A stretch of DNA of 64,000 bases from Bacteriovorax sp. MedPE-SWde (lineage in GTDB: Bacteria > Bdellovibrionota > Bacteriovoracia > Bacteriovoracales > Bacteriovoracaceae), in NCBI GenBank assembly GCA_001874305.1, contig MPCU01000002.1, positions 1-64,000 of the forward strand, read 5' to 3'. Made by a program: the position numbers and the translations under genes. Below the pieces are notes generated by a model. It had not been told where the DNA came from and ran no database searches. It worked only from the letters and a program-made list of their open reading frames with translations. This document shows positions 1 to 64,000 of this stretch, one piece after another (the stretch's first letter is position 1; every line of letters starts with the position of its first letter).

Positions 1-2115
1 CTTATCTTTAAGACCACCGATCTCTTTTCCCATTCCTGCGAGTTTTCCCTTGGCCTGTCCAAGTGCTTCTTTTAAACCACCATTCTCTTTTCCAAGACCG
101 GCAAGTTCACCTTTTGCTTTTCCAAGTTTATCTTTAAGACCACCATTTTCTCCAAGTAACTTACCTACTTTTCCTTTTAATCCAGAAATATCACCCTTTA
201 GCTGACCAACTTCTTTAGCAAGTCCTTTATTCTTACCTTGAGTCTGACCTAACTTAACTTCTACTGAAGATAGTTTTCCTTCTAATACAGAAGTAGCTTG
301 TTTTTCTGTTATCAATTTCTTATTTAATTTGTTCTTAGTATCTTTTAGCTTAGCAACTTTACCCTCTAGCTCCTGTATCATCGCATTAAGATTATTCTTA
401 ACACTATTTTGATCTACGATTTTGTTTTCAAGGCTTTTAACTTGACCATTTAAACCATCTTTTTCTTTAGTAATAATTTTTACTTCAGACTGTAATTGAC
501 CTATATCTTTCTTTAGACCAGTGATCTGATATTTATTATTATTTATTGTTTGATCTTTGTTCTTAATTTTTGATGTAAGGGCCTGAACTTCTTTCGTGTT
601 TTTATTAAGTTCAATATTTAATTTTGATATTTTAGTAATTTTCTCATTAAGGGACTTTTCAGTTTCTTTCAACTTTGCTTCTTTGTTCTTTACAACAGAT
701 TTTACACTCTTTATTTCCTGATTATTATTAACAATTACTTGAGATAGTGTTTTAACTTCTATTTGTTTTTTATCTATACTTTCTTGTAACTTCTTATTAG
801 CTTCAATTCTCTTAGTTACTTTATGAGATAGATCTTTTACTTTGGATAAAGTCTTTTCTAACTCTTTTTTTACCTTTTCCTTTCTTAATGATTCAGACTT
901 TACATCAGCATTTAAAGAAAGAATTTTTCTTTCTTTCTTATCTTCTTCCATTTTGAGATCTACAATTTTTTCCTTCTCAATTTGTAGTGCAGATATTGTT
1001 GTAGCTAGTTTCTTACGAACAGTTGCGATGTTAGAGTTCATCATTTGGAGCTTCTTCACTTTATTTTTCTGTTCTGACTCTAATGACTTAATATTTTGCA
1101 GTAATTTTGTTTCCTTACTCTGCTTACTTATCAATTCTTTTTGAACTTTCTCAACCTTTGTTTTTAATTTTTTATTACTCTGATTCACTTTCTCTTGCTT
1201 TAGGCTTGCTTTAACTAACTCTTTTTTAATTTCTTTATTTTTTATCTTCTCTTCATTTCTTTGTTTCTCTAGACTTTCGATCTTTGAGAACATCATTTCT
1301 TTATTCTTTTTATTCTTTTCTAACATGGCCATTTTATCTTTTAGCTCTGTCTGTAGAGAATTTAGCTTGACCTTACGATTCTCAAGCAGCGCCATTACTC
1401 TTTTCTTATCTTCACGCTGTTTTTGTATTTCTCTTTGTTTCTTCTTCATGTCTTGAGAAAGATTTTTGTTCTCTTTAATTTGATTATCGATATCACTCTT
1501 ATACTTGTTAACCTTACTCTCCATAGACTTCTTTTCTTGTTTTTGCTTTTGGAGCATCTTAGTTAATCTATCAAGCTTAGATTTCTTATCTTCCAGTTCT
1601 TTTTGTGCACGTCTAATCTCTTCCATTCTTTCTTTAACGACGTTATCTTTTTGCATTATTTCTTTTCTAAGTTTTTGATTAACACCTGAGATTTCTTTGG
1701 CCTGTTTCTTTTGCTTTCTTAGCTTCTCACCAACACTCTTAACAATAGCGTCTTTCTTTTCCTGTTCTTTAACAATCTCTTTCATTACATTTTTATTATC
1801 TTCAAGCTTCTTAACAAATTTATTTAACTCAATTACTTTCTTATCAATGATATTTTTATATTGAGAGACTTCACTTATTGATTTATTGATTGTTTCAGTT
1901 CGTTTTTTAGACTTTTCTTGTTGTTTCTTTGATACAAGACCTTCTAGCTCTTTCTTATGTGCTTTCTTTTGAGCGACCTGCTCCATAGATTTAACACCAA
2001 CCTTGATTAAGGCGAAAACAAACATTACTAAGAACACAACGGCCATTGAAGTGAACATATCACTATATGAACTCCAAATAGATCCATCATCCTTATGTTC
2101 TTTACGTTTTTTCAT
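1..2115 (-). CDS. MotB-like membrane protein with giant coiled-coil domain (3' end outside window)
   Basis: A 705-codon frame runs from an ATG at 2115 to base 1 with no stop (checked codon by codon), so the gene continues beyond the window. GAGG lies 5 nt before the ATG. Residues 1-18 are short and charged. One membrane segment (about 20-37) is preceded by Y17-S-D19, which resembles the stator protein MotB, where a Tyr-Ala-Asp stretch places the proton-binding Asp at the membrane. From about residue 45 the protein is an almost uninterrupted Lys/Glu/Leu/Ile coiled coil, ending in the visible part in Gly-rich 21-residue repeats. An OmpA-like peptidoglycan-binding domain may follow off the window, as in MotB; this cannot be seen. 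The next gene is divergent. Role unknown; a stator-like or envelope-spanning tether is inference. Confidence 0.85.
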   Translation of the reverse strand, partial: MKKRKEHKDDGSIWSSYSDMFTSMAVVFLVMFVFALIKVGVKSMEQVAQKKAHKKELEGLVSKKQQEKSKKRTETINKSISEVSQYKNIIDKKVIELNKFVKKLEDNKNVMKEIVKEQEKKDAIVKSVGEKLRKQKKQAKEISGVNQKLRKEIMQKDNVVKERMEEIRRAQKELEDKKSKLDRLTKMLQKQKQEKKSMESKVNKYKSDIDNQIKENKNLSQDMKKKQREIQKQREDKKRVMALLENRKVKLNSLQTELKDKMAMLEKNKKNKEMMFSKIESLEKQRNEEKIKNKEIKKELVKASLKQEKVNQSNKKLKTKVEKVQKELISKQSKETKLLQNIKSLESEQKNKVKKLQMMNSNIATVRKKLATTISALQIEKEKIVDLKMEEDKKERKILSLNADVKSESLRKEKVKKELEKTLSKVKDLSHKVTKRIEANKKLQESIDKKQIEVKTLSQVIVNNNQEIKSVKSVVKNKEAKLKETEKSLNEKITKISKLNIELNKNTKEVQALTSKIKNKDQTINNNKYQITGLKKDIGQLQSEVKIITKEKDGLNGQVKSLENKIVDQNSVKNNLNAMIQELEGKVAKLKDTKNKLNKKLITEKQATSVLEGKLSSVEVKLGQTQGKNKGLAKEVGQLKGDISGLKGKVGKLLGENGGLKDKLGKAKGELAGLGKENGGLKEALGQAKGKLAGMGKEIGGLKDK
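19..144 (-). repeat. Two tandem 63-bp (21-residue) repeats in the coiled-coil gene
   Basis: Bases 19-81 and 82-144 encode two near-identical 21-residue units beginning Gly-Gly-Leu-Lys, i.e. three heptads each. A third copy begins at 18 and leaves the window, and a degenerate unit lies before 144. The Gly content sets this part apart from the upstream Lys/Glu coiled coil. Confidence 0.7.
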
Positions 2116-2522
2116 ATGCCCCTCGCTGTTTCATCAAATCCTACAGGATTCAAGAATTCATAGAAGAGTATTTTGATCGTCTTATTGTCAGTCTTTACTA
2201 ATCAAGAACTTAAATTTTGTACTTATTGTAAAATTAGATAATTATGTGTTTTTTACAACTTTCTTAAAAGCTGCACACAATTGATGGCACGGCCTAGTAA
2301 ATCAAGTAATAAGCAGAGATATGTTCATAATAAACTCATTTAATAGTTGAGTATTTGTCTTTGGCAACATCTCGAGGCATCGTCCTATATCTAGTCCACT
2401 AGTCATTTTCATAAATTCAGTATCTTAGAGAAAGTACTATTAGATAATATGTGCCGCCACTTAATATTAATTTAAGTAGTTATTGATATTTTCGATAAGC
2501 AAGTAGGTACACGTAAGGGATT
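2116..2522. other. Divergent intergenic region
   Basis: This 407-base gap separates the MotB-like gene (minus) and the giant lipoprotein gene (plus), so it should hold promoters for both. I see a FliA-like element on the plus strand near its right end and nothing recognisable for the minus strand. No RNA gene or coding frame is convincing. Confidence 0.5.
2472..2498 (+). promoter_or_regulatory. Possible FliA (sigma-28) promoter for the giant lipoprotein gene
   Basis: TTAAGTAG, 11 nt, TTCGATAA. Against the FliA consensus TAAAGTTT-N11-GCCGATAA this is 5/8 and 6/8 with exact spacing. Transcription would start near 2505, about 18 nt before the ATG at 2523. Moderate match only. Confidence 0.4.
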
Positions 2523-5500
2523 ATGAAAGTATACAAAATGGAATTGAAAACATTTCTAACATTATTATGCTTCTTGTTGATAACAAGTTCTTGTGTACCT
2601 CAGTCTCCAAATGCCATAAGAAAAACAGATAGTAGTACTGAAAGTGGATCAACCGAAGAACCAACTACTCCTGAATTTGAAAATTCATTTAACTTTTTTG
2701 AATACAGTAATACTAAAATATCATCGGTTTTTTCAACGTCTTCTTCTTTTGATGACAATCTCTACTTTAAAGGTAAAGGTGTAAACTCGTATGTGGAAGC
2801 AAATCCGTCTACGGTATACTGTGCAATCACACACTTTCCTAGCCTAACAGGAATTCAAAATATTATAGTAGCAGGTTTTGCTAGAAGTAAGATAGATTTC
2901 AATACAGGAGTCAAAGAGAACTACATTTCTTTTAATTATAAGAAAGTAGATGCAGCACAGAATGCAGCCTACTGTAATAATATCTCTGTTAATGCAAAAG
3001 CAACTGCGCTTGGTGGAACTAATGTTTACGATTTAGACTCCCTATGCCCTAGTTGTTCAAATGTAAGCCATCAATCAAATAGTATCATTGTTGTCGATAA
3101 CTTTGGTAATGACATAACTTCATTAGCTACAACTGGTTTAGGTATAAAGTTTACCTTTGGACTTCCAAGTTCAGGAAGCGGAGGACTGTGCTCATCTGAT
3201 TCTCAATGTAGCTCTCAAGGACTAGATTGTTGCCTAGGTGGTCAATGTGTTAAAGACGGTACTTTAAAGAAGACTTATACGGCCATGGAGCCTGAATACC
3301 CTGACTACATTGCAGCAATAATTGATGTAGCAAAGAGTGAATTAAACAAATCAAAATATCCAGACTTCTATTATATTTGTGGAGAAGTTATTCCACCTAC
3401 AGACACGCCTGACGATCCTAATGAATTAACTCCAGAGGAGAAGTCACAGCTTGCTTTACAAGAACTTAAGCACCTCTATGAGTGTACAACTCCTATTGAA
3501 GGAGAAATGAGTATATGTACTGTTAAGTACGAAAATGCGACGACAGGATCCACATATTTAACAGGTAAAGATGATAGGGATTTTTCGGATACTTACACAG
3601 GTACTAATCCTTTTTCTGAAACTATAAATGAAGTAATTTTTCAACAAATCTCTTTATTTAAATCTGGTGCATTTATTAGCACTCCAGGCTTCACATTTAA
3701 ATCACCTACAGACACTAACGATACTCTAAATGACACAATGGAGATTACTCTCACTAAAGCTGTGGACAATGATAATAAATATAAGGATCTTCTTATAAGA
3801 TACAACATAGATGGATCTTGTAAGATGATAAATTCTGTCTTAGCGACATGTGAAAAGCATTATGTTCAAGGGCAAAACCTTGGGAAAGTGACAGATCATT
3901 TCCCAGCATCAAATCAATTCAAGCTTCCTAGCTATATTGATTCAACGAGACAGATTATTGTAGAAGTTGATGATTCTGTAAGAACTCAAGGGAGCTACTG
4001 GAATTATGTAGCTGGAGCACCTGGATATATTGAATTTACAGGCGCAAGTCTTGCCGTATACGACACTCAAAAAGTTAAAGTAACATATTATGTGGACGTT
4101 GGAAGTAATCCAGTACTCCTTTCTAAGCAACAAGCACTTGAAGAAATTGGGAGCATATGTAATTGCCCTAAGTTCGATTGTTCACTACAAGAAGTTCTTG
4201 ATGATAATGATAATGTCATAAATTACGAGTGTAGCTACCCAGCACCACAGGCGCCAGATGCTCCTCTTCAACAAGAAGTACTATTAAGTAGTAAAACTTC
4301 ACCACATAGACACTTTGATACAAACGGTGTTGCAAGAACAGATCTAACAGTAAGTGACATTATTGCTAATCCTAATCTAGAACAAGAAGGCAATAACTTT
4401 GAATATACCGATAGAGACCTATCTAAACCTAACAACATATCAAGCTATATAGGATTTAATGAAATTTATGGTTCATATAACTATGGAATTGGTAATGCTC
4501 TTCCATCAAAAGAAGTAACTGTAAACAAGGGAACAACTTATGACATTTCAGTTAGCGATGGTGTCTTTTCTACATGTTTCTCATGTGGTGCAGACTATTA
4601 CTCTAACTTAGCAAAAATATTCCCAGACAACTTAAGTCATAGTGGTGGTGGTTATAAACCAGACCTTCAGGAGTCTTCAAAATTTGGAACAACTGAGTAC
4701 AGAGCAGATGATCTAGCATTTGGTAGAGCATGTTTTGTTCCTGCTACAATGCTACCTTGGTCACACTCTCCTAAGTCAAATAGAAAAGATCAAAGACTTT
4801 CTCGACTATCAGCTCAGCACTTCTTTATGGCCAATGGTTATAATAGAGATTGGTACGGGTTTGATTATGGTTCAGTTATTGGTTCATTTGATGGAGTAAG
4901 ATGGTTTGCCATTGGAACAAAGAGAAGGATCAAAGCAGATTCTAATAAACTATTTATCGCAGTAAACTCATACTTTTCAGATTTAACTATTGATAATACT
5001 TTTAAAGTTCTAATCCAAGATTCTATCATCAATGGAGAGCAGAACTTTCCTACAACAGACTTTGAAACAGATGGAGCTGAATGTCAGCAAGTTCACGCTT
5101 GTGAAAAAGATAGTGATTGCGCATCAGCACTTGGCTGGGATTATGCTTGTGAAACAGTAACAAGTATAAAGTCTAACTACCCTAACTTTGATGACAATGC
5201 CATTGAAGTACCTACAGAAGAAACACTAGAGAGAATAATCTCACTTAGTGGAAGCTATTCCGGAACAAGTAAGAGATGTGTATACCGTGGTCGTGGTGCT
5301 GCATGTACTCAGAAATATGGAACAGTAACAAATGTTAATAACTCATATTCTGGTATATTAGGAACTAGAACTCATGGTTGTTCTCATAATAACTATTGTC
5401 AACTATTGAATGATGGAACTTTTCCAACAAAGTTTAACAACAAAATAAACAGATATGGAAACTCAATAACAATTAGAAATACAGACCCTTCTGCAGTTAC

Positions 5501-7421
5501 TCAAGTACCTAGCTTTGGAATTCAGACTCCTATAATAGGGAGGCCTGAAAACCATATTGGAACTGAAGAAGCGAATTCGCTGGCAAGAGGAAATCTATTA
5601 ACTAATAATGTTAAGTCGATTTGTTTACCAGGAAAAGCACAAGCAACTGCTCCAGCAACAGATACTTTTGAAAGTTTAATGGATACTGCTCCATCAAATA
5701 TAAGTGACGTTATTAATGGGATGGGGCAAACGAAGAGCTCAACAACTTCACTAGATGCTAGTTACTTATCACAGTGCCCTACCTTTGATACTACGGGACA
5801 GTACTATTCTTTTGAAAATCCTAAAGATACTTTGGCAACGGCAACGGTTAAAGACTTTGCATCTTCACAATCGTTGAGTACACAGTTTCTAGATATATTT
5901 GATAGTCTGTTAACAACTGGAATAGTTAATGATCTCTCCTCTATTACGGCGGACTCAAAGACACTACATCAAAACTCTTGTTTAAGAGTTCCGGGTACGA
6001 CTTGTCATACAGATTTTGACTGTGGACCATCTGACTTTGTTGCTAAGGCCATGAAGTCGATTACCGCCACAGACATTGGACTACTTAACCAATACGAACT
6101 TCTTTTTTGGCAAGAAGAGCTTGTATGTTCTCAACCAGCAGCAAAAGATAGTTCTGACTTTGATGTTAGAAAAAATAGATGTTGTAGAGAAAGTAATAAT
6201 ACAATAACAATACCTACTGTTAATGAGAATAATGAACCTGAAAATGATGAGGGATTTTCAAGAGTCGTCAATGTAACAGATGCTGCAGCTACAGAAGTAG
6301 CGCTGAACTCGGCGTCGAGATATTCAAGAAACTCAGTTACTCACTTCGCACGTAACCAAGAAGCTAAAAAAGATCTCATCGTATCTAATAACGATTCTTG
6401 TACAACAGGGTCTCTAGCTGCTTCATGTAAGCCACTTTCTGATATTCAAAAACAATACGAGACACTTACAGAAGTCGCCAGCCGTACTTGTTGTAGTGAG
6501 AACTGGGTAAGAAATTTCTCAAAAACTTCTGGTGGTGGACATGAGTGGAAACCTGAAAAAATGCAACAAGTAGATATAGGAAGCCTAGAATGTTTGAATT
6601 ATATAGGACTTAAAAAAGACTGTTCAGATCCAGATGATGTATCAAAATGTGATGCGAGATCTGTTCCAGAGATAGAGGCAATAGATATCCTTAAATGGGT
6701 TGGTTCATTTGATCTGACAGGTATTCCTAATGCTGCCATTAAAGACCCTAACGTATTCGGTGGTGATTATCTTTGCCAAGATAACCCTGCAAATCAAATC
6801 CCAGGACTAGTGGATAATACGGTTGTTGGAGATGCTGAATATAGAGGATCATCAGACAGTGAACTTTACTTAAAATCAACAGATTCAGACAACTTTAAAG
6901 CAAATATAAAACAAGTATTCTCAAAAGATACTTTTAGCTGTTGTTTACCGGCCAATACTCAAATGGCCGCGACTGATGATCCTTCTCTTTGTTGTTCGGG
7001 AAATATAAATCCTAACACTAACAGATGTGCTATGAAGAACTACACAGATCTTACTGTCTATCTGAATAGATATGTTTCAAGTGAAGCGAAGGATTTACCT
7101 GACACTATATTTGAAGAAGAAACAGGTTTCATTAAAGATAGCGCGACTGTTATTCAAGTAGCATGTGAAAAGAAAATGTGTGCAAGTGGTTTCATGACTT
7201 ATGGTATTGCTTACGGAAAATATAAGTACAAAGATGTTTCGGAAGATATAGACAACAAGTTTGTTAATCGTTATATCGAAAATGCCACTGATGATAATTT
7301 TGAAGGAAAGGTAGACCTTTACAGAGAAGGACTAAAATGGAACTCTCATGTTTACTGTGTTCCTGAAGAAGTTGGAAATAACCTACTAAATGCAGGTATT
7401 CCAGTATTTCAGTGTAACTAG
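2523..7421 (+). CDS. Giant cysteine-rich surface lipoprotein, 1632 aa
   Basis: Predicted exported lipoprotein of unknown function. The N-terminus has a hydrophobic stretch ending in a lipobox (Ile-Thr-Ser-Ser-Cys, about residues 20-24), so signal peptidase II processing and lipid anchoring are likely. The mature part is Ser/Thr/Asn-rich and contains many Cys in short clusters such as CSSDSQC, DCCLGGQC, CEKDSDC and CHTDFDCG, with further CC pairs towards the C-terminus. These look like small disulfide-bonded modules rather than metal-binding enzymes. AAGGGA precedes the ATG closely; a second ATG at 2538 is less well supported. The stop overlaps the convergent uppP stop. The size and Cys pattern suggest a surface adhesin or structural protein, but I recognise no family. 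Confidence 0.85.
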   Translation: MKVYKMELKTFLTLLCFLLITSSCVPQSPNAIRKTDSSTESGSTEEPTTPEFENSFNFFEYSNTKISSVFSTSSSFDDNLYFKGKGVNSYVEANPSTVYCAITHFPSLTGIQNIIVAGFARSKIDFNTGVKENYISFNYKKVDAAQNAAYCNNISVNAKATALGGTNVYDLDSLCPSCSNVSHQSNSIIVVDNFGNDITSLATTGLGIKFTFGLPSSGSGGLCSSDSQCSSQGLDCCLGGQCVKDGTLKKTYTAMEPEYPDYIAAIIDVAKSELNKSKYPDFYYICGEVIPPTDTPDDPNELTPEEKSQLALQELKHLYECTTPIEGEMSICTVKYENATTGSTYLTGKDDRDFSDTYTGTNPFSETINEVIFQQISLFKSGAFISTPGFTFKSPTDTNDTLNDTMEITLTKAVDNDNKYKDLLIRYNIDGSCKMINSVLATCEKHYVQGQNLGKVTDHFPASNQFKLPSYIDSTRQIIVEVDDSVRTQGSYWNYVAGAPGYIEFTGASLAVYDTQKVKVTYYVDVGSNPVLLSKQQALEEIGSICNCPKFDCSLQEVLDDNDNVINYECSYPAPQAPDAPLQQEVLLSSKTSPHRHFDTNGVARTDLTVSDIIANPNLEQEGNNFEYTDRDLSKPNNISSYIGFNEIYGSYNYGIGNALPSKEVTVNKGTTYDISVSDGVFSTCFSCGADYYSNLAKIFPDNLSHSGGGYKPDLQESSKFGTTEYRADDLAFGRACFVPATMLPWSHSPKSNRKDQRLSRLSAQHFFMANGYNRDWYGFDYGSVIGSFDGVRWFAIGTKRRIKADSNKLFIAVNSYFSDLTIDNTFKVLIQDSIINGEQNFPTTDFETDGAECQQVHACEKDSDCASALGWDYACETVTSIKSNYPNFDDNAIEVPTEETLERIISLSGSYSGTSKRCVYRGRGAACTQKYGTVTNVNNSYSGILGTRTHGCSHNNYCQLLNDGTFPTKFNNKINRYGNSITIRNTDPSAVTQVPSFGIQTPIIGRPENHIGTEEANSLARGNLLTNNVKSICLPGKAQATAPATDTFESLMDTAPSNISDVINGMGQTKSSTTSLDASYLSQCPTFDTTGQYYSFENPKDTLATATVKDFASSQSLSTQFLDIFDSLLTTGIVNDLSSITADSKTLHQNSCLRVPGTTCHTDFDCGPSDFVAKAMKSITATDIGLLNQYELLFWQEELVCSQPAAKDSSDFDVRKNRCCRESNNTITIPTVNENNEPENDEGFSRVVNVTDAAATEVALNSASRYSRNSVTHFARNQEAKKDLIVSNNDSCTTGSLAASCKPLSDIQKQYETLTEVASRTCCSENWVRNFSKTSGGGHEWKPEKMQQVDIGSLECLNYIGLKKDCSDPDDVSKCDARSVPEIEAIDILKWVGSFDLTGIPNAAIKDPNVFGGDYLCQDNPANQIPGLVDNTVVGDAEYRGSSDSELYLKSTDSDNFKANIKQVFSKDTFSCCLPANTQMAATDDPSLCCSGNINPNTNRCAMKNYTDLTVYLNRYVSSEAKDLPDTIFEEETGFIKDSATVIQVACEKKMCASGFMTYGIAYGKYKYKDVSEDIDNKFVNRYIENATDDNFEGKVDLYREGLKWNSHVYCVPEEVGNNLLNAGIPVFQCN

Positions 7422-8212
7422 AGTATCGCGATAACTGCAATACCAAGAATAATTCTATAGATCATAAAATATGAAAATTCTATTCTCTTAAGCATCTTCA
7501 AAAAGAAATGAATCGTTACAAATCCTGTTAGAAATGAAACAGATATTCCGATGAAGCTTAGTCCGTAGTCAAATTTAATTCCAAACTCGGATATATCCTT
7601 AAACTTTAGTAATGCCCCGGCCACGATAAGTGGTAAAGAAAGCAGAAATGAGAATGAAGAAGACTCTTCTTTGGAAAGACCTAAAATACGGCCACCTGTG
7701 ATAGTGATTCCAGAGCGAGAAACCCCTGGAAAAATTGCAAGTACTTGGAGAAGTCCAATAATTAAACCTTTCTTCCAGCTTGAATCCTTTTCCATAACCT
7801 TTTCTTCAATACGCCCCCACTTGTCCGCAAGATATAAGAGAACTCCAAAAATGATCAGGTTTATAGCAATGAGGCTACCTTTTCGTCCTAGAGACTCTGC
7901 ATGATCCTTTAATAAAAGAGCAAATACACCCGTTGCAAATGTTGCAACTATAAAGTTCTTAGTGAAGCCATCACACTTCTTATTAGGAAGAATGAGATAG
8001 AAGCTATTCTTAATTATTCTTAGCAAATCTTTGTAGAAATAGAGGGAAACAGCGAGTGCCGTTCCTAGGTGCATAGCAAGGTCAAAGACAAGACCAGGGT
8101 CTTTAAACTTGGCAACAAGTGGCAGCAAGGCAAGATGTCCAGAGCTAGATACAGGAAGGAACTCTGTTAAACCTTGTACTATACCATATATTATTGCCCA
8201 AAACTCATTCAT
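7418..8212 (-). CDS. uppP: Undecaprenyl-diphosphatase UppP (BacA)
   Basis: Integral membrane phosphatase that converts undecaprenyl diphosphate to the monophosphate, recycling the lipid carrier for peptidoglycan and other envelope polymers. At 264 residues it is the usual family length. The two signature motifs are present: EFLPVSSSGHL near residues 17-27 and GVSRSGIT in the second half, carrying the conserved Glu, Ser and Arg of the BacA active site. Multiple hydrophobic segments span the protein. It lies 7 nt downstream of the RDD membrane-protein gene on the same strand, so the two probably share a transcript. Its stop codon overlaps the stop of the convergent lipoprotein gene. Confidence 0.96.
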   Translation of the reverse strand: MNEFWAIIYGIVQGLTEFLPVSSSGHLALLPLVAKFKDPGLVFDLAMHLGTALAVSLYFYKDLLRIIKNSFYLILPNKKCDGFTKNFIVATFATGVFALLLKDHAESLGRKGSLIAINLIIFGVLLYLADKWGRIEEKVMEKDSSWKKGLIIGLLQVLAIFPGVSRSGITITGGRILGLSKEESSSFSFLLSLPLIVAGALLKFKDISEFGIKFDYGLSFIGISVSFLTGFVTIHFFLKMLKRIEFSYFMIYRIILGIAVIAIL

Positions 8213-8219
8213 CTCTTAC

Positions 8220-9803
8220 CTACTCTCCATTAAAGAAATCCTTGTTTCGAGATTTAAGAGCTCTCATGATATCGGAAATATTCTTTATCGTCATTTTACT
8301 ATAAGGTATTTTCTCTCTTTTCATCATCAATTGCCAAGTAATAAATACCCTTTGCATGCTAGCAAGGAAAAGTTTTTGATAATCTTCACCAAACGAAAAA
8401 GAACTTCTCGCTTCTTTGAAGTAATACTTACGTAGATATTTTTCAAACTTTTTTAAACCTACTGAACTAAAGTCTTTGTAACCAAGAAAATCGTAAATAG
8501 ATAATGGATTAAATATATACTCTTGCTCCCATGTCGTTGCTTCTCTTTCGACAACTCTTCCCCACTTAGACTTATAAAAGAAACTCTTAGCGAAGGTTTC
8601 ATTAACTTTACTGTCCCATCGATTTCTTTGCCAAACAGTTTCATAAACAATTGGTCTAAGTTGTTTTAGTGAAAAGAATTTTTCTTTGTATTCATTTTTA
8701 AAATCATCAGAAGTTAATGTTCTTATAAAGACTTCACTCCCTCTAGTAATGAAGTCAATCTTCTGCTGATCATTCTCACCAAGTAATGAAAACAATTCTC
8801 TTTTTAATAGAATATAAGGAAATAAGAATATACGCTTCTTTTTAAAGAACTCTGTTACCGAAAAAGGATTAGCTAAGAGCGAGACAGAGATTAACTCAAA
8901 GAGCTCTTCTTTTGCTTTATCGTCTAATTCATAATCATCATCTAACATTTGAGCTACTTTTAACCCTTTATTTAGATTAGGATAATATACGTCAAAGAAA
9001 GGATAGTTAGTTTTAACTTTTTTTACGAGTCTCATAAGATCAAAGCGTTTATTTATTTTAAAAACACCTTTCACCCCAAGTGTTGTGTCCCAAATACTCA
9101 TAATAGGTCTATATATGATATTGCCTGTTTTTCGTCTTATTTCAAAAGATGGATTAACTTTAAAACGACCTGAATCTAAATCTGAAAAGGTCATCATCTT
9201 AAAACTCTTCGATCCATAGTTACGGTAAAGATTAAAGTCTCTCCCCTTACTTAGAGGCACTTCAATCTTAGGAGTAAATGCCACAACTGGATTATAGAGG
9301 AATGTACTCTTATAAAACAACGGTCCTGCATAAGCAGTTAACAGAGAAATTAAAAGAAACAAGACAGCTGAAAGTAAAGTAACAATGCCACCTCTACGTT
9401 CAATATTTGTACCTGATATTATTTCAGATATTCTAGCTTTACCGAATTGACTAAGAAAATAATCAATAGGCAGTAAGATTAATAATATAGGCATAATAAG
9501 TGCCCTAAAGGCCATAGAAACCCTTTCTTGTATTAAATTATGACCCCTAACACGAAGTCCAGCCACGAAGAACCCAGGCGTAGAAGCAAAGAATAGGCCT
9601 GAATAGAACCTCAATAGAAAGAGAAGTAATACTGATACAACCACATGCTCAGAGAAGAGTCCTGGAAGAGACTTATAAAAAGAGTAGCTTTCAAGGAAAG
9701 AGCGTAATGTCTCTTGACTCACAAATACGTAAGCTAGCGACCAACATAGAAGAAAGTCTATTAAGAGTGATGTAAATCGTCGAAATCCTGTTGCTTCTGT
9801 CAT
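8220..9803 (-). CDS. RDD-family membrane protein with long C-terminal extension
   Basis: 527 residues. The N-terminal 165 or so form an RDD domain: Arg near the start (FRRF), Ile-Asp in the first membrane helix (LLIDF), and the TPG-type motif before the amphipathic GLRVRG stretch, followed by two more membrane segments. The remaining 350 residues are mainly soluble, rich in Phe, Lys and Arg, with no motif I recognise. RDD domains occur in membrane proteins of poorly defined, possibly transport-related role. The gene is upstream of uppP with a 7-nt gap, suggesting an envelope function. The ATG at 9803 has only a weak Shine-Dalgarno sequence. Confidence 0.8.
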   Translation of the reverse strand: MTEATGFRRFTSLLIDFLLCWSLAYVFVSQETLRSFLESYSFYKSLPGLFSEHVVVSVLLLFLLRFYSGLFFASTPGFFVAGLRVRGHNLIQERVSMAFRALIMPILLILLPIDYFLSQFGKARISEIISGTNIERRGGIVTLLSAVLFLLISLLTAYAGPLFYKSTFLYNPVVAFTPKIEVPLSKGRDFNLYRNYGSKSFKMMTFSDLDSGRFKVNPSFEIRRKTGNIIYRPIMSIWDTTLGVKGVFKINKRFDLMRLVKKVKTNYPFFDVYYPNLNKGLKVAQMLDDDYELDDKAKEELFELISVSLLANPFSVTEFFKKKRIFLFPYILLKRELFSLLGENDQQKIDFITRGSEVFIRTLTSDDFKNEYKEKFFSLKQLRPIVYETVWQRNRWDSKVNETFAKSFFYKSKWGRVVEREATTWEQEYIFNPLSIYDFLGYKDFSSVGLKKFEKYLRKYYFKEARSSFSFGEDYQKLFLASMQRVFITWQLMMKREKIPYSKMTIKNISDIMRALKSRNKDFFNGE

Positions 9804-10133
9804 AAACTATATCTCATTGAAATTTCGTAAATACACCCTAAAGAGACCACAATTTTTGTCACTAGACATTATAGCAGAGCCTCACTAATGAATTTATCTA
9901 TTACTAATACAACCAATTGAAATTACAGACTAATTTTATCGTGAAATAGCGATTTTTCTCAAGTCATAGACAAATATTCCTAACTTTTTTGGTCTGAAAT
10001 AGAATCACGAATAGAATAAAGAAAGCTTAAGTATTTCCGATACGTCTAAAGTATTGAAATCTTTCTAAGAGGCATATTAAGGGGATAGGAAGTGAAGCAT
10101 TATATTTTGAATAACAAACAAGAGGGAAGCAAA
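9804..10133. other. Divergent intergenic region with FliA promoter
   Basis: About 330 bases between the RDD gene and the gene for the 1078-residue exported protein. It contains the FliA-type element at 10017-10043 and, downstream of it, an alternative GTG start at 10092. I see nothing else that can be called. Confidence 0.5.
10017..10043 (+). promoter_or_regulatory. FliA (sigma-28) type promoter
   Basis: TAAAGAAA at 10017-10024, exactly 11 nt, then TCCGATAC at 10036-10043. Against TAAAGTTT-N11-GCCGATAA this is 6/8 and 6/8, including the TAAAG and CCGATA cores. The start of transcription would be near 10050, giving an approximately 84-nt leader to the ATG at 10134. Confidence 0.75.
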
Positions 10134-13100
10134 ATGAGATCTAAAAGATCAAACTTAATTGGTAAGGCATTAAGAAAGGCAAACGCACTTTTAACATGCA
10201 TGACACTTACATATGCAACTCTCCCAGCAGATGTTCTTGCTCAATCAAGAGTTGAAAAAAATAGCGACATCACAAACGCTGCCCTATCAATAATTGGTGG
10301 AATGAAGAATGTAGCTAACCAAAATATGGCACAGCAAATGTCTCCAGCTCAGATTCAAGCAATGAGTGCATTTAATGAATTTAGAACAGATGCAAAAAAC
10401 AAAATAGGTATGAGTAAAATGGGGATGCCTAAGCATTACATGTTTACAAATTGTGCGGTACCACCAGACACTGGACTTAGGCCCGTGTCTATATGTAGTT
10501 CAAGCTCTGTATCACCAGAGCTCATGGCCGAATCAATGCTTATTGCACAAGAATATATAAAAATGTATGACGGTCATCTTCGTGCTCAAAATAGCGCATC
10601 TCCTAGTGGAATGCAGTGTATTCAAAATACAATGAAAGGTCTTGCCGATCAAGCAACAACTCTGATTGCTGAATTTGATAAAATGGTTGCAGATTTTGAA
10701 GCACAAAGAAAAGAAATCGAAAATCAACAACAAGCAAATCTGAGAAAAATAACAGATACCCATGCAATGTTAAATGGTACTAAGGGTAAGTCTAGTCAAG
10801 ATATGAAGAATATGGACTTCAGAAAAATGTTCCCTAAAGAATGTACTGATATTATGGGTGAAGGCGCTCTTAATGGAACGGCAAAGTCAGGCGGTTTACT
10901 TGCTGTAAGGGATAGTCTCTCAAATACAGATGAAAAGGCTGCAAACTTTAGAGGGCGGTCTCTAAGTGTAGTAAAAAGCCAAATTGAGAAAGATAAGAAA
11001 TTACTACAAGATAAAATCAAAAAGAACGGTTTCTCAGCTCTATCTAGTTCTACCCTATTAACAGGTGTAAAGTTTAAAGGTGTATTTACAAAAGCACTTC
11101 AAGATAGTGTTACTCCAATGAATGAAGACATTCAAAAAGCAAATGCTCTTCTATCAGAGCTTGGAGTTGCTGATTCAATTCCAAGTCTTCAAGACCCAAG
11201 TTTTGAAATTAAGATGAATACAATATTAAATAATGCATCAAACTCATATAAAGATCAATTTGTATTAGATTGTATGAAAGGAAATAATGCAGCAGCGTAT
11301 TCCTCACCTCTAACCTCAATTATTGGAAACTTTAATCATAGAGTTGCCAATAACCAAGGTACGACAATTGATAATTTTAAAACAGATGCAAATAGCGCAA
11401 TTAACACATCAACTACAATTTCGGCCCTAGAATCTGAAATGAAATCACTTTCAAATGAACAAATCAAAGTAAATGTGAGAAATGAAAATAATCAAAAAGT
11501 GTCAAAGACTTTAGATCAGTACTTTGCTGATATAAAATCAGAGTGTGTATCAATTTATAACGGAGATATGAAACCAGCAGGTTCTGTTGGAGCTCTTGAA
11601 AATTATAAACAACAGTCTGAAAAAGCAAAGAGTCAACTTACAACAATCAAAGATGATATGGATAAGATGCTAGTTTCTAAAAACGGAACTGGTCAAAATG
11701 GAAGTATTGAAGCACTCGTTGATGACCTTATCAATAACTGTGGAGGCGTAGAAGTAGAAGCAACAGATTGTAGTAAGAAGTCTGTTTATGAAAAGTCATC
11801 TCCCTCATTTTGTGTAAAAAGAGCTACAACATGTTCAAGCCTTGTTAACTCATGTAACCAACAAGCGACAGCTTATGTTGATAAGAAAACACAAGAGCTT
11901 AAAGTTATGGCCGATCAGTACAATGCCCAAATGAAGGTATTAGAAGATAACGCTAATAAAATGACACAACTCATGAATACAAGACTTGAGCAAATGGCCG
12001 TATCATTGAACGATTCACTATTTCCGAAGTCAATGCCACCTGAGCTTAGAGCACTTTATGGAATTCCTACCTTTTCAGGACTTCCACAAGATCAAAATGT
12101 TCAGTCTATTAACATCAAAGCTGAAGACAAGGCATTTCCAGGCTTATTTATAAAAGGAAATGGTGTTGGAATGAAAGATATTGGAGAACAACTTATAAAA
12201 AATAAAGAATTACTTAAAAGAAATTTTACAAAGTATGTTGAGGATCAAGCTTCCTATGCTGAAAAGATTGTTGAAGCAAATCAGTCTCAGTGGCAAGAAG
12301 AAAGTGAAAAGTGGAAAGACTTTAGAAATGAATGTCAGAGTACACTCGCTGAAATGAAAAGTGGCGCCATTGAACAACAGCAAGAAATGGCACAGACACA
12401 ACAAGAAGCCGATGGAAAAAGACTACAATTCTGTCAAAAGTATGCTGCGATGACTGCGGCACCAGGCTGTGACGGAGACTTTTCACCAGAAGCTCTTTAT
12501 TCAGAAGCAATCGAAATCTCAAGTCACTTAGGACAAGATGTATTTGGAGCGCTAGACCAATACAGAAACCTTTGTCTTGAATCTCAAAACGAAGGAGTCG
12601 AAGATGATTCAGCAAAGAGCAATAACCACATAAAAGAAGCATGTGCTAGAAATGGAAATAGCGCAAGTTCAGTAATCTCAGAGTTTGAAACAAATATGCT
12701 AGCGGAAATTCCAGCTGCATTTGAAGACTATGAAGATAAGATCAAAGAATATTTAAAAGCGGATAAAGACTCTGATATTACTCTAAAATCAATTCACGAA
12801 GATCTACCGAAGTCTTCATTTGCTAACAAGCTTAAGAGTTTAAAGAAAATGTATTCATTTAATTCAAAAAACAATATTCAAATTGGGAATATAAGTTCTT
12901 CAGTTGATGAAAATACTAAGAGTGAAAGAGAAGCAGCTATAAGAAATGCAGCTTCAAATGCAGAAGTATCTCTGTCTGAAAGTGATGAGGGTCATACTAA
13001 CTTTTGCTCAAACTACGGAGACTTTATTAGTTATCGTAGAGTATCAAACTGTGCAAACGAGCTAAGTAAATCTGATGATAAATCAGAGGCGCAAAAGAAA

Positions 13101-13370
13101 GTGACAAGTTGTCTGAACGAGGATGAATCTCACTCAAAAGCGGTTAAAAGTGTCCTAAATAGCCAAAAATTTGGAGCGATTAATAACTCTATTGGCAAGC
13201 TAGCAAATAGTGGTAAATCAAGCGCATGGTCCGATATCGGCGAAAAAACAGGCGGCACAAGCTGTGCCCACATCGCTGGAGGAAGACAATTTGGTGGAAA
13301 TATGTTTGAGCAAATGTTTGACTCAGATAATGCAGGTGGTGACTCAAATCCATTCGGAATGTTCCGATAA
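10134..13370 (+). CDS. Exported coiled-coil-rich protein, 1078 aa, function unknown
   Basis: I chose the ATG at 10134 because AGAGGG sits about 8 nt before it and it gives a clean signal peptide: basic RSKR, a hydrophobic core and Ala-Gln near residue 37. A GTG at 10092 would add 14 residues. The mature protein is Gln/Asn/Lys/Ser-rich and largely helical, with coiled-coil stretches (around residues 165-215, 480-530, 590-640 and 700-770), scattered Cys, and a Gly/Asn/Phe-rich C-terminus. No enzymatic motif is visible. It is the first gene of an operon with a metalloprotease lipoprotein gene (41-nt gap) and a small anchored protein gene, behind a FliA-type promoter. Surface structure or secreted factor is inference. 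Confidence 0.8.
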   Translation: MRSKRSNLIGKALRKANALLTCMTLTYATLPADVLAQSRVEKNSDITNAALSIIGGMKNVANQNMAQQMSPAQIQAMSAFNEFRTDAKNKIGMSKMGMPKHYMFTNCAVPPDTGLRPVSICSSSSVSPELMAESMLIAQEYIKMYDGHLRAQNSASPSGMQCIQNTMKGLADQATTLIAEFDKMVADFEAQRKEIENQQQANLRKITDTHAMLNGTKGKSSQDMKNMDFRKMFPKECTDIMGEGALNGTAKSGGLLAVRDSLSNTDEKAANFRGRSLSVVKSQIEKDKKLLQDKIKKNGFSALSSSTLLTGVKFKGVFTKALQDSVTPMNEDIQKANALLSELGVADSIPSLQDPSFEIKMNTILNNASNSYKDQFVLDCMKGNNAAAYSSPLTSIIGNFNHRVANNQGTTIDNFKTDANSAINTSTTISALESEMKSLSNEQIKVNVRNENNQKVSKTLDQYFADIKSECVSIYNGDMKPAGSVGALENYKQQSEKAKSQLTTIKDDMDKMLVSKNGTGQNGSIEALVDDLINNCGGVEVEATDCSKKSVYEKSSPSFCVKRATTCSSLVNSCNQQATAYVDKKTQELKVMADQYNAQMKVLEDNANKMTQLMNTRLEQMAVSLNDSLFPKSMPPELRALYGIPTFSGLPQDQNVQSINIKAEDKAFPGLFIKGNGVGMKDIGEQLIKNKELLKRNFTKYVEDQASYAEKIVEANQSQWQEESEKWKDFRNECQSTLAEMKSGAIEQQQEMAQTQQEADGKRLQFCQKYAAMTAAPGCDGDFSPEALYSEAIEISSHLGQDVFGALDQYRNLCLESQNEGVEDDSAKSNNHIKEACARNGNSASSVISEFETNMLAEIPAAFEDYEDKIKEYLKADKDSDITLKSIHEDLPKSSFANKLKSLKKMYSFNSKNNIQIGNISSSVDENTKSEREAAIRNAASNAEVSLSESDEGHTNFCSNYGDFISYRRVSNCANELSKSDDKSEAQKKVTSCLNEDESHSKAVKSVLNSQKFGAINNSIGKLANSGKSSAWSDIGEKTGGTSCAHIAGGRQFGGNMFEQMFDSDNAGGDSNPFGMFR

Positions 13371-13411
13371 GGTAAGAGTACAAATTTAGAATAAGATCAC
13401 AGGAGGATCTT

Positions 13412-15820
13412 TTGGTACGTAAGTTGAAAGTTGAACGTTTTATGATTTTGTTTACTCTAGGTCTCCTAGCGTTAGTATCTTCATGCGTAGAATCTCCTGG
13501 AAACGTACGAAAAGGTGGAGAGGGAGTAGAAAACTCAAAGGCTTCAGTAGATGCAGGAAATGGAAGATATCTTGCGGATAACCCTATCATCCTTTCTGGA
13601 AATGCAAACCTATCAGAGACGACAAATCTCGCAACTCTCCTAAGTCCAGAACAATCGTTTATAACTAATAACACTCAACTTAAAGAACCTTGCTTTCTAA
13701 TAACTGATTGTATCCAAGTAACTGAAGATTTTAGTATTGAGCCATTCACAAATAGTGATACGAAGTGGGCCTTTGCTGTTAATACAACAGAGTTTTTACA
13801 AGTAAATACTTTTGCCCATATTAATATTATCGCAGATCAGTTTCATTCAAATTTACTAACACACTATAATACGGTAGCGACACCAAATGTAGATCCGTCA
13901 CTACCAACGTCAAACTACCCAACAAGCTTACCTTCAACATTATTTACTTCTCTAGGTCACTGGAGTCCTTTGCGTCCCCTAACGGCCTATGCTGATTGTA
14001 ACTTTGAAAACAATGCTTCATTTTCACCATCAACCTTTGAACTGTGCATGGGCTTTGATCAAATCTTTAAAGACGATGTAAAGTTCGCGCAAGATAATAC
14101 TGTAATCTATCATGAAGTAGGCCATGGTCTAGTAGATATCATGATGAATATGAGAAACACTGCTGAATACGCTAGAACTATCGCTAACCCAATGCTAACA
14201 GATTTCGTAATAAGATCTGATCTTGGATATGGCGCATATGACGAAGCAGGGTCAATCAATGAAGGTATCGCTGATTATTTTAGTTATTACGTAAATCAAA
14301 GACCACATATGGGGGAATGGGCACTAGGAAGATTTAATAATCTCTCTCGAGCAATGAAAGAGGACGACTCTATTCATGCTGCTGGGATTGCTGTTGATGA
14401 GAACTCTAGGTTGTCATACCCAACATATCTCACTTATAACCCGAATAATACAAAACTACCTACTGAAGACATTCACTACGCAGGCCAAATATTCTCACAT
14501 TATTTAACAGCGCTATCTGAAGACATAGAATCAAAGTGTAGTGTTTCTAAAACAGATGCTATTAGATCAGTCTCTCATGTTCTAACAGAGGCCCTTGCCG
14601 AACTAGGTGATTTGACGGCACAAGGTAATGATTTTCATACAGGTAAGACTTCAGTAAATTTGAATAGTACAATGTCACAGGATTGGCTTAGAGCAAATAA
14701 TCCAATTACCTACAGAAAGTTGTCCCAATATATGGGTAAGTACTTATTAAACGTAGTTGTAAATAGTGAGACATCACTATGTAGTGCTAATAACGTAACA
14801 CCAACTCCTTCACCACTTCCCTACAGTAAAGAAGATGTCGAGATACTACTAGATCAATATGGGCTTCTTCTTTTTAGAACATATAACGATAACGGTAATG
14901 GAAAAACTGGTGATGAATACGCGTTCGCTCCGGCGGTTACGGCAGTTACAGCATTAAATAGAAAAAGATCTGAGTTACTTGCAAAGTCACACTTACAAGT
15001 TGAAGTAAGAAATGAGTATAACTCTTTTGACGTTCTTGATAGCCAGGCAACAATAAAGGCTATTATCGATAACTTTCTACTCCAAGGTCGAATTACAGGG
15101 TTATCAGAGTTATCTGATCCAGACTTTGGATATAATAATGGTAATGGAAAAGTTAGCCCAGGAGAAATTGTAGGTATTTTTGTGAATACATTTAATGACT
15201 CCAACTCTGTTATTGCAGGTGCAAGGGTTCTCGCTACAGACTGGGCACATATGGAAAATGATCTCCCTTGTGCGAACTTAACTGATGGCTTTCCAAGCAT
15301 TCCTCAAGGCGGAACTACATGTACAGCAGTTACTGACGCAAACTACTCAAATGTAGATAGATTTCAACCTGTCTGTATGCTCGAATACAATGATGGTACA
15401 TCTACTAAAATGCTTTCACAAAAAGAGTTCTTTAATAAGTTAAAAGTAGATGCAGGATTACTTGGAAAAGATTGTCTAGATCCTGATGCGGCCAATGGTT
15501 ATAAAGATTGTATGATTAGAGCTATCCCAGGAGCTGATTTCCAAAACCTATCAGTAATAAACCCTAAATCAAACTGGCTAGAAACGATAAAGAAAGAAGA
15601 TGGTAGTCCAGATTTTAACGATGGATCATTTATGTACTTTGAGGTAAATAAGAATATTCCTATAGGTACAAATGTTACCTGTCGTCTAAGATCAACTTTT
15701 ACAAATTGTGATGATTGTTACCACGACGCTGCTAATGCAAATGATGATTACAAAGATTGGGAATACGCAACAGAGAAACCTTTTAATATTATTAATATCA
15801 AGTTCCAGGTTCTAGATTAA
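13412..15820 (+). CDS. Predicted zinc metalloprotease lipoprotein (HExxH, gluzincin-like)
   Basis: 802 residues from a TTG start that has a strong AGGAGG 5 nt upstream; an ATG at 13442 is the alternative. The N-terminus is a lipoprotein signal with lipobox Leu-Val-Ser-Ser-Cys at about 21-25. The zinc motif is HEVGH at residues 234-238, and NEGIADY follows at 283-289, where Glu284 would be the third zinc ligand, as in the gluzincin clan (thermolysin, fungalysin). The 350 residues after the catalytic part are rich in Asp/Asn and may form beta-sandwich or calcium-binding accessory domains. The gene is 41 nt after the exported protein gene and overlaps the next gene by one base. Likely acts at the cell surface on host or prey protein; the substrate is unknown. 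Confidence 0.82.
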   Translation: MVRKLKVERFMILFTLGLLALVSSCVESPGNVRKGGEGVENSKASVDAGNGRYLADNPIILSGNANLSETTNLATLLSPEQSFITNNTQLKEPCFLITDCIQVTEDFSIEPFTNSDTKWAFAVNTTEFLQVNTFAHINIIADQFHSNLLTHYNTVATPNVDPSLPTSNYPTSLPSTLFTSLGHWSPLRPLTAYADCNFENNASFSPSTFELCMGFDQIFKDDVKFAQDNTVIYHEVGHGLVDIMMNMRNTAEYARTIANPMLTDFVIRSDLGYGAYDEAGSINEGIADYFSYYVNQRPHMGEWALGRFNNLSRAMKEDDSIHAAGIAVDENSRLSYPTYLTYNPNNTKLPTEDIHYAGQIFSHYLTALSEDIESKCSVSKTDAIRSVSHVLTEALAELGDLTAQGNDFHTGKTSVNLNSTMSQDWLRANNPITYRKLSQYMGKYLLNVVVNSETSLCSANNVTPTPSPLPYSKEDVEILLDQYGLLLFRTYNDNGNGKTGDEYAFAPAVTAVTALNRKRSELLAKSHLQVEVRNEYNSFDVLDSQATIKAIIDNFLLQGRITGLSELSDPDFGYNNGNGKVSPGEIVGIFVNTFNDSNSVIAGARVLATDWAHMENDLPCANLTDGFPSIPQGGTTCTAVTDANYSNVDRFQPVCMLEYNDGTSTKMLSQKEFFNKLKVDAGLLGKDCLDPDAANGYKDCMIRAIPGADFQNLSVINPKSNWLETIKKEDGSPDFNDGSFMYFEVNKNIPIGTNVTCRLRSTFTNCDDCYHDAANANDDYKDWEYATEKPFNIINIKFQVLD

Positions 15821-16281
15821 TGAAGAGAATAGTTTTAACAGTATTATTAATATCTTCAGCTCTAGCTCTATTTTTCTTTCTCAATAAAAATGAAACTCCA
15901 AAACAATCAACAAGGGAAGACAAGAGTTCTAAAGAAATAGAAATCAAACCAAAGTCTCCAGTAGATTCCCAGCAAGAAACTAAAACAAAGAAAATAGTTT
16001 CACCGACTGATAACAAAGAAAATTTACCTTCTAAAAAGAAGAGTACTGTTAAACAGTCTCCAGAAATAACCAAACTCAAGAAAACAATAATCAAGAGAAA
16101 TAGACACTTCAAGAATTCAGAATTTGAATTTGTAAGTAAAGATTCAAAATCCAATAGAAGTGTTTTTATAATTAAGAGCATATCCCAAGGCAAGCGTTAT
16201 TCTTTTAGTTCATTAGTAGATAACAAGACTGGAAAAATTCTTAAAACGTGGGGAAGGACCATTATTGAAAATAGAGAGTAG
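15820..16281 (+). CDS. Small membrane-anchored or exported protein
   Basis: 153 residues. A single N-terminal hydrophobic segment (about 4-21) is followed by a Lys/Ser/Thr/Pro-rich, probably disordered linker to about residue 90. A small globular C-terminal part follows, with the stretch VDNKTGKIL, which faintly recalls PepSY-type inhibitor domains; this similarity is weak. The ATG overlaps the stop of the metalloprotease gene (TAATG), so translation is likely coupled. A role as partner or inhibitor of the protease is inferred from this arrangement only. Confidence 0.7.
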   Translation: MKRIVLTVLLISSALALFFFLNKNETPKQSTREDKSSKEIEIKPKSPVDSQQETKTKKIVSPTDNKENLPSKKKSTVKQSPEITKLKKTIIKRNRHFKNSEFEFVSKDSKSNRSVFIIKSISQGKRYSFSSLVDNKTGKILKTWGRTIIENRE

Positions 16282-16315
16282 ATATAAAAATTATACCTAC
16301 CCCTATTACACAATT

Positions 16316-16888
16316 CTATAAATTTATAGGGAGACTAACTGAAAACATTATCTCACTCATATCGATCTCTGAAGCTCCTGTTAACTTAGCTGTTACTCCA
16401 GAAGATACCGCCTCATCAATTACATATTTCTTGTACTCTAGATTTAAAGACACAAATGGAAGACCCGTATATCCAACCCCAAGCCCATAACCTCCACCAG
16501 ATAAAGTATCACCTGAGTCACCCCCATCTTTATCTTCAAACTCAACATCTAGAAAGTAAGTTCCCCAAAGACGAAACATAATTGGTAAGTCATAGCCCAA
16601 GAACAACCCTAGCATAGATTGAGAGTGTTTTTCTGTAATCACAACATTAGAAGCTTCAGCCTCTAAATCTGTTGACGCTAAAGAATAGTCGACACCCAAG
16701 CTAAGGCCTAAGTGACTCACTCCTAATCTCGTTCCAAAGGTTGGAGAATTATAATCATAAGTTGTTGCTGGACTAGATCCGTTTTCACCTGACGTTAATT
16801 TATAACCAAAATATGGATCAATTAAGAATGCTGCGTGTACTTGACCGACAATGAATAAGGACAAGCATAAAAATTTTAATAAGCTCAT
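16316..16888 (-). CDS. Outer-membrane beta-barrel-like protein
   Basis: 190 residues with a signal peptide ending near Val-His-Ala-Ala (about 17-20). The mature part alternates Gly-rich turns with amphipathic strands, such as LGLSLGVDYSLAS, GGGYGLGVGYTG and VSLNLEYKKY. The chain ends in a strand with a hydrophobic C-terminus, which fits a small 8-stranded outer-membrane barrel of the OmpA/OmpW type. No peptidoglycan-binding domain is present. It stands alone, convergent with the preceding operon. AGGAGG precedes the start. Exact family not identified. Confidence 0.75.
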   Translation of the reverse strand: MSLLKFLCLSLFIVGQVHAAFLIDPYFGYKLTSGENGSSPATTYDYNSPTFGTRLGVSHLGLSLGVDYSLASTDLEAEASNVVITEKHSQSMLGLFLGYDLPIMFRLWGTYFLDVEFEDKDGGDSGDTLSGGGYGLGVGYTGLPFVSLNLEYKKYVIDEAVSSGVTAKLTGASEIDMSEIMFSVSLPINL

Positions 16889-17113
16889 GTGTAACCTCCT
16901 GTAACACTTTCACTCTAACAATTAGTATTATGCCTAAATTACTCGGTTTAATATCCTCGATTGTAAGAAATAGTCATGATGCGTAAAACATAGACAGATG
17001 GTCAGATTTACCTATACTTTCAGCTACTTACTACAGACTAAATAAAAACAAAATACTTCTTTCCCGCTTGCCAATTGACCGCCATTCAGGCAAATTAGAA
17101 ATACGAGGAAATT

Positions 17114-17584
17114 ATGAAACAAATTATATTCACACTAGCACTACTTACTTCTGTATTCACTTTTTCAAATGAAGTTCCAAACATCGGACTCATTAGTGAA
17201 ACACAATGTATTGAAAAATCATTAGATCTTGTCATAGGTGTTGAAGATATTGTTTTTGATATTGAAGGATGTAGTGAGGACCAAATTCTTACAGATCTTA
17301 AAACTGTCCTTCCAGAAGTTATTGGAAAACCAGTATCGACGGATACTGAATTAAATATTGAACAAGCAAATTTAAATGAAGTCGTAACAGCACTAAAGAC
17401 TGAACTTGATGAAAAAGAAATCCTCCAGGTTCTAGGCTTTCTAGGTGAACCAGATTCAAACGACTTTAAACAAAAAGGTCAATTTCAAACTCATATCAAT
17501 GGAAGCTCTAAAAACTTCTTCCTAGTTATTCTCTATACTGCAGATAAAGATAAACTCATAATGTTCTACAAAGCTACGAACTAA
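17114..17584 (+). CDS. Small exported protein, function unknown
   Basis: 156 residues, ATG preceded by GAGGAAA. A signal peptide (about 1-18, ending Thr-Phe-Ser) is followed by an acidic mature protein with two Cys (about residues 32 and 53) that could form a disulfide. The C-terminal third has a strand-rich pattern ending YTADKDKLIMFYKATN. No known family is apparent. It appears to be a single gene between a barrel protein and the CoA-transferase gene. Confidence 0.7.
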   Translation: MKQIIFTLALLTSVFTFSNEVPNIGLISETQCIEKSLDLVIGVEDIVFDIEGCSEDQILTDLKTVLPEVIGKPVSTDTELNIEQANLNEVVTALKTELDEKEILQVLGFLGEPDSNDFKQKGQFQTHINGSSKNFFLVILYTADKDKLIMFYKATN

Positions 17585-17623
17585 AAAATCACAAATATAA
17601 AATTACCTAATATATGGGCCATA

Positions 17624-17641
17624 TCATGTTTTTATACATGA
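17624..17641. promoter_or_regulatory. Inverted repeat upstream of the CoA-transferase gene
   Basis: TCATGT, 6 nt, ACATGA: a perfect 6-bp dyad 43-61 nt before the TTG start. It could be an operator. A dyad of this size can occur by chance in AT-rich DNA. Confidence 0.3.
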
Positions 17642-17684
17642 CATGGTATTAGTATGACTCATAATCAAATATTAGGAGTCAAAC

Positions 17685-18953
17685 TTGTTAGTACACGATA
17701 CAGCTGAATCAGCACTAGAAATCATAGAGTCAAATACATCACTATTGATACACGGGGGAATGGCCACTCCAACAGTATTACTAGAAGGGCTAAAGACACA
17801 TTCGACACGTCTTAAGAATGTTGAATTATTACATCTACACACGCATGGAGATGCATTCTATGCCGACAAAAGATATGAAGGTATATTCAACGTTACAAAC
17901 TTCTTTGTAGGTGGAAATGTTAGAAAGCACCTCGACTATAAGAGAGTTGACTACCTACCTTGCTTTCTATCTGAAATCCCATATCTCATAAAGTCTGGAA
18001 ATAAAAAAATTCACGTAGCAATGATACAGGTCTCTCCTCCAAATAAGCATGGATACTGCTCACTTGGAACGAGTGTCGACATAATGAAAGCGGGTGTAGA
18101 CACGGCCGATATTGTGATTGCTCAAATAAATACTAAAATGCCAACAGTCCATGGAGACGGGATAATACACGTTTCCCAAATTGACCATGCAGTCTTCACT
18201 GACACTCCTCTAGCATTTTCAGCAACTAGAGAAATTACGGAAGATGAAAAAAGGATAGGACAATTTATAGGTGGAATTATAGAAGACGGCTCAACACTTC
18301 AAATGGGAATTGGAAGCATCCCAGACGCAGTTCTAAAGGCACTAACGTCACATAAGAACCTCGGAATTCATACTGAAATGTATTCAGATGGAGCAATAGA
18401 GTTACTAGAAAAAGGTATTGTTAACAATAGTCAAAAGAAATTCCACAGAGGAAAAACAGTATCTAGCTTTCTTATGGGAAGCCAGAAATTAATAGATTAT
18501 GTAGACAATAATCCTTCAACAATACTTCTCGGAGCAGACTATGTTAATTCCCCTAGAAACATAGCAAGAAACCCTAAAGTTGTTGCAATAAACTCTGCAA
18601 TTGAAGTTGATCTTACAGGGCAGGTCTGTGCGGATAGCTTAGGCCATCAAATATATTCTGGCGTAGGTGGTCAAATGGACTTCATAAGAGGTGCATCATT
18701 ATCTGAAGGAGGTAAGCCAATTATTGCACTCCTTTCACAGACTGCGAAAGGATACTCAAAAATATCGGCCTGTTTAAAAAATGGAGCTGGTGTTGTTACG
18801 ACAAGAGCGCATATGCATTATGTAGTAACAGAAAATGGCGTAGCTAACCTGTATGGAAAGACCTTACATCAAAGAGCTAAGGCCTTAATTGAAATTGCCC
18901 ACCCTGATCACAGAGAGTCTCTAGAAAGAGAATGGCATAATAACTATAAATAA
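17685..18953 (+). CDS. Acetyl-CoA hydrolase/transferase family CoA-transferase (4-hydroxybutyrate CoA-transferase type)
   Basis: Transfers CoA between an acyl-CoA and a carboxylic acid, commonly using acetyl-CoA or succinyl-CoA as donor. The 422-residue length and the motifs fit the family: MIQVSPPNKHGYCSLGTSVD near 108-127, GIGSIPDAVL near 206-215, and LGIHTEMYSDG, in which Glu231 is the likely catalytic glutamate that forms the CoA thioester. The C-terminus has the family's VVTTRAHMHYVVTE region. The start is TTG with AGGAG 6 nt upstream. The gene is followed immediately by an intrinsic terminator. Its neighbour acetoacetyl-CoA synthetase suggests short-chain acid or ketoacid metabolism; the exact substrate cannot be read from sequence. 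Confidence 0.9.
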   Translation: MLVHDTAESALEIIESNTSLLIHGGMATPTVLLEGLKTHSTRLKNVELLHLHTHGDAFYADKRYEGIFNVTNFFVGGNVRKHLDYKRVDYLPCFLSEIPYLIKSGNKKIHVAMIQVSPPNKHGYCSLGTSVDIMKAGVDTADIVIAQINTKMPTVHGDGIIHVSQIDHAVFTDTPLAFSATREITEDEKRIGQFIGGIIEDGSTLQMGIGSIPDAVLKALTSHKNLGIHTEMYSDGAIELLEKGIVNNSQKKFHRGKTVSSFLMGSQKLIDYVDNNPSTILLGADYVNSPRNIARNPKVVAINSAIEVDLTGQVCADSLGHQIYSGVGGQMDFIRGASLSEGGKPIIALLSQTAKGYSKISACLKNGAGVVTTRAHMHYVVTENGVANLYGKTLHQRAKALIEIAHPDHRESLEREWHNNYK

Positions 18954-18957
18954 GTTT

Positions 18958-18982
18958 AGGCCTCTATTTAGAGGCCTTTTTT
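18958..18982 (+). terminator. Intrinsic terminator after the CoA-transferase gene
   Basis: A stem of about 8 bp with an ATTT loop (18958-18977) followed by six T. It lies directly before the convergent acetoacetyl-CoA synthetase stop. Confidence 0.85.
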
Positions 18983-20912
18983 AAATAAATTCTTTGTATT
19001 GTTCAAGACACTCAGGATTAGCAACAGCTTCGATATTGCTTAATTCTTTTGAATTGATAATCTTAGTGATGGCCAACTCCATCTTCTTTCCAGATCTTGT
19101 ATAGGGAATACCTGTAACAGAAATTACTCTTCTTGGAATATGACGAGGAGTTGTATTGTCTTTAATAAGCTTCTTGATTTCTTTAATTCTATCAGTGCTT
19201 AACTCTGTACCATCAACCATTTTTACAAAAAGCTGAACTTCAACATCTCCATCGACTTGTTTTCCGACACAAATTGAATCTTCCAAATAATCAAGAGACT
19301 CTGTTTGCCTATAAATTTCAGAGGTACCAATCCTTACCCCACCAGGATTTAATGTTGCATCACTTCTTCCAAGAACCTTAATTCGACCCTCTTTTGAGAT
19401 AGAAATAAAATCACCATGATGCCAAATATTATCAAATCTATTAAAGTAAGCTTCATTAATACGATCGTTATTATCATCGTTTAAAAAGGATATTGGTCTA
19501 GAGGGAAAACTTTTTTTACAAACTAACTCCCCCTCTTCTTCAACAACTTCTTTACCTTCATCATTAAAGCACACAGCGTCCATTCCAAGGCCTACACTTT
19601 GTAGCTCACCTGCATAGACTGGAAGTATAGGGTTACCCAAAAAGAAGCAACCAAGTATATCAGTTCCTCCAGAAATACTGGCAAGTAGGATATCAGACTT
19701 AAATTCTTTATAAACATACTCATATTGATCAGGAAGTAGAGGCGCTCCTGTTGATAGAATATTTTCAAGAGAGTCCATGTTTACACTTGAAAGATCAGTA
19801 CTACTATCTTCAAGCGCTCTTAAGAACTTTGGACTAGTTCCAAAAGTTGTTAACTTCTCTTTTTCAATAATTTTAATAAATTCATTAAAGCTTGGGTATG
19901 CAGGAGAGCCCTCATAGAGAGTTGTAGTCCCCCCAAAATATAATGAGCTTACCAACCAGTTCCACATCATCCATCCACAAGTTGTAAAAAAGAAGATATT
20001 CTTATCATTTGAATGGTCTGTATGCAGACCAAGTTCTTTTATATGTTGAACTAGAGTTCCACCTGTAGAGTGAATTATACATTTTGGTTTTCCGGTAGTA
20101 CCTGAAGAGTACATTATATAAAGTGGATCAGAGAATTTTCTTAATTTATAATTTATAGGTGATTTGCTAGGTTTAAAGAAACTACTCCATAGCACAGCAC
20201 CAGGAATTTGCGAAATATCGTAATCCCCTTTTACAAAATCAACAACAACCACTTTCTCTATTGAATCTATTTTGGCTATAACTTCATTTATCTTATCTGT
20301 TAGATCAAAATATTTTCCATTATACTCATAACCTGCACAGGTAACGAGTACCTTTGGTTTAGATTGCCCAAATCGATCAACAACGCCTTCTATACCAAAA
20401 TCACAACTCGTCGAAGTAAAGACCCCCCCTAGAGAAGTAGTTGCTAGCATAGCAGTAATTGTTTCAGATATATTTGGCATATAACAAGCGAGAACATCCC
20501 CTTCTGAAATATACTCTTTTAGTGAGGCCTGAAGACCTGAGACAGATGACCTTAGCTCAGAATAGGTAACTGGAGATCGTTTACCATTCTCGAGAAGGGA
20601 CACAATTGCAACATCGTTATCTTTTCCGTTTTTTAATAAATTTTGAGCAAAATTTAGTTTTACACTAGGAAACCAACCATAGCTTTCAAAACCAAAATCA
20701 TTACATGCCTCTGAAGTATCACCAGTATATTCGACATCAAAGAAGTTTAATATTTCAGTCCAAAATTCTCCCGAAAATTCAACAGAGAATTTATGTAAAC
20801 TTTGATATGAATTGTCGCTTAACTCATACTTACTAGAGATATAACTTATAAACTTTGACATTGATGTTTGATCAACACGATCTGAACTTGGAACCCATAG
20901 CGGCTTATCCAT
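18981..20912 (-). CDS. aacS: Acetoacetyl-CoA synthetase
   Basis: AMP-forming ligase that converts acetoacetate, ATP and CoA to acetoacetyl-CoA. At 643 residues it has the family's normal length. The AMP-binding P-loop reads YSSGTTGKPK (about 270), followed by TTCGWMMWNW, typical of acetoacetyl-/acetyl-CoA synthetases, then a GGTD motif, WHHGDF in the adenylation core, and the C-terminal RSGKK with the catalytic Lys. GGAG lies 6 nt before the ATG. Upstream on the same strand are the two fumarase genes, separated by an intrinsic terminator only 11 nt before the start codon, so expression probably depends on read-through or a promoter overlapping the hairpin. It would salvage acetoacetate from leucine and tyrosine breakdown. 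Confidence 0.92.
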   Translation of the reverse strand: MDKPLWVPSSDRVDQTSMSKFISYISSKYELSDNSYQSLHKFSVEFSGEFWTEILNFFDVEYTGDTSEACNDFGFESYGWFPSVKLNFAQNLLKNGKDNDVAIVSLLENGKRSPVTYSELRSSVSGLQASLKEYISEGDVLACYMPNISETITAMLATTSLGGVFTSTSCDFGIEGVVDRFGQSKPKVLVTCAGYEYNGKYFDLTDKINEVIAKIDSIEKVVVVDFVKGDYDISQIPGAVLWSSFFKPSKSPINYKLRKFSDPLYIMYSSGTTGKPKCIIHSTGGTLVQHIKELGLHTDHSNDKNIFFFTTCGWMMWNWLVSSLYFGGTTTLYEGSPAYPSFNEFIKIIEKEKLTTFGTSPKFLRALEDSSTDLSSVNMDSLENILSTGAPLLPDQYEYVYKEFKSDILLASISGGTDILGCFFLGNPILPVYAGELQSVGLGMDAVCFNDEGKEVVEEEGELVCKKSFPSRPISFLNDDNNDRINEAYFNRFDNIWHHGDFISISKEGRIKVLGRSDATLNPGGVRIGTSEIYRQTESLDYLEDSICVGKQVDGDVEVQLFVKMVDGTELSTDRIKEIKKLIKDNTTPRHIPRRVISVTGIPYTRSGKKMELAITKIINSKELSNIEAVANPECLEQYKEFI

Positions 20913-20923
20913 TAATACTCCAT

Positions 20924-20946
20924 AAAAAAAGGCCCATTTCTGGGCC
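20924..20946 (-). terminator. Intrinsic terminator between the fumarase genes and aacS
   Basis: On the minus strand GGCCCA-GAAA-TGGGCC is followed by seven T. It ends 11 nt before the aacS ATG, leaving only the ribosome-binding site in between. Confidence 0.8.
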
Positions 20947-20962
20947 CATATATTTTAACTTA

Positions 20963-21529
20963 TTAAATTAGGTCTTTTAACTTAGATTCACTACTACTTT
21001 GAACTTCTTTATGAAGAGAGTTTCCGTGAGAATCCATAGTTACAACAACAGGAAATTCTTCAACAGATAATTCCCAAATTGCTTCTGGAGAACCTAACTC
21101 TCTCCAGTTTACAGAATCAACAGATTTAATTTTCTCTGCTAACACTTGTGCTGCACCTCCAATTGCATGGAAGTAAACACAACCATAATCCTGGCAACCT
21201 TTTAAAGTTTTTGGACCCATACCACCTTTACCGATAACACCAAGGATTCCATGGTCTCTCATGACTTCCCACTGATAAGGTTCTTCACGAATGGAAGTAG
21301 TCGGCCCAGCCGCTTTAACCTCATATTCATCATTTCCCTTTTCAAGTACTACTGGTCCACAGTGATAAATGATTTGGTTTTCAAAATTTACAGGAGATTC
21401 AGCTCCATCGTGTAATCTCTTATGAACAGCATCTCTACCAGTAAATAGCTTACCAGTGATAAGAACCATATCACCTACTTTTAACTCTCTGATAGCATCT
21501 TTTGTAAATGGATAATCTAATCTTTTCAT
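20963..21529 (-). CDS. Class I (Fe-S) fumarate hydratase, beta subunit
   Basis: 188 residues matching the beta subunit or C-terminal domain of class I fumarase/L(+)-tartrate dehydratase. The visible motifs are LITGKLFTGRDAVHKRL near residues 24-40, YHCGPVV near 55-61, the AAGPTTSIRE signature near 73-82, IGKGGMG near 99-105, and a C-terminal VTMDSHGNSL. This domain, together with the alpha subunit, reversibly hydrates fumarate to malate. It lies 17 nt after the alpha-subunit gene and is followed by an intrinsic terminator. Tartrate dehydratase cannot be excluded from sequence alone, but the catabolic context favours fumarate. Confidence 0.9.
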   Translation of the reverse strand: MKRLDYPFTKDAIRELKVGDMVLITGKLFTGRDAVHKRLHDGAESPVNFENQIIYHCGPVVLEKGNDEYEVKAAGPTTSIREEPYQWEVMRDHGILGVIGKGGMGPKTLKGCQDYGCVYFHAIGGAAQVLAEKIKSVDSVNWRELGSPEAIWELSVEEFPVVVTMDSHGNSLHKEVQSSSESKLKDLI

Positions 21530-21546
21530 ATATAAACCTTTAACTT

Positions 21547-22899
21547 TTAATATAACCAGTTACTAATTTTACAGTCTGACTTTAATGTCACACCATGTCT
21601 TCTATAGGCCCAGCACATATAAGAAACTGAAACAAAGAAAGAAGCTGGTAATCTATTAAGGTGTCCAATTTTACAACCTAAGAGAGTAGTCTTTCCACCA
21701 AATCCCATTGGCCCAATACCAAGTTTGTTTGCTGTTTCGACAATATCTTTTTCTAAAGTAGCTAGCTCTTCTATGTCACTAGAATCATCAAGCCTTCTAA
21801 AAAGTTGCTCTTTTGAATCAACATAACCTGCACCTCGATCACCGCCTATACAAACACCAAGAACTCCTGGTCCGCAACCTTTCCCTTGAGCTTTTTGTAC
21901 AGCATCTAAGATGGCCTTACGAACACCGTCAAGGTCACGTCCTGCTCCTAGGTCTTGGTTAGGTAAAGAGTATTGAGCACCAACATTTTCACAACCTCCA
22001 CCTTTAAGCATAAGTCTAACTTCTACAGTCTTCTTACTGTGCTCATGAAAGTGAATAGATGGGTGTCCTGGCCCTAGATTCATCGTATCGTTAGTTCCCT
22101 TTAAAGAGTCAACAGAGTTTTGTCTTAAATAACCAACTTCAGTGGCCTTAACAACAGCTTTCTCAACAATCGATCTAAATTCAGTTTGATTAAAACCAAC
22201 AGGGTGTGCAACATTGAAAATAATTGTTCCTGTATCTTGGCAAATTGGTTGGGACTTCTTTTTTGCAAGTTCGATATTTGCTTTGATGATATTCATTGCA
22301 TATTCTGCAGTTGTATCCTTCTCTTCTCTATCGAGTGCTTCAAGAACGACTTTTTGAATATCGTCAGGGATAACTGTCGATGTGATTCTTACTAGTTCAA
22401 GAATTGAATCAAATAAGTTCCCCTTAGTATTTACTTTTTTTGTAACTTTCTTAGTTGCTTTTTTAGCTACTTTTTTAGCTACTTTTTTCTTAGTCGCTTT
22501 CTTTGCTACTTTTTTCTTAGTCGCTTTCTTCGCTACTTTTTTCTTAGTCGCTTTCTTTGCTACTTTTTTCTTAGTCGCTTTCTTCGCTACTTTTTTCTTA
22601 GTCGCTTTCTTCGCTACTTTTTTCTTAGTTGCTTTCTTCGCAACTTTTTTCTTAGTCGCTTTCTTCGCAACTTTTTTCTTAGTCGCTTTCTTCGCAACTT
22701 TTTTCTTAGTCGCTTTCTTCACTACTTTTTTCTTAGTTGCTTTCTTCGCTACTTTTTTCTTAGTTGCTTTCTTCGCTACTTTTTTCTTAGTTGCTTTCTT
22801 CGCTACTTTTTTCTTAGCTACTTTCTTAGTTGCCTTTTTTGCAACTTTCTTCTTAGCTACTTTCTTAGTCGCTTTTTTTGCGGCCTTCTTCTTTGCCAT
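21547..22899 (-). CDS. Class I fumarate hydratase alpha subunit with histone-H1-like Lys/Ala tail
   Basis: 450 residues in one uninterrupted frame. Residues 1 to about 160 are a Lys/Ala/Thr/Val tail of the kind seen in bacterial H1-like proteins, including twelve consecutive copies of the 9-residue unit VAKKATKKK (one with VV). Residues 161-450 (290 aa) are a full alpha subunit of two-subunit class I fumarase. Its probable [4Fe-4S] ligands are Cys220 (CQDTGT), Cys342 (GCGPG) and Cys429 (CWAYRR), and it also has GGGCENVG at 301-308 and CIGGDRGAGY at 350-359. The enzyme part begins exactly where orthologues normally start, so the tail is an added extension rather than a misread frame. With the beta subunit it should hydrate fumarate. 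What the tail does (DNA, RNA or polyphosphate binding, localisation) is unknown. Confidence 0.93.
   Translation of the reverse strand: MAKKKAAKKATKKVAKKKVAKKATKKVAKKKVAKKATKKKVAKKATKKKVAKKATKKKVVKKATKKKVAKKATKKKVAKKATKKKVAKKATKKKVAKKATKKKVAKKATKKKVAKKATKKKVAKKATKKKVAKKATKKKVAKKVAKKATKKVTKKVNTKGNLFDSILELVRITSTVIPDDIQKVVLEALDREEKDTTAEYAMNIIKANIELAKKKSQPICQDTGTIIFNVAHPVGFNQTEFRSIVEKAVVKATEVGYLRQNSVDSLKGTNDTMNLGPGHPSIHFHEHSKKTVEVRLMLKGGGCENVGAQYSLPNQDLGAGRDLDGVRKAILDAVQKAQGKGCGPGVLGVCIGGDRGAGYVDSKEQLFRRLDDSSDIEELATLEKDIVETANKLGIGPMGFGGKTTLLGCKIGHLNRLPASFFVSVSYMCWAYRRHGVTLKSDCKISNWLY
22481..22804 (-). repeat. Twelve tandem 27-bp repeats encoding the fumarase tail
   Basis: Twelve adjacent 27-bp units, differing only at a few positions (Cys/Thr codon wobble and one Val codon), run without spacers. 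Each unit encodes nine residues of the Lys/Ala tail. The array is a likely site of copy-number change by slippage. Confidence 0.95.
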
Positions 22900-23005
22900 G
22901 ATTATCCCCTATATGTCGTTTCTAATTTCTCTAACTTAGTCGCAATTATGCCAATTTTGATGTTTTAAATCAAACTTTTTAATATGCGTTAATTATCATT
23001 GAATC

Positions 23006-24022
23006 TTATTTTATTCTAAAAAATGAACCCATCTCATGGGCATATTTTTGAGTGATCATTCCATAGCCAGGATAAGAAATTCCATCTAGCTTAAAACGCT
23101 TTCCAAAACCTCGAACACCCCAGGAATTCTTAAAGTAGTACACACCTTTATAAGAGAACTTTTTCCAGCTGCCATCTTCCATTTGCATTCTTGAGTTAAC
23201 CACAACTTCATCATCATAGCCAACAAGGATTAGTGAATGGCCACCACCTTTTTCAAATGAAATTCTACGGTCACGAGAGCCTGGCTCAGGGTAACTAACA
23301 ATCCCTTTATACCATTTCTTCTTATCTCTCTCTTGTATCTCATGAGTAATTGTCTTTTTACTATTCCAAGAGCCATAATATAGCTTTGTACCCATTATTA
23401 ATGACTCTCCAGACGATAGGAGATCCTTAACTGTATTGTGGTTCTTTAGTTTATAAGACTTTTTCCTCTTAAATAGACCATTTGTAATGCTCTCTTTAAG
23501 CTTCATGGCCTCATCACGAATAGCGATGAAAGCAGGGTCAATCTTTTCGACAGCATCTGTTGAAATTCTAAGCAGTGTTGGGTCTCTATGACCTAAGAGA
23601 CAACTTTGTAAAAGTAGGGCCTGATCTTCAAGGTGCGAACATCTCTCTCTTGAGAGAGGATACTCAATGAGATCAACCCATTTTCTTCCGATATAAGGCC
23701 AAGTTTGTTCATGGACAACACCATATTTCTTGATGGCCTTAAAGTTTCGAGAAGTAGAAGAGCCTTCTGATTGCTTATCTTTCATAATGATATATTCCAT
23801 CCACTCTTCGGACAGATCTATATCTTCAGGAAGGTATGCACCTTTTTTAATAAGTAAATGTTCGACAAGACCAATGGCCGAAAACATTGTGCAAGTCCCT
23901 CTACTCTTTTGAGACTTTACAGATGATTGAAGCTTTATAAGTTCATGTGTATTACTGCTAAGCGGTGCCGCAATAGTTGATGTAGCAAACAAAAACAATA
24001 TCAAATAAAACTTATTAAACAT
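23006..24022 (-). CDS. Exported papain-like cysteine protease (C1 family)
   Basis: 338 residues with a signal peptide (about 1-19). The papain-type catalytic set is visible: the oxyanion Gln and nucleophile in SQKSRGTCTMFSA (Gln38, Cys44), the catalytic His262 in GGGHSLILVGYDD, and Asn299 in FKNSWG. The pro-region is very short, so the enzyme may not be made as a classical zymogen, or it may be regulated differently. It lies 106 nt upstream of the fumarase alpha gene on the same strand and probably has its own transcript. It probably acts in the periplasm or outside the cell on protein; a role in digesting prey protein is inference. Confidence 0.9.
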   Translation of the reverse strand: MFNKFYLILFLFATSTIAAPLSSNTHELIKLQSSVKSQKSRGTCTMFSAIGLVEHLLIKKGAYLPEDIDLSEEWMEYIIMKDKQSEGSSTSRNFKAIKKYGVVHEQTWPYIGRKWVDLIEYPLSRERCSHLEDQALLLQSCLLGHRDPTLLRISTDAVEKIDPAFIAIRDEAMKLKESITNGLFKRKKSYKLKNHNTVKDLLSSGESLIMGTKLYYGSWNSKKTITHEIQERDKKKWYKGIVSYPEPGSRDRRISFEKGGGHSLILVGYDDEVVVNSRMQMEDGSWKKFSYKGVYYFKNSWGVRGFGKRFKLDGISYPGYGMITQKYAHEMGSFFRIK

Positions 24023-24143
24023 TTATACTTCCCCGAAAGAAAATTGTCTCTATTCCGAGCTTAAACGTCAAGTAACTTACCAGAGCAACGCATTATAGTG
24101 ATTAGTGCTTGTCTAATGATTAGTTAAAAGGCAATTTATATTA

Positions 24144-26189
24144 GTGATTTCATTAAGCGGCCTCAATGACAAACAACGTGTAGCAGCAGATACAATTGAA
24201 GGACCAGTTCTTATTCTTGCAGGTGCAGGAAGTGGTAAGACTCGTACTTTAACTTATCGTATTGCTCATATGGTGGACAACCTCCACATTCCTGGGAAAA
24301 ATATCCTAGCGGTTAGTTTTACTAATAAGGCCGCAAAAGAAATGAGAGAAAGAGTAATAGGCTTACTTGGAAAAAGAAAGTCGAAGGGGCTTACGCTTGC
24401 GACCTTTCATTCGCTAGGTCTGCGAATCTTAAAAAAAGAAATTGAAAAGCTAGGTTATCACAAGAAGTTTTCAATATATGACACATCAGATCAGCTAGGT
24501 ATTATAAGAGAAGGTCTAAAGCTATATCACGCTGGCCAAGGCTTTAAGAAAGAGCAAATCCTATCTAAAATTGGTAATTTAAAAAATGCAGGAATAGAAC
24601 CAGATGACTTTGCAGACAGTCACCTATTTGATGACGAAGATCCTTACGATCATGCTACCAACTTCATCTATGAGTACTACCAAGAGAAACTCATGTTCTT
24701 CAATGCAATTGATTTTGACGATATTCTTCTACTCACAGTTAAACTATTTAATGAGAATGAAGATATCGCGATAAAGTACTCTGAACAATTTCAATATATA
24801 ATGATTGATGAGTATCAAGACACTAACACACTTCAATTTAACTTAATTCTACATCTTACAAAGTGTCATAATAACTTATGTGTTGTTGGGGATGATGACC
24901 AAGCGATCTATTCATTTAGAGGTGCAGATATTAGTAATATCTTAAACTTCGAAAGTAACTTCCCTGGTGCAAAGATTGTTAAGCTAGAGCAAAACTATAG
25001 ATCAATTGCTCCAATACTAGAATTGGCCAACAGAGTAATTAAAGAAAATAAGAATAGACGTGAAAAGACACTTTGGTCTGAAAAAGTGTCTGATACAAAA
25101 CCATTACTTTGGTCAATGGCAGATACTGATCATGAATCTGAAGTCGTAGTAGAAGATATTGTAAAACACCAGTCTGCTGGTGGTCACTTGGGTGATATCG
25201 CTATACTTTATCGAAGTAATACACAGGCGCTGCCGATTGAAGAACAACTAAGACTATCACAGGTGCCATATCGTATGCTTGGTGGTCAAAAGTTCTATGA
25301 GAAAAAGGAAGTAAAAGATTTAATTGCTTATCTTCAGGTAATTAGAAACTCTGATGATCAAATGGCCCTTAGAAGAATCCTCAATGTTCCTAATCGTGGA
25401 ATAGGTATGAGAACTCTAGAAAAGTACCTAGAAAAAGCTGAAGATGAAAATATAAGTCTATTTAAGGCAATGCATAGTGACCCAGCACTTGATCCAAATA
25501 AAGAGAAACATATTAGGCCGTTCATTGAACTCATATCTAAACATAAGACAGAGTTCGGTCTTCACTCAATAGCAAACTGTATAACGACATTGGTAGAAGA
25601 TATAAACTACTATAAATATATTGAAAAAAACTATGACAACGTTAAACAGGCCGATAGGCGTAAGAACGACATTAATTACTTTATAGAGTCAGCTGAAAGA
25701 TTCTCTAAGTTCTATGGCGAAGATGCCAATCTAGAAACATTTTTAGAAAAACTACTTCTTCAAGATAATCAAGATACTGAAGAAGATGAAGAAGACGATG
25801 ATGTTCGAAAAAATGAAGTCACGATGATGACACTACATTCATCAAAAGGTCTAGAATTCGACACTGTCTACTTAATTGGTGTCGAAGAAGAAATTCTTCC
25901 TCACAAGAGAAGTATTATTGACGGACTTGGAACAGATGAAGAAAGACGTCTTTGCTATGTAGGTATTACAAGAGCTCAATCAAAACTTGTCATGACTTAT
26001 TGTAAACAAAGAAAGATTTATGGAGTTGTTACACCAAGGCATAAATCAAGATTTATCATCGATCTCGCAAAAGAAGGATTCTACTTAGAACAAGATAGAG
26101 AAAGTTTTGGTCAATTTGATACAAAAGAAGAAGTTGAAGAATACAAGAAAGACTTCTTTTCTAACTTAATGGGCCTATTAGACGAATGA
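24144..26189 (+). CDS. UvrD/Rep/PcrA-family superfamily 1 DNA helicase
   Basis: ATP-driven 3'-5' DNA helicase, 681 residues. Motifs appear in order: Walker A AGAGSGKT (about 27-34), SFTNKAAKEM (motif Ia), DEYQDTN (motif II, about 230), GDDDQAIYSFRGA (motif III), QNYRS (motif IV), TLHSSKGLEFDTV (motif V) and RLCYVGITRA (motif VI). An acidic DEEDDD stretch lies in the 2B region. The C-terminus is short and has no PcrA-type extension. The start is a GTG at 24144 with no clear Shine-Dalgarno sequence; no ATG occurs before Walker A. Rep, UvrD and PcrA cannot be separated here. It ends one base from the convergent lipoprotein gene. Confidence 0.94.
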   Translation: MISLSGLNDKQRVAADTIEGPVLILAGAGSGKTRTLTYRIAHMVDNLHIPGKNILAVSFTNKAAKEMRERVIGLLGKRKSKGLTLATFHSLGLRILKKEIEKLGYHKKFSIYDTSDQLGIIREGLKLYHAGQGFKKEQILSKIGNLKNAGIEPDDFADSHLFDDEDPYDHATNFIYEYYQEKLMFFNAIDFDDILLLTVKLFNENEDIAIKYSEQFQYIMIDEYQDTNTLQFNLILHLTKCHNNLCVVGDDDQAIYSFRGADISNILNFESNFPGAKIVKLEQNYRSIAPILELANRVIKENKNRREKTLWSEKVSDTKPLLWSMADTDHESEVVVEDIVKHQSAGGHLGDIAILYRSNTQALPIEEQLRLSQVPYRMLGGQKFYEKKEVKDLIAYLQVIRNSDDQMALRRILNVPNRGIGMRTLEKYLEKAEDENISLFKAMHSDPALDPNKEKHIRPFIELISKHKTEFGLHSIANCITTLVEDINYYKYIEKNYDNVKQADRRKNDINYFIESAERFSKFYGEDANLETFLEKLLLQDNQDTEEDEEDDDVRKNEVTMMTLHSSKGLEFDTVYLIGVEEEILPHKRSIIDGLGTDEERRLCYVGITRAQSKLVMTYCKQRKIYGVVTPRHKSRFIIDLAKEGFYLEQDRESFGQFDTKEEVEEYKKDFFSNLMGLLDE

Positions 26190-26190
26190 T

Positions 26191-26529
26191 CTAATATTTA
26201 ACACGATCATCAAACTTGATAACAATTGTTTGTGAGCTAAGACCGGGTATTATTCCAAGAAAAGCATCTAAAGTAGTCCTCTCTACACCAACTGATAAAT
26301 TAGTAATAGATCGACAGTCATGACCATTCTCTTCTAAGATATCCTTTATAAAAATCTCTTCAATACCAAAGGCCATTTCATACTCTTTTACAACTTTGTC
26401 AGAGTTTAGATATTTATCGGCCCAAATACCATCTCCTGAACAATACTTAGAAGAAACTTTGATTCCACTAGCACATGAAAATAAACTGCATAATAAAAGA
26501 AGATAAAGAGAATATTTAATTAAAGTCAT
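26191..26529 (-). CDS. Small lipoprotein
   Basis: 112 residues. The signal peptide ends in lipobox Ser-Leu-Phe-Ser-Cys (about residues 15-19). The mature part has two further Cys (about 30 and 72) that may pair. It overlaps the preceding small lipoprotein gene by 14 nt and is the last gene of the long liu operon transcript, if that transcript extends this far. It resembles its neighbour in size and layout (a Gly-Leu-Val/Ile-Pro stretch in both), but I recognise no family. Confidence 0.7.
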   Translation of the reverse strand: MTLIKYSLYLLLLCSLFSCASGIKVSSKYCSGDGIWADKYLNSDKVVKEYEMAFGIEEIFIKDILEENGHDCRSITNLSVGVERTTLDAFLGIIPGLSSQTIVIKFDDRVKY

Positions 26530-26872
26530 TTTTTACCTTGTCACCCCAACCTTCAATTTTCACATGATAAGGTACATACAACCCTAAGCTTAAATATGTG
26601 AAGACTTGATCTAATGGACTCTGGTATTCAGTTATTGTGATATTACCAGCAGAAGAAACCTTATCCAAAAAAAGCTCATCACCAATATCAACTTCAATTG
26701 ATGGCGGAACTAAACCCCAAAATAGAGATTCAGTCGTCGTTTCATAAACTAAGGTTACCTTATCAGTTACACTCATTGAATGAATTTTGACAGGAACACG
26801 TCCTTTTCCAGTATAAACCATACGCGAGCAAGACACAGAAAGTAGAATGAAAATTAGTAATACAGTCTTCAA
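26516..26872 (-). CDS. Small lipoprotein
   Basis: 118 residues with lipobox Leu-Ser-Val-Ser-Cys near 11-15. The mature part is strand-rich, with FWGLVPP and LSLGLYVPYHV segments, which loosely resemble Bor-like small lipoproteins; this is weak. It begins 2 nt after the enoyl-CoA hydratase stop, so it sits at the tail of the liu operon. A catabolic role is not apparent. Confidence 0.7.
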   Translation of the reverse strand: MKTVLLIFILLSVSCSRMVYTGKGRVPVKIHSMSVTDKVTLVYETTTESLFWGLVPPSIEVDIGDELFLDKVSSAGNITITEYQSPLDQVFTYLSLGLYVPYHVKIEGWGDKVKNDFN

Positions 26873-26874
26873 CC

Positions 26875-27690
26875 TTACTTTCCTTTAAATTGAGGTTTTC
26901 TCTTCTCATTAAAAGCACTAATTGCTTCAAAGTGATCTTCTGTTCTTTGAGAAATTCCTTGATAAGCACTCATAAGATTAAGATGCCCCTCTAGTTCATC
27001 TTTTAAAGCCCTTTTCATTGCAGTCTTAGTTAATTGAATTGCTGTTGGAGCATTGGCAGCTATCTTTAGGGCCATATCTCTAGTTGTTTCATATAAAGTC
27101 TCAGCAGAGACTACGTTATTAACGAGTCCCATATCAAGGGCCTCACTAGACGAGTAAATACTACCCGTTAAGTACATCTCCATCGCCTTAGAATAACCGA
27201 TAGATCTTGATAAGAAGAATGGCCCCCCATCTCCAGGAACCAGTCCAAGTTTAGTGAATGTCTCTCCAAACTTAGCTTTTTCAGAAGCAATTTTTATATC
27301 ACACATGGCCACAAGGTCACATCCAGCACCAATGGCCGCTCCATTAACCATAGCAATGATTGGCTTTTGAAGAGCTTCTATAGCTCTTGGTATTCTCTGT
27401 ATCCCTTTAGAATAGAGATTTCTCAGTTCAAAACTTTCGCCTGCAAACATTCCTGCTTTATTTTCCATCGCCTTAATGTCACCACCAGCGCAAAATGATT
27501 TACCTTCGCCCGATAAAACAATGACTCGAACTTCTGAATCTTCGTCGGCCATTGTAAGAACGTCACAAAGAGAATCGATCATCTCGTTTGTTATAGCATT
27601 ACTCATACTAGGATTATTAAGTGTAATCCAAAGAATATGGTCATCGAACTGAACATCAAGGTGTGTATAGACTGCAGAAAAGTTTGTCAT
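26875..27690 (-). CDS. Enoyl-CoA hydratase/isomerase (crotonase) family protein
   Basis: 271 residues from the ATG at 27690, which follows the HMG-CoA lyase stop by 1 nt and has AAAGG in front; a longer ATG frame at 27717 would overlap that gene. Crotonase features: NPSMSNAITNEM (CoA site), GKSFCAGGDIKAM, the oxyanion-hole GAAIGAGCDLVAMCD, then FGETFTKLGLVPGDGGPFFL, with a Glu at the position that supplies catalysis in hydratases. It is the fifth enzyme of the liu operon. Its exact acyl-CoA substrate is unclear; it may act on branched-chain or 3-hydroxyacyl intermediates beside the methylglutaconyl-CoA hydratase candidate. Confidence 0.88.
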   Translation of the reverse strand: MTNFSAVYTHLDVQFDDHILWITLNNPSMSNAITNEMIDSLCDVLTMADEDSEVRVIVLSGEGKSFCAGGDIKAMENKAGMFAGESFELRNLYSKGIQRIPRAIEALQKPIIAMVNGAAIGAGCDLVAMCDIKIASEKAKFGETFTKLGLVPGDGGPFFLSRSIGYSKAMEMYLTGSIYSSSEALDMGLVNNVVSAETLYETTRDMALKIAANAPTAIQLTKTAMKRALKDELEGHLNLMSAYQGISQRTEDHFEAISAFNEKRKPQFKGK

Positions 27691-27691
27691 T

Positions 27692-28600
27692 TTATGCCTT
27701 TCTTCCTTCTCTAGCATTGAAATACTTTGAAGGACTATTTTTCTTTAAATGGTTTAAAATATAACTTGATGCTTTATGAAGCTTGTCCTGATCAACACCT
27801 GTGTTTACACCAATTTTATGAAATAGGTTAACAATATCATCTGTAGCAACATTTCCTGTAGCGCCTTTAGCATAAGGACACCCACCAAGGCCTGCAGCAG
27901 AAGAATCAAACACACGAATCCCCTCTTCATATGAAGCATAGATATTAGCAAGTGCCATACCTTCAGTATCATGAAAGTGCATGGCCATTTTGCTTAAATC
28001 AAAATTCTTTTTTATTTCTAGAATCAATGACCTTACTTGCTCAGGATTTGCTACACCAATAGTGTCGCCCAAAGAAACTTCGTAAACACCAAGCTTTAAG
28101 AGTTTATCAATAGTCTTAATAACTTGCTCTTTCTTAACAATTCCTTCATATGGGCAACCAAAAACCGTTGAGAGATACCCTCTAATATCAAGAGATACTT
28201 CACGGGCCTTATCAGAAACAAGTGATAGTCGTTGAAAAGATTCATCAACTGTCGCATTAATATTCTTGATGTTAAATGTATTAGAGGTTGCGGTAAATAT
28301 GGCAATCTCTGAAACATTTAATTTCATTGCTGTTTCAAGTCCCTTTAAGTTAGGAACCAGACAAGGTGTTCTTAAGTTACTTAGATCAATATTGTCTACA
28401 ACCATATTGTACAAGTCAGAAGCATCCTTCATTTGTGGTATTTTATCTGGTCTAACAAAGCTCGTAATCTCAATTACGTTAAGACCAGCATCATGAAGAA
28501 GCTTAATAAATTCAAACTTTACATCTGTATCTACAATAGATGATTCATTTTGAAGTCCATCACGGGGACCAACCTCAACGAGTGTTACTTTATTATCCAT
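27692..28600 (-). CDS. liuE: Hydroxymethylglutaryl-CoA lyase
   Basis: Cleaves 3-hydroxy-3-methylglutaryl-CoA to acetoacetate and acetyl-CoA, the last step of leucine catabolism. 302 residues, normal for the family. VEVGPRDGLQNE starts the TIM barrel with its metal and substrate residues, SFVRPDKIPQM follows, then DTIGVANP, HFHDTEGMALAN (metal-binding His) and the signature GLGGCPYAKGATGN with the catalytic Cys. The start overlaps the stop of the biotin-carrier gene (TAATG) and the stop is 1 nt before the next ATG, indicating translational coupling. Confidence 0.95.
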   Translation of the reverse strand: MDNKVTLVEVGPRDGLQNESSIVDTDVKFEFIKLLHDAGLNVIEITSFVRPDKIPQMKDASDLYNMVVDNIDLSNLRTPCLVPNLKGLETAMKLNVSEIAIFTATSNTFNIKNINATVDESFQRLSLVSDKAREVSLDIRGYLSTVFGCPYEGIVKKEQVIKTIDKLLKLGVYEVSLGDTIGVANPEQVRSLILEIKKNFDLSKMAMHFHDTEGMALANIYASYEEGIRVFDSSAAGLGGCPYAKGATGNVATDDIVNLFHKIGVNTGVDQDKLHKASSYILNHLKKNSPSKYFNAREGRKA

Positions 28601-29085
28601 TATTCAGCCACTTCATATTCAAATAGTTCTTTAGAGCCTTCTACTAACTGTCCTTCTTTAACAAGAAAGTTAGTTAGAACACCATCAACAGATGCCTTTA
28701 TAGTGTGTTCCATTTTCATGGCCTCCATAATAATGAGAGGATCACCAATCTTGAACTCTGCTCCAACATCTAAACAAACTTTAAGTATTTTACCTGGCAT
28801 AGGTGAAAGCATATCACCACTAACAGAATCTGATCCTGATGCGCGAGATAGTGTCCATGCTTCAAGATCAACATTATGGCCATCAACAGTAACTATCTTA
28901 TCAGAAACAACACATGTTCTATCTTCTCCATTTGAGTGATATCTATTTCGACCAGTAAGCTCGACTTTGTGACGTTTTCCATTTAATTCAAAATGAACAA
29001 TGTTTTCAGAAATAGAGATGACAGAAACAACAAAGTCATCTTCACCATGCATATATATTCTTTCCATCGATGTACCCTTATACAT
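28600..29085 (-). CDS. Biotin carrier subunit of methylcrotonyl-CoA carboxylase (separate cistron)
   Basis: 161 residues, with the biotinyl motif EAMKMEH and biotinylated Lys124 in a C-terminal biotinyl-lipoyl domain; an N-terminal region (about 7-85) resembles the BT (biotin carboxylase/carboxyltransferase linker) part of acyl-CoA carboxylase alpha subunits. In most bacteria this region is continuous with the biotin carboxylase in one protein of about 660 residues. Here the ATG lies within ATGTATAA, overlapping the carboxylase stop by 8 nt, so the alpha chain is made as two coupled proteins. It carries the carboxyl group from the biotin carboxylase to the beta subunit. Confidence 0.9.
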   Translation of the reverse strand: MYKGTSMERIYMHGEDDFVVSVISISENIVHFELNGKRHKVELTGRNRYHSNGEDRTCVVSDKIVTVDGHNVDLEAWTLSRASGSDSVSGDMLSPMPGKILKVCLDVGAEFKIGDPLIIMEAMKMEHTIKASVDGVLTNFLVKEGQLVEGSKELFEYEVAE

Positions 29086-30550
29086 TTCTAAACCCTGCCA
29101 ATTTTTCCCAAGACTTATTACTTGAAAGATTATTCAATAGTTTCTCATCATTTAACAACGCTGCTCCAACTGCAAAAGCTACGTCTCTGTCTGTATTCTC
29201 AGAAGGTTTCAGATCTTCTTCGTATGTTTTTACAAAGTGAGTGTATGTATCACCTGAAATAAACTTTGGATGTTTTAAAATTCGAAGTAAATAACTCCTA
29301 TTAGTATTTAAACCAAAGAAAGGCAATTCGTGGAGACCTTTAGATATCTTATCAATACAACTATTTCTGTCAGTAGAATGACTTATTACTTTTGCAATCA
29401 TAGGATCAAAATTAACAGTAATCTCATTACCATTTTCATATCCCATATCAAGTCTAATAGACTGATCAACATCGCCAATATTTTCTAATATACCAACAGA
29501 GGGCATGAAGTTATTATCTGGATCTTCTGCATAGATTCTTAATTCTATCGCATGACCCCTCTGTTTTATGTCTTCTTGTTTAAATTCAAATTTTTCATTT
29601 GAAGCTGCTAAAAGTTGTAACTCGACTAGGTCATATCCTGTAACAAGCTCGGTAACTGGATGCTCTACCTGTAATCTTGTATTCATCTCAAGAAAATAGA
29701 ATTTATCACCATCAAGAATATATTCAACGGTACCCGCTCCAGAGTAATTGATGGCCTCAGAGATCTTCACTGATGTTTTAGTCATCTTCTCTCTTAAGTC
29801 TTTATCAAGTGCCATAGAAGGTGTTTCTTCAACAACTTTCTGGTGACGTCTTTGAATAGAGCACTCTCTTTCAAAGAAGTGAAAGTGGTTTCCATGGTTA
29901 TCCGACATAACCTGAACTTCAATATGTCTTGGACTTTCAATAAACTTTTCTATTAAAACAATATCAGAGCCAAATGATGAAAGCGCTTCTCTCTTACAAG
30001 AATTAAGTTCAGCATCAAAGGAGTTCGTGTCATAGACAACTCTCATCCCCTTTCCACCACCACCAGCAGAAGCTTTAATAAGAACAGGATATCCCATCTT
30101 ATCGGCCTCTGACTTTAAAAATGCAGGTTCCTGATTTTCTCCATGATATCCAGGGATAACAGGAATATCGATCTCAATCATTTTTTCTTTAGATCCTTTC
30201 TTGTCTCCCATAAGATTAATAATCTCAGGAGTAGGACCAATGAAGACGATACCAGCATCTGTTACTTTCTTAGAAAACTCTGCATTCTCAGACAGGAATC
30301 CATAACCAGGATGTATTGCATCACAATTATACTCCTTAGCAAGAGATATTATCTTATCCATATTGAGATATGTTTCACTAAGAAGGGAGCCCTCTAAAAA
30401 TATGGATTGGTCTGCTTCAAATCTCTGTGGCAGCTGAGTCTCTTCAGACGTATATAGTGACACTGTTGAAATTCCAAACTTCTTACATGTCTTCATTACA
30501 CGAAGAGCTATCTCCGCTCTATTAGCGATTAGTACTTTCTTAATTTTCAC
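29078..30550 (-). CDS. liuD: Biotin carboxylase subunit of methylcrotonyl-CoA carboxylase
   Basis: 490 residues from a GTG directly after the liuC stop. Motifs in order: KVLIANRAEIALRV at the start, the HPGYGFLSEN region near 81-90, the ATP-grasp Gly-rich loop KASAGGGGKGMR near 160, the core EMNTRLQVEHPVTE near 290, and a C-terminal KLAGFRNV that marks the usual border with the BT domain in one-chain enzymes. It carboxylates the biotin of the separate carrier encoded next, using ATP and bicarbonate. The pathway is 3-methylcrotonyl-CoA to 3-methylglutaconyl-CoA. Operon context favours leucine over propionyl- or acetyl-CoA carboxylation. Confidence 0.92.
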   Translation of the reverse strand: MKIKKVLIANRAEIALRVMKTCKKFGISTVSLYTSEETQLPQRFEADQSIFLEGSLLSETYLNMDKIISLAKEYNCDAIHPGYGFLSENAEFSKKVTDAGIVFIGPTPEIINLMGDKKGSKEKMIEIDIPVIPGYHGENQEPAFLKSEADKMGYPVLIKASAGGGGKGMRVVYDTNSFDAELNSCKREALSSFGSDIVLIEKFIESPRHIEVQVMSDNHGNHFHFFERECSIQRRHQKVVEETPSMALDKDLREKMTKTSVKISEAINYSGAGTVEYILDGDKFYFLEMNTRLQVEHPVTELVTGYDLVELQLLAASNEKFEFKQEDIKQRGHAIELRIYAEDPDNNFMPSVGILENIGDVDQSIRLDMGYENGNEITVNFDPMIAKVISHSTDRNSCIDKISKGLHELPFFGLNTNRSYLLRILKHPKFISGDTYTHFVKTYEEDLKPSENTDRDVAFAVGAALLNDEKLLNNLSSNKSWEKLAGFRNV

Positions 30551-31342
30551 TTAACTCTCCATCCAATTAGGTTTTCTCTTTTCTAGAAGAGCATTCATAC
30601 CTTCTTGACCTTCATCAGAAGTTCTCATCTTAGCAATCGTTTCACATGTAAAAGTCTTAACCTTCTCTTTGTCAGTCGATCTATCATCGACTCCAAAAAT
30701 TAGCTTCTTTGCCATTCTCTGCGCCTGTGGTCCGGCCTTTAAAAACTTCTCAATTATATCATTAGTATCTCTTTCAAAGTACCTACCTAAAGAAATATGG
30801 TGTGCAAGACCAATCGCAACTGCTTTTTCTGCATCAAACCTCTCACCAGTCAGGAACAGGGAGCGAGCATTTGAATGTCCAATCTTGTTCATAACATATG
30901 GAGAAATCACAGCAGGAACTAAGCCAAGCATAACTTCAGTGAAACCAAGTTTAGCATTTTCGTGAACAATGACATGATCGCAGATTGCGACTAATCCACT
31001 TCCTCCGCCAAGGGCCGCACCATTAATTTTTCCAATAATTGGCTTACTAAAGCTATTCATCGCTTCAAACATATTTGCCAACTTCATAGAATCTTCAAAA
31101 TTCTCTTCTTTTGTGTAGTCAACCATTGCCTTCATCCAGTTTAAATCTGCGCCAGCGCAAAAGGACTTTCCAGCACCTGTAAGAACAACTAAGCGTGTTG
31201 TTTCTTCATTTTCTAGACTTAAGAACTCTTTAGTTAGACTATCAATAAGTTCGTCATTGAAGGCATTATGTATCTCAGGCCTATTTAGAGTTATTGTTGT
31301 AACTCCTCTTTGGTCAGTTTCTTTAAGATAGAGTGTCGTCAT
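30551..31342 (-). CDS. liuC: Enoyl-CoA hydratase family, probable methylglutaconyl-CoA hydratase
   Basis: 263-residue crotonase-fold enzyme. It shows NRPEIHNAFNDEL near 20-32, the CoA/oxyanion motif GKSFCAGADLNWM near 57-69, GAALGGGSGLVAICD near 104-118 and the C-terminal EKRKPNW typical of the liu/paa type. In this pathway it hydrates 3-methylglutaconyl-CoA to 3-hydroxy-3-methylglutaryl-CoA. It lies between the beta and alpha carboxylase genes, the usual liuB-liuC-liuD order, with a 9-nt gap upstream and direct abutment downstream. The name rests mainly on this context. Confidence 0.88.
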   Translation of the reverse strand: MTTLYLKETDQRGVTTITLNRPEIHNAFNDELIDSLTKEFLSLENEETTRLVVLTGAGKSFCAGADLNWMKAMVDYTKEENFEDSMKLANMFEAMNSFSKPIIGKINGAALGGGSGLVAICDHVIVHENAKLGFTEVMLGLVPAVISPYVMNKIGHSNARSLFLTGERFDAEKAVAIGLAHHISLGRYFERDTNDIIEKFLKAGPQAQRMAKKLIFGVDDRSTDKEKVKTFTCETIAKMRTSDEGQEGMNALLEKRKPNWMES

Positions 31343-31351
31343 TATATAATC

Positions 31352-32974
31352 CTACATTCTAAAGACACCAAATTTGGTATCTTCAATTTTCTTATTTAAG
31401 CTTGCTTCTAAAGCGAGACCTAGAACATCGCGAGTATGTTCAGGCTCAATTATACCGTCATCCCACAGTCTTGCTGTCGAATAATACGCACTACCTTCAG
31501 TTTCATATTTATCAAGGATTGGTTGCTTGAACTCGGCCTCTTCACTAGCAGACATCTGCTCTTTACCTTTTGCTTTAAGTGCATCTTGCTTAACTGTAGC
31601 AAGAACTCCAGCAGCTTGTTCACCACCCATTACAGAGATACGAGCATTTGGCCACATCCACAAGAAACGTGGGGAGTATGCTCTTCCACACATACCATAG
31701 TTGCCTGCTCCAAATGACCCACCGATAATAACTGTAAATTTAGGCACATCAACAGTAGAAACGGCCATCACCATTTTTGCTCCATGCTTCGCTATACCTT
31801 CTGACTCATACTGTTTACCAACCATGAAACCAGTAATATTTTGAAGGAAGACAAGAGGAATTTTCCTTTGTCCACAAAGTTGGATAAAGTGAGACCCTTT
31901 TACAGCACTCTCGCTAAAAAGGATTCCATTGTTGGCGACTATACCGACTTTATTTCCATGTATATTAGCGAAGCCACATACAAGAGTAGGGCCATAGTTT
32001 TCTTTAAACTCATGAAACTTTGAACCATCTACTAAACGAGAAATAATATCTCTGACATCAAATGGTTTACGTGTATCAGAAGATAGTATTCCGTAAATGT
32101 CTTCCATCGAGTATTTAGGTTTTTCAACTTCTTCTATTTTCTTATCACCAGAAAGTTCTCCTTCTGATTGGTAATTGAGGTTCTCAACAATATTACGAGT
32201 AATCGCTAAAGCATCCATTTCGTCTTCAGCAAAATGGTCAGCAACACCTGATTCATGAGTGTGAACATGTGCTCCCCCAAGTTCCTCAGCTGTAACTTCT
32301 TCTCCAGTTGCTGCCTTAACTAATGGAGGACCTCCTAAGAAAATTGTACCATTCCCCTTAACAATTACAGATTCATCTGCCATCGCCGGAACGTATGCTC
32401 CACCAGCGGTACAAGAACCAAGAACGACAGCAATTTGTGGGATTCCCATTGCAGACATCTGCGCCTGATTGTAAAAAATCCTTCCAAAATGTTCCTTATC
32501 AGGAAAAACTTCATCTTGTTTAGGAAGAAAAGCACCACCAGAATCGACAAGGTAGATACACGGAAGACGGTTTTCTTTAGCTATCTCTTGTGCTCTTAAA
32601 TGCTTTTTAACTGTCATTGGGAAATATGTCCCACCTTTAACTGTTGCATCATTAGCGACAAACATGCATTCAATTCCATGTACCCTTCCGATACCACAAA
32701 CAATTCCAGCACTTGGAATATCCATTCCATACATTTCTGTTGCAGCAAGAGAGCTCAACTCAAGAAAAGGAGAACCTTCATCAAGTATCTTATCTACACG
32801 TTCACGGGCCAGTAATTTACCTCGACTATAATGTCTCTCGACTGAAGATTCACCCCCACCAAGTTTTACATTACTTAGCTTTTGTCTTAGCTCATCTCTT
32901 AAGCCTTTATGGTGAGACATATTTATATTATAGGCCTCTGAAGATTTATCAATTTTAGACTCGATTACGTCCAT
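31352..32974 (-). CDS. liuB: Methylcrotonyl-CoA carboxylase beta (carboxyltransferase) subunit
   Basis: Transfers the carboxyl group from carboxybiotin to 3-methylcrotonyl-CoA. 540 residues, the family norm. N-terminal [18 protein letters not shown] (about 48-65), [20 protein letters not shown] near 108, the [15 protein letters not shown] signature near 144, and the C-terminal carboxyltransferase region with [20 protein letters not shown] and [25 protein letters not shown] and the C-terminal motif separate MCC beta from the propionyl-CoA enzyme. It is the first gene of the operon; its leader contains an inverted repeat whose downstream arm includes the Shine-Dalgarno sequence. Confidence 0.95.
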
Positions 32975-32980
32975 TAGTAT

Positions 32981-33009
32981 TCCTTGAAATATGTATAAAT
33001 ATTCAAGGA
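32981..33009 (-). promoter_or_regulatory. Inverted repeat enclosing the liuB ribosome-binding site
   Basis: On the minus strand TCCTTGAA, 13 nt, TTCAAGGA, then ATACTA and the liuB ATG. The second arm contains the Shine-Dalgarno AAGGA, so in RNA the first arm (UCCUU, like the 16S rRNA 3' end) could pair with and hide it. A DNA operator for a repressor is the alternative. Confidence 0.55.
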
Positions 33010-33096
33010 TTTTACTAGGTTAGCTTATAAATTGACAAGGATACCTGGGTCAACACTAACAGAATTACCAAGACTTACGGCAACGCAACATAAGTT

Positions 33097-34050
33097 TTAT
33101 GATTGAGAACAAACAAATTTAACCTTATTTGCAAACTCTCCATAGAATTTTCGCTTAGATTTAAGCTCTAGTTGATAGAGATGTTCTAACATTATTGCTA
33201 GTGAGTTAGCTTTCTTTGATTTTAAATTATCCACAAATGGATCAAACTTCTTCTTCATTCTTAGTCTTTGATAACTTAATTCACCCATAGCAAAAGTAAG
33301 AACTGGATATATCAAATCTTTTTCGCATGACTCAAATATAGTTTTTTCAAAGTTCTGTTTTTGCGTTGGTGAAATAGAAGTGAATAGTGAAGATATCATT
33401 TGATCTAAAATAAATCGTGAGTTGATAACTTCACTAAGATTACTTTGAGGGTGAATTTTTATGAAAACAATATTTTGTATTACTTCAACTTTAGGACTTT
33501 TACCTTTTGGCCACCACAAAAAGAAAACTTTTGTTTTATAAGTTTTCTTTAGACCAAAGTATTTAAAACCATTTTCATAGGCTTTAAAGACTTTATTCTT
33601 TTTTAGTGATTTATCAAGTTGTGATACCTTTCCTCTAAATTCGATCGATTCACTTAAAAGTTTGGAAGCATTATTTTTAAAATGTCTAAATACAGAGACG
33701 ACCTTCTTCAGTTCATTCTTTTTAATAACTTTCTTTAAGTTCTTCATAGCTTCATCAATACTCTTCGCACGATAAAAGGATATGGAAAACCTATCAAATT
33801 CTGAATTGGACTTTTTAAATTTATTTCGAATTTCAAAGAAATTATTTAAATGATTTTTATCTTCTAGAGATAGCTTATTTGAGAGAATCCAATTCTTACT
33901 TAGTTCATTCTTCTTTCCAGAATTAAAGTCAGAAAGTGAATCAACGATAGAAAAATAGTCTGCGGCCGAAGAGTATTTAAGATACCCTTTGGCCGACACA
34001 GACATTGAAAATATAAAAGAAATTATAATTGCTATGCTTTTTTTATTCAT
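33097..34050 (-). CDS. Exported protein, function unknown
   Basis: 317 residues with a signal peptide (about 1-20, ending Ser-Val-Ser-Ala). The mature part is very Lys-rich and mostly alpha-helical, with FFLWWPKGKSPKVEVIQNIVFIKIHP in the middle and a single Cys pair (about residues 246 and 314). No catalytic motif that I recognise. The ATG overlaps the stop of the 974-residue protein gene by one base (TAATG), so the two proteins are likely made together and may act together. Confidence 0.75.
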   Translation of the reverse strand: MNKKSIAIIISFIFSMSVSAKGYLKYSSAADYFSIVDSLSDFNSGKKNELSKNWILSNKLSLEDKNHLNNFFEIRNKFKKSNSEFDRFSISFYRAKSIDEAMKNLKKVIKKNELKKVVSVFRHFKNNASKLLSESIEFRGKVSQLDKSLKKNKVFKAYENGFKYFGLKKTYKTKVFFLWWPKGKSPKVEVIQNIVFIKIHPQSNLSEVINSRFILDQMISSLFTSISPTQKQNFEKTIFESCEKDLIYPVLTFAMGELSYQRLRMKKKFDPFVDNLKSKKANSLAIMLEHLYQLELKSKRKFYGEFANKVKFVCSQS

Positions 34051-36974
34051 TATTGCTTTTCGTTGCTAAGTGCTTCTTTAGTTAAGTTCATCATATCTTT
34101 ATAACCGTACTTACTATCTTCAGGTGTCTCTTTTTCAGTAATTCCAATTGAGGCCGGAGCTCTTTCTTTTTTATCTTCACCTAAATCTCCAAGCTCAGAA
34201 TCAGTTAATTTCTGTCCAACAATCTCAGTTATAAAGACAACTTCTCCACCCTCTTCAATAATTTTCCCATTATCGTCAAGTTGCGGAATAATTCTATACA
34301 CGGCACCGTTCACATTTGCATAGATAACTCTGTCTCCAGCATTAAAAGCATTTTTTACGCGATCACCAATACTAGGGTCTTTAAGACTGTTTAATGTTAA
34401 CACTGTCCCCGTTTCACCCTGTTGCGATTCTTGATGAAGCCTATAAAGAGCATCATCTGAAGAACTTCCTTGTGGTCCAATTGCTAAACCATTTTTTCCA
34501 AAAGACGAACTTGAGCCAGAGCTACCAACAGAACTAGACTTACTAGGACTACTTGCTCCTGCAGAAGGTGCAGCAGGCAATGGTGCTAAGTCACCTTCAC
34601 TATATGAAGTTTGTGCATCTTGTGCTTTTGTTCCAGCAACTGCGGTTGATTCATTAGATTGAGTTAACTGTTCAACTAGAACCTTTTTATCATTTTGTAG
34701 TTTATTAATAGTACTTGTTGCATTCGCTATGGCCTCATTTAACTTATCCATTTCGTCTTGTTGTTTTTTCTTATCTGCTTCTTCAAGCTTCTTATTCATA
34801 GCATCTAGCTTCTTTTGCATCTCTTCAATTCTTGCATTATAGCTATCAACAAGAGCGTTGCCTTGAGAAGTATCACTATTATCTAAATTAGATGTTATTG
34901 TTGAATCCCCTGAATCTTCTTCAGATGAACTAGAAGCTAGATTTCTAAAGTTTCCTGCATTAGATCGAGAATAATCAGCTATCTTAGTTGTATTAGGCTT
35001 ATATCCAAAACTTGATGAATCAGATAAACCATTTGCACTCTTATACTCTGAATCAGTTGCTTCAACTAACTCTTTCGCTTCCTCTCCACCAAATCCTTCA
35101 CTATTCATTTCATCAGGACTTTCTTCAGCTATTGTATCTCCAAAACCACCAGTGACGAACTCACCAGTCTCTAATGCAGCATGCGTTCCACTTGGTTCGA
35201 AACACTCTAAACATTCAATTGATTTCGTTGTAGGCTGACCTTTTGCAGTTTTGTTGTACCACATATGACAAGCAAGGGCTCCATTCGTTAAGTGCTCACT
35301 AACAAAGTTCTTATAGTTTTTCTCTTTTTGTTTTTGACCTTTATTAATTACAAGTTCATTCGAAATATCAATTAAACTATCCGGTGTTTTGATATGTTTA
35401 GCAAATACTTCCTCGGTAGATAAAGCACAGAGCTTTTCAATATCATTAAATGCTTTTTCACAATACCCATAGTTAACCTCTACAGCATCTTGTTGAAGTG
35501 ACTGAATACTATCTTGAAATTCAGTGAAAGTTGGCTCTTTTCCACCATTTCTCTCTTGAACTTTTTTAAACATTTCTTCGGCCATTGACTCAATTGCATT
35601 CTTTCTAGCAAGTTGATTTCTTGTAACTTCAAAGCTGTCTTTAATATTATAGTCCCATGTACCATAATACTGGAGACCATTACTTCCTAGAGCTCCAGAA
35701 TCAGATTTTTCATTCTGAGCATTCTTTAAATTCTCTTGATAATACTCGTAACTAAATGAGTTAAACTTCTCTCTAAAGAGTGGGTCCTTTACATAAATAT
35801 CTTCTACATCATTTAATAAAGCTTGATAGTTGTGATCTAGTGGATCACCTACTTCCTTTTTCTTTAACATCATACCTAACTTATAAGCACTCATCATACT
35901 CAAGCCACGGTTAGCAATAATCTCGTTACCGTACTTTGAAGAGTTAATAGCGAAATTTTCAATATTGCCTGCCTTCATAAGGTCTGTTACACCTGTACTA
36001 GAAGATGCCATTACACCATTGTTGAAACCAGATATTATCGTACTATCGGTAGTTTTTAGAACATCATCGAAACTCATTTGAGCTATATTAGAAGAGTTCA
36101 TGTATGAATCATTTTTTAAGTTTGTGAACTGTCCTTTTCTATCTTTGTAGTATCTTAAAAATGTCTCTTTCATATCTTTCTTATCAGATTCTGAAAAACA
36201 TTTATTCTTACCGCTATTATTAACATGATCAAAAAGGCTTTGTAGATTCCCAGGTACACAAAGAGGCTTTTTAGACTTCTCTTGTGCCGCGAGAATATTT
36301 GTCTTTGCCTGAGGATTTGAGAGTATTCCAAAAGCAACTTTTTCTGATGTCGCTACATATGAAAAAATAGCATCATTTAGCCTTTTCATCATATATGCTT
36401 TTCTCATCTTATCGACACCATCAATAACCATCTCTTCTTTGGTTTCTTTATCTGCATTTACATATTTATCGTTTAGACCAGTTTTCTTAACCTCATCTTT
36501 AATACAGCCACAGTAATCCGCAGGTACATCTTTCTTTAGAAGACATGTTTGATCGGGAAAATTAGTCGTCAAATAGTCTATCGCTTCATCTTCAACTCTT
36601 TTACGACAATCCTTTTCTCCTTTATGCAAAGAGAGAAAGGATTCTGAACCAGAATTAAAAAGACTTTCTTTATAATAGATATTATTTTTGCTTAACTGTG
36701 GAGCTGTCATACCAAAGTCATAATTAAGTAGAGCAGGTGAAACAGGAGCAGATATATCATCATCCTCTTTAAAATATGAAGCAGCATTTGGCAGAGGATC
36801 GTTATAATCAGTTTCTAGGGAGAATGCTTGCCCTCCCTCATCACTTAGTATCTGACCATAGCTCTGAGAAAAGCTATTGTTAAAAGCATCATTATTAAAA
36901 CCTGATTCATTAGAAAAGGTATTAACTGTAAGTGCTACTGAAACAATAATTGGAAAAATTTTAATTCTTTTCAT
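34050..36974 (-). CDS. Large exported protein with coiled coil and Ser-rich linker, 974 aa
   Basis: Signal peptide 1 to about 20 (ending Val-Asn-Thr-Phe-Ser). Residues 100-620 form a mainly helical Asn/Lys/Glu-rich region with Cys pairs (for example CLLKKDVPADYCGCIK and IECLECFEPSG). A coiled coil spans about 710-775, followed by a Pro/Ala/Ser-rich linker (about 795-830) and a small C-terminal domain with strand-like INGNVY- and VVFITEIVG-type segments. GGAG precedes the ATG by 9 nt. It is followed by an overlapping gene for another exported protein. General layout (signal, Cys pairs, coiled coil) resembles the 1078- and 1632-residue proteins of this window, but I cannot show homology. Role unknown. 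Confidence 0.8.
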   Translation of the reverse strand: MKRIKIFPIIVSVALTVNTFSNESGFNNDAFNNSFSQSYGQILSDEGGQAFSLETDYNDPLPNAASYFKEDDDISAPVSPALLNYDFGMTAPQLSKNNIYYKESLFNSGSESFLSLHKGEKDCRKRVEDEAIDYLTTNFPDQTCLLKKDVPADYCGCIKDEVKKTGLNDKYVNADKETKEEMVIDGVDKMRKAYMMKRLNDAIFSYVATSEKVAFGILSNPQAKTNILAAQEKSKKPLCVPGNLQSLFDHVNNSGKNKCFSESDKKDMKETFLRYYKDRKGQFTNLKNDSYMNSSNIAQMSFDDVLKTTDSTIISGFNNGVMASSSTGVTDLMKAGNIENFAINSSKYGNEIIANRGLSMMSAYKLGMMLKKKEVGDPLDHNYQALLNDVEDIYVKDPLFREKFNSFSYEYYQENLKNAQNEKSDSGALGSNGLQYYGTWDYNIKDSFEVTRNQLARKNAIESMAEEMFKKVQERNGGKEPTFTEFQDSIQSLQQDAVEVNYGYCEKAFNDIEKLCALSTEEVFAKHIKTPDSLIDISNELVINKGQKQKEKNYKNFVSEHLTNGALACHMWYNKTAKGQPTTKSIECLECFEPSGTHAALETGEFVTGGFGDTIAEESPDEMNSEGFGGEEAKELVEATDSEYKSANGLSDSSSFGYKPNTTKIADYSRSNAGNFRNLASSSSEEDSGDSTITSNLDNSDTSQGNALVDSYNARIEEMQKKLDAMNKKLEEADKKKQQDEMDKLNEAIANATSTINKLQNDKKVLVEQLTQSNESTAVAGTKAQDAQTSYSEGDLAPLPAAPSAGASSPSKSSSVGSSGSSSSFGKNGLAIGPQGSSSDDALYRLHQESQQGETGTVLTLNSLKDPSIGDRVKNAFNAGDRVIYANVNGAVYRIIPQLDDNGKIIEEGGEVVFITEIVGQKLTDSELGDLGEDKKERAPASIGITEKETPEDSKYGYKDMMNLTKEALSNEKQ

Positions 36975-37000
36975 AGTACATCTACTCCGTTCTTTAAGTC

Positions 37001-37028
37001 CTTTCGGAATAAAGAGCCAAATACTTGA
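37001..37028 (-). promoter_or_regulatory. Possible FliA promoter for the 974-residue protein operon
   Basis: On the minus strand TCAAGTAT, 12 nt, TCCGAAAG, ending 27 nt before the ATG at 36974. Partial matches (6/8 and 5/8) and spacing one longer than optimal. Confidence 0.35.
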
Positions 37029-37228
37029 GTAATTAAGTCTTTATCAATACTATTTTCACTCGATCCAGGAGATAGACCAATCGATATATAGGTAGAATCA
37101 AATTAAATGCAAGTCGATTGAGCTATACTATTGAAATAACAAAGATGATCATGAAGGAAATCGAGATTTACTAGACAATAAAGGCCATGGTCTTCGCCTT
37201 AAAACTGAGGCAATACAGTGCTAAGTAA

Positions 37229-38566
37229 CTAATTTAAACCGTAGTCAGCTATCTTTTTAAGGTGGCAATTTATAGTGAGAAGAGCATACTTATGCAGCCT
37301 GGCCGGTAACTCAGGATATATATCTAAAAGCATCTGTTCAGGGCCCATTCCTTGATTTTGTAGTTTATGAATTTGATCTTCACGAACAAGTCTATGCTTT
37401 AGAGTCTCTTCTAATTTATTAGTACCGCCAATCCCAATTCCATGTGAAGGAAAAATCGTACGAGGAGAAAGACTTATGACAGCCCTTAAAGAAGCGAAGT
37501 ATTTATTCATATCTCCTTCTTCATCACCGACAAGAACAGTACCAACAGTCTGAATTAAATCTGAGACAATCGCCCATGCTCCATCTGTACGCAATAGGCT
37601 TAGTTGCCCCTCATCATGACCAGGCGTTTCTAAAATCTTCACATTCTGTCCACATGAAGTGGTTAGTATTTCACCATCCTTAGCTAGCTTTACAGAAATA
37701 CCTTCAAAGTAGTCAATACCATACTTTTGTAAGATCCTTCCTTCCGTATCTGCACTCATCATCATTGGAATATTTAAGTCCTTAGCTAAAGACGTAGAAA
37801 ATTGATGGTGATCAGGGTGGTGGTGAGTCAAGAAGATTAAATCAACCTTAAATTGAGACAAACTGTACTTAAGTTTTTCATACTCTTCGAGACATTTTGG
37901 GGAAGGATCAATAACCACTTTAACGCTATCTTCATCACCGATATAAAAACAATTTGTTCTATTTGCTGGAGGAAATGTATTAGATAGAGGTAGGAACTGA
38001 TTAACTCCACCGAGAGGCCTAATCAAAGGTACCTCTGTAGAAGAATTATACTTTAAGTTAGGATCTATAGCTTCTTTGTTACCAATATTAGAAGCAAGGT
38101 CATCTAAAATTGAAATCATTGGAGGTACAACAAGCATTTCTCCAGACTTATATAGCTCTAATGCATTCTTAGCATTAATCCAGAATGCTTTTTGTGCTTC
38201 TCCCTCATCAACAATCAAATCTACTTTAGATTTCAAGAATATTTTAAAGTAGTGATTCTTAAACCTATGAGGATTAAAGTCAGGGGTAATAGCTGTGCCA
38301 CACCGACTTATGCCTAAGAGTTCTCCCGATTTATATAGTTCAACTATATCTATACCAAGCTCTTCTTCTACTTCTCTTCTTAGCGAAACTAAGAGATAGT
38401 TTTCAACTCCTTCAACTTCTAAATCAATGGCGTGCTCATGATCTGCCTTATCAACTTTCCCTCCAGGAAATGAGTAATAACCAGGAAAGGCCTTGAGATA
38501 ATTTTGTCTCTGAATAACAAAGAATTCATCACCAGAAATTAGGATTGAAGAAACAGATTCTCTCAT
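37229..38566 (-). CDS. Nudix hydrolase fused to a metallo-beta-lactamase-fold hydrolase
   Basis: 445 residues. The N-terminal 150 or so are a Nudix domain: GGKVDK at 35-40 begins the Nudix box, with REVEEELGI at 64-72, but a longer insertion than usual separates the Gly and Arg-Glu elements. The rest is a metallo-beta-lactamase fold with the metal motif THHHPDHH (about 247-254), a TPGHDEGQLSL region and a final PSHGIGIGG. The two parts are joined by a Pro/Asn-rich linker near 170-185. It abuts the oxidoreductase gene with no gap, so co-expression is likely. Such enzymes often act on nucleotides or thioesters; the substrate is unknown. A house-cleaning role for CoA or thioester products beside the 2-ketoacid oxidoreductase is a guess. 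Confidence 0.88.
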   Translation of the reverse strand: MRESVSSILISGDEFFVIQRQNYLKAFPGYYSFPGGKVDKADHEHAIDLEVEGVENYLLVSLRREVEEELGIDIVELYKSGELLGISRCGTAITPDFNPHRFKNHYFKIFLKSKVDLIVDEGEAQKAFWINAKNALELYKSGEMLVVPPMISILDDLASNIGNKEAIDPNLKYNSSTEVPLIRPLGGVNQFLPLSNTFPPANRTNCFYIGDEDSVKVVIDPSPKCLEEYEKLKYSLSQFKVDLIFLTHHHPDHHQFSTSLAKDLNIPMMMSADTEGRILQKYGIDYFEGISVKLAKDGEILTTSCGQNVKILETPGHDEGQLSLLRTDGAWAIVSDLIQTVGTVLVGDEEGDMNKYFASLRAVISLSPRTIFPSHGIGIGGTNKLEETLKHRLVREDQIHKLQNQGMGPEQMLLDIYPELPARLHKYALLTINCHLKKIADYGLN

Positions 38567-41500
38567 TTATAGATTAACTCCAAGTTTTTCAAAGGCACTT
38601 TTAGCGTTCGTATAACGAACTTCTCGATACCCTTTAATATTTTCAAGAAGCTTTAAATCCCTTCTCTTATCATTAGAATTTTGCGCTTCATTCATTATGA
38701 AATTTCTTATAGTCTCCCCTATCAGGCGTTCTTTACTATGCCACTTTGGCAATAAGACTCTAAGAAATCTCGCATGCCTCATTGTTTTAAGCATCCAATT
38801 TTTAGGAGAAAGATCAAATTCAACCTTCTTATTAAATATATCAAAAGCTGGTCTATTAATTCGAACTTTCTTAAAACTTGTACCTAAATTTCCATAGAGT
38901 TTATTATCCATATTTTGAAGTATAGGTGAAACCATCAGATGAGAGACTAAAACTTCATCTTTAACGATATAAGTCTTCGCAATAGTTCGAATAGCGATCT
39001 CAAGTTCCTCACCTTTAAATATGTTCTTTAAAGCTTCAAGGTCATTAACAAAACGTGCTGAGTTCTTACCTCGATTATAAATAAATTGATCATGTAACAT
39101 TTGAATTAGATGCTCCTGATCAAATGAATCAGCAGATTTTTTTGCACTTTCTAAGAGAGAGTTAAATGACGAAAGAATACTCTTCTTACTCTCCCAAGGA
39201 AGAAGAGAATCAATCAAGCTACGCTGTGCTAAAGCTTGATAACCTTCAGCGCTCTCTTTAATTTCGTACTTAGATTCAAATTTCTCTACACCGAGCAGAC
39301 ACATTTCACGGCCAAGATTGAATGCAATTAGGTTTTGAGAAACTTCATTCTTCTTTATCGCCTTATCCAGGGCCTTAGCAATATCTTCTTTTGAAAAAGG
39401 TACTAATCCAAGTTCAAAAGCATATCCTAAAATCATAGTAGAGGCATATACAGACTTACCAAGGAGTTTATCACACCACTTCTTTAGAGGAATCATCACA
39501 ATTCTATCGTCATGAGAATTCTTTATATTATTAATTAAGCTTTCCTTACTTAAACTCTTAGATTCAACTTCCTTATCAAGAAGTATTGTTAGAGGTACCT
39601 GAAAGTCGCAATCAAAAATTGCAACACCATCATTTGCTAAGAAACCTAACTGACCTGTTCCATCAAGAAGATCTGGCGATAATAGTACATCAGCAGTCGC
39701 TCGAGGAGTTACGGCCCCCATAGACCTAGTTGCTTTGCAAACGGACAGGTGACCTGTCACATTTCCATTTCTCTGGGCAAGCCCCTTTTGATCCATAAAC
39801 TTAAAGTCAAGATCGTCACGGCCACCCATCTCTACAGCGGCCTTAGATATAATTTTAGAAATGGTTGTTATACCTGAACCACCGACTCCTGTTACAACCA
39901 TTCTCCAAGTCTTATCAGAAGCAATGGCATCAAAGTCTTTCTTCGGTTTAACATCTTCTAAATGATCAAAATTGAAAGTAATTCCCAAGTCCGACTTATA
40001 TTTTGAGGGATGATAATTAACAACCTTAACCATTTCAAAACTTGGACAGGCCTTAAGTTTAGTGCAGTAGCTATCAGCTACACATATCTGAGGATCAATT
40101 GTTACCTTTGGTCCATAAGCATCAAAAGTCTGTGTCAGACCTGGACAACCAGTATTATCAACACATACACGACAGTCTTCACATGCTAGTGTATTTATCT
40201 GGTAAAAATTCTTTTCTGGAACTACTCCAGATTCTTTAATTACTTTTCTTTCAGTGGCCCTTTCGCGACCATGAAAAGTTAGAGAACATTCCTTATTAGA
40301 GATGATTACCTTAGTCCCCTTTCTCTTTACAAAATCCCTCATAAGGTTTTGATAGAAGAAACGATCACTAGGATTAACTTCAGTTATATCCGTAACTCCC
40401 AATCCTTTAACGACAGAAGCAATATTTTGTCTAGGCCTAGATGTACCTTCGACATTAACACCTGATGCTGCAGTCATTTGATGACCAGTCATAGCGGTAT
40501 TATCATTATCTAGGAGAATATATGTAATATCGTGATCCATTTGAACAGAGTTTGAAATATCTGTTACACCAGAATGGAAGAATGTCGAATCCCCCATAAG
40601 AACAACACTTGGGTTTTCAGTAAAAAGGTCAACTCCAGCACCTAAAGCACCACCTTGTCCCATTGCAGATAGATTATGCATCTCCTTAAAAGGAGGAAGA
40701 AAAGACAGTGAGTAACAGCCTACATCTCCATGAGTGATAAGTTCTATCCCTTGAGACTTCAGCCATGCTCTTAAGTCTTTAAGTAGACTTAAAGTCTCTC
40801 TATGTGGACACCCTGGACAAAATGTAGGGAGTCTTCTTGGGAGTACTCCATCATAACCTTTTTCTTCAAACTTTAACTCTTCACAAGCATGAAAGCCCCA
40901 GTCTCTAAGAAGGATTTCCATCTTATCTCGAATTATTTCATAACTTAATCCACCATAGGCAGGAAAACCTTCACTAGCAGACTCAGAATCTTTTAGGACA
41001 AACTCTTTCCCTTGAACTTCTATTTCAATTCCATGTTTTTGACATAATTCTTTTACCTCAGTTTCGAGAAAACCACGTTTCTCTTCGATAACAACTAGTT
41101 TCTTTAAACCTTTTAAGTATGGAACTAATAAGTCATCAACAAGAGGAAATGATGAGGCCACTTTATATAGAGAAAAGTGTTCAAGATATTGTGCTTCTTC
41201 AAAGATCTGTTTTACAGATTCAAAAATAACACCTGAAGAGATGAAGCCTATTTCGCTATCAAGCTTTCCAAAAGTCTTATCAAGTGCCATCTCTTTAAGA
41301 ACTTTTTTAACCTGAGGAAAACGTTCTTTAATCATTGTAATATCAGCGAGTAGAGAGTTTGGCGGAACCATAACATTCTTACTAAGATCAAACTTTGAAG
41401 GATCAAGAGTTACGAGGTCCCCATCAACTTTAGCTTCATCATATACTTCTACTCGTCCACCACCTTCGGCCATAAACGTAGTTAAGAGAAGACCTTGATA

Positions 41501-42016
41501 AAGACTAGTTCTCTTAGAAATATATAATGCCTTTTTCATCCAGTCCTTTAACTCCTGTGGAGTTGACGGTTCAAGAAAAGACATATGAAGATGTTTATAT
41601 AAATAGCGTGAATCTGCTGCAGTAGAAGTTGACATCGACCAAGGATCATCACCAACAGTTACAACAGTTCCAGGATATAGAGTTTCACCTGTTAACTCGT
41701 CAGTATACGGCACACCAGGATTAGCAAAGTTACCAACAGACAGAGCATCACTAGCAACATGAAGACCCATAGACTTCATTGCCACAAGACAATCTCTTCC
41801 TGCTTGTTTAGACCCAGAGGCCATAGCTGCAGCATTTGCTTCAGAGTTAGCTATTACTACTCTGATGCCTTTAGATTTAAATTCTTCTTTTCTCGCATAG
41901 AGAATATTGAAGAATTCCGCCAGGGGTGAACCTGGATAACCTGTATATAATGAGAAACCTGCTTCAAGGCCTCCCTGGATAATAATTTCATTACCATTTA
42001 ATATTTGATGACTCAT
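38567..42016 (-). CDS. Fused indolepyruvate:ferredoxin oxidoreductase (2-ketoacid oxidoreductase)
   Basis: 1149 residues, the usual size of the one-chain indolepyruvate ferredoxin oxidoreductase family. Order: N-terminal pyrimidine-binding part (GYPGSPLAEF near 29-38), a thiamine-diphosphate part (CPGCPHRETLS near 400, GDVGCYSLSFLPPF, MGDSTFFHSGVTD), a 4Fe-4S-type cluster region with Cys motifs around 620-665 (CEDCRVCVDNTGC, then CVADSYC, KACPS), a gamma-type domain beginning TGVGGSGITTISK (about 706), and a C-terminal domain. It oxidatively decarboxylates aryl 2-ketoacids (indolepyruvate, phenylpyruvate or hydroxyphenylpyruvate) with CoA and reduces ferredoxin. Divergent from hpd, it fits aromatic amino acid catabolism and could supply phenylacetyl-CoA. 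Substrate preference is inferred. Confidence 0.93.
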   Translation of the reverse strand: MSHQILNGNEIIIQGGLEAGFSLYTGYPGSPLAEFFNILYARKEEFKSKGIRVVIANSEANAAAMASGSKQAGRDCLVAMKSMGLHVASDALSVGNFANPGVPYTDELTGETLYPGTVVTVGDDPWSMSTSTAADSRYLYKHLHMSFLEPSTPQELKDWMKKALYISKRTSLYQGLLLTTFMAEGGGRVEVYDEAKVDGDLVTLDPSKFDLSKNVMVPPNSLLADITMIKERFPQVKKVLKEMALDKTFGKLDSEIGFISSGVIFESVKQIFEEAQYLEHFSLYKVASSFPLVDDLLVPYLKGLKKLVVIEEKRGFLETEVKELCQKHGIEIEVQGKEFVLKDSESASEGFPAYGGLSYEIIRDKMEILLRDWGFHACEELKFEEKGYDGVLPRRLPTFCPGCPHRETLSLLKDLRAWLKSQGIELITHGDVGCYSLSFLPPFKEMHNLSAMGQGGALGAGVDLFTENPSVVLMGDSTFFHSGVTDISNSVQMDHDITYILLDNDNTAMTGHQMTAASGVNVEGTSRPRQNIASVVKGLGVTDITEVNPSDRFFYQNLMRDFVKRKGTKVIISNKECSLTFHGRERATERKVIKESGVVPEKNFYQINTLACEDCRVCVDNTGCPGLTQTFDAYGPKVTIDPQICVADSYCTKLKACPSFEMVKVVNYHPSKYKSDLGITFNFDHLEDVKPKKDFDAIASDKTWRMVVTGVGGSGITTISKIISKAAVEMGGRDDLDFKFMDQKGLAQRNGNVTGHLSVCKATRSMGAVTPRATADVLLSPDLLDGTGQLGFLANDGVAIFDCDFQVPLTILLDKEVESKSLSKESLINNIKNSHDDRIVMIPLKKWCDKLLGKSVYASTMILGYAFELGLVPFSKEDIAKALDKAIKKNEVSQNLIAFNLGREMCLLGVEKFESKYEIKESAEGYQALAQRSLIDSLLPWESKKSILSSFNSLLESAKKSADSFDQEHLIQMLHDQFIYNRGKNSARFVNDLEALKNIFKGEELEIAIRTIAKTYIVKDEVLVSHLMVSPILQNMDNKLYGNLGTSFKKVRINRPAFDIFNKKVEFDLSPKNWMLKTMRHARFLRVLLPKWHSKERLIGETIRNFIMNEAQNSNDKRRDLKLLENIKGYREVRYTNAKSAFEKLGVNL

Positions 42017-42170
42017 TTAAATCTCCGTTCTAATCGCATCATACTAGCGAATTCATTAGGCTTCGTCACCTTTGTCCGACACAACGCACCTTAAAAAAGT
42101 ATGATCTAGGCAATAGACTGCATTACACAAATAAAATACGATTCTTAAAAATATAAGACAAGGGGCATAA

Positions 42171-43253
42171 ATGAGATCAAAAATTGGTGAAGATAACCCT
42201 CTAGGGATACTAGGCATCGACCATCTTGAGTTTACATGTACAGACTTGAATACTCCAACTAAAGACTTATTTTACAAGTTTGGATTTGAAAAGACAGCTG
42301 AGCACAAGACACTTAATACTGAGTTATTTACACAGGGTCAGGTAAGATTTCTTCTAATTGCATCAAAAGACGAAAATTCTCAGCCTGCGCAATACGTCAA
42401 AAATCATGGAGAGGGAGTATCAAAGCTATCATTTATGGTTGAAGATTGTGAACATGCAATCAAAACAGCTATTGAGCGAGGTGGTGAGTTAGTTCAAGAA
42501 CTAAAGCATGAAGAAACAGAGCATGGTGTTTATAAAACTGCTATGATCAAAGGTTTTGGAGATGTTGTTAACGAGTTTGTTGAAAGACCAAGAACATTTT
42601 TTAGGCCTGGTTATACAGCTCTTGAATCTGACGATAAAGCACAACCACTAAGTGCTAGAGTTGCTAGAATTGATCACTTAACAAATAATGTTCCAAAAGG
42701 TGAAATGAGAAAGTGGGTAGATTTCTACCAAAAAGTATATGGATTTAAAGTTACAAGATACTTCGACATTAAGGGTGCTAAAACAGGTCTTCTTTCAGAG
42801 GTTGTTCAACTTCCTTTAGGAGAAGTTATCATCCCTATTAATGAACCAGAAGTTGATAATGGGAAATCTCAAATTCAAGAGTTCTTAGACCTACACAATG
42901 GCGCAGGTGTTCAGCATATTGCTCTAACTTGTGGAGATATTTTGACAACAGTTGGAGAGCTTCGTGAAAGAGGAATCAAGTTTCTTGATATCCCACACAC
43001 TTATTATGAAGATATCCCTAAAAGAGACTTTACTGTTGAAGAAAATATTCAAGATCTTGAAGACAAACAACTTCTAGTAGATGGAGATCCTGAAGGGTAC
43101 CTCATTCAAAACTTTACTGAGACATATGTTGGACCATTATTTTTTGAATTTATTCAAAGAAAGAAGCATAACGGTTTCGGTGAAGGAAACTTTCAAGCTC
43201 TATTTGATGCCATTGAGAGAGATCAAGTTAAACGTGGTTACTTAAAAGAATAA
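42171..43253 (+). CDS. hpd: 4-Hydroxyphenylpyruvate dioxygenase
   Basis: Converts 4-hydroxyphenylpyruvate to homogentisate, the committed step of tyrosine catabolism. 360 residues, two VOC-type halves. The iron ligands are visible: His169 (RIDHL), His249 (GAGVQHIAL) and Glu326 (FFEFIQR). GGGG lies shortly before the ATG. It is divergent from the oxidoreductase gene, so the shared 154-bp region may coordinate both. The later genes of the homogentisate route (hmgA, maiA, fahA) are not in the window. A strong terminator follows. Confidence 0.97.
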   Translation: MRSKIGEDNPLGILGIDHLEFTCTDLNTPTKDLFYKFGFEKTAEHKTLNTELFTQGQVRFLLIASKDENSQPAQYVKNHGEGVSKLSFMVEDCEHAIKTAIERGGELVQELKHEETEHGVYKTAMIKGFGDVVNEFVERPRTFFRPGYTALESDDKAQPLSARVARIDHLTNNVPKGEMRKWVDFYQKVYGFKVTRYFDIKGAKTGLLSEVVQLPLGEVIIPINEPEVDNGKSQIQEFLDLHNGAGVQHIALTCGDILTTVGELRERGIKFLDIPHTYYEDIPKRDFTVEENIQDLEDKQLLVDGDPEGYLIQNFTETYVGPLFFEFIQRKKHNGFGEGNFQALFDAIERDQVKRGYLKE

Positions 43254-43258
43254 ATACC

Positions 43259-43290
43259 AAAGGCCTCAATATAGTTGAGGCCTTTTATTT
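43259..43290. terminator. Bidirectional intrinsic terminator between hpd and the subtilase gene
   Basis: Perfect 11-bp stem (43259-43269 with 43275-43285), 5-nt loop, followed by a T-rich run on the plus strand and A-rich/T-rich sequence for the minus strand. It closes both convergent genes. Confidence 0.9.
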
Positions 43291-44837
43291 TATATACTCT
43301 CTAAAATATTACGAGAGTTCTCAAAGCTAATAACCCCAAACTCAGAATCAATAACATCTAATTTAGTTGCACCCAGCTCCATTGCATCCTTTATTTCTAA
43401 TGCTGACTTATTTGGAAACAACTCTTTTAACTTAGCTGCAATATTTAAGGCCATAGGTGATGCCATAGATGTTCCAGTATAACGAATTTTCATATCACCT
43501 AAAAGAGCGCCCTCAACTTTAGTTCCAGGGGCAAAGAGATCAACATAGCGCTTTCCATAGTTTGAATATTTCGCCATTTTATAAATATTGTCATTTCTCC
43601 AATCACTATCTTCTGTAGCTCCAATAGTTACGACATTATCGAATGAGTAACAAGCTGGATAAAGACAATTAAATCGAGTTCCATCAAAGAGTTTTCCATC
43701 ATTTCCAGCAGCAACAAAGAACACCGTATCAGGATTATTCATAATCAAAGACCTTAAATTATCAAGAGTAGATCTTGGAAGATCTCCTGTCGCATAGTGA
43801 GGAAATGAAAAACTCATATTTACGAAATCTATTGATTCGCTTTTTATTTTCTGACTAATAAGTTTTAAATATTTTGCATCACCATAATCACCAGCAAATG
43901 GAATTAGGGAAGTACTTTCTAAGTCTCTCAACGCCAAAGAAGCAACGTGTGTCCCATGAGAATCTATTTTCCCTGGACGATTTAGAGAAATCGTTTCAAA
44001 AGGAATCCCGTATGTTTTGGCGATAATATTTGATGGTCTCCCCCAGTCTCCACTGTCAAAATAACTAGCAAAGTGAGAAAAACTTAAATCACCATTTTCA
44101 TCATAGAAAGACCCAAGATAATTATCAACAAGCCCATCGCCATCATTATCAACACCGTCAATAGGATCATCATAGTTGATTGAAATATGATCTATTAAGT
44201 CTTCGTGTTGATGGTCAAAACCAGAATCAATAATTGCAATCTTTACTTTCTCATTACCTGTTGAAGTAGGAAGTGATTCTATAGAGTTTTGAGAATAATC
44301 CCCAATTTTTTTACCATTAAGGTCTATGGCCTCAAAGCCTATAATTCGTTCTCCATCATAGTTAAAAATATAACTAAATTCATGCTTATCATTTTCAATT
44401 ATTTTTCGTTTTACAGTGATTCCATTTTCAATGACATCGATACTCTCAAGTGCACCTGTCCTATGATGAAAACCATACTCTTCTAATACAACTTCAACAT
44501 TAGAAATATCTTGTACTCTCTTCTTAGAGCGTGGCTTATTAAAGTCACCCATATAGTAAGTCACAAGCCTAGTTCCATCAGAAAGATGTTCAAAAGTACT
44601 TCTCGTTACTTCATTTCCTGATGAGGAAAAGTTTCTCTCTTTAATAATTTTCCCATCTTTATAATAAGAGATTGAAGAGACTTCTCCTTTATCAAAGAAC
44701 TTAGTGACGACTTTTCCATTCTCAGTTTTACAGATTTCGTGTTTAGTATTCTCAATGACTTCAACGCTGCAATCCTGTGATACAGCTAATACCTGAGCTG
44801 AAAAAGCTAACGACAATAGTAGTAATTTATAAGACAT
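43290..44837 (-). CDS. Exported subtilisin-like serine protease (S8 family)
   Basis: 515 residues from the ATG at 44837, chosen because GGAGG lies 5 nt before it and it gives a clean signal peptide (ending Val-Leu-Ala near 18); a longer frame starts at 44921. Residues 40-160 contain MORN/YwqK-like strand pairs (DKGEVSSISYYKDGKII type). The catalytic triad is Asp204 (AIIDSGFD), His294 (DSHGTHVAS) and Ser457 (GTSMASP), with oxyanion Asn379 (AAGND). A calcium-loop-like Asp-rich segment, DNDGDGLVDN, lies at 230-239. Secreted or periplasmic endoprotease, substrate unknown. Confidence 0.94.
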   Translation of the reverse strand: MSYKLLLLSLAFSAQVLAVSQDCSVEVIENTKHEICKTENGKVVTKFFDKGEVSSISYYKDGKIIKERNFSSSGNEVTRSTFEHLSDGTRLVTYYMGDFNKPRSKKRVQDISNVEVVLEEYGFHHRTGALESIDVIENGITVKRKIIENDKHEFSYIFNYDGERIIGFEAIDLNGKKIGDYSQNSIESLPTSTGNEKVKIAIIDSGFDHQHEDLIDHISINYDDPIDGVDNDGDGLVDNYLGSFYDENGDLSFSHFASYFDSGDWGRPSNIIAKTYGIPFETISLNRPGKIDSHGTHVASLALRDLESTSLIPFAGDYGDAKYLKLISQKIKSESIDFVNMSFSFPHYATGDLPRSTLDNLRSLIMNNPDTVFFVAAGNDGKLFDGTRFNCLYPACYSFDNVVTIGATEDSDWRNDNIYKMAKYSNYGKRYVDLFAPGTKVEGALLGDMKIRYTGTSMASPMALNIAAKLKELFPNKSALEIKDAMELGATKLDVIDSEFGVISFENSRNILESI

Positions 44838-45053
44838 TAATCCTCCGAATGAGGTCGTAATATATAAGAAAACCGTCACAACGCATAGCAACATGTAAAA
44901 ATACCCAACATAATTCGTCATTAAGTAGAATAAATGTAATGGCCACTTCTAATTACAATAAGTTACATGGAGGGTTTGACACTAACGGTCTATCCAAGAA
45001 GTGTCTATCTTCCTAAAATGACATGTTAAATTAGTTATTATAGGGCCAAAGAA

Positions 45054-45833
45054 ATGGAAAATATCATTGTTGAATACCCATACATGGACAACGAACATGT
45101 AGCGCTTGTGAGATTAAACAGACCAAAGGTTCTAAACGCCTTATCTACAGATCTGATAAAAGAGCTCGTTCAAGCTTTATTCGAATTAGAAGATAACCCA
45201 AAAGTGAGATCTATTATCCTTACGGGAAACGATAAGGCCTTTGCAGCTGGTGCTGATATAGCCCAAATGGTTGAAGCATCACCTATTGATCAGTTAAATA
45301 ACGAGAGATATAGATACTGGCAACAGATTGGTCTAATCAGCAAGCCTATTATTGCTGCCGTTAATGGTTACGCACTTGGCGGAGGCTGTGAACTAGCAAT
45401 GATGTGTGATTTAATTGTTGCAGGAGATAGTGCTAAATTTGGTCAACCAGAGATTAAAATTGGTACAACACCTGGCGCTGGTGGAACACAGAGACTAACA
45501 AGAGCAATCGGTAAGAGTAAGGCCATGATGCTAACACTTACAGGAGAAATGATTTCAGCAAGACAAGCTGATGAGTGGGGCCTTGTTGCAAAGGTTGTGC
45601 CTGCAAAAACGTTATTACAAGAAACATATAATCTCGCCAATACAATAGCTCAAAGAGCACCTGTAGCGGTCAAGCTTTGTAAGCAATCAGTTAATAAAGC
45701 ATATGAAATGAGCCTTAACGACTCAATCGACTTTGAAAGAAGAAGTTATTACTTAACATTTGCATCTCAAGATCAAAAAGAAGGTATGAACGCCTTTTTA
45801 GAAAAGAGAAGTCCAGAGTACAAAGGAAACTAA
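45054..45833 (+). CDS. paaF: Enoyl-CoA hydratase, PaaF-like
   Basis: 259-residue crotonase with NRPKVLNALS near 21-30, KAFAAGADIAQM near 60-71, the oxyanion motif GYALGGGCELAMMCD near 106-120 and FGQPEIKIGTTPGAGGTQRL near 130-149, with the two catalytic Glu positions of true hydratases (about 113 and 133). In phenylacetate catabolism PaaF hydrates 2,3-dehydroadipyl-CoA to 3-hydroxyadipyl-CoA. It is first in the operon, 1 nt before paaG. The name depends on context; it could also be a general crotonase. The 5' region contains no promoter I can call with confidence. Confidence 0.88.
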   Translation: MENIIVEYPYMDNEHVALVRLNRPKVLNALSTDLIKELVQALFELEDNPKVRSIILTGNDKAFAAGADIAQMVEASPIDQLNNERYRYWQQIGLISKPIIAAVNGYALGGGCELAMMCDLIVAGDSAKFGQPEIKIGTTPGAGGTQRLTRAIGKSKAMMLTLTGEMISARQADEWGLVAKVVPAKTLLQETYNLANTIAQRAPVAVKLCKQSVNKAYEMSLNDSIDFERRSYYLTFASQDQKEGMNAFLEKRSPEYKGN

Positions 45834-45834
45834 A

Positions 45835-46632
45835 ATGACAAACTCTACAGAATATAAAGATATTATCATCTCAAAAGAAAACTTCACCGGTACTATAAAA
45901 ATCAACCGTCCCGAAGTATATGGTGCCCTTACTAGAGATGCTAAGCTAGAAATTATAAAAGCAATTCGCCAACTCAACAGAGACGAAGAAGTAGGATGCA
46001 TAATCCTCACTTCAGAAGGTAAAGCATTTTGTTCTGGTCAAGACTTAAACGACAGAACAGTTCAAGGTGGCGATAGTTCAGTAGACTTAGGAAATACTCT
46101 TGAAACGGAGTGGAATCCACTAGTTAATGCTATAAGAGAATCAAAGAAAATTGTCATCGGCGCACTAAATGGCGTATGTGCTGGAGCAGGTGTTTCCATA
46201 GCACTTGCATGTGACCTTATTGTTTCACATCCAAAAGTAAAATTTGTATCAGGTTTTTCTAAACTAGGACTATGCCCAGATGCTGGTTCTACTTTTACTT
46301 TTACAAAAGCACTTGGTGAAAAGAGAGCATTAGAGTTCTTTCTCTTTAATGAGCCTTTAAAACCAGAGCAGATGTTAGATGTCGGTCTTATCAACGCCGT
46401 TAGTGAAGAATATATGCAAGTAGCAAGTACTTGGGCCCAAAAAGTAAACTGTCTAGCTCCCCTATCTGTAGCTATGACAAAAGAGAATATCACAGTAGCA
46501 ACTGACTCAACTTCGACAGAAACAATGAATCGTGAAACTGCATCTCAAAGATTTCTTGGAAACTCGCAGGACTACCAAGAAGGACTAAGTGCATTTTTTG
46601 AAAAGAGACAACCAAAATTTTTAGGAAAATAA
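45835..46632 (+). CDS. paaG: Ring 1,2-epoxyphenylacetyl-CoA isomerase, PaaG-like
   Basis: 265-residue crotonase-fold protein. AFCSGQDLNDR, near 62-72, is the hallmark pattern of PaaG, and GVCAGAGVSIALACD near 111 forms the oxyanion hole. The region after FSKLGLCPDAGSTFTFTKAL and the C-terminal EKRQPKFLGK also match the family. PaaG isomerises the ring epoxide to the oxepin-CoA and later shifts a double bond. The ATG follows paaF by 1 nt; the gap to the paaA-like gene is 13 nt with an AAGGAG site. Confidence 0.9.
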   Translation: MTNSTEYKDIIISKENFTGTIKINRPEVYGALTRDAKLEIIKAIRQLNRDEEVGCIILTSEGKAFCSGQDLNDRTVQGGDSSVDLGNTLETEWNPLVNAIRESKKIVIGALNGVCAGAGVSIALACDLIVSHPKVKFVSGFSKLGLCPDAGSTFTFTKALGEKRALEFFLFNEPLKPEQMLDVGLINAVSEEYMQVASTWAQKVNCLAPLSVAMTKENITVATDSTSTETMNRETASQRFLGNSQDYQEGLSAFFEKRQPKFLGK

Positions 46633-46645
46633 TAAGGAGAATACT

Positions 46646-47455
46646 ATGGCAGTAAGAGAATACACTGAAGAAGAACTACAATTATTTGAAGAAATCAAAA
46701 ACGGTAGAACATTTGAAAAAGACGAAGAGCTTCCACCTCTATACAAGAAAGCACTAAAGAACCTTTTATGGATGCAACATGACTCTGAGTATTCAGGTTC
46801 ACTTGGATATGCTCCATGGATTGATAAAGCTCCAACAATGCAAGAAAAAGTTATTGTTGCTCAAATCGTAAAAGATGAGATGAGACATGCTTCAGTAATT
46901 TATAAGCTTTTAGAAGGTTTAGGAGAGAATGTTCTTGGACATATTGAAAAGTCTGACCTTGCATTTAAATCAGAAGAAGATGAAGCCAATATTGGATTCA
47001 AAAGATTAAAAGAAGATTACCGAGTAAATATCTTTTACTATGGAATCAACTACTGGGAAGACTTCATCCTATTTAACTTTCTTATGGATAGAGCTGCAGG
47101 ACACCAACTTGAAGATACTCTTGAATCAACTTATCTTCCATGGAAGAAAGGAATTGAAGGAATCTACAAAGAAGAAATCATGCATATGGCCCATGGTGAT
47201 AAATGGATCAAAATTCTTGCAAACGGTGACAAGAAAGAATTCCTTCAAGAAAGACTAAACCTATGGTGGCCAAGAGTTATGAATATCTTTGGTTCAACGA
47301 AGGGACGTTCAAATGATCTCTATGTGAATCTAGGTCTTAAAAAGAGAACTAATGCAGTAGTTAGAGATGTGTTCGTAAAAGAAATCCAAGAAATGTGTGA
47401 TGAGGCTGGTCTTATACTTCCTGAGTACAGAGAAGAAGATCAACCACAAAGATAA
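46646..47455 (+). CDS. paaA: PaaA-like phenylacetyl-CoA epoxidase catalytic subunit (diiron)
   Basis: 269 residues of the PaaA/PaaC ferritin-like diiron family, clearly closer to the catalytic PaaA than to PaaC. Residues 44-83 align with PaaA in the pattern HDSEYS ... KAPTM ... VKDEMRHAS, and LNLWWPRVMNIFG at about 205-217 matches the PaaA LWWP/MMFG region. Candidate iron ligands are Glu48, Glu78 with His81, Glu138 (WEDF) and Glu177 with His180 (KEEIMH). It would insert one oxygen atom into the aromatic ring of phenylacetyl-CoA. AAGGAG precedes the ATG. In known systems PaaA works with PaaB, C, D and E; none of those is encoded nearby, so either they are elsewhere or this version is simpler. 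Confidence 0.88.
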   Translation: MAVREYTEEELQLFEEIKNGRTFEKDEELPPLYKKALKNLLWMQHDSEYSGSLGYAPWIDKAPTMQEKVIVAQIVKDEMRHASVIYKLLEGLGENVLGHIEKSDLAFKSEEDEANIGFKRLKEDYRVNIFYYGINYWEDFILFNFLMDRAAGHQLEDTLESTYLPWKKGIEGIYKEEIMHMAHGDKWIKILANGDKKEFLQERLNLWWPRVMNIFGSTKGRSNDLYVNLGLKKRTNAVVRDVFVKEIQEMCDEAGLILPEYREEDQPQR

Positions 47456-47479
47456 AATAAATAAATTACCATATCGATA

Positions 47480-47505
47480 AAGGATGACCGTTTCTGGTCA
47501 TCCTT
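47480..47505 (+). other. Strong hairpin between the paaA-like and paaH-like genes
   Basis: A 10-bp perfect stem, AAGGATGACC with GGTCATCCTT, and a 6-nt loop, in the 72-nt gap inside the operon. There is no T run after it, so it is more likely an RNA processing or stability element than a terminator. Confidence 0.6.
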
Positions 47506-47527
47506 ATACACACAAGGAAAATTCAAC

Positions 47528-48394
47528 ATGGAAATTAAAAAAGTTCTAATTGTTGGTGCTGGAACAATGGGAAGAGGAATCGCTCAGTGGTTTGCACAAC
47601 AAGGAGTAAAGGTTGAACTAGTTGATGCTGTCTTTGAAGTTGCACTAGCTGCACAAGAACTTGCAAATGCCTCATGGGATAAATTACACGCTAAAGCAAA
47701 GTTTAATGAAAAGGAAATTGCTTCCTTTAAGAGTAATTTAACTCCAGTTGAAATTAGTGAACATTCAAATGATTGTGACCTTGTTATTGAGGCCATAATT
47801 GAGAATGTCGATATAAAGAGAGAGTTATTTCAAAAAATAGATATGAATATGAAGAAGGAATGTATCATTGCTTCTAACACTTCAAGCATTCCAATAACGA
47901 CATTAGCGAGAGAGCTTTCACAAGAGAGAAAGACAAAGACCATCGGCCTTCACTTTTTCAACCCTGCTCCAATTATGAAGCTTGTTGAAATTATTGAAAC
48001 GACGTGGACTGACAAGCAGCTAACAAAAGACTTATTTGATTGGTTTTCAAAGAGATCAAAAAAGCCTGCCGTTTGTAAGGACTCACCAGGATTCATCGTA
48101 AATAGAGTAGCAAGAAACTTCTATGGAGAATCTCTTCATATCCTTGAATCATATGATCAAGATAAAGTTGAAGAGATTGATAATGTTTTAAAGAACGTTG
48201 GTGGTTTTAGAATGGGACCTTTTACTCTTATGGACCTAATCGGAATTGATGTAAATTATGATGTGACTCAAAGTGTATGGAAATCATTTTATAACGATCC
48301 ACGTTTTAGACCACATCAAATTCAACGCGAAATGGTAGAGAGTGGAAGAACTGGTAAGAAAGTAAGTGAAGGGTTTTATAAATATGAAAACTAG
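47528..48394 (+). CDS. 3-Hydroxyacyl-CoA dehydrogenase, NAD-binding half of PaaH
   Basis: 288 residues. N-terminal Rossmann fold with GAGTMGRGIAQW (about 11-22), IEAIIEN near 88-94, IASNTSSIPI near 116-125, and HFFNPAPIMKLVEI near 142-155 with the catalytic His, then the first dehydrogenase C-terminal domain (KDSPGFIVNRVAR near 182-194, GPFTLMDLIGID near 235-246). It is a complete short 3-hydroxybutyryl-CoA-type dehydrogenase. In PaaH it oxidises 3-hydroxyadipyl-CoA with NAD+. PaaH proper is about 475 residues with a second C-terminal domain; here that part is encoded by the next gene. The stop overlaps that gene's start by 11 nt. Confidence 0.9.
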   Translation: MEIKKVLIVGAGTMGRGIAQWFAQQGVKVELVDAVFEVALAAQELANASWDKLHAKAKFNEKEIASFKSNLTPVEISEHSNDCDLVIEAIIENVDIKRELFQKIDMNMKKECIIASNTSSIPITTLARELSQERKTKTIGLHFFNPAPIMKLVEIIETTWTDKQLTKDLFDWFSKRSKKPAVCKDSPGFIVNRVARNFYGESLHILESYDQDKVEEIDNVLKNVGGFRMGPFTLMDLIGIDVNYDVTQSVWKSFYNDPRFRPHQIQREMVESGRTGKKVSEGFYKYEN

Positions 48395-49046
48395 ACTAAT
48401 TTTAACATCAAGTAATCACCCACTTGAAAAGAAGTTTAAAACAAAAGAATTTAAATCTATAGAGGTAGACCCAGTAGCTATATGGGAGCTTGATGGCTCA
48501 GACTTTGAAGATGTAGATATTGTCTATGACTTCACTTGTTTTGATAGAGCAACAAAACTGGATTTACTTGAAAAGATCTCTCACCTCCATGAAGGTGAGA
48601 TAATGACTGATCTTACAACAAATTGGGGAGACTATTTCATAGAACACTATCCTCAAATAACAGCGGCATTCGCAGCCGCCTTCTACTCTCCAAAGAATAC
48701 AATTGAAGTCTATTCAAAAGATGTAGAAGCCTATGAAGAAGTTACAGATTTCTTTAAATCAATAGGAATGGAAGTAGAAAATACAAATAGCGTTGGTATC
48801 TGTTTTACTTACCCAAGAGTCATATCAATGATTATAAATGAAGCATATTTTTCTAGTGAAGAAAAAATGGCAACGAATGAAGATATTGATACAGCAATGA
48901 AGTTCGGTGTTAATTATCCTCTTGGTCCATTTGAATGGGCACAGAAGATTGGGCACGACAAAGTAATACTAGTTCTCGATGAACTGTATCAAGTAACAGG
49001 AGATCCTCGCTATAGAGTGAGTAGATCTCTAAGAATGCAAATGTAG
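48384..49046 (+). CDS. C-terminal half of a split PaaH-like 3-hydroxyacyl-CoA dehydrogenase
   Basis: 220 residues from the ATG at 48384; a GTG at 48366 is an alternative. It lacks the NAD-binding Gly-rich loop. Residues 1-130 are a divergent domain with a Rossmann-like strand order, and the second half (CFTYPRVISMIINEAYFSS, NEDIDTAMKFGVNYPLGPFEWAQKIG, YQVTGDPRYRVS) matches the second C-terminal domain of long PaaH-type dehydrogenases. The start overlaps the preceding stop by 11 nt, giving two coupled chains. Probably a partner or substrate-binding subunit for the NAD-binding chain; this is inference. Confidence 0.85.
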   Translation: MKTRLILTSSNHPLEKKFKTKEFKSIEVDPVAIWELDGSDFEDVDIVYDFTCFDRATKLDLLEKISHLHEGEIMTDLTTNWGDYFIEHYPQITAAFAAAFYSPKNTIEVYSKDVEAYEEVTDFFKSIGMEVENTNSVGICFTYPRVISMIINEAYFSSEEKMATNEDIDTAMKFGVNYPLGPFEWAQKIGHDKVILVLDELYQVTGDPRYRVSRSLRMQM

Positions 49047-49054
49047 GAGATAAA

Positions 49055-50251
49055 ATGAAGTCAGTATATATAATACACGCAAAGAGAACACCAATAGGTC
49101 GCTTAGGTGGCAAACTAAGTCATGTCAGAGTCGATGATATGCTGGCCAACCTATTCAGAGAATTTAAGGACTCATTTGATTTTGATATGAAAGAGATTGA
49201 TGATGTTATTGCAGGTTGTGCTAACCAGGCCGGTGAAGACAATAGAAATCTTGCAAGAATGTCTTCACTATTAGCAGGTCTTCCATTCGAAGTCCCAGGA
49301 GTAACACTAAATAGACTATGCGCTTCTAGTTTAGATTCAATTGTCGATGGCTGGTCACGCATACAAGCAGGTGTTGCTGACTGTATTCTAGTTGGTGGTG
49401 CTGAAAGTATGACAAGAGCACCATTTGTTATGTCTAAGCCAAGTGCTGCATTTGGAAGAGATTCTAAAATGTACGATACAACATTTGGCTGGCGTTTTCC
49501 TAACCCAAAGATGAAAGAAATGTTTCCACTCTATGGTATGGGTGAGACAGCTGAAGAGGTAGCAGAAAAACTAAATATTAGCCGCGCAGATCAAGATCAA
49601 TTCGCACTTAATTCACATCTAAAGGCGATTAAGGCATGGGAGCAAGGCAAGTTTAACAACGAAGTAACTCCAGTGGATGTAAAACTAAGAAAGGAATCCT
49701 TTACTGTTTCAAAAGATGAAGGGCCGAGGGCAGATACGACTATTGAAAAGATGTCCAAACTTCGAACAGTATTCAGACAAGATGGAACTGTTACAGCAGG
49801 AAATGCCTCTTCTATGAATGACGGCGCTGCATGTGTAGCTATCGTCTCAGAAGAATTCCTCAAAAGACATAATTTAACTCCCCTAGTAGAAATAACAGGA
49901 GCTGGAGTTAGAGGAATACACCCAAATATTATGGGACTTGGCCCAGTAGAATCAACAAATACACTAATGAGAAAGTTTGGTAAGAAAATATCTGACTTTG
50001 ATGTTGTTGAGTTAAATGAAGCATTTGCTGCACAAAGTTTAGGATGCATTAGAGAGCTTGGTCTTAACGAAGAAATCGTTAACCTCAACGGTGGAGCAAT
50101 TTCTCTTGGACATCCTCTTGGTTGCTCAGGAGCAAGAATAGTAACAACTCTTACTCACATAATGGATCAAAACAAATCTCTAAAAGAAGGATTGGCCTCA
50201 ATGTGTATTGGAGTCGGTCAAGGTGTATCACTCTCAGTTAAGAACTGTTAG
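49055..50251 (+). CDS. paaJ: 3-Oxoadipyl-CoA/3-oxo-5,6-dehydrosuberyl-CoA thiolase, PaaJ-like
   Basis: 398-residue thiolase. GEDNRNLARMSSLLAGLP near 55-72 and NRLCASSLDS with nucleophile Cys89 are the PaaJ/PcaF pattern, followed by GGAESMTRAPFVM, DTTFGWRFPNP, the GMGETAEEVA loop, NEAFAAQSLGC, GGAISLGHPLGCSGAR (His catalytic) and MCIGVGQGVSL with the second catalytic Cys. It cleaves 3-oxoadipyl-CoA with CoA to acetyl-CoA and succinyl-CoA. It is the last gene of the operon, 8 nt after the PaaH C-terminal half, and a hairpin follows. Confidence 0.92.
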   Translation: MKSVYIIHAKRTPIGRLGGKLSHVRVDDMLANLFREFKDSFDFDMKEIDDVIAGCANQAGEDNRNLARMSSLLAGLPFEVPGVTLNRLCASSLDSIVDGWSRIQAGVADCILVGGAESMTRAPFVMSKPSAAFGRDSKMYDTTFGWRFPNPKMKEMFPLYGMGETAEEVAEKLNISRADQDQFALNSHLKAIKAWEQGKFNNEVTPVDVKLRKESFTVSKDEGPRADTTIEKMSKLRTVFRQDGTVTAGNASSMNDGAACVAIVSEEFLKRHNLTPLVEITGAGVRGIHPNIMGLGPVESTNTLMRKFGKKISDFDVVELNEAFAAQSLGCIRELGLNEEIVNLNGGAISLGHPLGCSGARIVTTLTHIMDQNKSLKEGLASMCIGVGQGVSLSVKNC

Positions 50252-50262
50252 AGAGCTATAAT

Positions 50263-50290
50263 ATTAGAGACTCTTTAAAGGGTCTCTAAT
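50263..50290. terminator. Long-stem hairpin between paaJ and the trypsin-fold lipoprotein gene
   Basis: Bases 50263-50275 pair with 50278-50290, with two G-T pairs, around a TTTAAA centre. It lies 12 nt after the paaJ stop and overlaps the convergent stop. The T runs are short, so termination in either direction is plausible but not strong. Confidence 0.55.
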
Positions 50291-51512
50291 TACATGCAGG
50301 AAGTTCGAACTGAGTAAAGAATTTACCGTCTACAAAAACATCTAAGCTAAATTCACCCCAAAGTGTAGCTTGTATACCAGTAGTAACTCTTTTAGAGCTG
50401 TAGCAATATTCAAGGTTTCCATCTCTAAGCTCGTAATAGCTATTTAAAGATGGGAAGAATTCGCAAACCCTTACATTTATCGAAGTATCTGCGACACATT
50501 TCTCATGCTCAACATTATAAAATGACTTCACTGAATCTTTCTTATGCTTAATTGTGAAAACTTTATTAGTCAGTGCCTTCTTCTTAGAATAGAAAACTCT
50601 CGTCAAAGAAGAGAAGTATTGTCTCAACGATCGGGTCGACTTCTTTTTTTCACACTCTTTTTTGTTCTTTTCACTGATTTTGTGGCCTGGAAAATAAGTT
50701 GGTAGAGAATTAATCACACACGATAGCGGCGAAGCATACATAAGACTTCTACCAGCTTTACCATTCATATAGCGATCATAGTCATAAGAACGCTTTTCTC
50801 CACCCCAAATAAGACCTACTGTTTCTCCATTAGAATTAACCATTCCAGCACCAGTATGACCAATCTTTACAGGACAGTTTTTAAAAGCAGATGTTTTACC
50901 GCTTCCTTGAGAAGTGTGAGGATATCGAATATTTCTCTTCGTCACTCGACAGTATTTATTTTTCTTTAAAGTAAAAACATCGTTCTTATATGATTTTGTT
51001 GCTTTCCAAAATGAATAGCTCTCACGAGACTTAAATCCACCAACATTAATCTTAACAGGCTCTACATCTAATTCACGATCAAGCTCTACTAAAGCAAAAT
51101 CAACTTTGTATCTACTTGATGTACCTTCACTCTTAAAAAGTACCTTCTTACAAACAGCACTATTATTGAATATGTCTTTTACGGCAAAATTTTGACCACA
51201 AAGATTACTATCCTTAACATAAGAGTCTCTTACACAATTTGAACTAGTCGCTATTATATTCTTAGCGACAAAGAAGCCTGAACAATGAAAGTTCTCGGCC
51301 CTTCTATTTTTTCCATTTAAAATTAAACCGTATGAAGTTGGACAGTTCTTATCACGGCATTCAAAAAGTATCTTGTCCGCAAGTTCATTTACATTACGGG
51401 TTTCAAGACCTGAATTGCCGCGCAAAATCTGAGGATCTGTTTGATCCTTTTTTGCTCCACAACCAACAAGTGTTCCCATTACAAGGAGTTTATATATCAA
51501 CTTCTTCTTCAT
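50286..51512 (-). CDS. Trypsin-fold lipoprotein with substituted catalytic residues (pseudoprotease candidate)
   Basis: 408 residues from the ATG at 51512 (AGAAGGG 8 nt before it; longer frames start at 51617 and 51530). Lipobox Thr-Leu-Val-Gly-Cys ends at residue 18. Residues 40-270 have the chymotrypsin-fold pattern: FHCSGFFVAKNIIATSSNC, where the usual His of Thr-Ala-Ala-His-Cys is Asn92; VDFALVEL with Asp138 kept; and IGHTGAGMV, where the Gly-Asp-Ser-Gly nucleophile is Thr220. A charged Lys-rich segment and an approximately 80-residue C-terminal domain follow. Two of three catalytic residues are changed, so protease activity is doubtful; binding or regulatory use is inference. Confidence 0.85.
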   Translation of the reverse strand: MKKKLIYKLLVMGTLVGCGAKKDQTDPQILRGNSGLETRNVNELADKILFECRDKNCPTSYGLILNGKNRRAENFHCSGFFVAKNIIATSSNCVRDSYVKDSNLCGQNFAVKDIFNNSAVCKKVLFKSEGTSSRYKVDFALVELDRELDVEPVKINVGGFKSRESYSFWKATKSYKNDVFTLKKNKYCRVTKRNIRYPHTSQGSGKTSAFKNCPVKIGHTGAGMVNSNGETVGLIWGGEKRSYDYDRYMNGKAGRSLMYASPLSCVINSLPTYFPGHKISEKNKKECEKKKSTRSLRQYFSSLTRVFYSKKKALTNKVFTIKHKKDSVKSFYNVEHEKCVADTSINVRVCEFFPSLNSYYELRDGNLEYCYSSKRVTTGIQATLWGEFSLDVFVDGKFFTQFELPACN

Positions 51513-51619
51513 AGTATTGCCCTTCTCCATAGTATAAATATCACAACAAATCCTATTTGAGCGCCTATTTATAGGAGGTTTAGCTATTCTAATGAAAAAA
51601 TAACAAAAGGCTTGCAACT

Positions 51620-52054
51620 GTGCGTCATTGTGATAGCTATAAGTATATGAAAATAGTAAGCGCGTGTCTCGCAGGTGTAAATTGTAGGTATGACTGTAAG
51701 CATCAAGAGAGACTAAATATTGTAGAGATGGTCAAAAACGGAGAAGCACTCCCAATTTGTCCTGAACAACTTGGTGGTCTTTCAACACCAAGGCCACCTG
51801 CAGAGATCATTGGATCTAAAGTAATCACTAATGAAGGTGTTGAAGTTACAGACCAATTCAACCATGGTGCTCAAGAGGCGCTTAAAATCACGAAGCTAGC
51901 AGGTGTAAAGAAGGCACTATTAAAGAGCAAATCACCAATGTGTGGTAGTGGAAAAATCTATGATGGTACTTACAGCGGTAACCTTAAGAAAGGTGATGGA
52001 GTTTTTGCAAAACTACTGAAAGAGAACGGGATCGAAGTTGAATCTGTCGATTAA
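51620..52054 (+). CDS. DUF523 family protein
   Basis: 144 residues. The DUF523 signatures are all visible: VSACLAGVNCRYDCKHQ near 13-29, ICPEQLGGLSTPRPPAEI near 46-63 and LKSKSPMCG near 100-108, giving four conserved Cys. The family is widespread but functionally undefined; the Cys set suggests metal or redox chemistry. The GTG at 51620 has AAAGG 9 nt upstream; an ATG at 51647 fits the family's usual N-terminus better but has no Shine-Dalgarno sequence, so the start is uncertain. The neighbours give no hint of function. Confidence 0.88.
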   Translation: MRHCDSYKYMKIVSACLAGVNCRYDCKHQERLNIVEMVKNGEALPICPEQLGGLSTPRPPAEIIGSKVITNEGVEVTDQFNHGAQEALKITKLAGVKKALLKSKSPMCGSGKIYDGTYSGNLKKGDGVFAKLLKENGIEVESVD

Positions 52055-52149
52055 TTTACTAATATTCACCTATCTTAATATTCCTTAATTCAAAATAAGC
52101 TGCTTAAAAAAAATGAAATTGATAAACTAGATAAAACAGGGAAACAATC

Positions 52150-52536
52150 ATGAACTTCGAAAGTCTACAACGAAATATGATTAGTGAATCAAATGCTAGA
52201 GTCCAAAGCATTTCCACTTGTATAGAAAATGTACTCTCACATAATCTCGAATGGTATGTAGTTCAAGACAATATTCATATAAAAATAAACTTCCTCATAA
52301 ATATTCTTGATGAGTATGATCTCATTGAGATTTGCGAACACCTTCAAATAATTAAAGAATCCTTAACTGGTGTTGTTAGCATGCCTCACCTAAGAGTTAT
52401 TCTCTCTGAAATGAAAGAAGTTCAAAATGCGATTGCTAATAAAGAATTTAATTTTTCCCAAATTCAATTTCAAGGTCTTTTGAGCTTAGATATAGAAAAC
52501 TATTTTCGTGGAGAGAGCTTATTTAGCATCTCATAA
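52150..52536 (+). CDS. Small helical protein, function unknown
   Basis: 128 residues, no signal peptide and no membrane segment. Secondary structure looks wholly helical, with leucine/isoleucine-rich amphipathic stretches (DEYDLIEICEHLQIIKESL). GGGAAA precedes the ATG by several bases. It is a single gene convergent with flagellin, sharing one terminator. No family recognised; a partner in motility regulation is possible only from location. Confidence 0.65.
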   Translation: MNFESLQRNMISESNARVQSISTCIENVLSHNLEWYVVQDNIHIKINFLINILDEYDLIEICEHLQIIKESLTGVVSMPHLRVILSEMKEVQNAIANKEFNFSQIQFQGLLSLDIENYFRGESLFSIS

Positions 52537-52544
52537 AATAAAAA

Positions 52545-52564
52545 GGCCCCGAATTCTCGGGGCC
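52545..52564. terminator. Terminator shared by the small helical gene and flagellin
   Basis: GGCCCCGA and TCGGGGCC form an 8-bp stem with loop ATTC. The minus strand has TTTTTATTTTA right after it, an excellent terminator for flagellin; the plus strand has a TTCCTTTTTG run slightly further on. Confidence 0.9.
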
Positions 52565-52601
52565 AGTGTTCCTTTTTGTAATTTTTTTATCGTAAGAGTT
52601 A

Positions 52602-53435
52602 TTAACCGATAAGCTTTAGTGCAGCTTGTCCTTGTGCGTTTGATTGAGCAAGAACAGAAGTACCAGCATTTGTTAAGATGTCTAGTTTTGTTTTCTTCGC
52701 TGTTTCTGCTGCATAGTCAGTGTCTCTAATACGAGAGTTTGCAGCACTTAAGTTCTCTGAACTTACCTGCAAGTTTTGAACCGTAGAAGATAGTCTGTTT
52801 TGTTTTGCCCCAAGCTCTGCTCTTTGACCAGAAACTTGTTGAATTGCATTATCAATCGCTGATAAACCATTTTGAGCATCTTCTTTAGAAGATACTGCTA
52901 GTCCATCTACCCCTAAACTTCCAATTGAAGAGTTTAAAAGTTCTGTATCAAATGAAATTCTATCTTGAAAATCGTCATTATTAATACCGATTTGGAAATC
53001 ATAGTTGTCACCTTCACCATTTAGAAGCTTCTTACCGTTAAATTCCGTAACCTGAGAAATTCTTTCCATTTCTTGCTTTAAGTTTTGATATTCTAGATCA
53101 GTAAACTTTCTCTCTGTATCTCCAACTGTATCAGATGCAGATTGTACCGAAAGCTCTCTTAATCTAATAAGAATATTAGAGATCTCATTAAGTCCACCCT
53201 CAGCAGTTTGAATCATTGAAATACCATCATTTGCATTTCTTTCTGCTTGATTAGTTGATCTTACTTGTGCCTTTAATTTCTCAGAGATTGCTAGACCGGC
53301 AGCATCATCAGCAGAACGTACAATTCTTGTACCTGAAGATAATTTACCTAGAGTGTTTGCCTGATCTTTGTTGTTAGTGCTTAATGTTCTTTGTGCTGCT
53401 AGTGATGTAACGTTCGTGTTAATTCGTAAACCCAT
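52602..53435 (-). CDS. fliC: Flagellin
   Basis: Flagellar filament subunit, 277 residues from the ATG at 53435, which has GGAGG 6 nt before it; a longer frame to 53495 lacks this. The N-terminal D0/D1 region begins GLRINTNVTSLAAQR and continues with KLSSGTRIVRSADDAAGLAISE; the C-terminal region has NRLSSTVQNLQVSSENLSAANSRI and ends QAALKLIG. The variable centre is short, so there is no large D2/D3 domain. No export signal peptide, as expected for type III export. A FliA-type promoter lies 124 nt upstream and a strong terminator follows. Confidence 0.97.
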   Translation of the reverse strand: MGLRINTNVTSLAAQRTLSTNNKDQANTLGKLSSGTRIVRSADDAAGLAISEKLKAQVRSTNQAERNANDGISMIQTAEGGLNEISNILIRLRELSVQSASDTVGDTERKFTDLEYQNLKQEMERISQVTEFNGKKLLNGEGDNYDFQIGINNDDFQDRISFDTELLNSSIGSLGVDGLAVSSKEDAQNGLSAIDNAIQQVSGQRAELGAKQNRLSSTVQNLQVSSENLSAANSRIRDTDYAAETAKKTKLDILTNAGTSVLAQSNAQGQAALKLIG

Positions 53436-53558
53436 TGATGCCTCCTTGATCATCCTATCCATTCTGGAGTTCGACCCTTCAACCGTGAGGATCAATAAGC
53501 TTACTGCTATTGTGATTAAATTTTATAAAATGAAAGGACTCTTGTCCTGACAATTACT

Positions 53559-53585
53559 TTTTCGGTGCAGTATTTGGAATCTTTA
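53559..53585 (-). promoter_or_regulatory. FliA (sigma-28) promoter of flagellin
   Basis: On the minus strand TAAAGATT (53585-53578), exactly 11 nt, ACCGAAAA (53566-53559). Matches TAAAGTTT-N11-GCCGATAA at 7/8 and 6/8. It leaves a leader of roughly 115 nt before the ATG, in which AGGAC/GTCCT and other short dyads occur. Confidence 0.88.
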
Positions 53586-53654
53586 GGAAAAATATAGCTT
53601 TTCTCAAAATTATTTTATCTTGATTAAAAACAGGGTCTTATCCCCTCTTTTTTC

Positions 53655-53682
53655 TAAGGAGATTCCATCCTTATACCGATAA
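53655..53682 (+). promoter_or_regulatory. FliA-type minus-10 element immediately before the CheY-module operon
   Basis: ACCGATAA at 53675-53682 matches the GCCGATAA element at 7/8, with a weak TAAGGAGA at 53655-53662. Only 7 nt separate it from the ATG at 53690, so transcription would begin at the start codon (leaderless mRNA). The AAGGAG in the -35 area is too far from the ATG to act as a ribosome site. Confidence 0.5.
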
Positions 53683-53689
53683 AAATAGC

Positions 53690-56500
53690 ATGAGTGCCAA
53701 GAAACCACTTATATTCATACAACCACTTTCTGAATCACTTCAAAAACTAAAAGATGTTATTGAAGAAGTTGCAGAAGAAGAAAAGATTGAGGTCTTCGAA
53801 GTTGAAGATGCTTCAGAAGTTGCTCAGTTAATTCCTACGGTTGGCCAATCACTTTCAATTTTTGGAAATCCAAAAAAATGCGCTGCTGTTCTCCAACCAA
53901 ATAGAAAGGTAATTCAAAAATTAAATAGTAAAGTAATACTTCTTTCCAAGAAGTCTATGCCAAGAAAGACATTGGATAAGTTCTCAAAGATTGGACTTAC
54001 TGAATGTATTGTTGAGCCAGTTGCTCCAAAGACTCTACTCTACAAAGTAAGACTTCTCCTTAGATCAATTGTGGTAGCAAAGGATGAAGAAGATGAAGAA
54101 GAATCTTCTTTTGATACAAGCTCTGATTCAAGTGAGTCTAGTTCTGAAAAACAACGACTAGAAAAAGGAGTACTCACTGAAGAGGAAGAGGCCATTGACT
54201 ACAACCTCAAAGGTAAAATTAATCAGGGTCTAGAAATGGACGCTGAAGAAGATGAAGGTAAGAAGAATGGATATTCAGAAGAGGCCATCGAGAAAGATTG
54301 GAAAGGTAGCGTTGAGCAAGACAACCTCGAGCTTGATGAAGAAGAGAAAAAGAAACGCGATACTGAAGACTCTGAAAACTATATTGATTCCTACCTGAGA
54401 GGAAAGAAAAGCTCACACACTGATGAGCTCATTGATCATGAAACTAGTTCGAAAAATAAAGACGGACACGATGAAGATGAGGAAGAAGATCTCTATGGAA
54501 AGAATAAAGAGCTAAGCCTTGATCTTGTCGCAGAAGAAGACGACGATGAAAAAGATAGAGATGGTGACGATCTAGAAAGTGATGACAAGTATTACAAAGG
54601 AAAAGTAGCTGCAGAAGATCTAGAACTTGAAGCAGAAGAGCAAAACAAGAGAGCTCAACTTGAAGACGATGATGATGAAGAAGAAGAGTCACCTACTAAT
54701 GACGGCCTTATTGACATGGAACTCGAGGCAGAAGATGACGTTGAAAAAAACGAAGATGAACTAGAGTTAGAGGATGAAGAAGAATCGACAAAGGAAAATG
54801 GAGATACAGGCCTAGACCTTGAAGCAGATGAAGAAGAAAGACCTTCAAGTGAAGAAGAATTGGAGCTTGAAGAAGATGAAAATAATAAAACGAATGAAGA
54901 TCATTCCCTTGATCTTGAAGATGAGAGCGATAGTAATAAGAAAAAAGATGAAGAACTAGAGTTAGAGGAAGAAAGAAATAGACCTGAGTTCGAAAAACAA
55001 GAGGAAGAAGAGCAAGACTCCCATTATAGAGGTGATGTTGCTCAAGTTGTAGAGCTTATAGATGAAGAAGATATTGATGCTAGAAATAGACACGACCTCG
55101 ATGCCGACGAAGATTTAGACGATGGCGATAATAATGAAATAGATAACTCTCTTGATCTTGATGCGGACGATGAAGACTCAAATGATAATAAAGACGAATT
55201 AGAACTAGAAGAAAGTGATGATATATCTGCAAAAGATAAAGACAATGGCATAGACCTTGAAAGCGATGACGAAGACCAAGAACCAAAGAGCGATGGTCTA
55301 GAACTGATTGGAGAAGAAGGAAATAACGAGAATTCTGATAGTGAAGATGAAGATGATGAAGATGAAATGTCATCAAGAACGTCCAATAATGATTTAGATC
55401 TCGCCTTCGATGATGAAAGTGATGCAGAAAAGAGTAAAGAAGCTGAAGATGAAGATGAAAACTATAATACTAAAACATCTGGCTTAGACTTAGACTTAGA
55501 AGATGATGATCAAAGAAAAAAACATAGTGCCCACACAGAGCATATAGACACTCGTATGGATAGCCGTAAGGCCATAGATCATACAGATCAAGATTGGGAT
55601 ATTTTAGGAAAGAAGAATAAGTCAGAAGGTCATGATGAAGAGTCAAAGAAAAAATCTGATATTCAAATTTCATTTAAAGAGAAAGTAGATCTTGGTGAAC
55701 AAACAATAGACTATAGAAAACTTCAAAATGAGTTTGACGCCATTACTATTAACAGAGTTGGTGGAAAGAGAAAGAAAACTGGTCCTAAGTACTACTCTGA
55801 CGATATGACTGAAGAAGAGTACCTAAAGGGTGTTTATGGCGCTGACTACGACAACGCACTTGATGATATATCAGAGAACCTCAAAAATAGAAAAGATAAG
55901 AAGGCAGACACAGTCGTATATAATCCTATGCCTCAAGGCCTAGATGAAGCGGTAAGAGTTATGAATCTCTACCATAATAAGTCATTAAAGAAAGAAGATA
56001 TCTTTTCATATATTGCCAATTCTTTACTCAATAGATTTGGCGGACATACTTTCTTCTTTAGTATTAACCCTGATAACGGGGAACTATTCAATTCATTTGC
56101 ACTAAATGAAACAAATGAAAGTGTTGATAGTGAGGTCATAGAAAAATGGACACAAATCAAAGAAGAAAACTATGACGAGTGGTTAGTAATGAACCTCCCC
56201 GTTTGGACAGATGAAAAACTAATTACTGATGATAATATTTTCTTCTATCCAATATATGAAGGTGCCAACAAACTAGGTTTTGCAGTTGTTCTCTTTAATA
56301 AGCTAATAGAAAGAGACCAAGCAAAGAGTGTAGAGATCATCTTAGAGACTGTTCGAGGAATAGTCCTAGAAGAGTTCCATAGCTCAGGAAAAACTGAAGA
56401 ATATAATGTAGACCTTACAAAGAAAAAAGGTGGCGAAGAAAAGAAAGAAGGTTTTGTGAAGTCTTTCTTTGGTAAATTTAAAAAGAAGAAGGCGAGCTAA
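53690..56500 (+). CDS. Pseudo-receiver / acidic-repeat / GAF-like protein, first gene of the CheY module
   Basis: 936 residues in three parts. Residues 1-130 look like a receiver fold (strand-helix pattern ending EPVAPKTLLYKVRLLLRSI, the typical receiver C-terminus), but I cannot find the acidic pocket and phospho-Asp, so it is probably a pseudo-receiver. Residues about 130-700 are an Asp/Glu/Lys-rich region built from degenerate repeats of the type LELE(A/E)EE and GLDLEADEEE, interspersed with aromatic-(Lys/Arg)-Gly motifs (WKGSVEQ, YKGKVAAED, YRGDVAQ). Residues about 770-900 resemble a GAF-like sensor domain, followed by a basic tail ending KKKKAS. No Shine-Dalgarno sequence is near the ATG. 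The next gene overlaps by one base. Confidence 0.82.
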   Translation: MSAKKPLIFIQPLSESLQKLKDVIEEVAEEEKIEVFEVEDASEVAQLIPTVGQSLSIFGNPKKCAAVLQPNRKVIQKLNSKVILLSKKSMPRKTLDKFSKIGLTECIVEPVAPKTLLYKVRLLLRSIVVAKDEEDEEESSFDTSSDSSESSSEKQRLEKGVLTEEEEAIDYNLKGKINQGLEMDAEEDEGKKNGYSEEAIEKDWKGSVEQDNLELDEEEKKKRDTEDSENYIDSYLRGKKSSHTDELIDHETSSKNKDGHDEDEEEDLYGKNKELSLDLVAEEDDDEKDRDGDDLESDDKYYKGKVAAEDLELEAEEQNKRAQLEDDDDEEEESPTNDGLIDMELEAEDDVEKNEDELELEDEEESTKENGDTGLDLEADEEERPSSEEELELEEDENNKTNEDHSLDLEDESDSNKKKDEELELEEERNRPEFEKQEEEEQDSHYRGDVAQVVELIDEEDIDARNRHDLDADEDLDDGDNNEIDNSLDLDADDEDSNDNKDELELEESDDISAKDKDNGIDLESDDEDQEPKSDGLELIGEEGNNENSDSEDEDDEDEMSSRTSNNDLDLAFDDESDAEKSKEAEDEDENYNTKTSGLDLDLEDDDQRKKHSAHTEHIDTRMDSRKAIDHTDQDWDILGKKNKSEGHDEESKKKSDIQISFKEKVDLGEQTIDYRKLQNEFDAITINRVGGKRKKTGPKYYSDDMTEEEYLKGVYGADYDNALDDISENLKNRKDKKADTVVYNPMPQGLDEAVRVMNLYHNKSLKKEDIFSYIANSLLNRFGGHTFFFSINPDNGELFNSFALNETNESVDSEVIEKWTQIKEENYDEWLVMNLPVWTDEKLITDDNIFFYPIYEGANKLGFAVVLFNKLIERDQAKSVEIILETVRGIVLEEFHSSGKTEEYNVDLTKKKGGEEKKEGFVKSFFGKFKKKKAS

Positions 56501-57573
56501 TGAGTATACCTAGCGAATTATTCCATATTGATATAGAACACCTTGGAGATAGAAAAATTTTTCCATTTCATATCTATGTCTATAACCCACAATCTCAAAG
56601 CTACTCTCCTTACCTATTTGCAAATAGTCCTATGGGTAATGATAAGTGGGAGTTCATACAGTTCATTACAGAAAAAGGCGGTGAGATAGCTGTCGACAAA
56701 AAACAAAAGAGAACATTCCTACATGAAATGTCGCTTCAAGAAGAGGATATCCCCTCTTTAGCAGAAAAGGAATTAAGTGAAATAGAAAAAAAGAGATTAG
56801 AAAAAATAAACAAGAAGAAACATCAACTTGAATTAAAACAGCAACAAAATCCAGATGCTATGGACGAAGGAGAAAAAGTCTACGACCTCAAATCAGGATT
56901 AAATGATTGTATAAAAATGGATAATTTCTTACCTATGATTCTAGCTGCAAAAGAGGAAATTGAGATCTTCGAGCTCACTATATCCCATACTGTCTCTTTG
57001 GCGGCATATCTTGGAGAAAACCTTCTTACAGAGGACAACTTTACTAATAGAATCGTCGCCTTTTGTTACTTTATGACAAAGAATATGGACATGAAGGACC
57101 AAGAAACCTTGGCCGACATCATATGTGCGGCATTCTTTGCACACCTAGGATATACGCAACTAGACTACTCAATATCTCATACTGCTCAACTCGAGCTAAA
57201 TGAGAAACAAAAGAAGAAGCACGAGAAGCATCCAGGCTACTCACATCACATGCTAGTCAAAAGCGGTGTCGAACTCAGCGACAGGTGCAAGAACATTATA
57301 TTCCAACACCATGAGCTCTACGCTGGCCAAGGTTATCCTTCACAGAAAAGAGGTGAATTTATAGACATATTGGGACTTATATTAGGCTCTGTTTCACATA
57401 TATTCGAGTTCAGTACAGGTAGAATCAATGGTAGTGCCCTACCTTTAGAGTTGGTCATTAACCGCCTGAAAAATAAAACCTTTACTGCTGGACTTGAATT
57501 CGACTTTGGCGATAAAATATATGAGAACTTAATTTATTTAATAGATACAGAAAATAACACAAAAGCTGCTTAA
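56500..57573 (+). CDS. Degenerate HD-GYP-type protein
   Basis: 357 residues, ATG overlapping the preceding stop (TAATG). Residues 1-130 are an unknown N-terminal domain with a Glu/Lys/Gln helical segment (90-125). Residues about 140-350 have the HD-GYP layout: His163 in ISHTVSLAAYLGE, then AFFAHLGY, in which the HD dyad is His215-Leu216 (Asp lost), KHPGYSHH (244-250) and the HHELYAGQGYP loop (270-280), close to the family's HxxxxGxGYP. Loss of the HD Asp and other ligands suggests it no longer hydrolyses cyclic-di-GMP and may instead bind a partner or nucleotide. In the operon with CheY and CheX. Confidence 0.8.
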   Translation: MSIPSELFHIDIEHLGDRKIFPFHIYVYNPQSQSYSPYLFANSPMGNDKWEFIQFITEKGGEIAVDKKQKRTFLHEMSLQEEDIPSLAEKELSEIEKKRLEKINKKKHQLELKQQQNPDAMDEGEKVYDLKSGLNDCIKMDNFLPMILAAKEEIEIFELTISHTVSLAAYLGENLLTEDNFTNRIVAFCYFMTKNMDMKDQETLADIICAAFFAHLGYTQLDYSISHTAQLELNEKQKKKHEKHPGYSHHMLVKSGVELSDRCKNIIFQHHELYAGQGYPSQKRGEFIDILGLILGSVSHIFEFSTGRINGSALPLELVINRLKNKTFTAGLEFDFGDKIYENLIYLIDTENNTKAA

Positions 57574-57585
57574 GGGAGATTACTA

Positions 57586-57984
57586 ATGGCGCTAAAAGCG
57601 AACATGAAGATTTTAGTTATTGATGACATGGCCACCATGAGAAAAATTATCAAGAACATGTTAGGACAAATTGGTTTCACAAATATCACTGAAGCTGATG
57701 ATGGAGCTACAGGATTACCAATGATTGAGAGTGCTCAAGAAAGTGGTGAACCATATGAATTCATTGTATCCGATTGGAACATGCCTCAAATGACAGGTCT
57801 AGAACTCTTAAAAACGCTAAGAGCAAATGACACGTACAAAGCACTACCATTTCTTATGATTACTGCGGAAGCGGAACAAGGAAATGTTGTAATTGCTGTT
57901 AAGGCCGGAGTAAGTAACTTCATTGTTAAGCCTTTCTCTGCTCAAGTTTTAAAAGAGAAAATTGATAAGATTTTTAATAAATAA
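57586..57984 (+). CDS. cheY: CheY-type single-domain response regulator
   Basis: 132-residue stand-alone receiver. The acidic pocket is Asp13/Asp14, the phospho-acceptor is Asp63 (VSDWNMPQM), with Thr93 (MITAE) and Lys115 (VKPF). The close similarity to chemotaxis CheY (WNMPxMTGLELLKTLR) suggests it interacts with FliM or a similar target. Starts at ATG after GGGAG. In this operon it sits between the degenerate HD-GYP protein and two proteins likely to bind or dephosphorylate it. The cognate histidine kinase is not in the window. Confidence 0.96.
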   Translation: MALKANMKILVIDDMATMRKIIKNMLGQIGFTNITEADDGATGLPMIESAQESGEPYEFIVSDWNMPQMTGLELLKTLRANDTYKALPFLMITAEAEQGNVVIAVKAGVSNFIVKPFSAQVLKEKIDKIFNK

Positions 57985-57994
57985 GGACTGTTAA

Positions 57995-58504
57995 ATGGGA
58001 CTACTAGACGATCCCTCAATGAGAGAAATTGTTGTCGAATTTTGTGATGAATCAAAAGAGCTTCTAGATGAGCTAGAGACTGTTTTAGAAGACCTTGAAG
58101 ATGACCCAACAAGAGTTGAACTACTAGAAAAATTCGGACAAGTAATTGACCGAATAATGGGTGCCGCAAGATCAATCGGGGCCGATGAGATAGGTACATT
58201 TTGTGAACTTGGAAAGGCCATTGGCTATAAATCCAGCCAAACAAAAGACCCTGCTCTTCTAGAGGTTGTTGTTGGAGTATTATTCGATTCACATGAGCTC
58301 TTAGTTAAAATGATTGACCAAATAAAAACTGGTCATGACAACGGACTAAAAGCAATGAATACTCAGGCCTTTGTAACACGACTTAAGTGGCTACAAGACA
58401 AGTTTAAAAACATTGAGAGATCATCGGTATCATTCTCAGCAGATTCGAAAAAAGAACTAGACCAGTCCTCTATTGATGACCTCATGTCTAGTCTTGGATT
58501 ATAA
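57995..58504 (+). CDS. Hpt-like helical protein with a CheZ-like CheY-binding C-terminal peptide
   Basis: 169 residues, ATG after AAGGA. Residues 1-120 form an Hpt-like four-helix pattern (FCDESKELLDELETVLEDLE, then a second helix where Hpt domains carry the phospho-His), but the His is not at the expected place; the corresponding stretch reads DRIMGAARSIGA. The last 15 residues (155-169) read DQSSIDDLMSSLGL, matching the C-terminal CheY-binding peptide of CheZ, which ends in a similar DDLLDSLGF pattern. The protein therefore probably binds CheY. Whether it dephosphorylates CheY is unclear, since the CheZ catalytic Gln region is not obvious. Confidence 0.72.
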   Translation: MGLLDDPSMREIVVEFCDESKELLDELETVLEDLEDDPTRVELLEKFGQVIDRIMGAARSIGADEIGTFCELGKAIGYKSSQTKDPALLEVVVGVLFDSHELLVKMIDQIKTGHDNGLKAMNTQAFVTRLKWLQDKFKNIERSSVSFSADSKKELDQSSIDDLMSSLGL

Positions 58505-58515
58505 TTGGAGCTAAA

Positions 58516-59025
58516 ATGTCAAACGCAAACTTTTTAGAGTTCTCTAAACCATTTATTGAAGCGGCAAAGAACGTTTTCGAAACAATGGTATTTACAAAGC
58601 TCGACCCAGGCAAACCTTCTGTAAAGAAGAATAATAGCTCAAAAGGTGATGTTTCGGCCGTACTTGGATTAAGCGGTGTCTTAACCAAAGAAGGCGCAGA
58701 GAAGAAATATCGAGCGATGCTAGTAATTTCATTTCCATATGATACTTACATTAAAGTTGCTGGTGCAATGCTAATGGAGACATATACTGAATTTAATGAA
58801 GAGATCCGTGATGTAGGAGGAGAAATCTGCAATATGATTATGGGTAACGCTAAGAGAGATCTTGGTGGTCTAGGCTATACTTCAGACATGGCAATTCCAT
58901 CTATTATAGAAGGACCAAGTCATACTATAAAATATCCAGAAGGAACGACGGTTATCATTATTCCGATGAAGTCGGCCCATGGGGAAATGTTCCTTGAGTT
59001 ATGTTACGCCGAAGGAACTGATTAA
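58516..59025 (+). CDS. cheX: CheX-family CheY phosphatase
   Basis: 169 residues, ATG after GGAG. The CheX/CheC/FliY phosphatase motif is visible at GGEICNMIMGNAK: Glu103-x-x-Asn106, then Gly110 and Asn111, the residues that coordinate attack on phospho-Asp. Family length is about 155-165 residues. It dephosphorylates CheY~P, and here the CheY gene is two genes upstream in the same operon. It ends 5 nt before a convergent metallophosphoesterase gene. Confidence 0.9.
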   Translation: MSNANFLEFSKPFIEAAKNVFETMVFTKLDPGKPSVKKNNSSKGDVSAVLGLSGVLTKEGAEKKYRAMLVISFPYDTYIKVAGAMLMETYTEFNEEIRDVGGEICNMIMGNAKRDLGGLGYTSDMAIPSIIEGPSHTIKYPEGTTVIIIPMKSAHGEMFLELCYAEGTD

Positions 59026-59030
59026 GAAAA

Positions 59031-60170
59031 TTAAGTAAATGTATTGTAAGGGAGTTTAGTTACTCCCTTCCATATATTCAGTTTTGCTCTTAGCTCTTTT
59101 TCATTATCTTTACCTTTTAAAACATCTATTTTAGCAAAACTCAATTGTTCACTAGTACCACCTTTACCAAAATCTAAATGAAACATTCTTGTCCATGTAC
59201 CGGTGTTTATAAATGTCTTACCATTTGAATAAGTTCTACAAATAGGATCATGTGTATGCCCTACAATTAAAACATCTGTATCGTCATTATTTTGTAAATA
59301 GTCGTATGTTAATGACTCGAAGTCTTGGAATAATTCTATTTCTTTAAAGATATGATAAATCCAATCTTTTAAGGTTTTACTTTGATTAAATAAGAACAGA
59401 GATCTAACCATAACAAAGTAAAAAAAGTTTGCTAGCATAAATCTCATAGTAAAAAATGTATCGTAGATCAATCCATTAATAAGGAACTTGTTGATAGGCC
59501 TTACGGCATTAACATGATCCCTTTCTTCTTTAAACTTATTTATAACTCTTGTAACGTAGTATGAGCCCCAAGGAGGAGTGAAATACTTCTTACCATCTTC
59601 GTTGATAACAATACTGTCATTAGGGTCAAAAATATGTGCCAATTCATATTCATGACCGTGCTTTATACAAACCTTTTCAGTTGGACGGTAGTCTGCATCA
59701 GGGTTTAACAATATTGAAAATCTCTCTCTAACATCTTCAGGTATACAGTCAATTACCATCTTCTGTAATGAATCAAACACAAGTTCCGCATCATGATTTC
59801 CAATAATAAATGTAATTTTCTTATTCTTATTTTTTAGAAACTTTCCAAGAGCTTCCATCACTTCAGGATGAGCATCAAGTATTAACTTCATTTTTGCTTT
59901 TGCAGCATCTTCTGACCAAAACTCATCTTCATAGAAATTTACAAAAGGAACCGCAAGTAAATCGAAGAAATCACCATTAATAACTAACTCTATTTCTCTT
60001 GAAGCAAACTCACCTGAATTAAAATATTCCAAAAATTCAATTAAGGCATCATCACTATGAAAGTCCTCTAAATAATTTCTTTGTCCATTAACGTACTCAC
60101 CTGCACCTAAGTGAATATCAGAGATTACGATAATAGATTTTTCAATTTTATCTTTGCGAAGGAACTTCAT
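59031..60170 (-). CDS. Calcineurin-like metallophosphoesterase
   Basis: 379 residues from the ATG at 60170; a longer frame to 60182 is possible. The metal-ligand motifs appear in order: SDIHLG (about 16-21), NGDFFD (about 64-69), GNHDAE (about 120-125), GHEYE (about 172), and VGHTHDP near 305, the set typical of LpxH/YfcE-like phosphoesterases. A hydrophobic stretch near 240-260 may associate with membrane. AGGTGA precedes the chosen ATG by about 8-9 nt. The first codons overlap the end of the upstream small protein gene. Substrate unknown. Confidence 0.88.
   Translation of the reverse strand: MKFLRKDKIEKSIIVISDIHLGAGEYVNGQRNYLEDFHSDDALIEFLEYFNSGEFASREIELVINGDFFDLLAVPFVNFYEDEFWSEDAAKAKMKLILDAHPEVMEALGKFLKNKNKKITFIIGNHDAELVFDSLQKMVIDCIPEDVRERFSILLNPDADYRPTEKVCIKHGHEYELAHIFDPNDSIVINEDGKKYFTPPWGSYYVTRVINKFKEERDHVNAVRPINKFLINGLIYDTFFTMRFMLANFFYFVMVRSLFLFNQSKTLKDWIYHIFKEIELFQDFESLTYDYLQNNDDTDVLIVGHTHDPICRTYSNGKTFINTGTWTRMFHLDFGKGGTSEQLSFAKIDVLKGKDNEKELRAKLNIWKGVTKLPYNTFT
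59048..59069. other. Hairpin within the convergent gene end after cheX
   Basis: AAGGGAG and CTCCCTT form a 7-bp stem with an 8-nt loop, inside the 3' coding end of the metallophosphoesterase gene. It could end the cheX transcript. T run is poor; low confidence. Confidence 0.3.
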
Positions 60171-60516
60171 ATGATTTCTCACCTAGTTTTAATTCTATTC
60201 TTTGAAATGGAGGAGATATTGGAATGAAATAGTATTGTTGTGACTTTTTAAATCTAAACTCTATAGCGTGAACTTTTCCGGCCTCAATTGAAATAATATC
60301 GATAGTTTTGTCATTACTATCTTTAACTTTACCTACTATTTTTACTAATGTTTTGTTTTGAACAATAAGACCAGTTTTCTTTTTAACTTTAACAGGAGAC
60401 AAGACTTTATAATAGCGAGGATGTGCCTTAATTATAAAGGCATCTGCCTTTTCGTGTCTCTGTGCTGCGAATATACTAATACTACAAAAGCATAGCAAAA
60501 TTAATAACTTGTACAT
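60148..60516 (-). CDS. Small exported protein, function unknown
   Basis: 122 residues with a signal peptide (about 1-18, ending Phe-Ala-Ala). The mature part is Lys/Ile/Val-rich and strand-like, with a repeated KVKKKTG/VKIVGKVK pattern suggesting a small beta domain. It overlaps the metallophosphoesterase start by about 23 nt, so the two are translationally coupled. No family recognised. Confidence 0.7.
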   Translation of the reverse strand: MYKLLILLCFCSISIFAAQRHEKADAFIIKAHPRYYKVLSPVKVKKKTGLIVQNKTLVKIVGKVKDSNDKTIDIISIEAGKVHAIEFRFKKSQQYYFIPISPPFQRIELKLGEKSYEVPSQR

Positions 60517-60593
60517 ATTAGTATTTTAGTCATCTTTGCCATTTATCGCTATTGGAAATGATTTCCGCATTCTCCCTTATAGAGCTAAATACT

Positions 60594-60620
60594 CCATATT
60601 TGTTAGTAGAAAGCCGATAG
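60594..60620 (+). promoter_or_regulatory. FliA-type minus-10 element immediately before the zincin-like gene
   Basis: GCCGATAG at 60613-60620 (7/8 to GCCGATAA); the -35 box CCATATTT at N11 is weak (4/8). The ATG at 60627 is 6 nt further on, so the transcript would be leaderless. There is no ribosome-binding site in front of the ATG. Confidence 0.45.
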
Positions 60621-60626
60621 ATTAGT

Positions 60627-61148
60627 ATGTTTAATCTAAGAAAGAAGAACCTAAGTAGATCTCAAGTAACACCAAGAACAATCCTGATGGATAATCCCCA
60701 TCATGAATGGATTAGAGAAGATAAACTCGTATTTAGATTTTTTAAAGAGGCACTTGAACTTTTAATTGAAACGGATTTTCTTAAATTAAATAGTGAGAAA
60801 GAGCTATGCTTTCTTTATTCTCCTGGTAGATATGCTTCAACCCTACCAAGCTCTAATAAGTACAATTTCATTATCCTATATCCTGACATGATCGCTCAAG
60901 TTAAGTCAGTAGATAACTCTATTGCCCTGGCCACTCTCTTTCATGAGTTCGGACATCTTATTAATGATCATCATAGCGATAAAAGATCTGCTCTAATTAA
61001 GCAAATTGAAGCGGATAATTTTGCGATTAAATATAAGTTTGAAGAGGAACTAACAGAGCTCCTCAATGGTGAGAATCGAACATTTGAAGTAGTTAAAAGA
61101 CTTGAGAACCTTCAAAGCTATCTTGAAAGTCTAAGTCTAGATCAATAG
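60627..61148 (+). CDS. Zincin-like metallopeptidase-related protein (HExxH)
   Basis: 173 residues, no signal peptide. The zinc motif is HEFGH at residues 106-110 in FHEFGHLINDHH, followed by QIEADNFAIKYKF with Glu128, a layout like that of ImmA/IrrE-type and related minimal zincins. The N-terminal 100 residues carry no recognised domain. The ATG has no Shine-Dalgarno sequence, in line with leaderless transcription from the FliA-like element upstream. Its 3' end overlaps the convergent exported-protein gene by 56 nt. Activity and substrate unknown. Confidence 0.75.
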   Translation: MFNLRKKNLSRSQVTPRTILMDNPHHEWIREDKLVFRFFKEALELLIETDFLKLNSEKELCFLYSPGRYASTLPSSNKYNFIILYPDMIAQVKSVDNSIALATLFHEFGHLINDHHSDKRSALIKQIEADNFAIKYKFEEELTELLNGENRTFEVVKRLENLQSYLESLSLDQ

Positions 61149-61638
61149 AGAATAACTCGAGTGCGTGAACAGTATCTCCACAGTAGATATATCTAGGGCT
61201 TCCCATCATATTATCTTCAGATCTATCAAAGAATAGGATTGGATCAACAGAAGCATATTCACATAAGTTCTTATACTTAATTTTTCTAGCAATCATAGAA
61301 GACGATTGAATTAAGTCATATGGTGTATCATACTTAATAGAGATGAAATTAGCAGTTGATAAGTAGTTAAAAAACTCATCAGTTGCGATCTCTGCATTTG
61401 AAGCAGTAATTGACTCTCCCAACCCGTTAAATATAAAAGACATATTCATCGATGTTGAAAAGCATTCTTCACATATTTCTTCTTCAAGAACTATTGATTC
61501 CTCAAAGAATGTTTCACATGTTTCATCAAGTTCACAAGATATAGAGACTGTCTTAGTAAAGTCTTCGTTCCAATCAGTAGTAATATCAACTGCAAAAGTC
61601 GTTTGAATGAATAAAGATAGAGCTATAAATACTTTCAT
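61093..61638 (-). CDS. Small exported protein with Cys pairs
   Basis: 181 residues with a short signal peptide (about 1-16). The mature part contains four Cys in the first third (CELDETC, then CEECF) and two further Cys (about residues 124 and 152), suggesting disulfides. No catalytic motif recognised. The ATG overlaps the stop of the next upstream gene (61638) by one base. It overlaps the convergent zincin-like gene by 56 nt at its 3' end. Confidence 0.72.
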   Translation of the reverse strand: MKVFIALSLFIQTTFAVDITTDWNEDFTKTVSISCELDETCETFFEESIVLEEEICEECFSTSMNMSFIFNGLGESITASNAEIATDEFFNYLSTANFISIKYDTPYDLIQSSSMIARKIKYKNLCEYASVDPILFFDRSEDNMMGSPRYIYCGDTVHALELFSIDLDLDFQDSFEGSQVF

Positions 61639-64000
61639 TACTTTCTCCCTATCTTACATGAAGATGGTATTTTCACGTCACGTCTACTTAATTTAGTCTT
61701 CGTATTTGTATTTACAGTAATGACAGCATTACATTCATTTACTAAGAACTTCATTTTTCCAAAAGTTGATTTTTCGGCCTTAATAGAGACATCATAATTC
61801 TGTTGTAAGAAGTCTACTGCTTGCTCTTCCTTATTTGATCCAAGACAACTCTTTCCTTTGGTAAGCGCTTTCACACACTTCTTAGGAATATAACCATATC
61901 TTCTATAAGTATTCTTTAAGTGTCTTACGTTAATTTCCCAATCTCTTGCGATATTATGTGGGTCTTTGAATCCTTTGAATAGTCTTACAAATGACCTTAC
62001 AAGATAGTACACAGGACCGATTTTATAGTTAAAGTATGCCATTGAATTAGATACTGATTCAAAGTTTAGTCTACAAGAGAAACAACCAGCACCATTTTTA
62101 GGATCAACAGCATCTATTTCAGAAGCAGAGTAAACATTAATTTCGCTATCTTCTTTAGAAGAGCACATCCCTACTGAAATACCAGCGAAGTGATATGCAT
62201 CATAACCATAGTTCTGTTTACCAGTTACTGATACAGCACATGGAACACCTAGTAGAGGCCCAAAATCTGCAACAAGCTCCATTTGAACACTTTGTTTCTT
62301 ATACTTTTTGTCAAAGAGGATCTTTCCATCTTTTACCATTTTATCAAAAGAAGTAACGTGACCAGGTCTAAGGTTAAATTTTGTATAAATAACACCTGGA
62401 GTGAATGCACTCATTGCCGCCTGAGATAAATCAGAAACAAAGTTAGTCATTATTGATTTACTCTTAAACCAAGGATCATATACCTTACAAGCTACTCTCT
62501 CGGCATATGGATTAAATAACTCACTTGTCTTTGTCTTATTCTTTGCATTCCAAAAAGTAGAAGCATAGTAAGAAGCTCTTGAAACTTCTAAGATATGTTC
62601 AACAGACTTTCTGATACATGCACTTGGTGATTCACAGATGACCTTACCTGTCTTAGCATATGCAAGGTATGGCTTCTTATTAAGTGCTTTTAACTTCTCA
62701 GAAGAAGTAGATTTTATCTTAGTCTTATCTAGTATCTTATTGATATACCACTGAGCATAACCCGTCTTATCAATAGTAAATTCATTATTCCAAATTTTCT
62801 TTTGATCAAGAGACTTACAAAAAGATCTTGTAGTATCCATAAGCTTTTCATAATCATCGAAAAGTGCTTCTAAGCTTTGTCCATGAAAAATAAGGTCAAG
62901 ACTATCTACAAACCCACTACCTTTGATTAAGTTTATATGCTTCTTAGCAAAGCTAAAGTTCTCATGAGAAACCATCGCAACTTCACTACAAAGATAATAG
63001 AGGTCATTCTTTATTTCAGAACTTGTAAGCCCTGTCTTAGCATAATAAGACACAAGGTCATTATTAAGCTTTTGTACAGAAACCTTCTTATCTAAGATCG
63101 TATAGAAACTTAGCGCTGATACCAGCTTATTCTTTATGAATGCCTTAGTTCTTGAAAAGTTTGAAAATAGAGATTCAATCCACTTATCAGCATTTTCTCT
63201 TTGTGCAAGATCAAGAATGTCTGTGTTCACTTCAGTGAATGGATCTTCAATTAATGTATTTTGAGTTCCTTCTACAATTGGAGAAAGAACGTCGAGATCA
63301 AGAGCATTCTTTTTAAAGTCTCTCTTTCCCATCTCCCTAAGAACATTCTTAGCAAGATAATCATTACTACATTCAGGAGTATCAATACTCTTACATCCAT
63401 TTGATGCAAAAAGAATTGTTTGTGCAGCATTTGAATTCTTTAAAATTCTTTCGTGTGCTGGCTTCACTATATCAATGCTTCTATATGCCCATGCAAGATA
63501 GAGCTTTACACTATTCCAATAATCAAAACCAATCTCTTTATTCCAGTATTTCTCGTTAACACCTTGAATATCAAATTGGTAACCAGATACTTTTAAGCTT
63601 GAAAGATCATCTTCATCTTCACAGCTTCCAACAAATGTATCTGCTTTCTTTAAACTCTCCGCCATCTTTTGCAGAACTTCTCTATCAGGTTTAGTTCCAA
63701 AAAGGTGTGCCTGAAGAGGAGAAAACTTCTTTAACTTGAAACAAGTTAGTCTATTGTGACCATTAATTTTCTTTTGATTGAAGTAGTTATCTTCTGAGTG
63801 AAAATTATCAACTTCGTAGTTTTTTATGATTTTGCTTACTGCACTTTCTCTAAGGTTACTATTTTTCCAAAGTTCACTCATATAAGAATCAAGTTTCTTA
63901 CATTCACTTTGATCAAAACAGCTTTGAGCTATTGCTTTATAACGACTTGGTACATGATTTGTACTCTTGATTACAGGTAGCATTGGTAGCTGCCTAGTCA
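61638..64000 (-). CDS. Large exported-type protein, function unknown (5' end outside window)
   Basis: From the stop at 61638-61640 the frame is open to the window end; an ATG at 63983 would give 781 residues, but the frame continues upstream and that ATG has a poor ribosome site, so the true start is probably beyond the window. The visible part is Lys/Phe-rich and helical with many Cys (about 15), for example CEDEDDL, CKSIDTPEC, YLCSEV and GAGCFSCRLNF, and a C-terminal domain with IDVFDN-type strands. It is coupled to the 181-residue exported protein gene (one-base overlap). No family recognised; Cys-rich surface protein is the best guess. Confidence 0.75.
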   Translation of the reverse strand, partial: TRQLPMLPVIKSTNHVPSRYKAIAQSCFDQSECKKLDSYMSELWKNSNLRESAVSKIIKNYEVDNFHSEDNYFNQKKINGHNRLTCFKLKKFSPLQAHLFGTKPDREVLQKMAESLKKADTFVGSCEDEDDLSSLKVSGYQFDIQGVNEKYWNKEIGFDYWNSVKLYLAWAYRSIDIVKPAHERILKNSNAAQTILFASNGCKSIDTPECSNDYLAKNVLREMGKRDFKKNALDLDVLSPIVEGTQNTLIEDPFTEVNTDILDLAQRENADKWIESLFSNFSRTKAFIKNKLVSALSFYTILDKKVSVQKLNNDLVSYYAKTGLTSSEIKNDLYYLCSEVAMVSHENFSFAKKHINLIKGSGFVDSLDLIFHGQSLEALFDDYEKLMDTTRSFCKSLDQKKIWNNEFTIDKTGYAQWYINKILDKTKIKSTSSEKLKALNKKPYLAYAKTGKVICESPSACIRKSVEHILEVSRASYYASTFWNAKNKTKTSELFNPYAERVACKVYDPWFKSKSIMTNFVSDLSQAAMSAFTPGVIYTKFNLRPGHVTSFDKMVKDGKILFDKKYKKQSVQMELVADFGPLLGVPCAVSVTGKQNYGYDAYHFAGISVGMCSSKEDSEINVYSASEIDAVDPKNGAGCFSCRLNFESVSNSMAYFNYKIGPVYYLVRSFVRLFKGFKDPHNIARDWEINVRHLKNTYRRYGYIPKKCVKALTKGKSCLGSNKEEQAVDFLQQNYDVSIKAEKSTFGKMKFLVNECNAVITVNTNTKTKLSRRDVKIPSSCKIGRK

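Follow-up and report, generated by a model that had tools for sequence, protein, structure and literature searches.

Gene content of the locus

The window, by which we mean the whole stretch of 64,000 nucleotides that was analysed, covers positions 1 to 64,000 of the forward strand of contig MPCU01000002.1 in the assembly GCA_001874305.1 of Bacteriovorax sp. MedPE-SWde (GTDB lineage Bacteria; Bdellovibrionota; Bacteriovoracia; Bacteriovoracales; Bacteriovoracaceae). The genome (G000) has a size of 3.76 Mb and is 99.7% complete. The locus contains an operon in the order paaF, paaG, a lone PaaA-like gene (the third), paaH1, paaH2 and paaJ, and it is described here together with genes that precede it in the window.

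37229..38566, minus strand: NUDIX-metallo-beta-lactamase fusion, after the oxidoreductase gene of the next line (NUDIX and Lactamase_B; synteny)
38567..42016, minus strand: fused indolepyruvate/arylpyruvate:ferredoxin oxidoreductase (IOR), divergent from the HPPD gene (IorA/IorB-type families; co-occurrence)
42171..43253, plus strand: 4-hydroxyphenylpyruvate dioxygenase, HPPD (TIGR01263, 372 bits, over the cut-off; synteny)
45054..45833, plus strand: paaF-like enoyl-CoA hydratase (44% identity to E. coli PaaF, with the two catalytic Glu residues)
45835..46632, plus strand: paaG-like epoxide isomerase (37% identity to E. coli PaaG over the full length)
46646..47455, plus strand: lone PaaA-like diiron protein, 269 aa (PF05138, ligand mapping, AF2 model)
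47528..48394, plus strand: paaH1, N-terminal part of a split PaaH-like 3-hydroxyacyl-CoA dehydrogenase (positions 5-286 of TIGR02279 PaaH; 3HCDH_N and 3HCDH)
48366..49046, plus strand: paaH2, C-terminal part of the split PaaH (positions 391-493 of TIGR02279; 29 nt overlap with paaH1)
49055..50251, plus strand: paaJ-like 3-oxoadipyl-CoA thiolase (50% identity to E. coli PaaJ; catalytic Cys/His/Cys)

The intergenic gaps from paaF to paaJ are 1, 13, 72, -29 and 8 nt. Against the curated family models the products score below the cut-offs: the PaaF-like protein reaches 305 bits with NCBIfam PaaF (cut-off 371), the PaaJ-like protein 505 bits with TIGR02430 pcaF (cut-off 597), and the PaaG-like protein has TIGR02280 PaaG as its top family, also under the cut-off. 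A sequence-only reading of this window had recognised PaaF-, PaaG-, PaaH- and PaaJ-like enzymes, in agreement with the profile matches and the E. coli comparisons, PaaH being encoded by two genes. It had also placed a ferredoxin oxidoreductase 4.6 kb away; this distance is correct for the start of the IOR gene, which lies on the opposite strand.

In many relatives HPPD is the first gene of the operon, located directly upstream, and in the own genome an S8 peptidase gene (43290-44921, minus strand) lies between HPPD and the operon. The NUDIX-metallo-beta-lactamase fusion downstream of IOR is conserved family-wide. In addition, a perfect short hairpin, GGATGACC-GTTTCT-GGTCATCC (window 47479-47505), lies in the 72 nt that separate the lone PaaA-like gene from paaH1 and is possibly a processing or attenuation site.

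The lone PaaA-like protein

The open reading frame at 46646-47455 is a genuine gene, as the earlier reading had assumed: it encodes 269 aa from an ATG start and is preceded by a Shine-Dalgarno sequence, AAGGAG, in the 13-nt gap after paaG. The only Pfam match of its product is PF05138 PaaA_PaaC (E 2e-33). Among the more specific models, PaaA scores highest (99.9 bits), followed by PaaC (62) and BoxB (22); note that the PaaA and BoxB values are far under the cut-offs of the curated models TIGR02156 (PaaA, 280 bits) and TIGR03225 (BoxB, 499 bits).

In E. coli PaaA, the iron ligands are Glu42, Glu72, His75, Asp126, Glu155 and His158 (PMC4498308). In the alignment with this protein they correspond, in that order, to Glu48, Glu78, His81, Asp148, Glu177 and His180. 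The sequence-only reading had thus chosen Glu48, Glu78/His81 and Glu177/His180 correctly, whereas its Glu138 has to be replaced by Asp148, the equivalent of PaaA Asp126, as the sixth ligand. PaaA Phe108, a residue that orients the substrate (PMC4498308), is Phe130 here, and it is conserved across the family orthologues along with all six ligands.

The Lys68-Glu49 "lysine bridge" of PaaA, which has been proposed to aid electron transfer from PaaE (PMC4498308), is replaced by Ile74 and Tyr55. The corresponding positions are Val/Gln in BoxB and Leu/Tyr in SSO1313, as read by eye from PDB-profile alignments. By alignment, the lone protein is also devoid of the C-terminal PaaA segment that partly covers the pocket. 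The AF2 model (pLDDT 88, pTM 0.86) is closest in fold to PaaA (Z 26) and SSO1313 (25.8), followed by PaaC and BoxB (Z 21.9). Since the ligands and Phe108 are present, the lysine bridge is gone and the fold matches, the protein appears to retain the diiron chemistry while having shed features tied to the PaaABCE complex. It may also be soluble and active by itself.

Partner genes in the own genome

Partner genes were searched for with profiles in the whole genome. No PaaB was found with PF06243, and no PaaE: the top PaaE score, 33.7 bits for a 413-aa reductase, compares with a cut-off of 420.8. There is no PaaC either, since PF05138 matches just two proteins in the whole genome, the lone one and a divergent paralogue encoded at a distance of 577 kb. 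Positive controls for the PaaA, PaaB, PaaC and PaaE searches were available among the relatives: G009 and G054, which carry the canonical paa epoxidase gene set, gave 144-149 bits for PaaB and 295-314 bits for PaaA and PaaC (295-297 for PaaC), and G009 gave 438 bits for PaaE. The earlier statement that PaaB, PaaC and PaaE partners are missing therefore stands, and paaBCE genes elsewhere in the genome, which would have contradicted it, are absent by the same searches. PaaK, for which that reading had suggested a search, was not found in the genome (top 31 bits against a cut-off of 646, in a search without a positive control). On the other hand, its doubt about paaZ is removed by a full-length gene on another contig (G000:C13:89727-91751; 919 bits, cut-off 563), in whose product the ALDH Glu/Cys and the hydratase Asp/His catalytic residues are conserved.

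Several other regions are relevant to the discussion below. The second PF05138 protein (G000:C8:624179-624934; L051 9689-10471) has Thr (Thr132) in place of the Asp126 ligand, and its gene adjoins one for a 741-aa protein that we read as a monomeric NADP-isocitrate dehydrogenase. In a relative (G011:C4; L052 8697-10530), a divergent second PF05138 protein, likewise with Thr for this ligand, is encoded directly after an HPPD paralogue. Contig C15 of the own genome (L128 7750-11629) carries a cluster of genes for a flavin-reductase-like protein, a short and divergent HmgA-like protein (66 bits), a FAH-like protein and a HisC-type aminotransferase; this cluster probably represents the tyrosine branch.

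Conservation among relatives

Orthologues of the lone protein occur in 24 genomes of the family at 62-89% identity, the nearest named record being that of Bacteriovorax sp. DB6_IX (89%), in line with a marine predator of Halobacteriovorax type as the source of the window. In about 58 of 60 further named loci paaG directly precedes the lone gene, and in nearly all of them paaH1 comes next. The arrangement is therefore not an assembly accident.

The absence of partners is likewise a family trait. PaaB is missing from every searched genome with the lone protein, PF06243 matches being confined to G009 and G054 in a search that covered all genomes except G058. The PF05138 search revealed no PaaC-type partner common to the genomes with the lone protein, and no PaaE exceeded the cut-off in the eight such genomes searched for it. 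Inspection of the 60 loci showed no reductase gene recurring next to the lone gene, nor any recurrent unassigned neighbour that could be a reductase. A flavin reductase gene adjoins the lone gene in a single locus (L083) and was rejected as a linked electron donor.

PaaZ versus EthD and aldehyde dehydrogenase

In some relatives the operon is longer by two genes. The one immediately ahead of paaF encodes an EthD-family protein of about 103 aa, and the one after paaJ encodes an aldehyde dehydrogenase (ALDH) of about 496 aa. Examples are found in L031 (11397-11711) and L032 (8001-8312 and 13460-14950). The two genes go together: among the loci with both flanks visible, 38 have both, 15 have neither and 5 have one only. 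Moreover, they alternate with PaaZ. A set of 23 genomes with the lone protein divides into 11 that have PaaZ (one of them partial) without EthD and 12 that have EthD without PaaZ, with no exception for EthD. The gene tree requires at least five switches between the two states, one of them inside the own genus. Its well-supported branches offer three independent pairs, each with PaaZ opposed to EthD, a number that does not suffice for a formal sign test (p 0.25). All EthD genomes carry the lone protein, save one in which the operon is cut off by a contig end.

The simplest reading is that EthD and ALDH substitute for the hydrolase and dehydrogenase halves of PaaZ, and we regard the two proteins as a candidate for a new oxepin-CoA hydrolase pair. 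Such a swap ties the cluster to oxepin-CoA chemistry and hence to ring epoxidation.

Role of the ferredoxin oxidoreductase

Of the 32 family genomes that show any part of the pathway, 31 have IOR, as against 0 of the 26 that show none. This co-occurrence indirectly supports the earlier suggestion that IOR belongs to the pathway. As no PaaK was found, the probable source of phenylacetyl-CoA is the conversion of phenylpyruvate by IOR, which may also supply reduced ferredoxin to the epoxidase. However, two relatives with a canonical set of paa epoxidase genes carry IOR as well, and PaaE was demonstrated in one of the two. Since electrons come from PaaE in such relatives, the making of phenylacetyl-CoA in place of PaaK is the more secure role of IOR.

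Proposed route

The best explanation, which we hold with slightly more belief than doubt, is that the lone PaaA-like protein is a stand-alone, BoxB-like diiron arylacetyl-CoA epoxidase in a phenylalanine-degradation route. The reduced, PaaBCE-free epoxidation module put forward by the sequence-only reading is thus retained as the best reading, now as a trait conserved in a bacterial family according to the 24 genomes, the synteny and the PaaB and PaaC searches. IOR would turn phenylpyruvate into phenylacetyl-CoA, as the failure to find PaaK suggests, and the lone protein would insert one of the two atoms of O2 into the ring, as its ligands, fold and gene context suggest. The PaaG-like enzyme would form oxepin-CoA, whose ring would be opened and oxidised by PaaZ, encoded elsewhere, or by EthD and aldehyde dehydrogenase in the relatives without PaaZ; the PaaF-, PaaH- and PaaJ-like enzymes would then complete beta-oxidation. 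The electron donor would be a reductase or ferredoxin whose gene lies away from the operon; the most economical candidate is ferredoxin that IOR has reduced.

That the lone gene is flanked immediately by paaG and paaH1 in almost every locus supports this scheme. Several points count against a stand-alone enzyme. E. coli PaaA is insoluble alone, that is, without PaaC, and all of PaaABCE are needed in vitro, where the product decreases more than 100-fold without PaaB (PMC4498308, PMC9493321). In addition, the operon has no linked gene for an electron donor, and the C-terminal pocket segment is absent.

Relatives without the protein and alternative explanations

Six genomes (G024, G037, G038, G049, G050 and G057) have IOR, paaG, paaH1/H2 and PaaZ, and mostly paaF and paaJ, with no PF05138 protein genome-wide. 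In these genomes paaG directly adjoins paaH1 (loci of relatives without a PF05138 protein are L154, L157 and L162-L166). Three of the six have 99-100% completeness and little contamination. On a tree of paaG, paaH1 and IOR, a quick tree with some weak branches, the six genomes are dispersed such that at least five changes are required; G057 even belongs to the same genus as G012, which has the lone protein. Either another oxygenase replaced the lone protein several times, or the lone protein is dispensable to the pathway or not the sole epoxidase, and for this reason we do not raise our confidence in the stand-alone epoxidase above the level given above. A Rieske oxygenase encoded near paaZ in G057 was considered as the replacement and rejected, since it also occurs in G012 and G013, both of which have the lone protein, and close homologues are absent from G038, G049 and G050.

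The same six relatives, with the repeated changes on the tree, are the main argument for a rather unlikely alternative, in which the lone protein is another oxygenase or hydroxylase of the cluster (acting, for example, on 4-hydroxyphenylacetyl-CoA or a homogentisate-type thioester) and the true epoxidase is some other enzyme common to all PaaZ or EthD genomes. HPPD as a conserved operon neighbour seems to point in this direction too, but as a sign of a homogentisate-handling operon it was rejected, because the HmgA-like and FAH-like genes on C15 account for it through the tyrosine branch. Conservation of the PaaA ligands and Phe108, the adjacency of paaG to the lone gene and the near-complete presence of the lone protein in EthD genomes also speak for the arylacetyl-CoA epoxidase. 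A hidden PaaC-like partner would remove the need for a stand-alone enzyme, and the second PF05138 paralogue at G000:C8:624 kb is of the same fold family (PF05138, 80 bits) and has lost the Asp126 ligand (Thr132), as a structural subunit might. Nevertheless, this is very improbable: the paralogue occurs in only 2 of the 23 genomes with the lone protein, it is PaaA-like rather than PaaC-like (79 versus 21 bits), it keeps the other five ligands, and its gene is unlinked. We therefore rejected it as a PaaC substitute.

A further alternative concerns the electron source only and is compatible with the stand-alone epoxidase: electrons may come from NAD(P)H via an ordinary unlinked reductase, flavin reductase or ferredoxin system, with IOR only making the CoA thioester. 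BoxB, for comparison, is served by BoxA as a separate reductase. We consider this version neither more nor less probable than its negation. The two relatives that combine IOR with canonical paa epoxidase genes, one of them with PaaE, argue for it, as does the flavin-reductase-like gene in the own HmgA/FAH cluster, whereas no reductase gene recurs beside the lone gene in the 60 loci and IOR does. The full combination, in which IOR gives a single-subunit arylacetyl-CoA epoxidase both its phenylacetyl-CoA and its ferredoxin electrons and in which half of the lineage uses EthD instead of the PaaZ hydrolase half to open the oxepin-CoA ring, is unlikely to hold in all its parts.

Implications

Aerobic ring opening via CoA thioesters and epoxides is thought to require the multi-subunit PaaABCE, whereas many members of this predatory family apparently manage the route with a single PF05138 protein, lacking both PaaC and PaaK. 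A 2026 survey of 6,536 genomes treated PaaA and PaaC as robust pathway markers, with PaaK also used as a genomic marker, and makes no mention of Bdellovibrio (PMC13186573). Surveys based on PaaA, PaaC and PaaK would miss the present route because these bacteria have neither PaaC nor PaaK. In the open-access literature we found no paper linking PaaA with Bdellovibrio, and none describing a lone PaaA epoxidase or this arrangement.

The occurrence of the lone protein in a phenylalanine-degradation cluster suggests a simpler, testable version of the ring-opening chemistry. If the protein works alone, it would offer a small and tractable model of ring epoxidation for testing what PaaB, PaaC and the lysine bridge contribute. 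In addition, a candidate for a new oxepin-CoA hydrolase emerges from the swap between PaaZ and EthD/ALDH. The six genomes that lack a recognised epoxidase point to a further oxygenase.

Comparison with known systems

The lone protein shares the PF05138 fold with PaaA, the catalytic subunit of E. coli PaaABCE (PDB 3PVR/3PW1; VIA Z 26, 26% identity). The two have in common the six iron ligands, Phe108, operon enzymes of the PaaF, PaaG, PaaH and PaaJ types, and PaaZ in the genome. Unlike the PaaABCE system, the present one is without PaaB, PaaC, PaaE and PaaK. The protein is also shorter than PaaA (269 versus 309 aa), having no C-terminal "door" segment, and has Tyr55/Ile74 in place of the lysine bridge.

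SSO1313, a PaaA-like protein of the archaeon Sulfolobus solfataricus (PDB 4MUD), resembles the lone protein in size class and fold (Z 25.8, rmsd 2.0; 23% identity). As in the lone protein, Tyr takes the place of PaaA Glu49 and a hydrophobic residue that of Lys68. To our knowledge, SSO1313 has no established function. Outside the family, three stand-alone PaaA-like proteins from Bacillota and Actinomycete MAGs (L125-L127) are 45-48% identical and have the same ligands, with the same Tyr/Ile replacements in the two that were aligned, but in contrast to the lone gene their genes lie outside any paa operon.

BoxB, the benzoyl-CoA 2,3-epoxidase component (PDB 3PM5), is a single-polypeptide diiron epoxidase component for aryl-CoA that is served by a separate reductase. 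Both BoxB and the lone protein have a hydrophobic residue at the position of PaaA Lys68 and a DR..G..QL-type motif around the Asp ligand. They differ in size, BoxB having about 470 aa and the lone protein 269 aa, and the substrate of BoxB is benzoyl-CoA.

Follow-up and report, generated by a model that had tools for sequence, protein, structure and literature searches.

Signal termination in most chemosensory systems falls to CheZ or to the CheC/CheX proteins (PMC10542144). Both CheZ and CheX require an acidic residue together with an amide, arranged as DxxxQ in the former and as ExxN in the latter (PMC3510030), and it is this pair that enters the active site of the receiver (PMC3035606). Bd1817, an HD-GYP protein of Bdellovibrio, has a solved structure and is catalytically inactive, and its regulatory role, in the published wording, 'still remains to be revealed' (PMC4159591). 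How might the CheY signal be ended in a lineage that possesses the flagellar switch and no CheZ? Among the 129 genomes of the class, FliM was found in 117 and CheZ (PF04344) in none. The five-gene set considered here lies in a window (the whole 64,000-nt stretch of DNA analysed) from a predatory marine bacterium of the Bacteriovorax/Halobacteriovorax group. Our preferred reading, to which we assign a probability of roughly 0.6, is that the whole serves, in a lineage without CheZ, as a module for the flagellar control of CheY-P, in which CheX would be the phosphatase and the fourth protein, P4, a CheY-P-binding, possibly catalytic, analogue of CheZ derived from a CheA-P1 domain.

All five open reading frames (P1 to P5) are on the + strand; P1 and P2 overlap by 1 nt in the sequence TAATG, and the subsequent gaps measure 12, 10 and 11 nt, so that the preliminary description of this locus was right to place five overlapping or closely spaced genes at these coordinates. 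The same order on one strand occurs at 16 other loci from many genera, which argues that the arrangement is more than a product of chance. Some of the components are familiar, namely CheX, CheY and the HD-GYP fold. P3 (57586..57984, + strand; 132 aa) is a CheY that shares 52% identity with the E. coli protein and is of the same flagellar type, with a Pfam Response_reg match of 8.6e-25 and, in the alignment with the E. coli protein, equivalents of D12, D13, D57, T87 and K109 all present. A FliM encoded in the same genome (beginning MAQVLSQDEVDALLNAV) keeps the CheY-binding N-terminal motif SQDEVDALL. P5 (58516..59025, + strand; 169 aa) belongs to the CheX family, as had been proposed (Pfam CheX 3.4e-20; PDB CheX/CheC-like match 2.3e-30), and its catalytic E103-x-x-N106 (58822..58833, + strand) is invariant (E 24/24, N 24/24). 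It is plausibly a CheX-type CheY-P phosphatase, an activity suggested by the intact ExxN.

P4 (57995..58504, + strand; 169 aa), whose closest named relative is a protein of Bacteriovorax sp. DB6_IX (90% identity), is the least familiar member of the set. Its only significant Pfam match is to Hpt (1.9e-6, above the family cut-off), in keeping with its earlier designation as Hpt-like, and its structural model (pLDDT 86.9) comprises a CheA-P1 bundle, a disordered linker and a C-terminal helix. The model superimposes on the P1 domain of R. sphaeroides CheA3 (3kyj_A) with a Z of 14.7 and an rmsd of 2.5 over 129 residues, and on T. maritima CheA P1 with a Z of 14.0 over 104 residues; the top Foldseek matches are likewise CheA P1 domains (best E 9e-3), and CheZ is not among the fold matches listed. 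Because designed helical bundles score up to Z 13 against P4, the assignment of the fold leans also on the Pfam Hpt match and on the profile alignment. Searched against all PDB sequences, P4 returns weak matches to CheA only (best E 0.03), and the argument is therefore carried by fold and motif.

According to the profile alignment, D52 of P4 occupies the position of the phosphorylated His of CheA, within a helix-B motif that reads Q49-x-x-D52-R53-x-M55-G56 (58139..58162, + strand). The His is absent from all 55 P4s aligned and Asp52 stands in its place; the Glu has become Lys74 in every one of them, the helper Lys has become Met55 in 53 of the 55, and the Arg has been replaced throughout by an amide at position 49 (Gln in 50, Asn in 5). 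These exchanges were read against the CheAs of the same genome, the Glu position being resolved in two of those CheAs. Asp52, Lys74, Gly56, Phe16 and Glu19 are invariant across the 55, and on this alignment the phosphotransfer residues are judged to have been exchanged as a set under selection, not to have decayed. Could P4 nevertheless be an ordinary phosphotransfer (Hpt) shuttle or a phosphate sink, as its Pfam assignment and CheA-P1 fold would suggest? With an Asp for the His in 55/55, and with the helper Lys and the Glu replaced too, we regard this as very improbable. A His-based sink is ruled out, since there is no phospho-His, and of the phosphate-dissipating role once proposed for the locus, the part that stays plausible is the one that concerns CheX.

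At its other end P4 carries a helix, QSSIDDLMSSLGL (58463..58501, + strand), for which a profile search of the PDB points to CheZ. When the tail pattern QxxIDDLLxxLGL was compared as a profile with every PDB chain, residues 200-214 of CheZ came first (E 0.0043), i.e. the extreme C-terminus of E. coli CheZ, ASQDQVDDLLDSLGF, and the runner-up was an unrelated match at E 0.21. The CheZ-like peptide noticed at the outset is thus borne out, and P4 appears to possess the C-terminal CheY-binding helix that characterizes CheZ. The DxxxQ catalytic pair of CheZ is not found in P4, which has [QN]49-x-x-D52 instead. Taken together, the residue swaps and the match of the tail make P4 look as if it were CheZ-like in its working mode, yet outside the CheZ family. 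That two proteins of the set, CheX with its intact ExxN and P4 with its CheZ-like tail, likely act on CheY had also been put forward in the preliminary description, and the comparison of sequences speaks for it.

What is seen directly comprises which genes are present, their conservation and synteny, the folds predicted for their products, the residue swaps, the promoter-like element and a P1N-P4 fusion (see below); from these, each binding or catalytic step of our preferred reading is inferred as follows. A CheA encoded elsewhere in the genome would phosphorylate CheY (P3), which would act on FliM, and CheX (P5) would take the phosphate off CheY-P by means of its ExxN. P4 would be a CheA-P1 domain that has lost phosphotransfer and retained the recognition of CheY; its C-terminal helix may grip CheY-P on the face used by FliM and CheZ, and helix B of P4 may offer [Q/N]49 and D52 to the active site of CheY, as CheZ does with its D and Q. 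By way of these two contacts P4 would either accelerate dephosphorylation or hold CheY-P and pass it on. P1, as a scaffold of pseudo-receiver and GAF, and P2, as its catalytically dead HD-GYP partner, would form a separate sigma28-controlled unit, which probably sets or places CheY-P control according to a nucleotide or small ligand. Several observations count against this scheme: some Bdellovibrio have Asn at position 49, and a Gln to Asn change kills the activity of RapH (PMC3035606); Asp52 may be tied up by Lys74 through a salt bridge within P4; Q-x-x-D runs in the opposite order to the DxxxQ of CheZ; certain P4s (loci L048, L056 and L063) are missing the CheZ tail; and P1-P2 persists in two genomes that lack the other three genes (G048 and G039; see below).

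The two roles that this scheme allows for P4 deserve separate consideration. It may be a genuine CheY-P phosphatase that arose from the P1 domain of a kinase and adds one more structural class to those of CheZ, CheC/CheX/FliY and Rap. This form of our preferred reading draws on an invariant acid and amide carried by the helix that docks on the receiver active site in CheA-P1, residues of the kind that known phosphatases require (PMC3510030, PMC3035606), as well as on the CheZ tail, on the want of CheZ in the class and on genomes, G061 among them, that have a P4 but in which the search for a module-type CheX found none; with CheX usually there too, with Gln and Asn exchanging at position 49, with the motif order reversed and with Lys74 beside Asp52, we entertain it tentatively, at less than even odds. 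As CheX alone could end the signal, catalysis by P4 is not required, and P4 might instead be an adaptor that binds CheY-P without catalysis, either in competition with FliM or to ferry CheY-P to CheX and to the HD proteins. Binding would need no more than the tail and the fold, HD-domain partners are constantly nearby, and position 49 is decayed in the P1N-P4 fusions; a pure binder has no obvious need, however, of a D52 and a K74 that are invariant in 55/55, and we see the adaptor as a serious possibility that comes fairly close to an even chance.

How widely is P4 distributed, and in what company? Its profile matches 189 of 340 genomes of the phylum, related Hpt domains with weaker matches being counted too, and a scan for the helix-B pattern, with one genome per species, found relatives encoded in 97 of 100 stretches; each of the 80 stretches kept has a title that either names a Bdellovibrionota lineage or is too unspecific to judge by. 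P4 is thus spread across Bdellovibrionota, whereas P1 hardly occurs outside the family, which accounts for 68 of its 72 matches in the phylum. Outside the family, P4 adjoins an HD protein of the Bd1817 family in 18 of 20 loci, mostly head to head. At one Bdellovibrio locus (L117) this HD neighbour is nearly identical to Bd1817 itself (phmmer E 8.4e-198, the match spanning the full 308 residues), and some 3 kb from the pair lies a cheY-cheX-HD group whose last gene encodes a degenerate HD joined to a receiver-like domain. Within the family there are clusters, such as loci L052-L054, where CheX, a Bd1817-type HD protein, CheY, P4, P2 and P1 are adjacent. Had cheY and cheX alone been conserved together, the case for a larger set would have been lost; P4 and the HD proteins are conserved at least as well.

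P2 (56500..57573, + strand; 357 aa) has the HD-GYP fold (Pfam HD_5, E 1.8e-12; profile matches that include Bd1817, E 4e-9) with a broken HD dyad. With the alignment anchored on the conserved Gly that follows, A-H-L-G (57139..57150, + strand) takes the place of the H-D-x-G of HD-GYP enzymes, the dyad reading Ala214-His215, and the HD Asp is indeed missing, as the initial account had it. The dyad is intact in none of 44 P2 relatives as against 40 of 44 proteins in the Bd1817 group; the second motif reads GYP in 25 and GFP in 15 of the 44 P2 relatives, P2 itself having GYP. A quick tree sets P2 in a separate, Bacteriovoracaceae-specific clade outside the Bd1817 family (SH-aLRT 99). On these residues P2 is likely an inactive HD-GYP relative. 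A bolder proposal would join these proteins to P4: that a new structural class of CheY-P phosphatases begins with P4, a kinase P1 converted set-wise and furnished with a convergent CheZ-type tether, and that the inactive HD-GYPs beside it (the Bd1817 family and P2) are ligand-sensing regulators. We hold this composite claim to be conceivable, though less likely than not.

P1 (53690..56500, + strand; 936 aa) has no Pfam match; its AF2 model shows two folded ends. Residues 1-131 (53690..54082, + strand) adopt a receiver fold (Z 14.4 by structure comparison), for which a search of the PDB by sequence gave no significant match. On the strands of the model, Gln11-Pro12 would stand at the acid pair, Gly59 at the phospho-Asp and Glu109 at the Lys, so that all these functional positions appear to be missing from a pseudo-receiver. 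Residues of about 748-900 (55931..56389, + strand) form a GAF domain closest to that of CodY (Foldseek E 2.6e-5 to 1.5e-4). Between the two ends lies an acidic repeat region (132-690), predicted to be disordered over residues 132-660, in which D and E make up 40% and 15 motifs of the L-acid-L type occur as against 2.6 in shuffles; the receiver-like and GAF-like ends and the acidic repeats of this 936-residue protein are therefore as they had been described. Does P1 share an origin with the receiver-like N-terminus of the REC-HD protein in the Bdellovibrio cheY-cheX operon? With an hhalign probability of 0.5% that homology is not supported, and we do not call the Bdellovibrio protein a P1-P2 fusion. 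Genus g45 has open reading frames, 350-440 aa long, in which a pseudo-receiver of the P1 type (E 1e-18 to 1e-23) and a P4-like domain (E 1e-15 to 1e-23) are fused into one protein, which provides independent evidence that the two domain types work together.

The five genes had been taken for a single device, and here the comparison of loci leads elsewhere: they are two units that meet at the flagellin locus, P1-P2 and a separable CheY-P4-CheX cassette. P1 is followed by an HD gene of P2's clade in 42 of 43 P1 loci, and the remaining locus stops at a contig border. The interval between P2 and a metallophosphatase gene holds CheY-P4-CheX here and in the majority of the other 16 loci with all five genes, CheY-CheX in L228, CheY alone in L217, L218, L220, L226 and L234, and nothing in L221, L222, L232 and L233. 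A congener (G048) has the same genes as here, from a DUF523-like gene through the metallophosphatase, minus CheY-P4-CheX alone; the rest of its genome is devoid of P4 and of any close CheY (best 38%). The cassette is missing as a block from G039 as well, and the persistence of P1-P2 in these two genomes indicates that its tie to CheY is loose. A search for plasmids gave no match. It might be supposed that the five are flagellar-regulon genes merely under a common promoter, with P1-P2 unrelated to CheY. The cassette-free P1-P2 of G048, G039, G037 and G041 would fit this view; a CheY follows P1-P2 in most other loci, however, seven loci of another layout (L051-L054, L064, L089 and L090) have P1-P2 convergent to CheY-P4 in one cluster, and the P1N-P4 fusions speak against it too, which makes the proposal unlikely.

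The locus as a whole points to the flagellum. A flagellin gene (52602..53495, - strand) is the divergent neighbour of the operon and adjoins P1 divergently in 26 of 43 P1-holding loci. Ahead of P1, the operon appears to have a promoter of the sigma28 type TAAA-N-GCCGATAA: a sigma28 (FliA)-like element, TAAG-N-CCGATAA (53655..53682, + strand), stops 7 nt short of the P1 ATG; its TAAG stands 18 nt upstream of CGATAA. CGATAA is invariant close to the 5' side of the P1 start in an alignment of 10 species whose upstream DNA has otherwise diverged; 19 of 39 loci carry an exact copy close to the start of P1, as against 28 of 543 control ORFs (genomes that are related and hence not independent), and many P1 loci without it carry CCGAAAA or CCGAATA. 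The promoter pattern matches 35 times in the same genome, against 8 for a reversed control, and the divergent flagellin side is also of the sigma28 type (TAAAGATT-N11-ACCGAAAA). The five FliM-less genomes (G064-G068) have no match to P4, CheX or P1. Of the flagellar or gliding control suggested before, the flagellar half is thus favoured by the flagellin adjacency, the sigma28-like promoter and this absence, and a gliding role finds no support.

The preliminary description also stressed that no kinase belongs to the set, and there is indeed no CheA within the operon. The genome, however, holds CheA genes at other places, three in number: contig C9 bears two of them within a single che cluster, and the third lies further along C8. 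In genera g13 and g17 (loci L038-L043) P4 comes directly after a CheA-like kinase; the gene set is for these reasons not kinase-free.

In the open-access literature searched we found no description of this gene set, as had been surmised, no paper on the P4 gene or on bd1818-bd1825, and no account of a His-less CheA-P1 with a CheZ tail, of its spread through a phylum or of its tie to inactive HD-GYPs. What would follow if our preferred reading were true? P4 may be a signal terminator of a kind not recognised before, a kinase domain turned CheZ analogue, phylum-wide and unannotated, and a phosphatase or a CheY trap could then arise from parts of phosphotransfer. Bd1817 gains a concrete gene context, head to head with the P4 gene and near cheY-cheX in Bdellovibrio, where its role is directly testable in a laboratory predator.

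Among described systems, the Cle proteins of Caulobacter link CheY-type motor control to c-di-GMP, as this module might, but they are paralogues of CheY whose c-di-GMP tail is rich in Arg and make up a different protein family (PMC5677366). The Rap and Spo0E phosphatases, compared through the literature only, likewise insert a helix-borne amide or acid into the receiver active site, as P4 might, with other folds, substrates and lineages (PMC3035606). Bd1817 (PDB 3TM8) has its fold in common with P2, and genes of its family adjoin P4 phylum-wide, whereas P2 is of its own clade and has a broken dyad where the Bd1817 family has kept HD in 40/44. Compared with the CheX/CheC/FliY phosphatases, P5 is an ordinary CheX with an intact ExxN, and the novelty lies in its partners. 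E. coli CheZ (PF04344) and P4 share a C-terminal amphipathic helix after a flexible linker, a helical bundle and a helix-borne acid and amide, yet P4 has no CheZ-family match, a CheA-P1 fold, and [QN]xxD, not DxxxQ. Finally, P4 has the same fold, helix register and position of the active helix as the CheA P1/Hpt domains of R. sphaeroides CheA3 and T. maritima CheA, and differs from them in presenting Asp, Met and Lys for the phospho-His, the helper Lys and the Glu, in being a stand-alone protein and in bearing a CheZ tail.

The CheY-P4-CheX cassette, and precisely that cassette, has been lost from the flagellated congener G048 (L221, contig G048:C6); FliM of this congener still carries a CheY-binding N-terminus despite the loss, and its motor may be served by another CheY. 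The window's own genome contains a second P4-type gene (G000:C6:29662-30042; L115:7612-8058, L236:4612-5058), whose 148-aa product retains Gln49, Asp52 and Lys74 and lacks the CheZ-like C-terminal helix; none of the genes flanking it is recognisable as a chemotaxis gene.

Upstream of P1, only 7 nt separate the end of the sigma28-like -10 element from the ATG (window 53655-53690), and because this closeness is conserved, the P1 mRNA may be leaderless. The acidic stretch of the protein (aa 132-690; gene at 53690-56500) contains 15 L-D/E-L-D/E motifs vs 2.6 expected, repeats that could possibly serve as short binding motifs for some partner. Elsewhere in the window (21547-22899), a 450-aa ORF carries a long KKATKKKVAKK repeat ahead of a putative fumarate hydratase subunit.

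In genus g45, a pseudo-receiver of the P1 type and a P4-like domain are fused in single proteins of 350-440 aa (L237, L238, L239, L240, L241), in which position 49 is mostly lost. At another locus, the gene lying between CheX and CheY (L044:8026-10005) encodes a 660-aa protein in which a genuine receiver occurs together with an HD domain and an acidic repeat (NHGEEEADYSLG). It resembles P1 and P2 joined in one chain, although its HD domain comes from a different clade.
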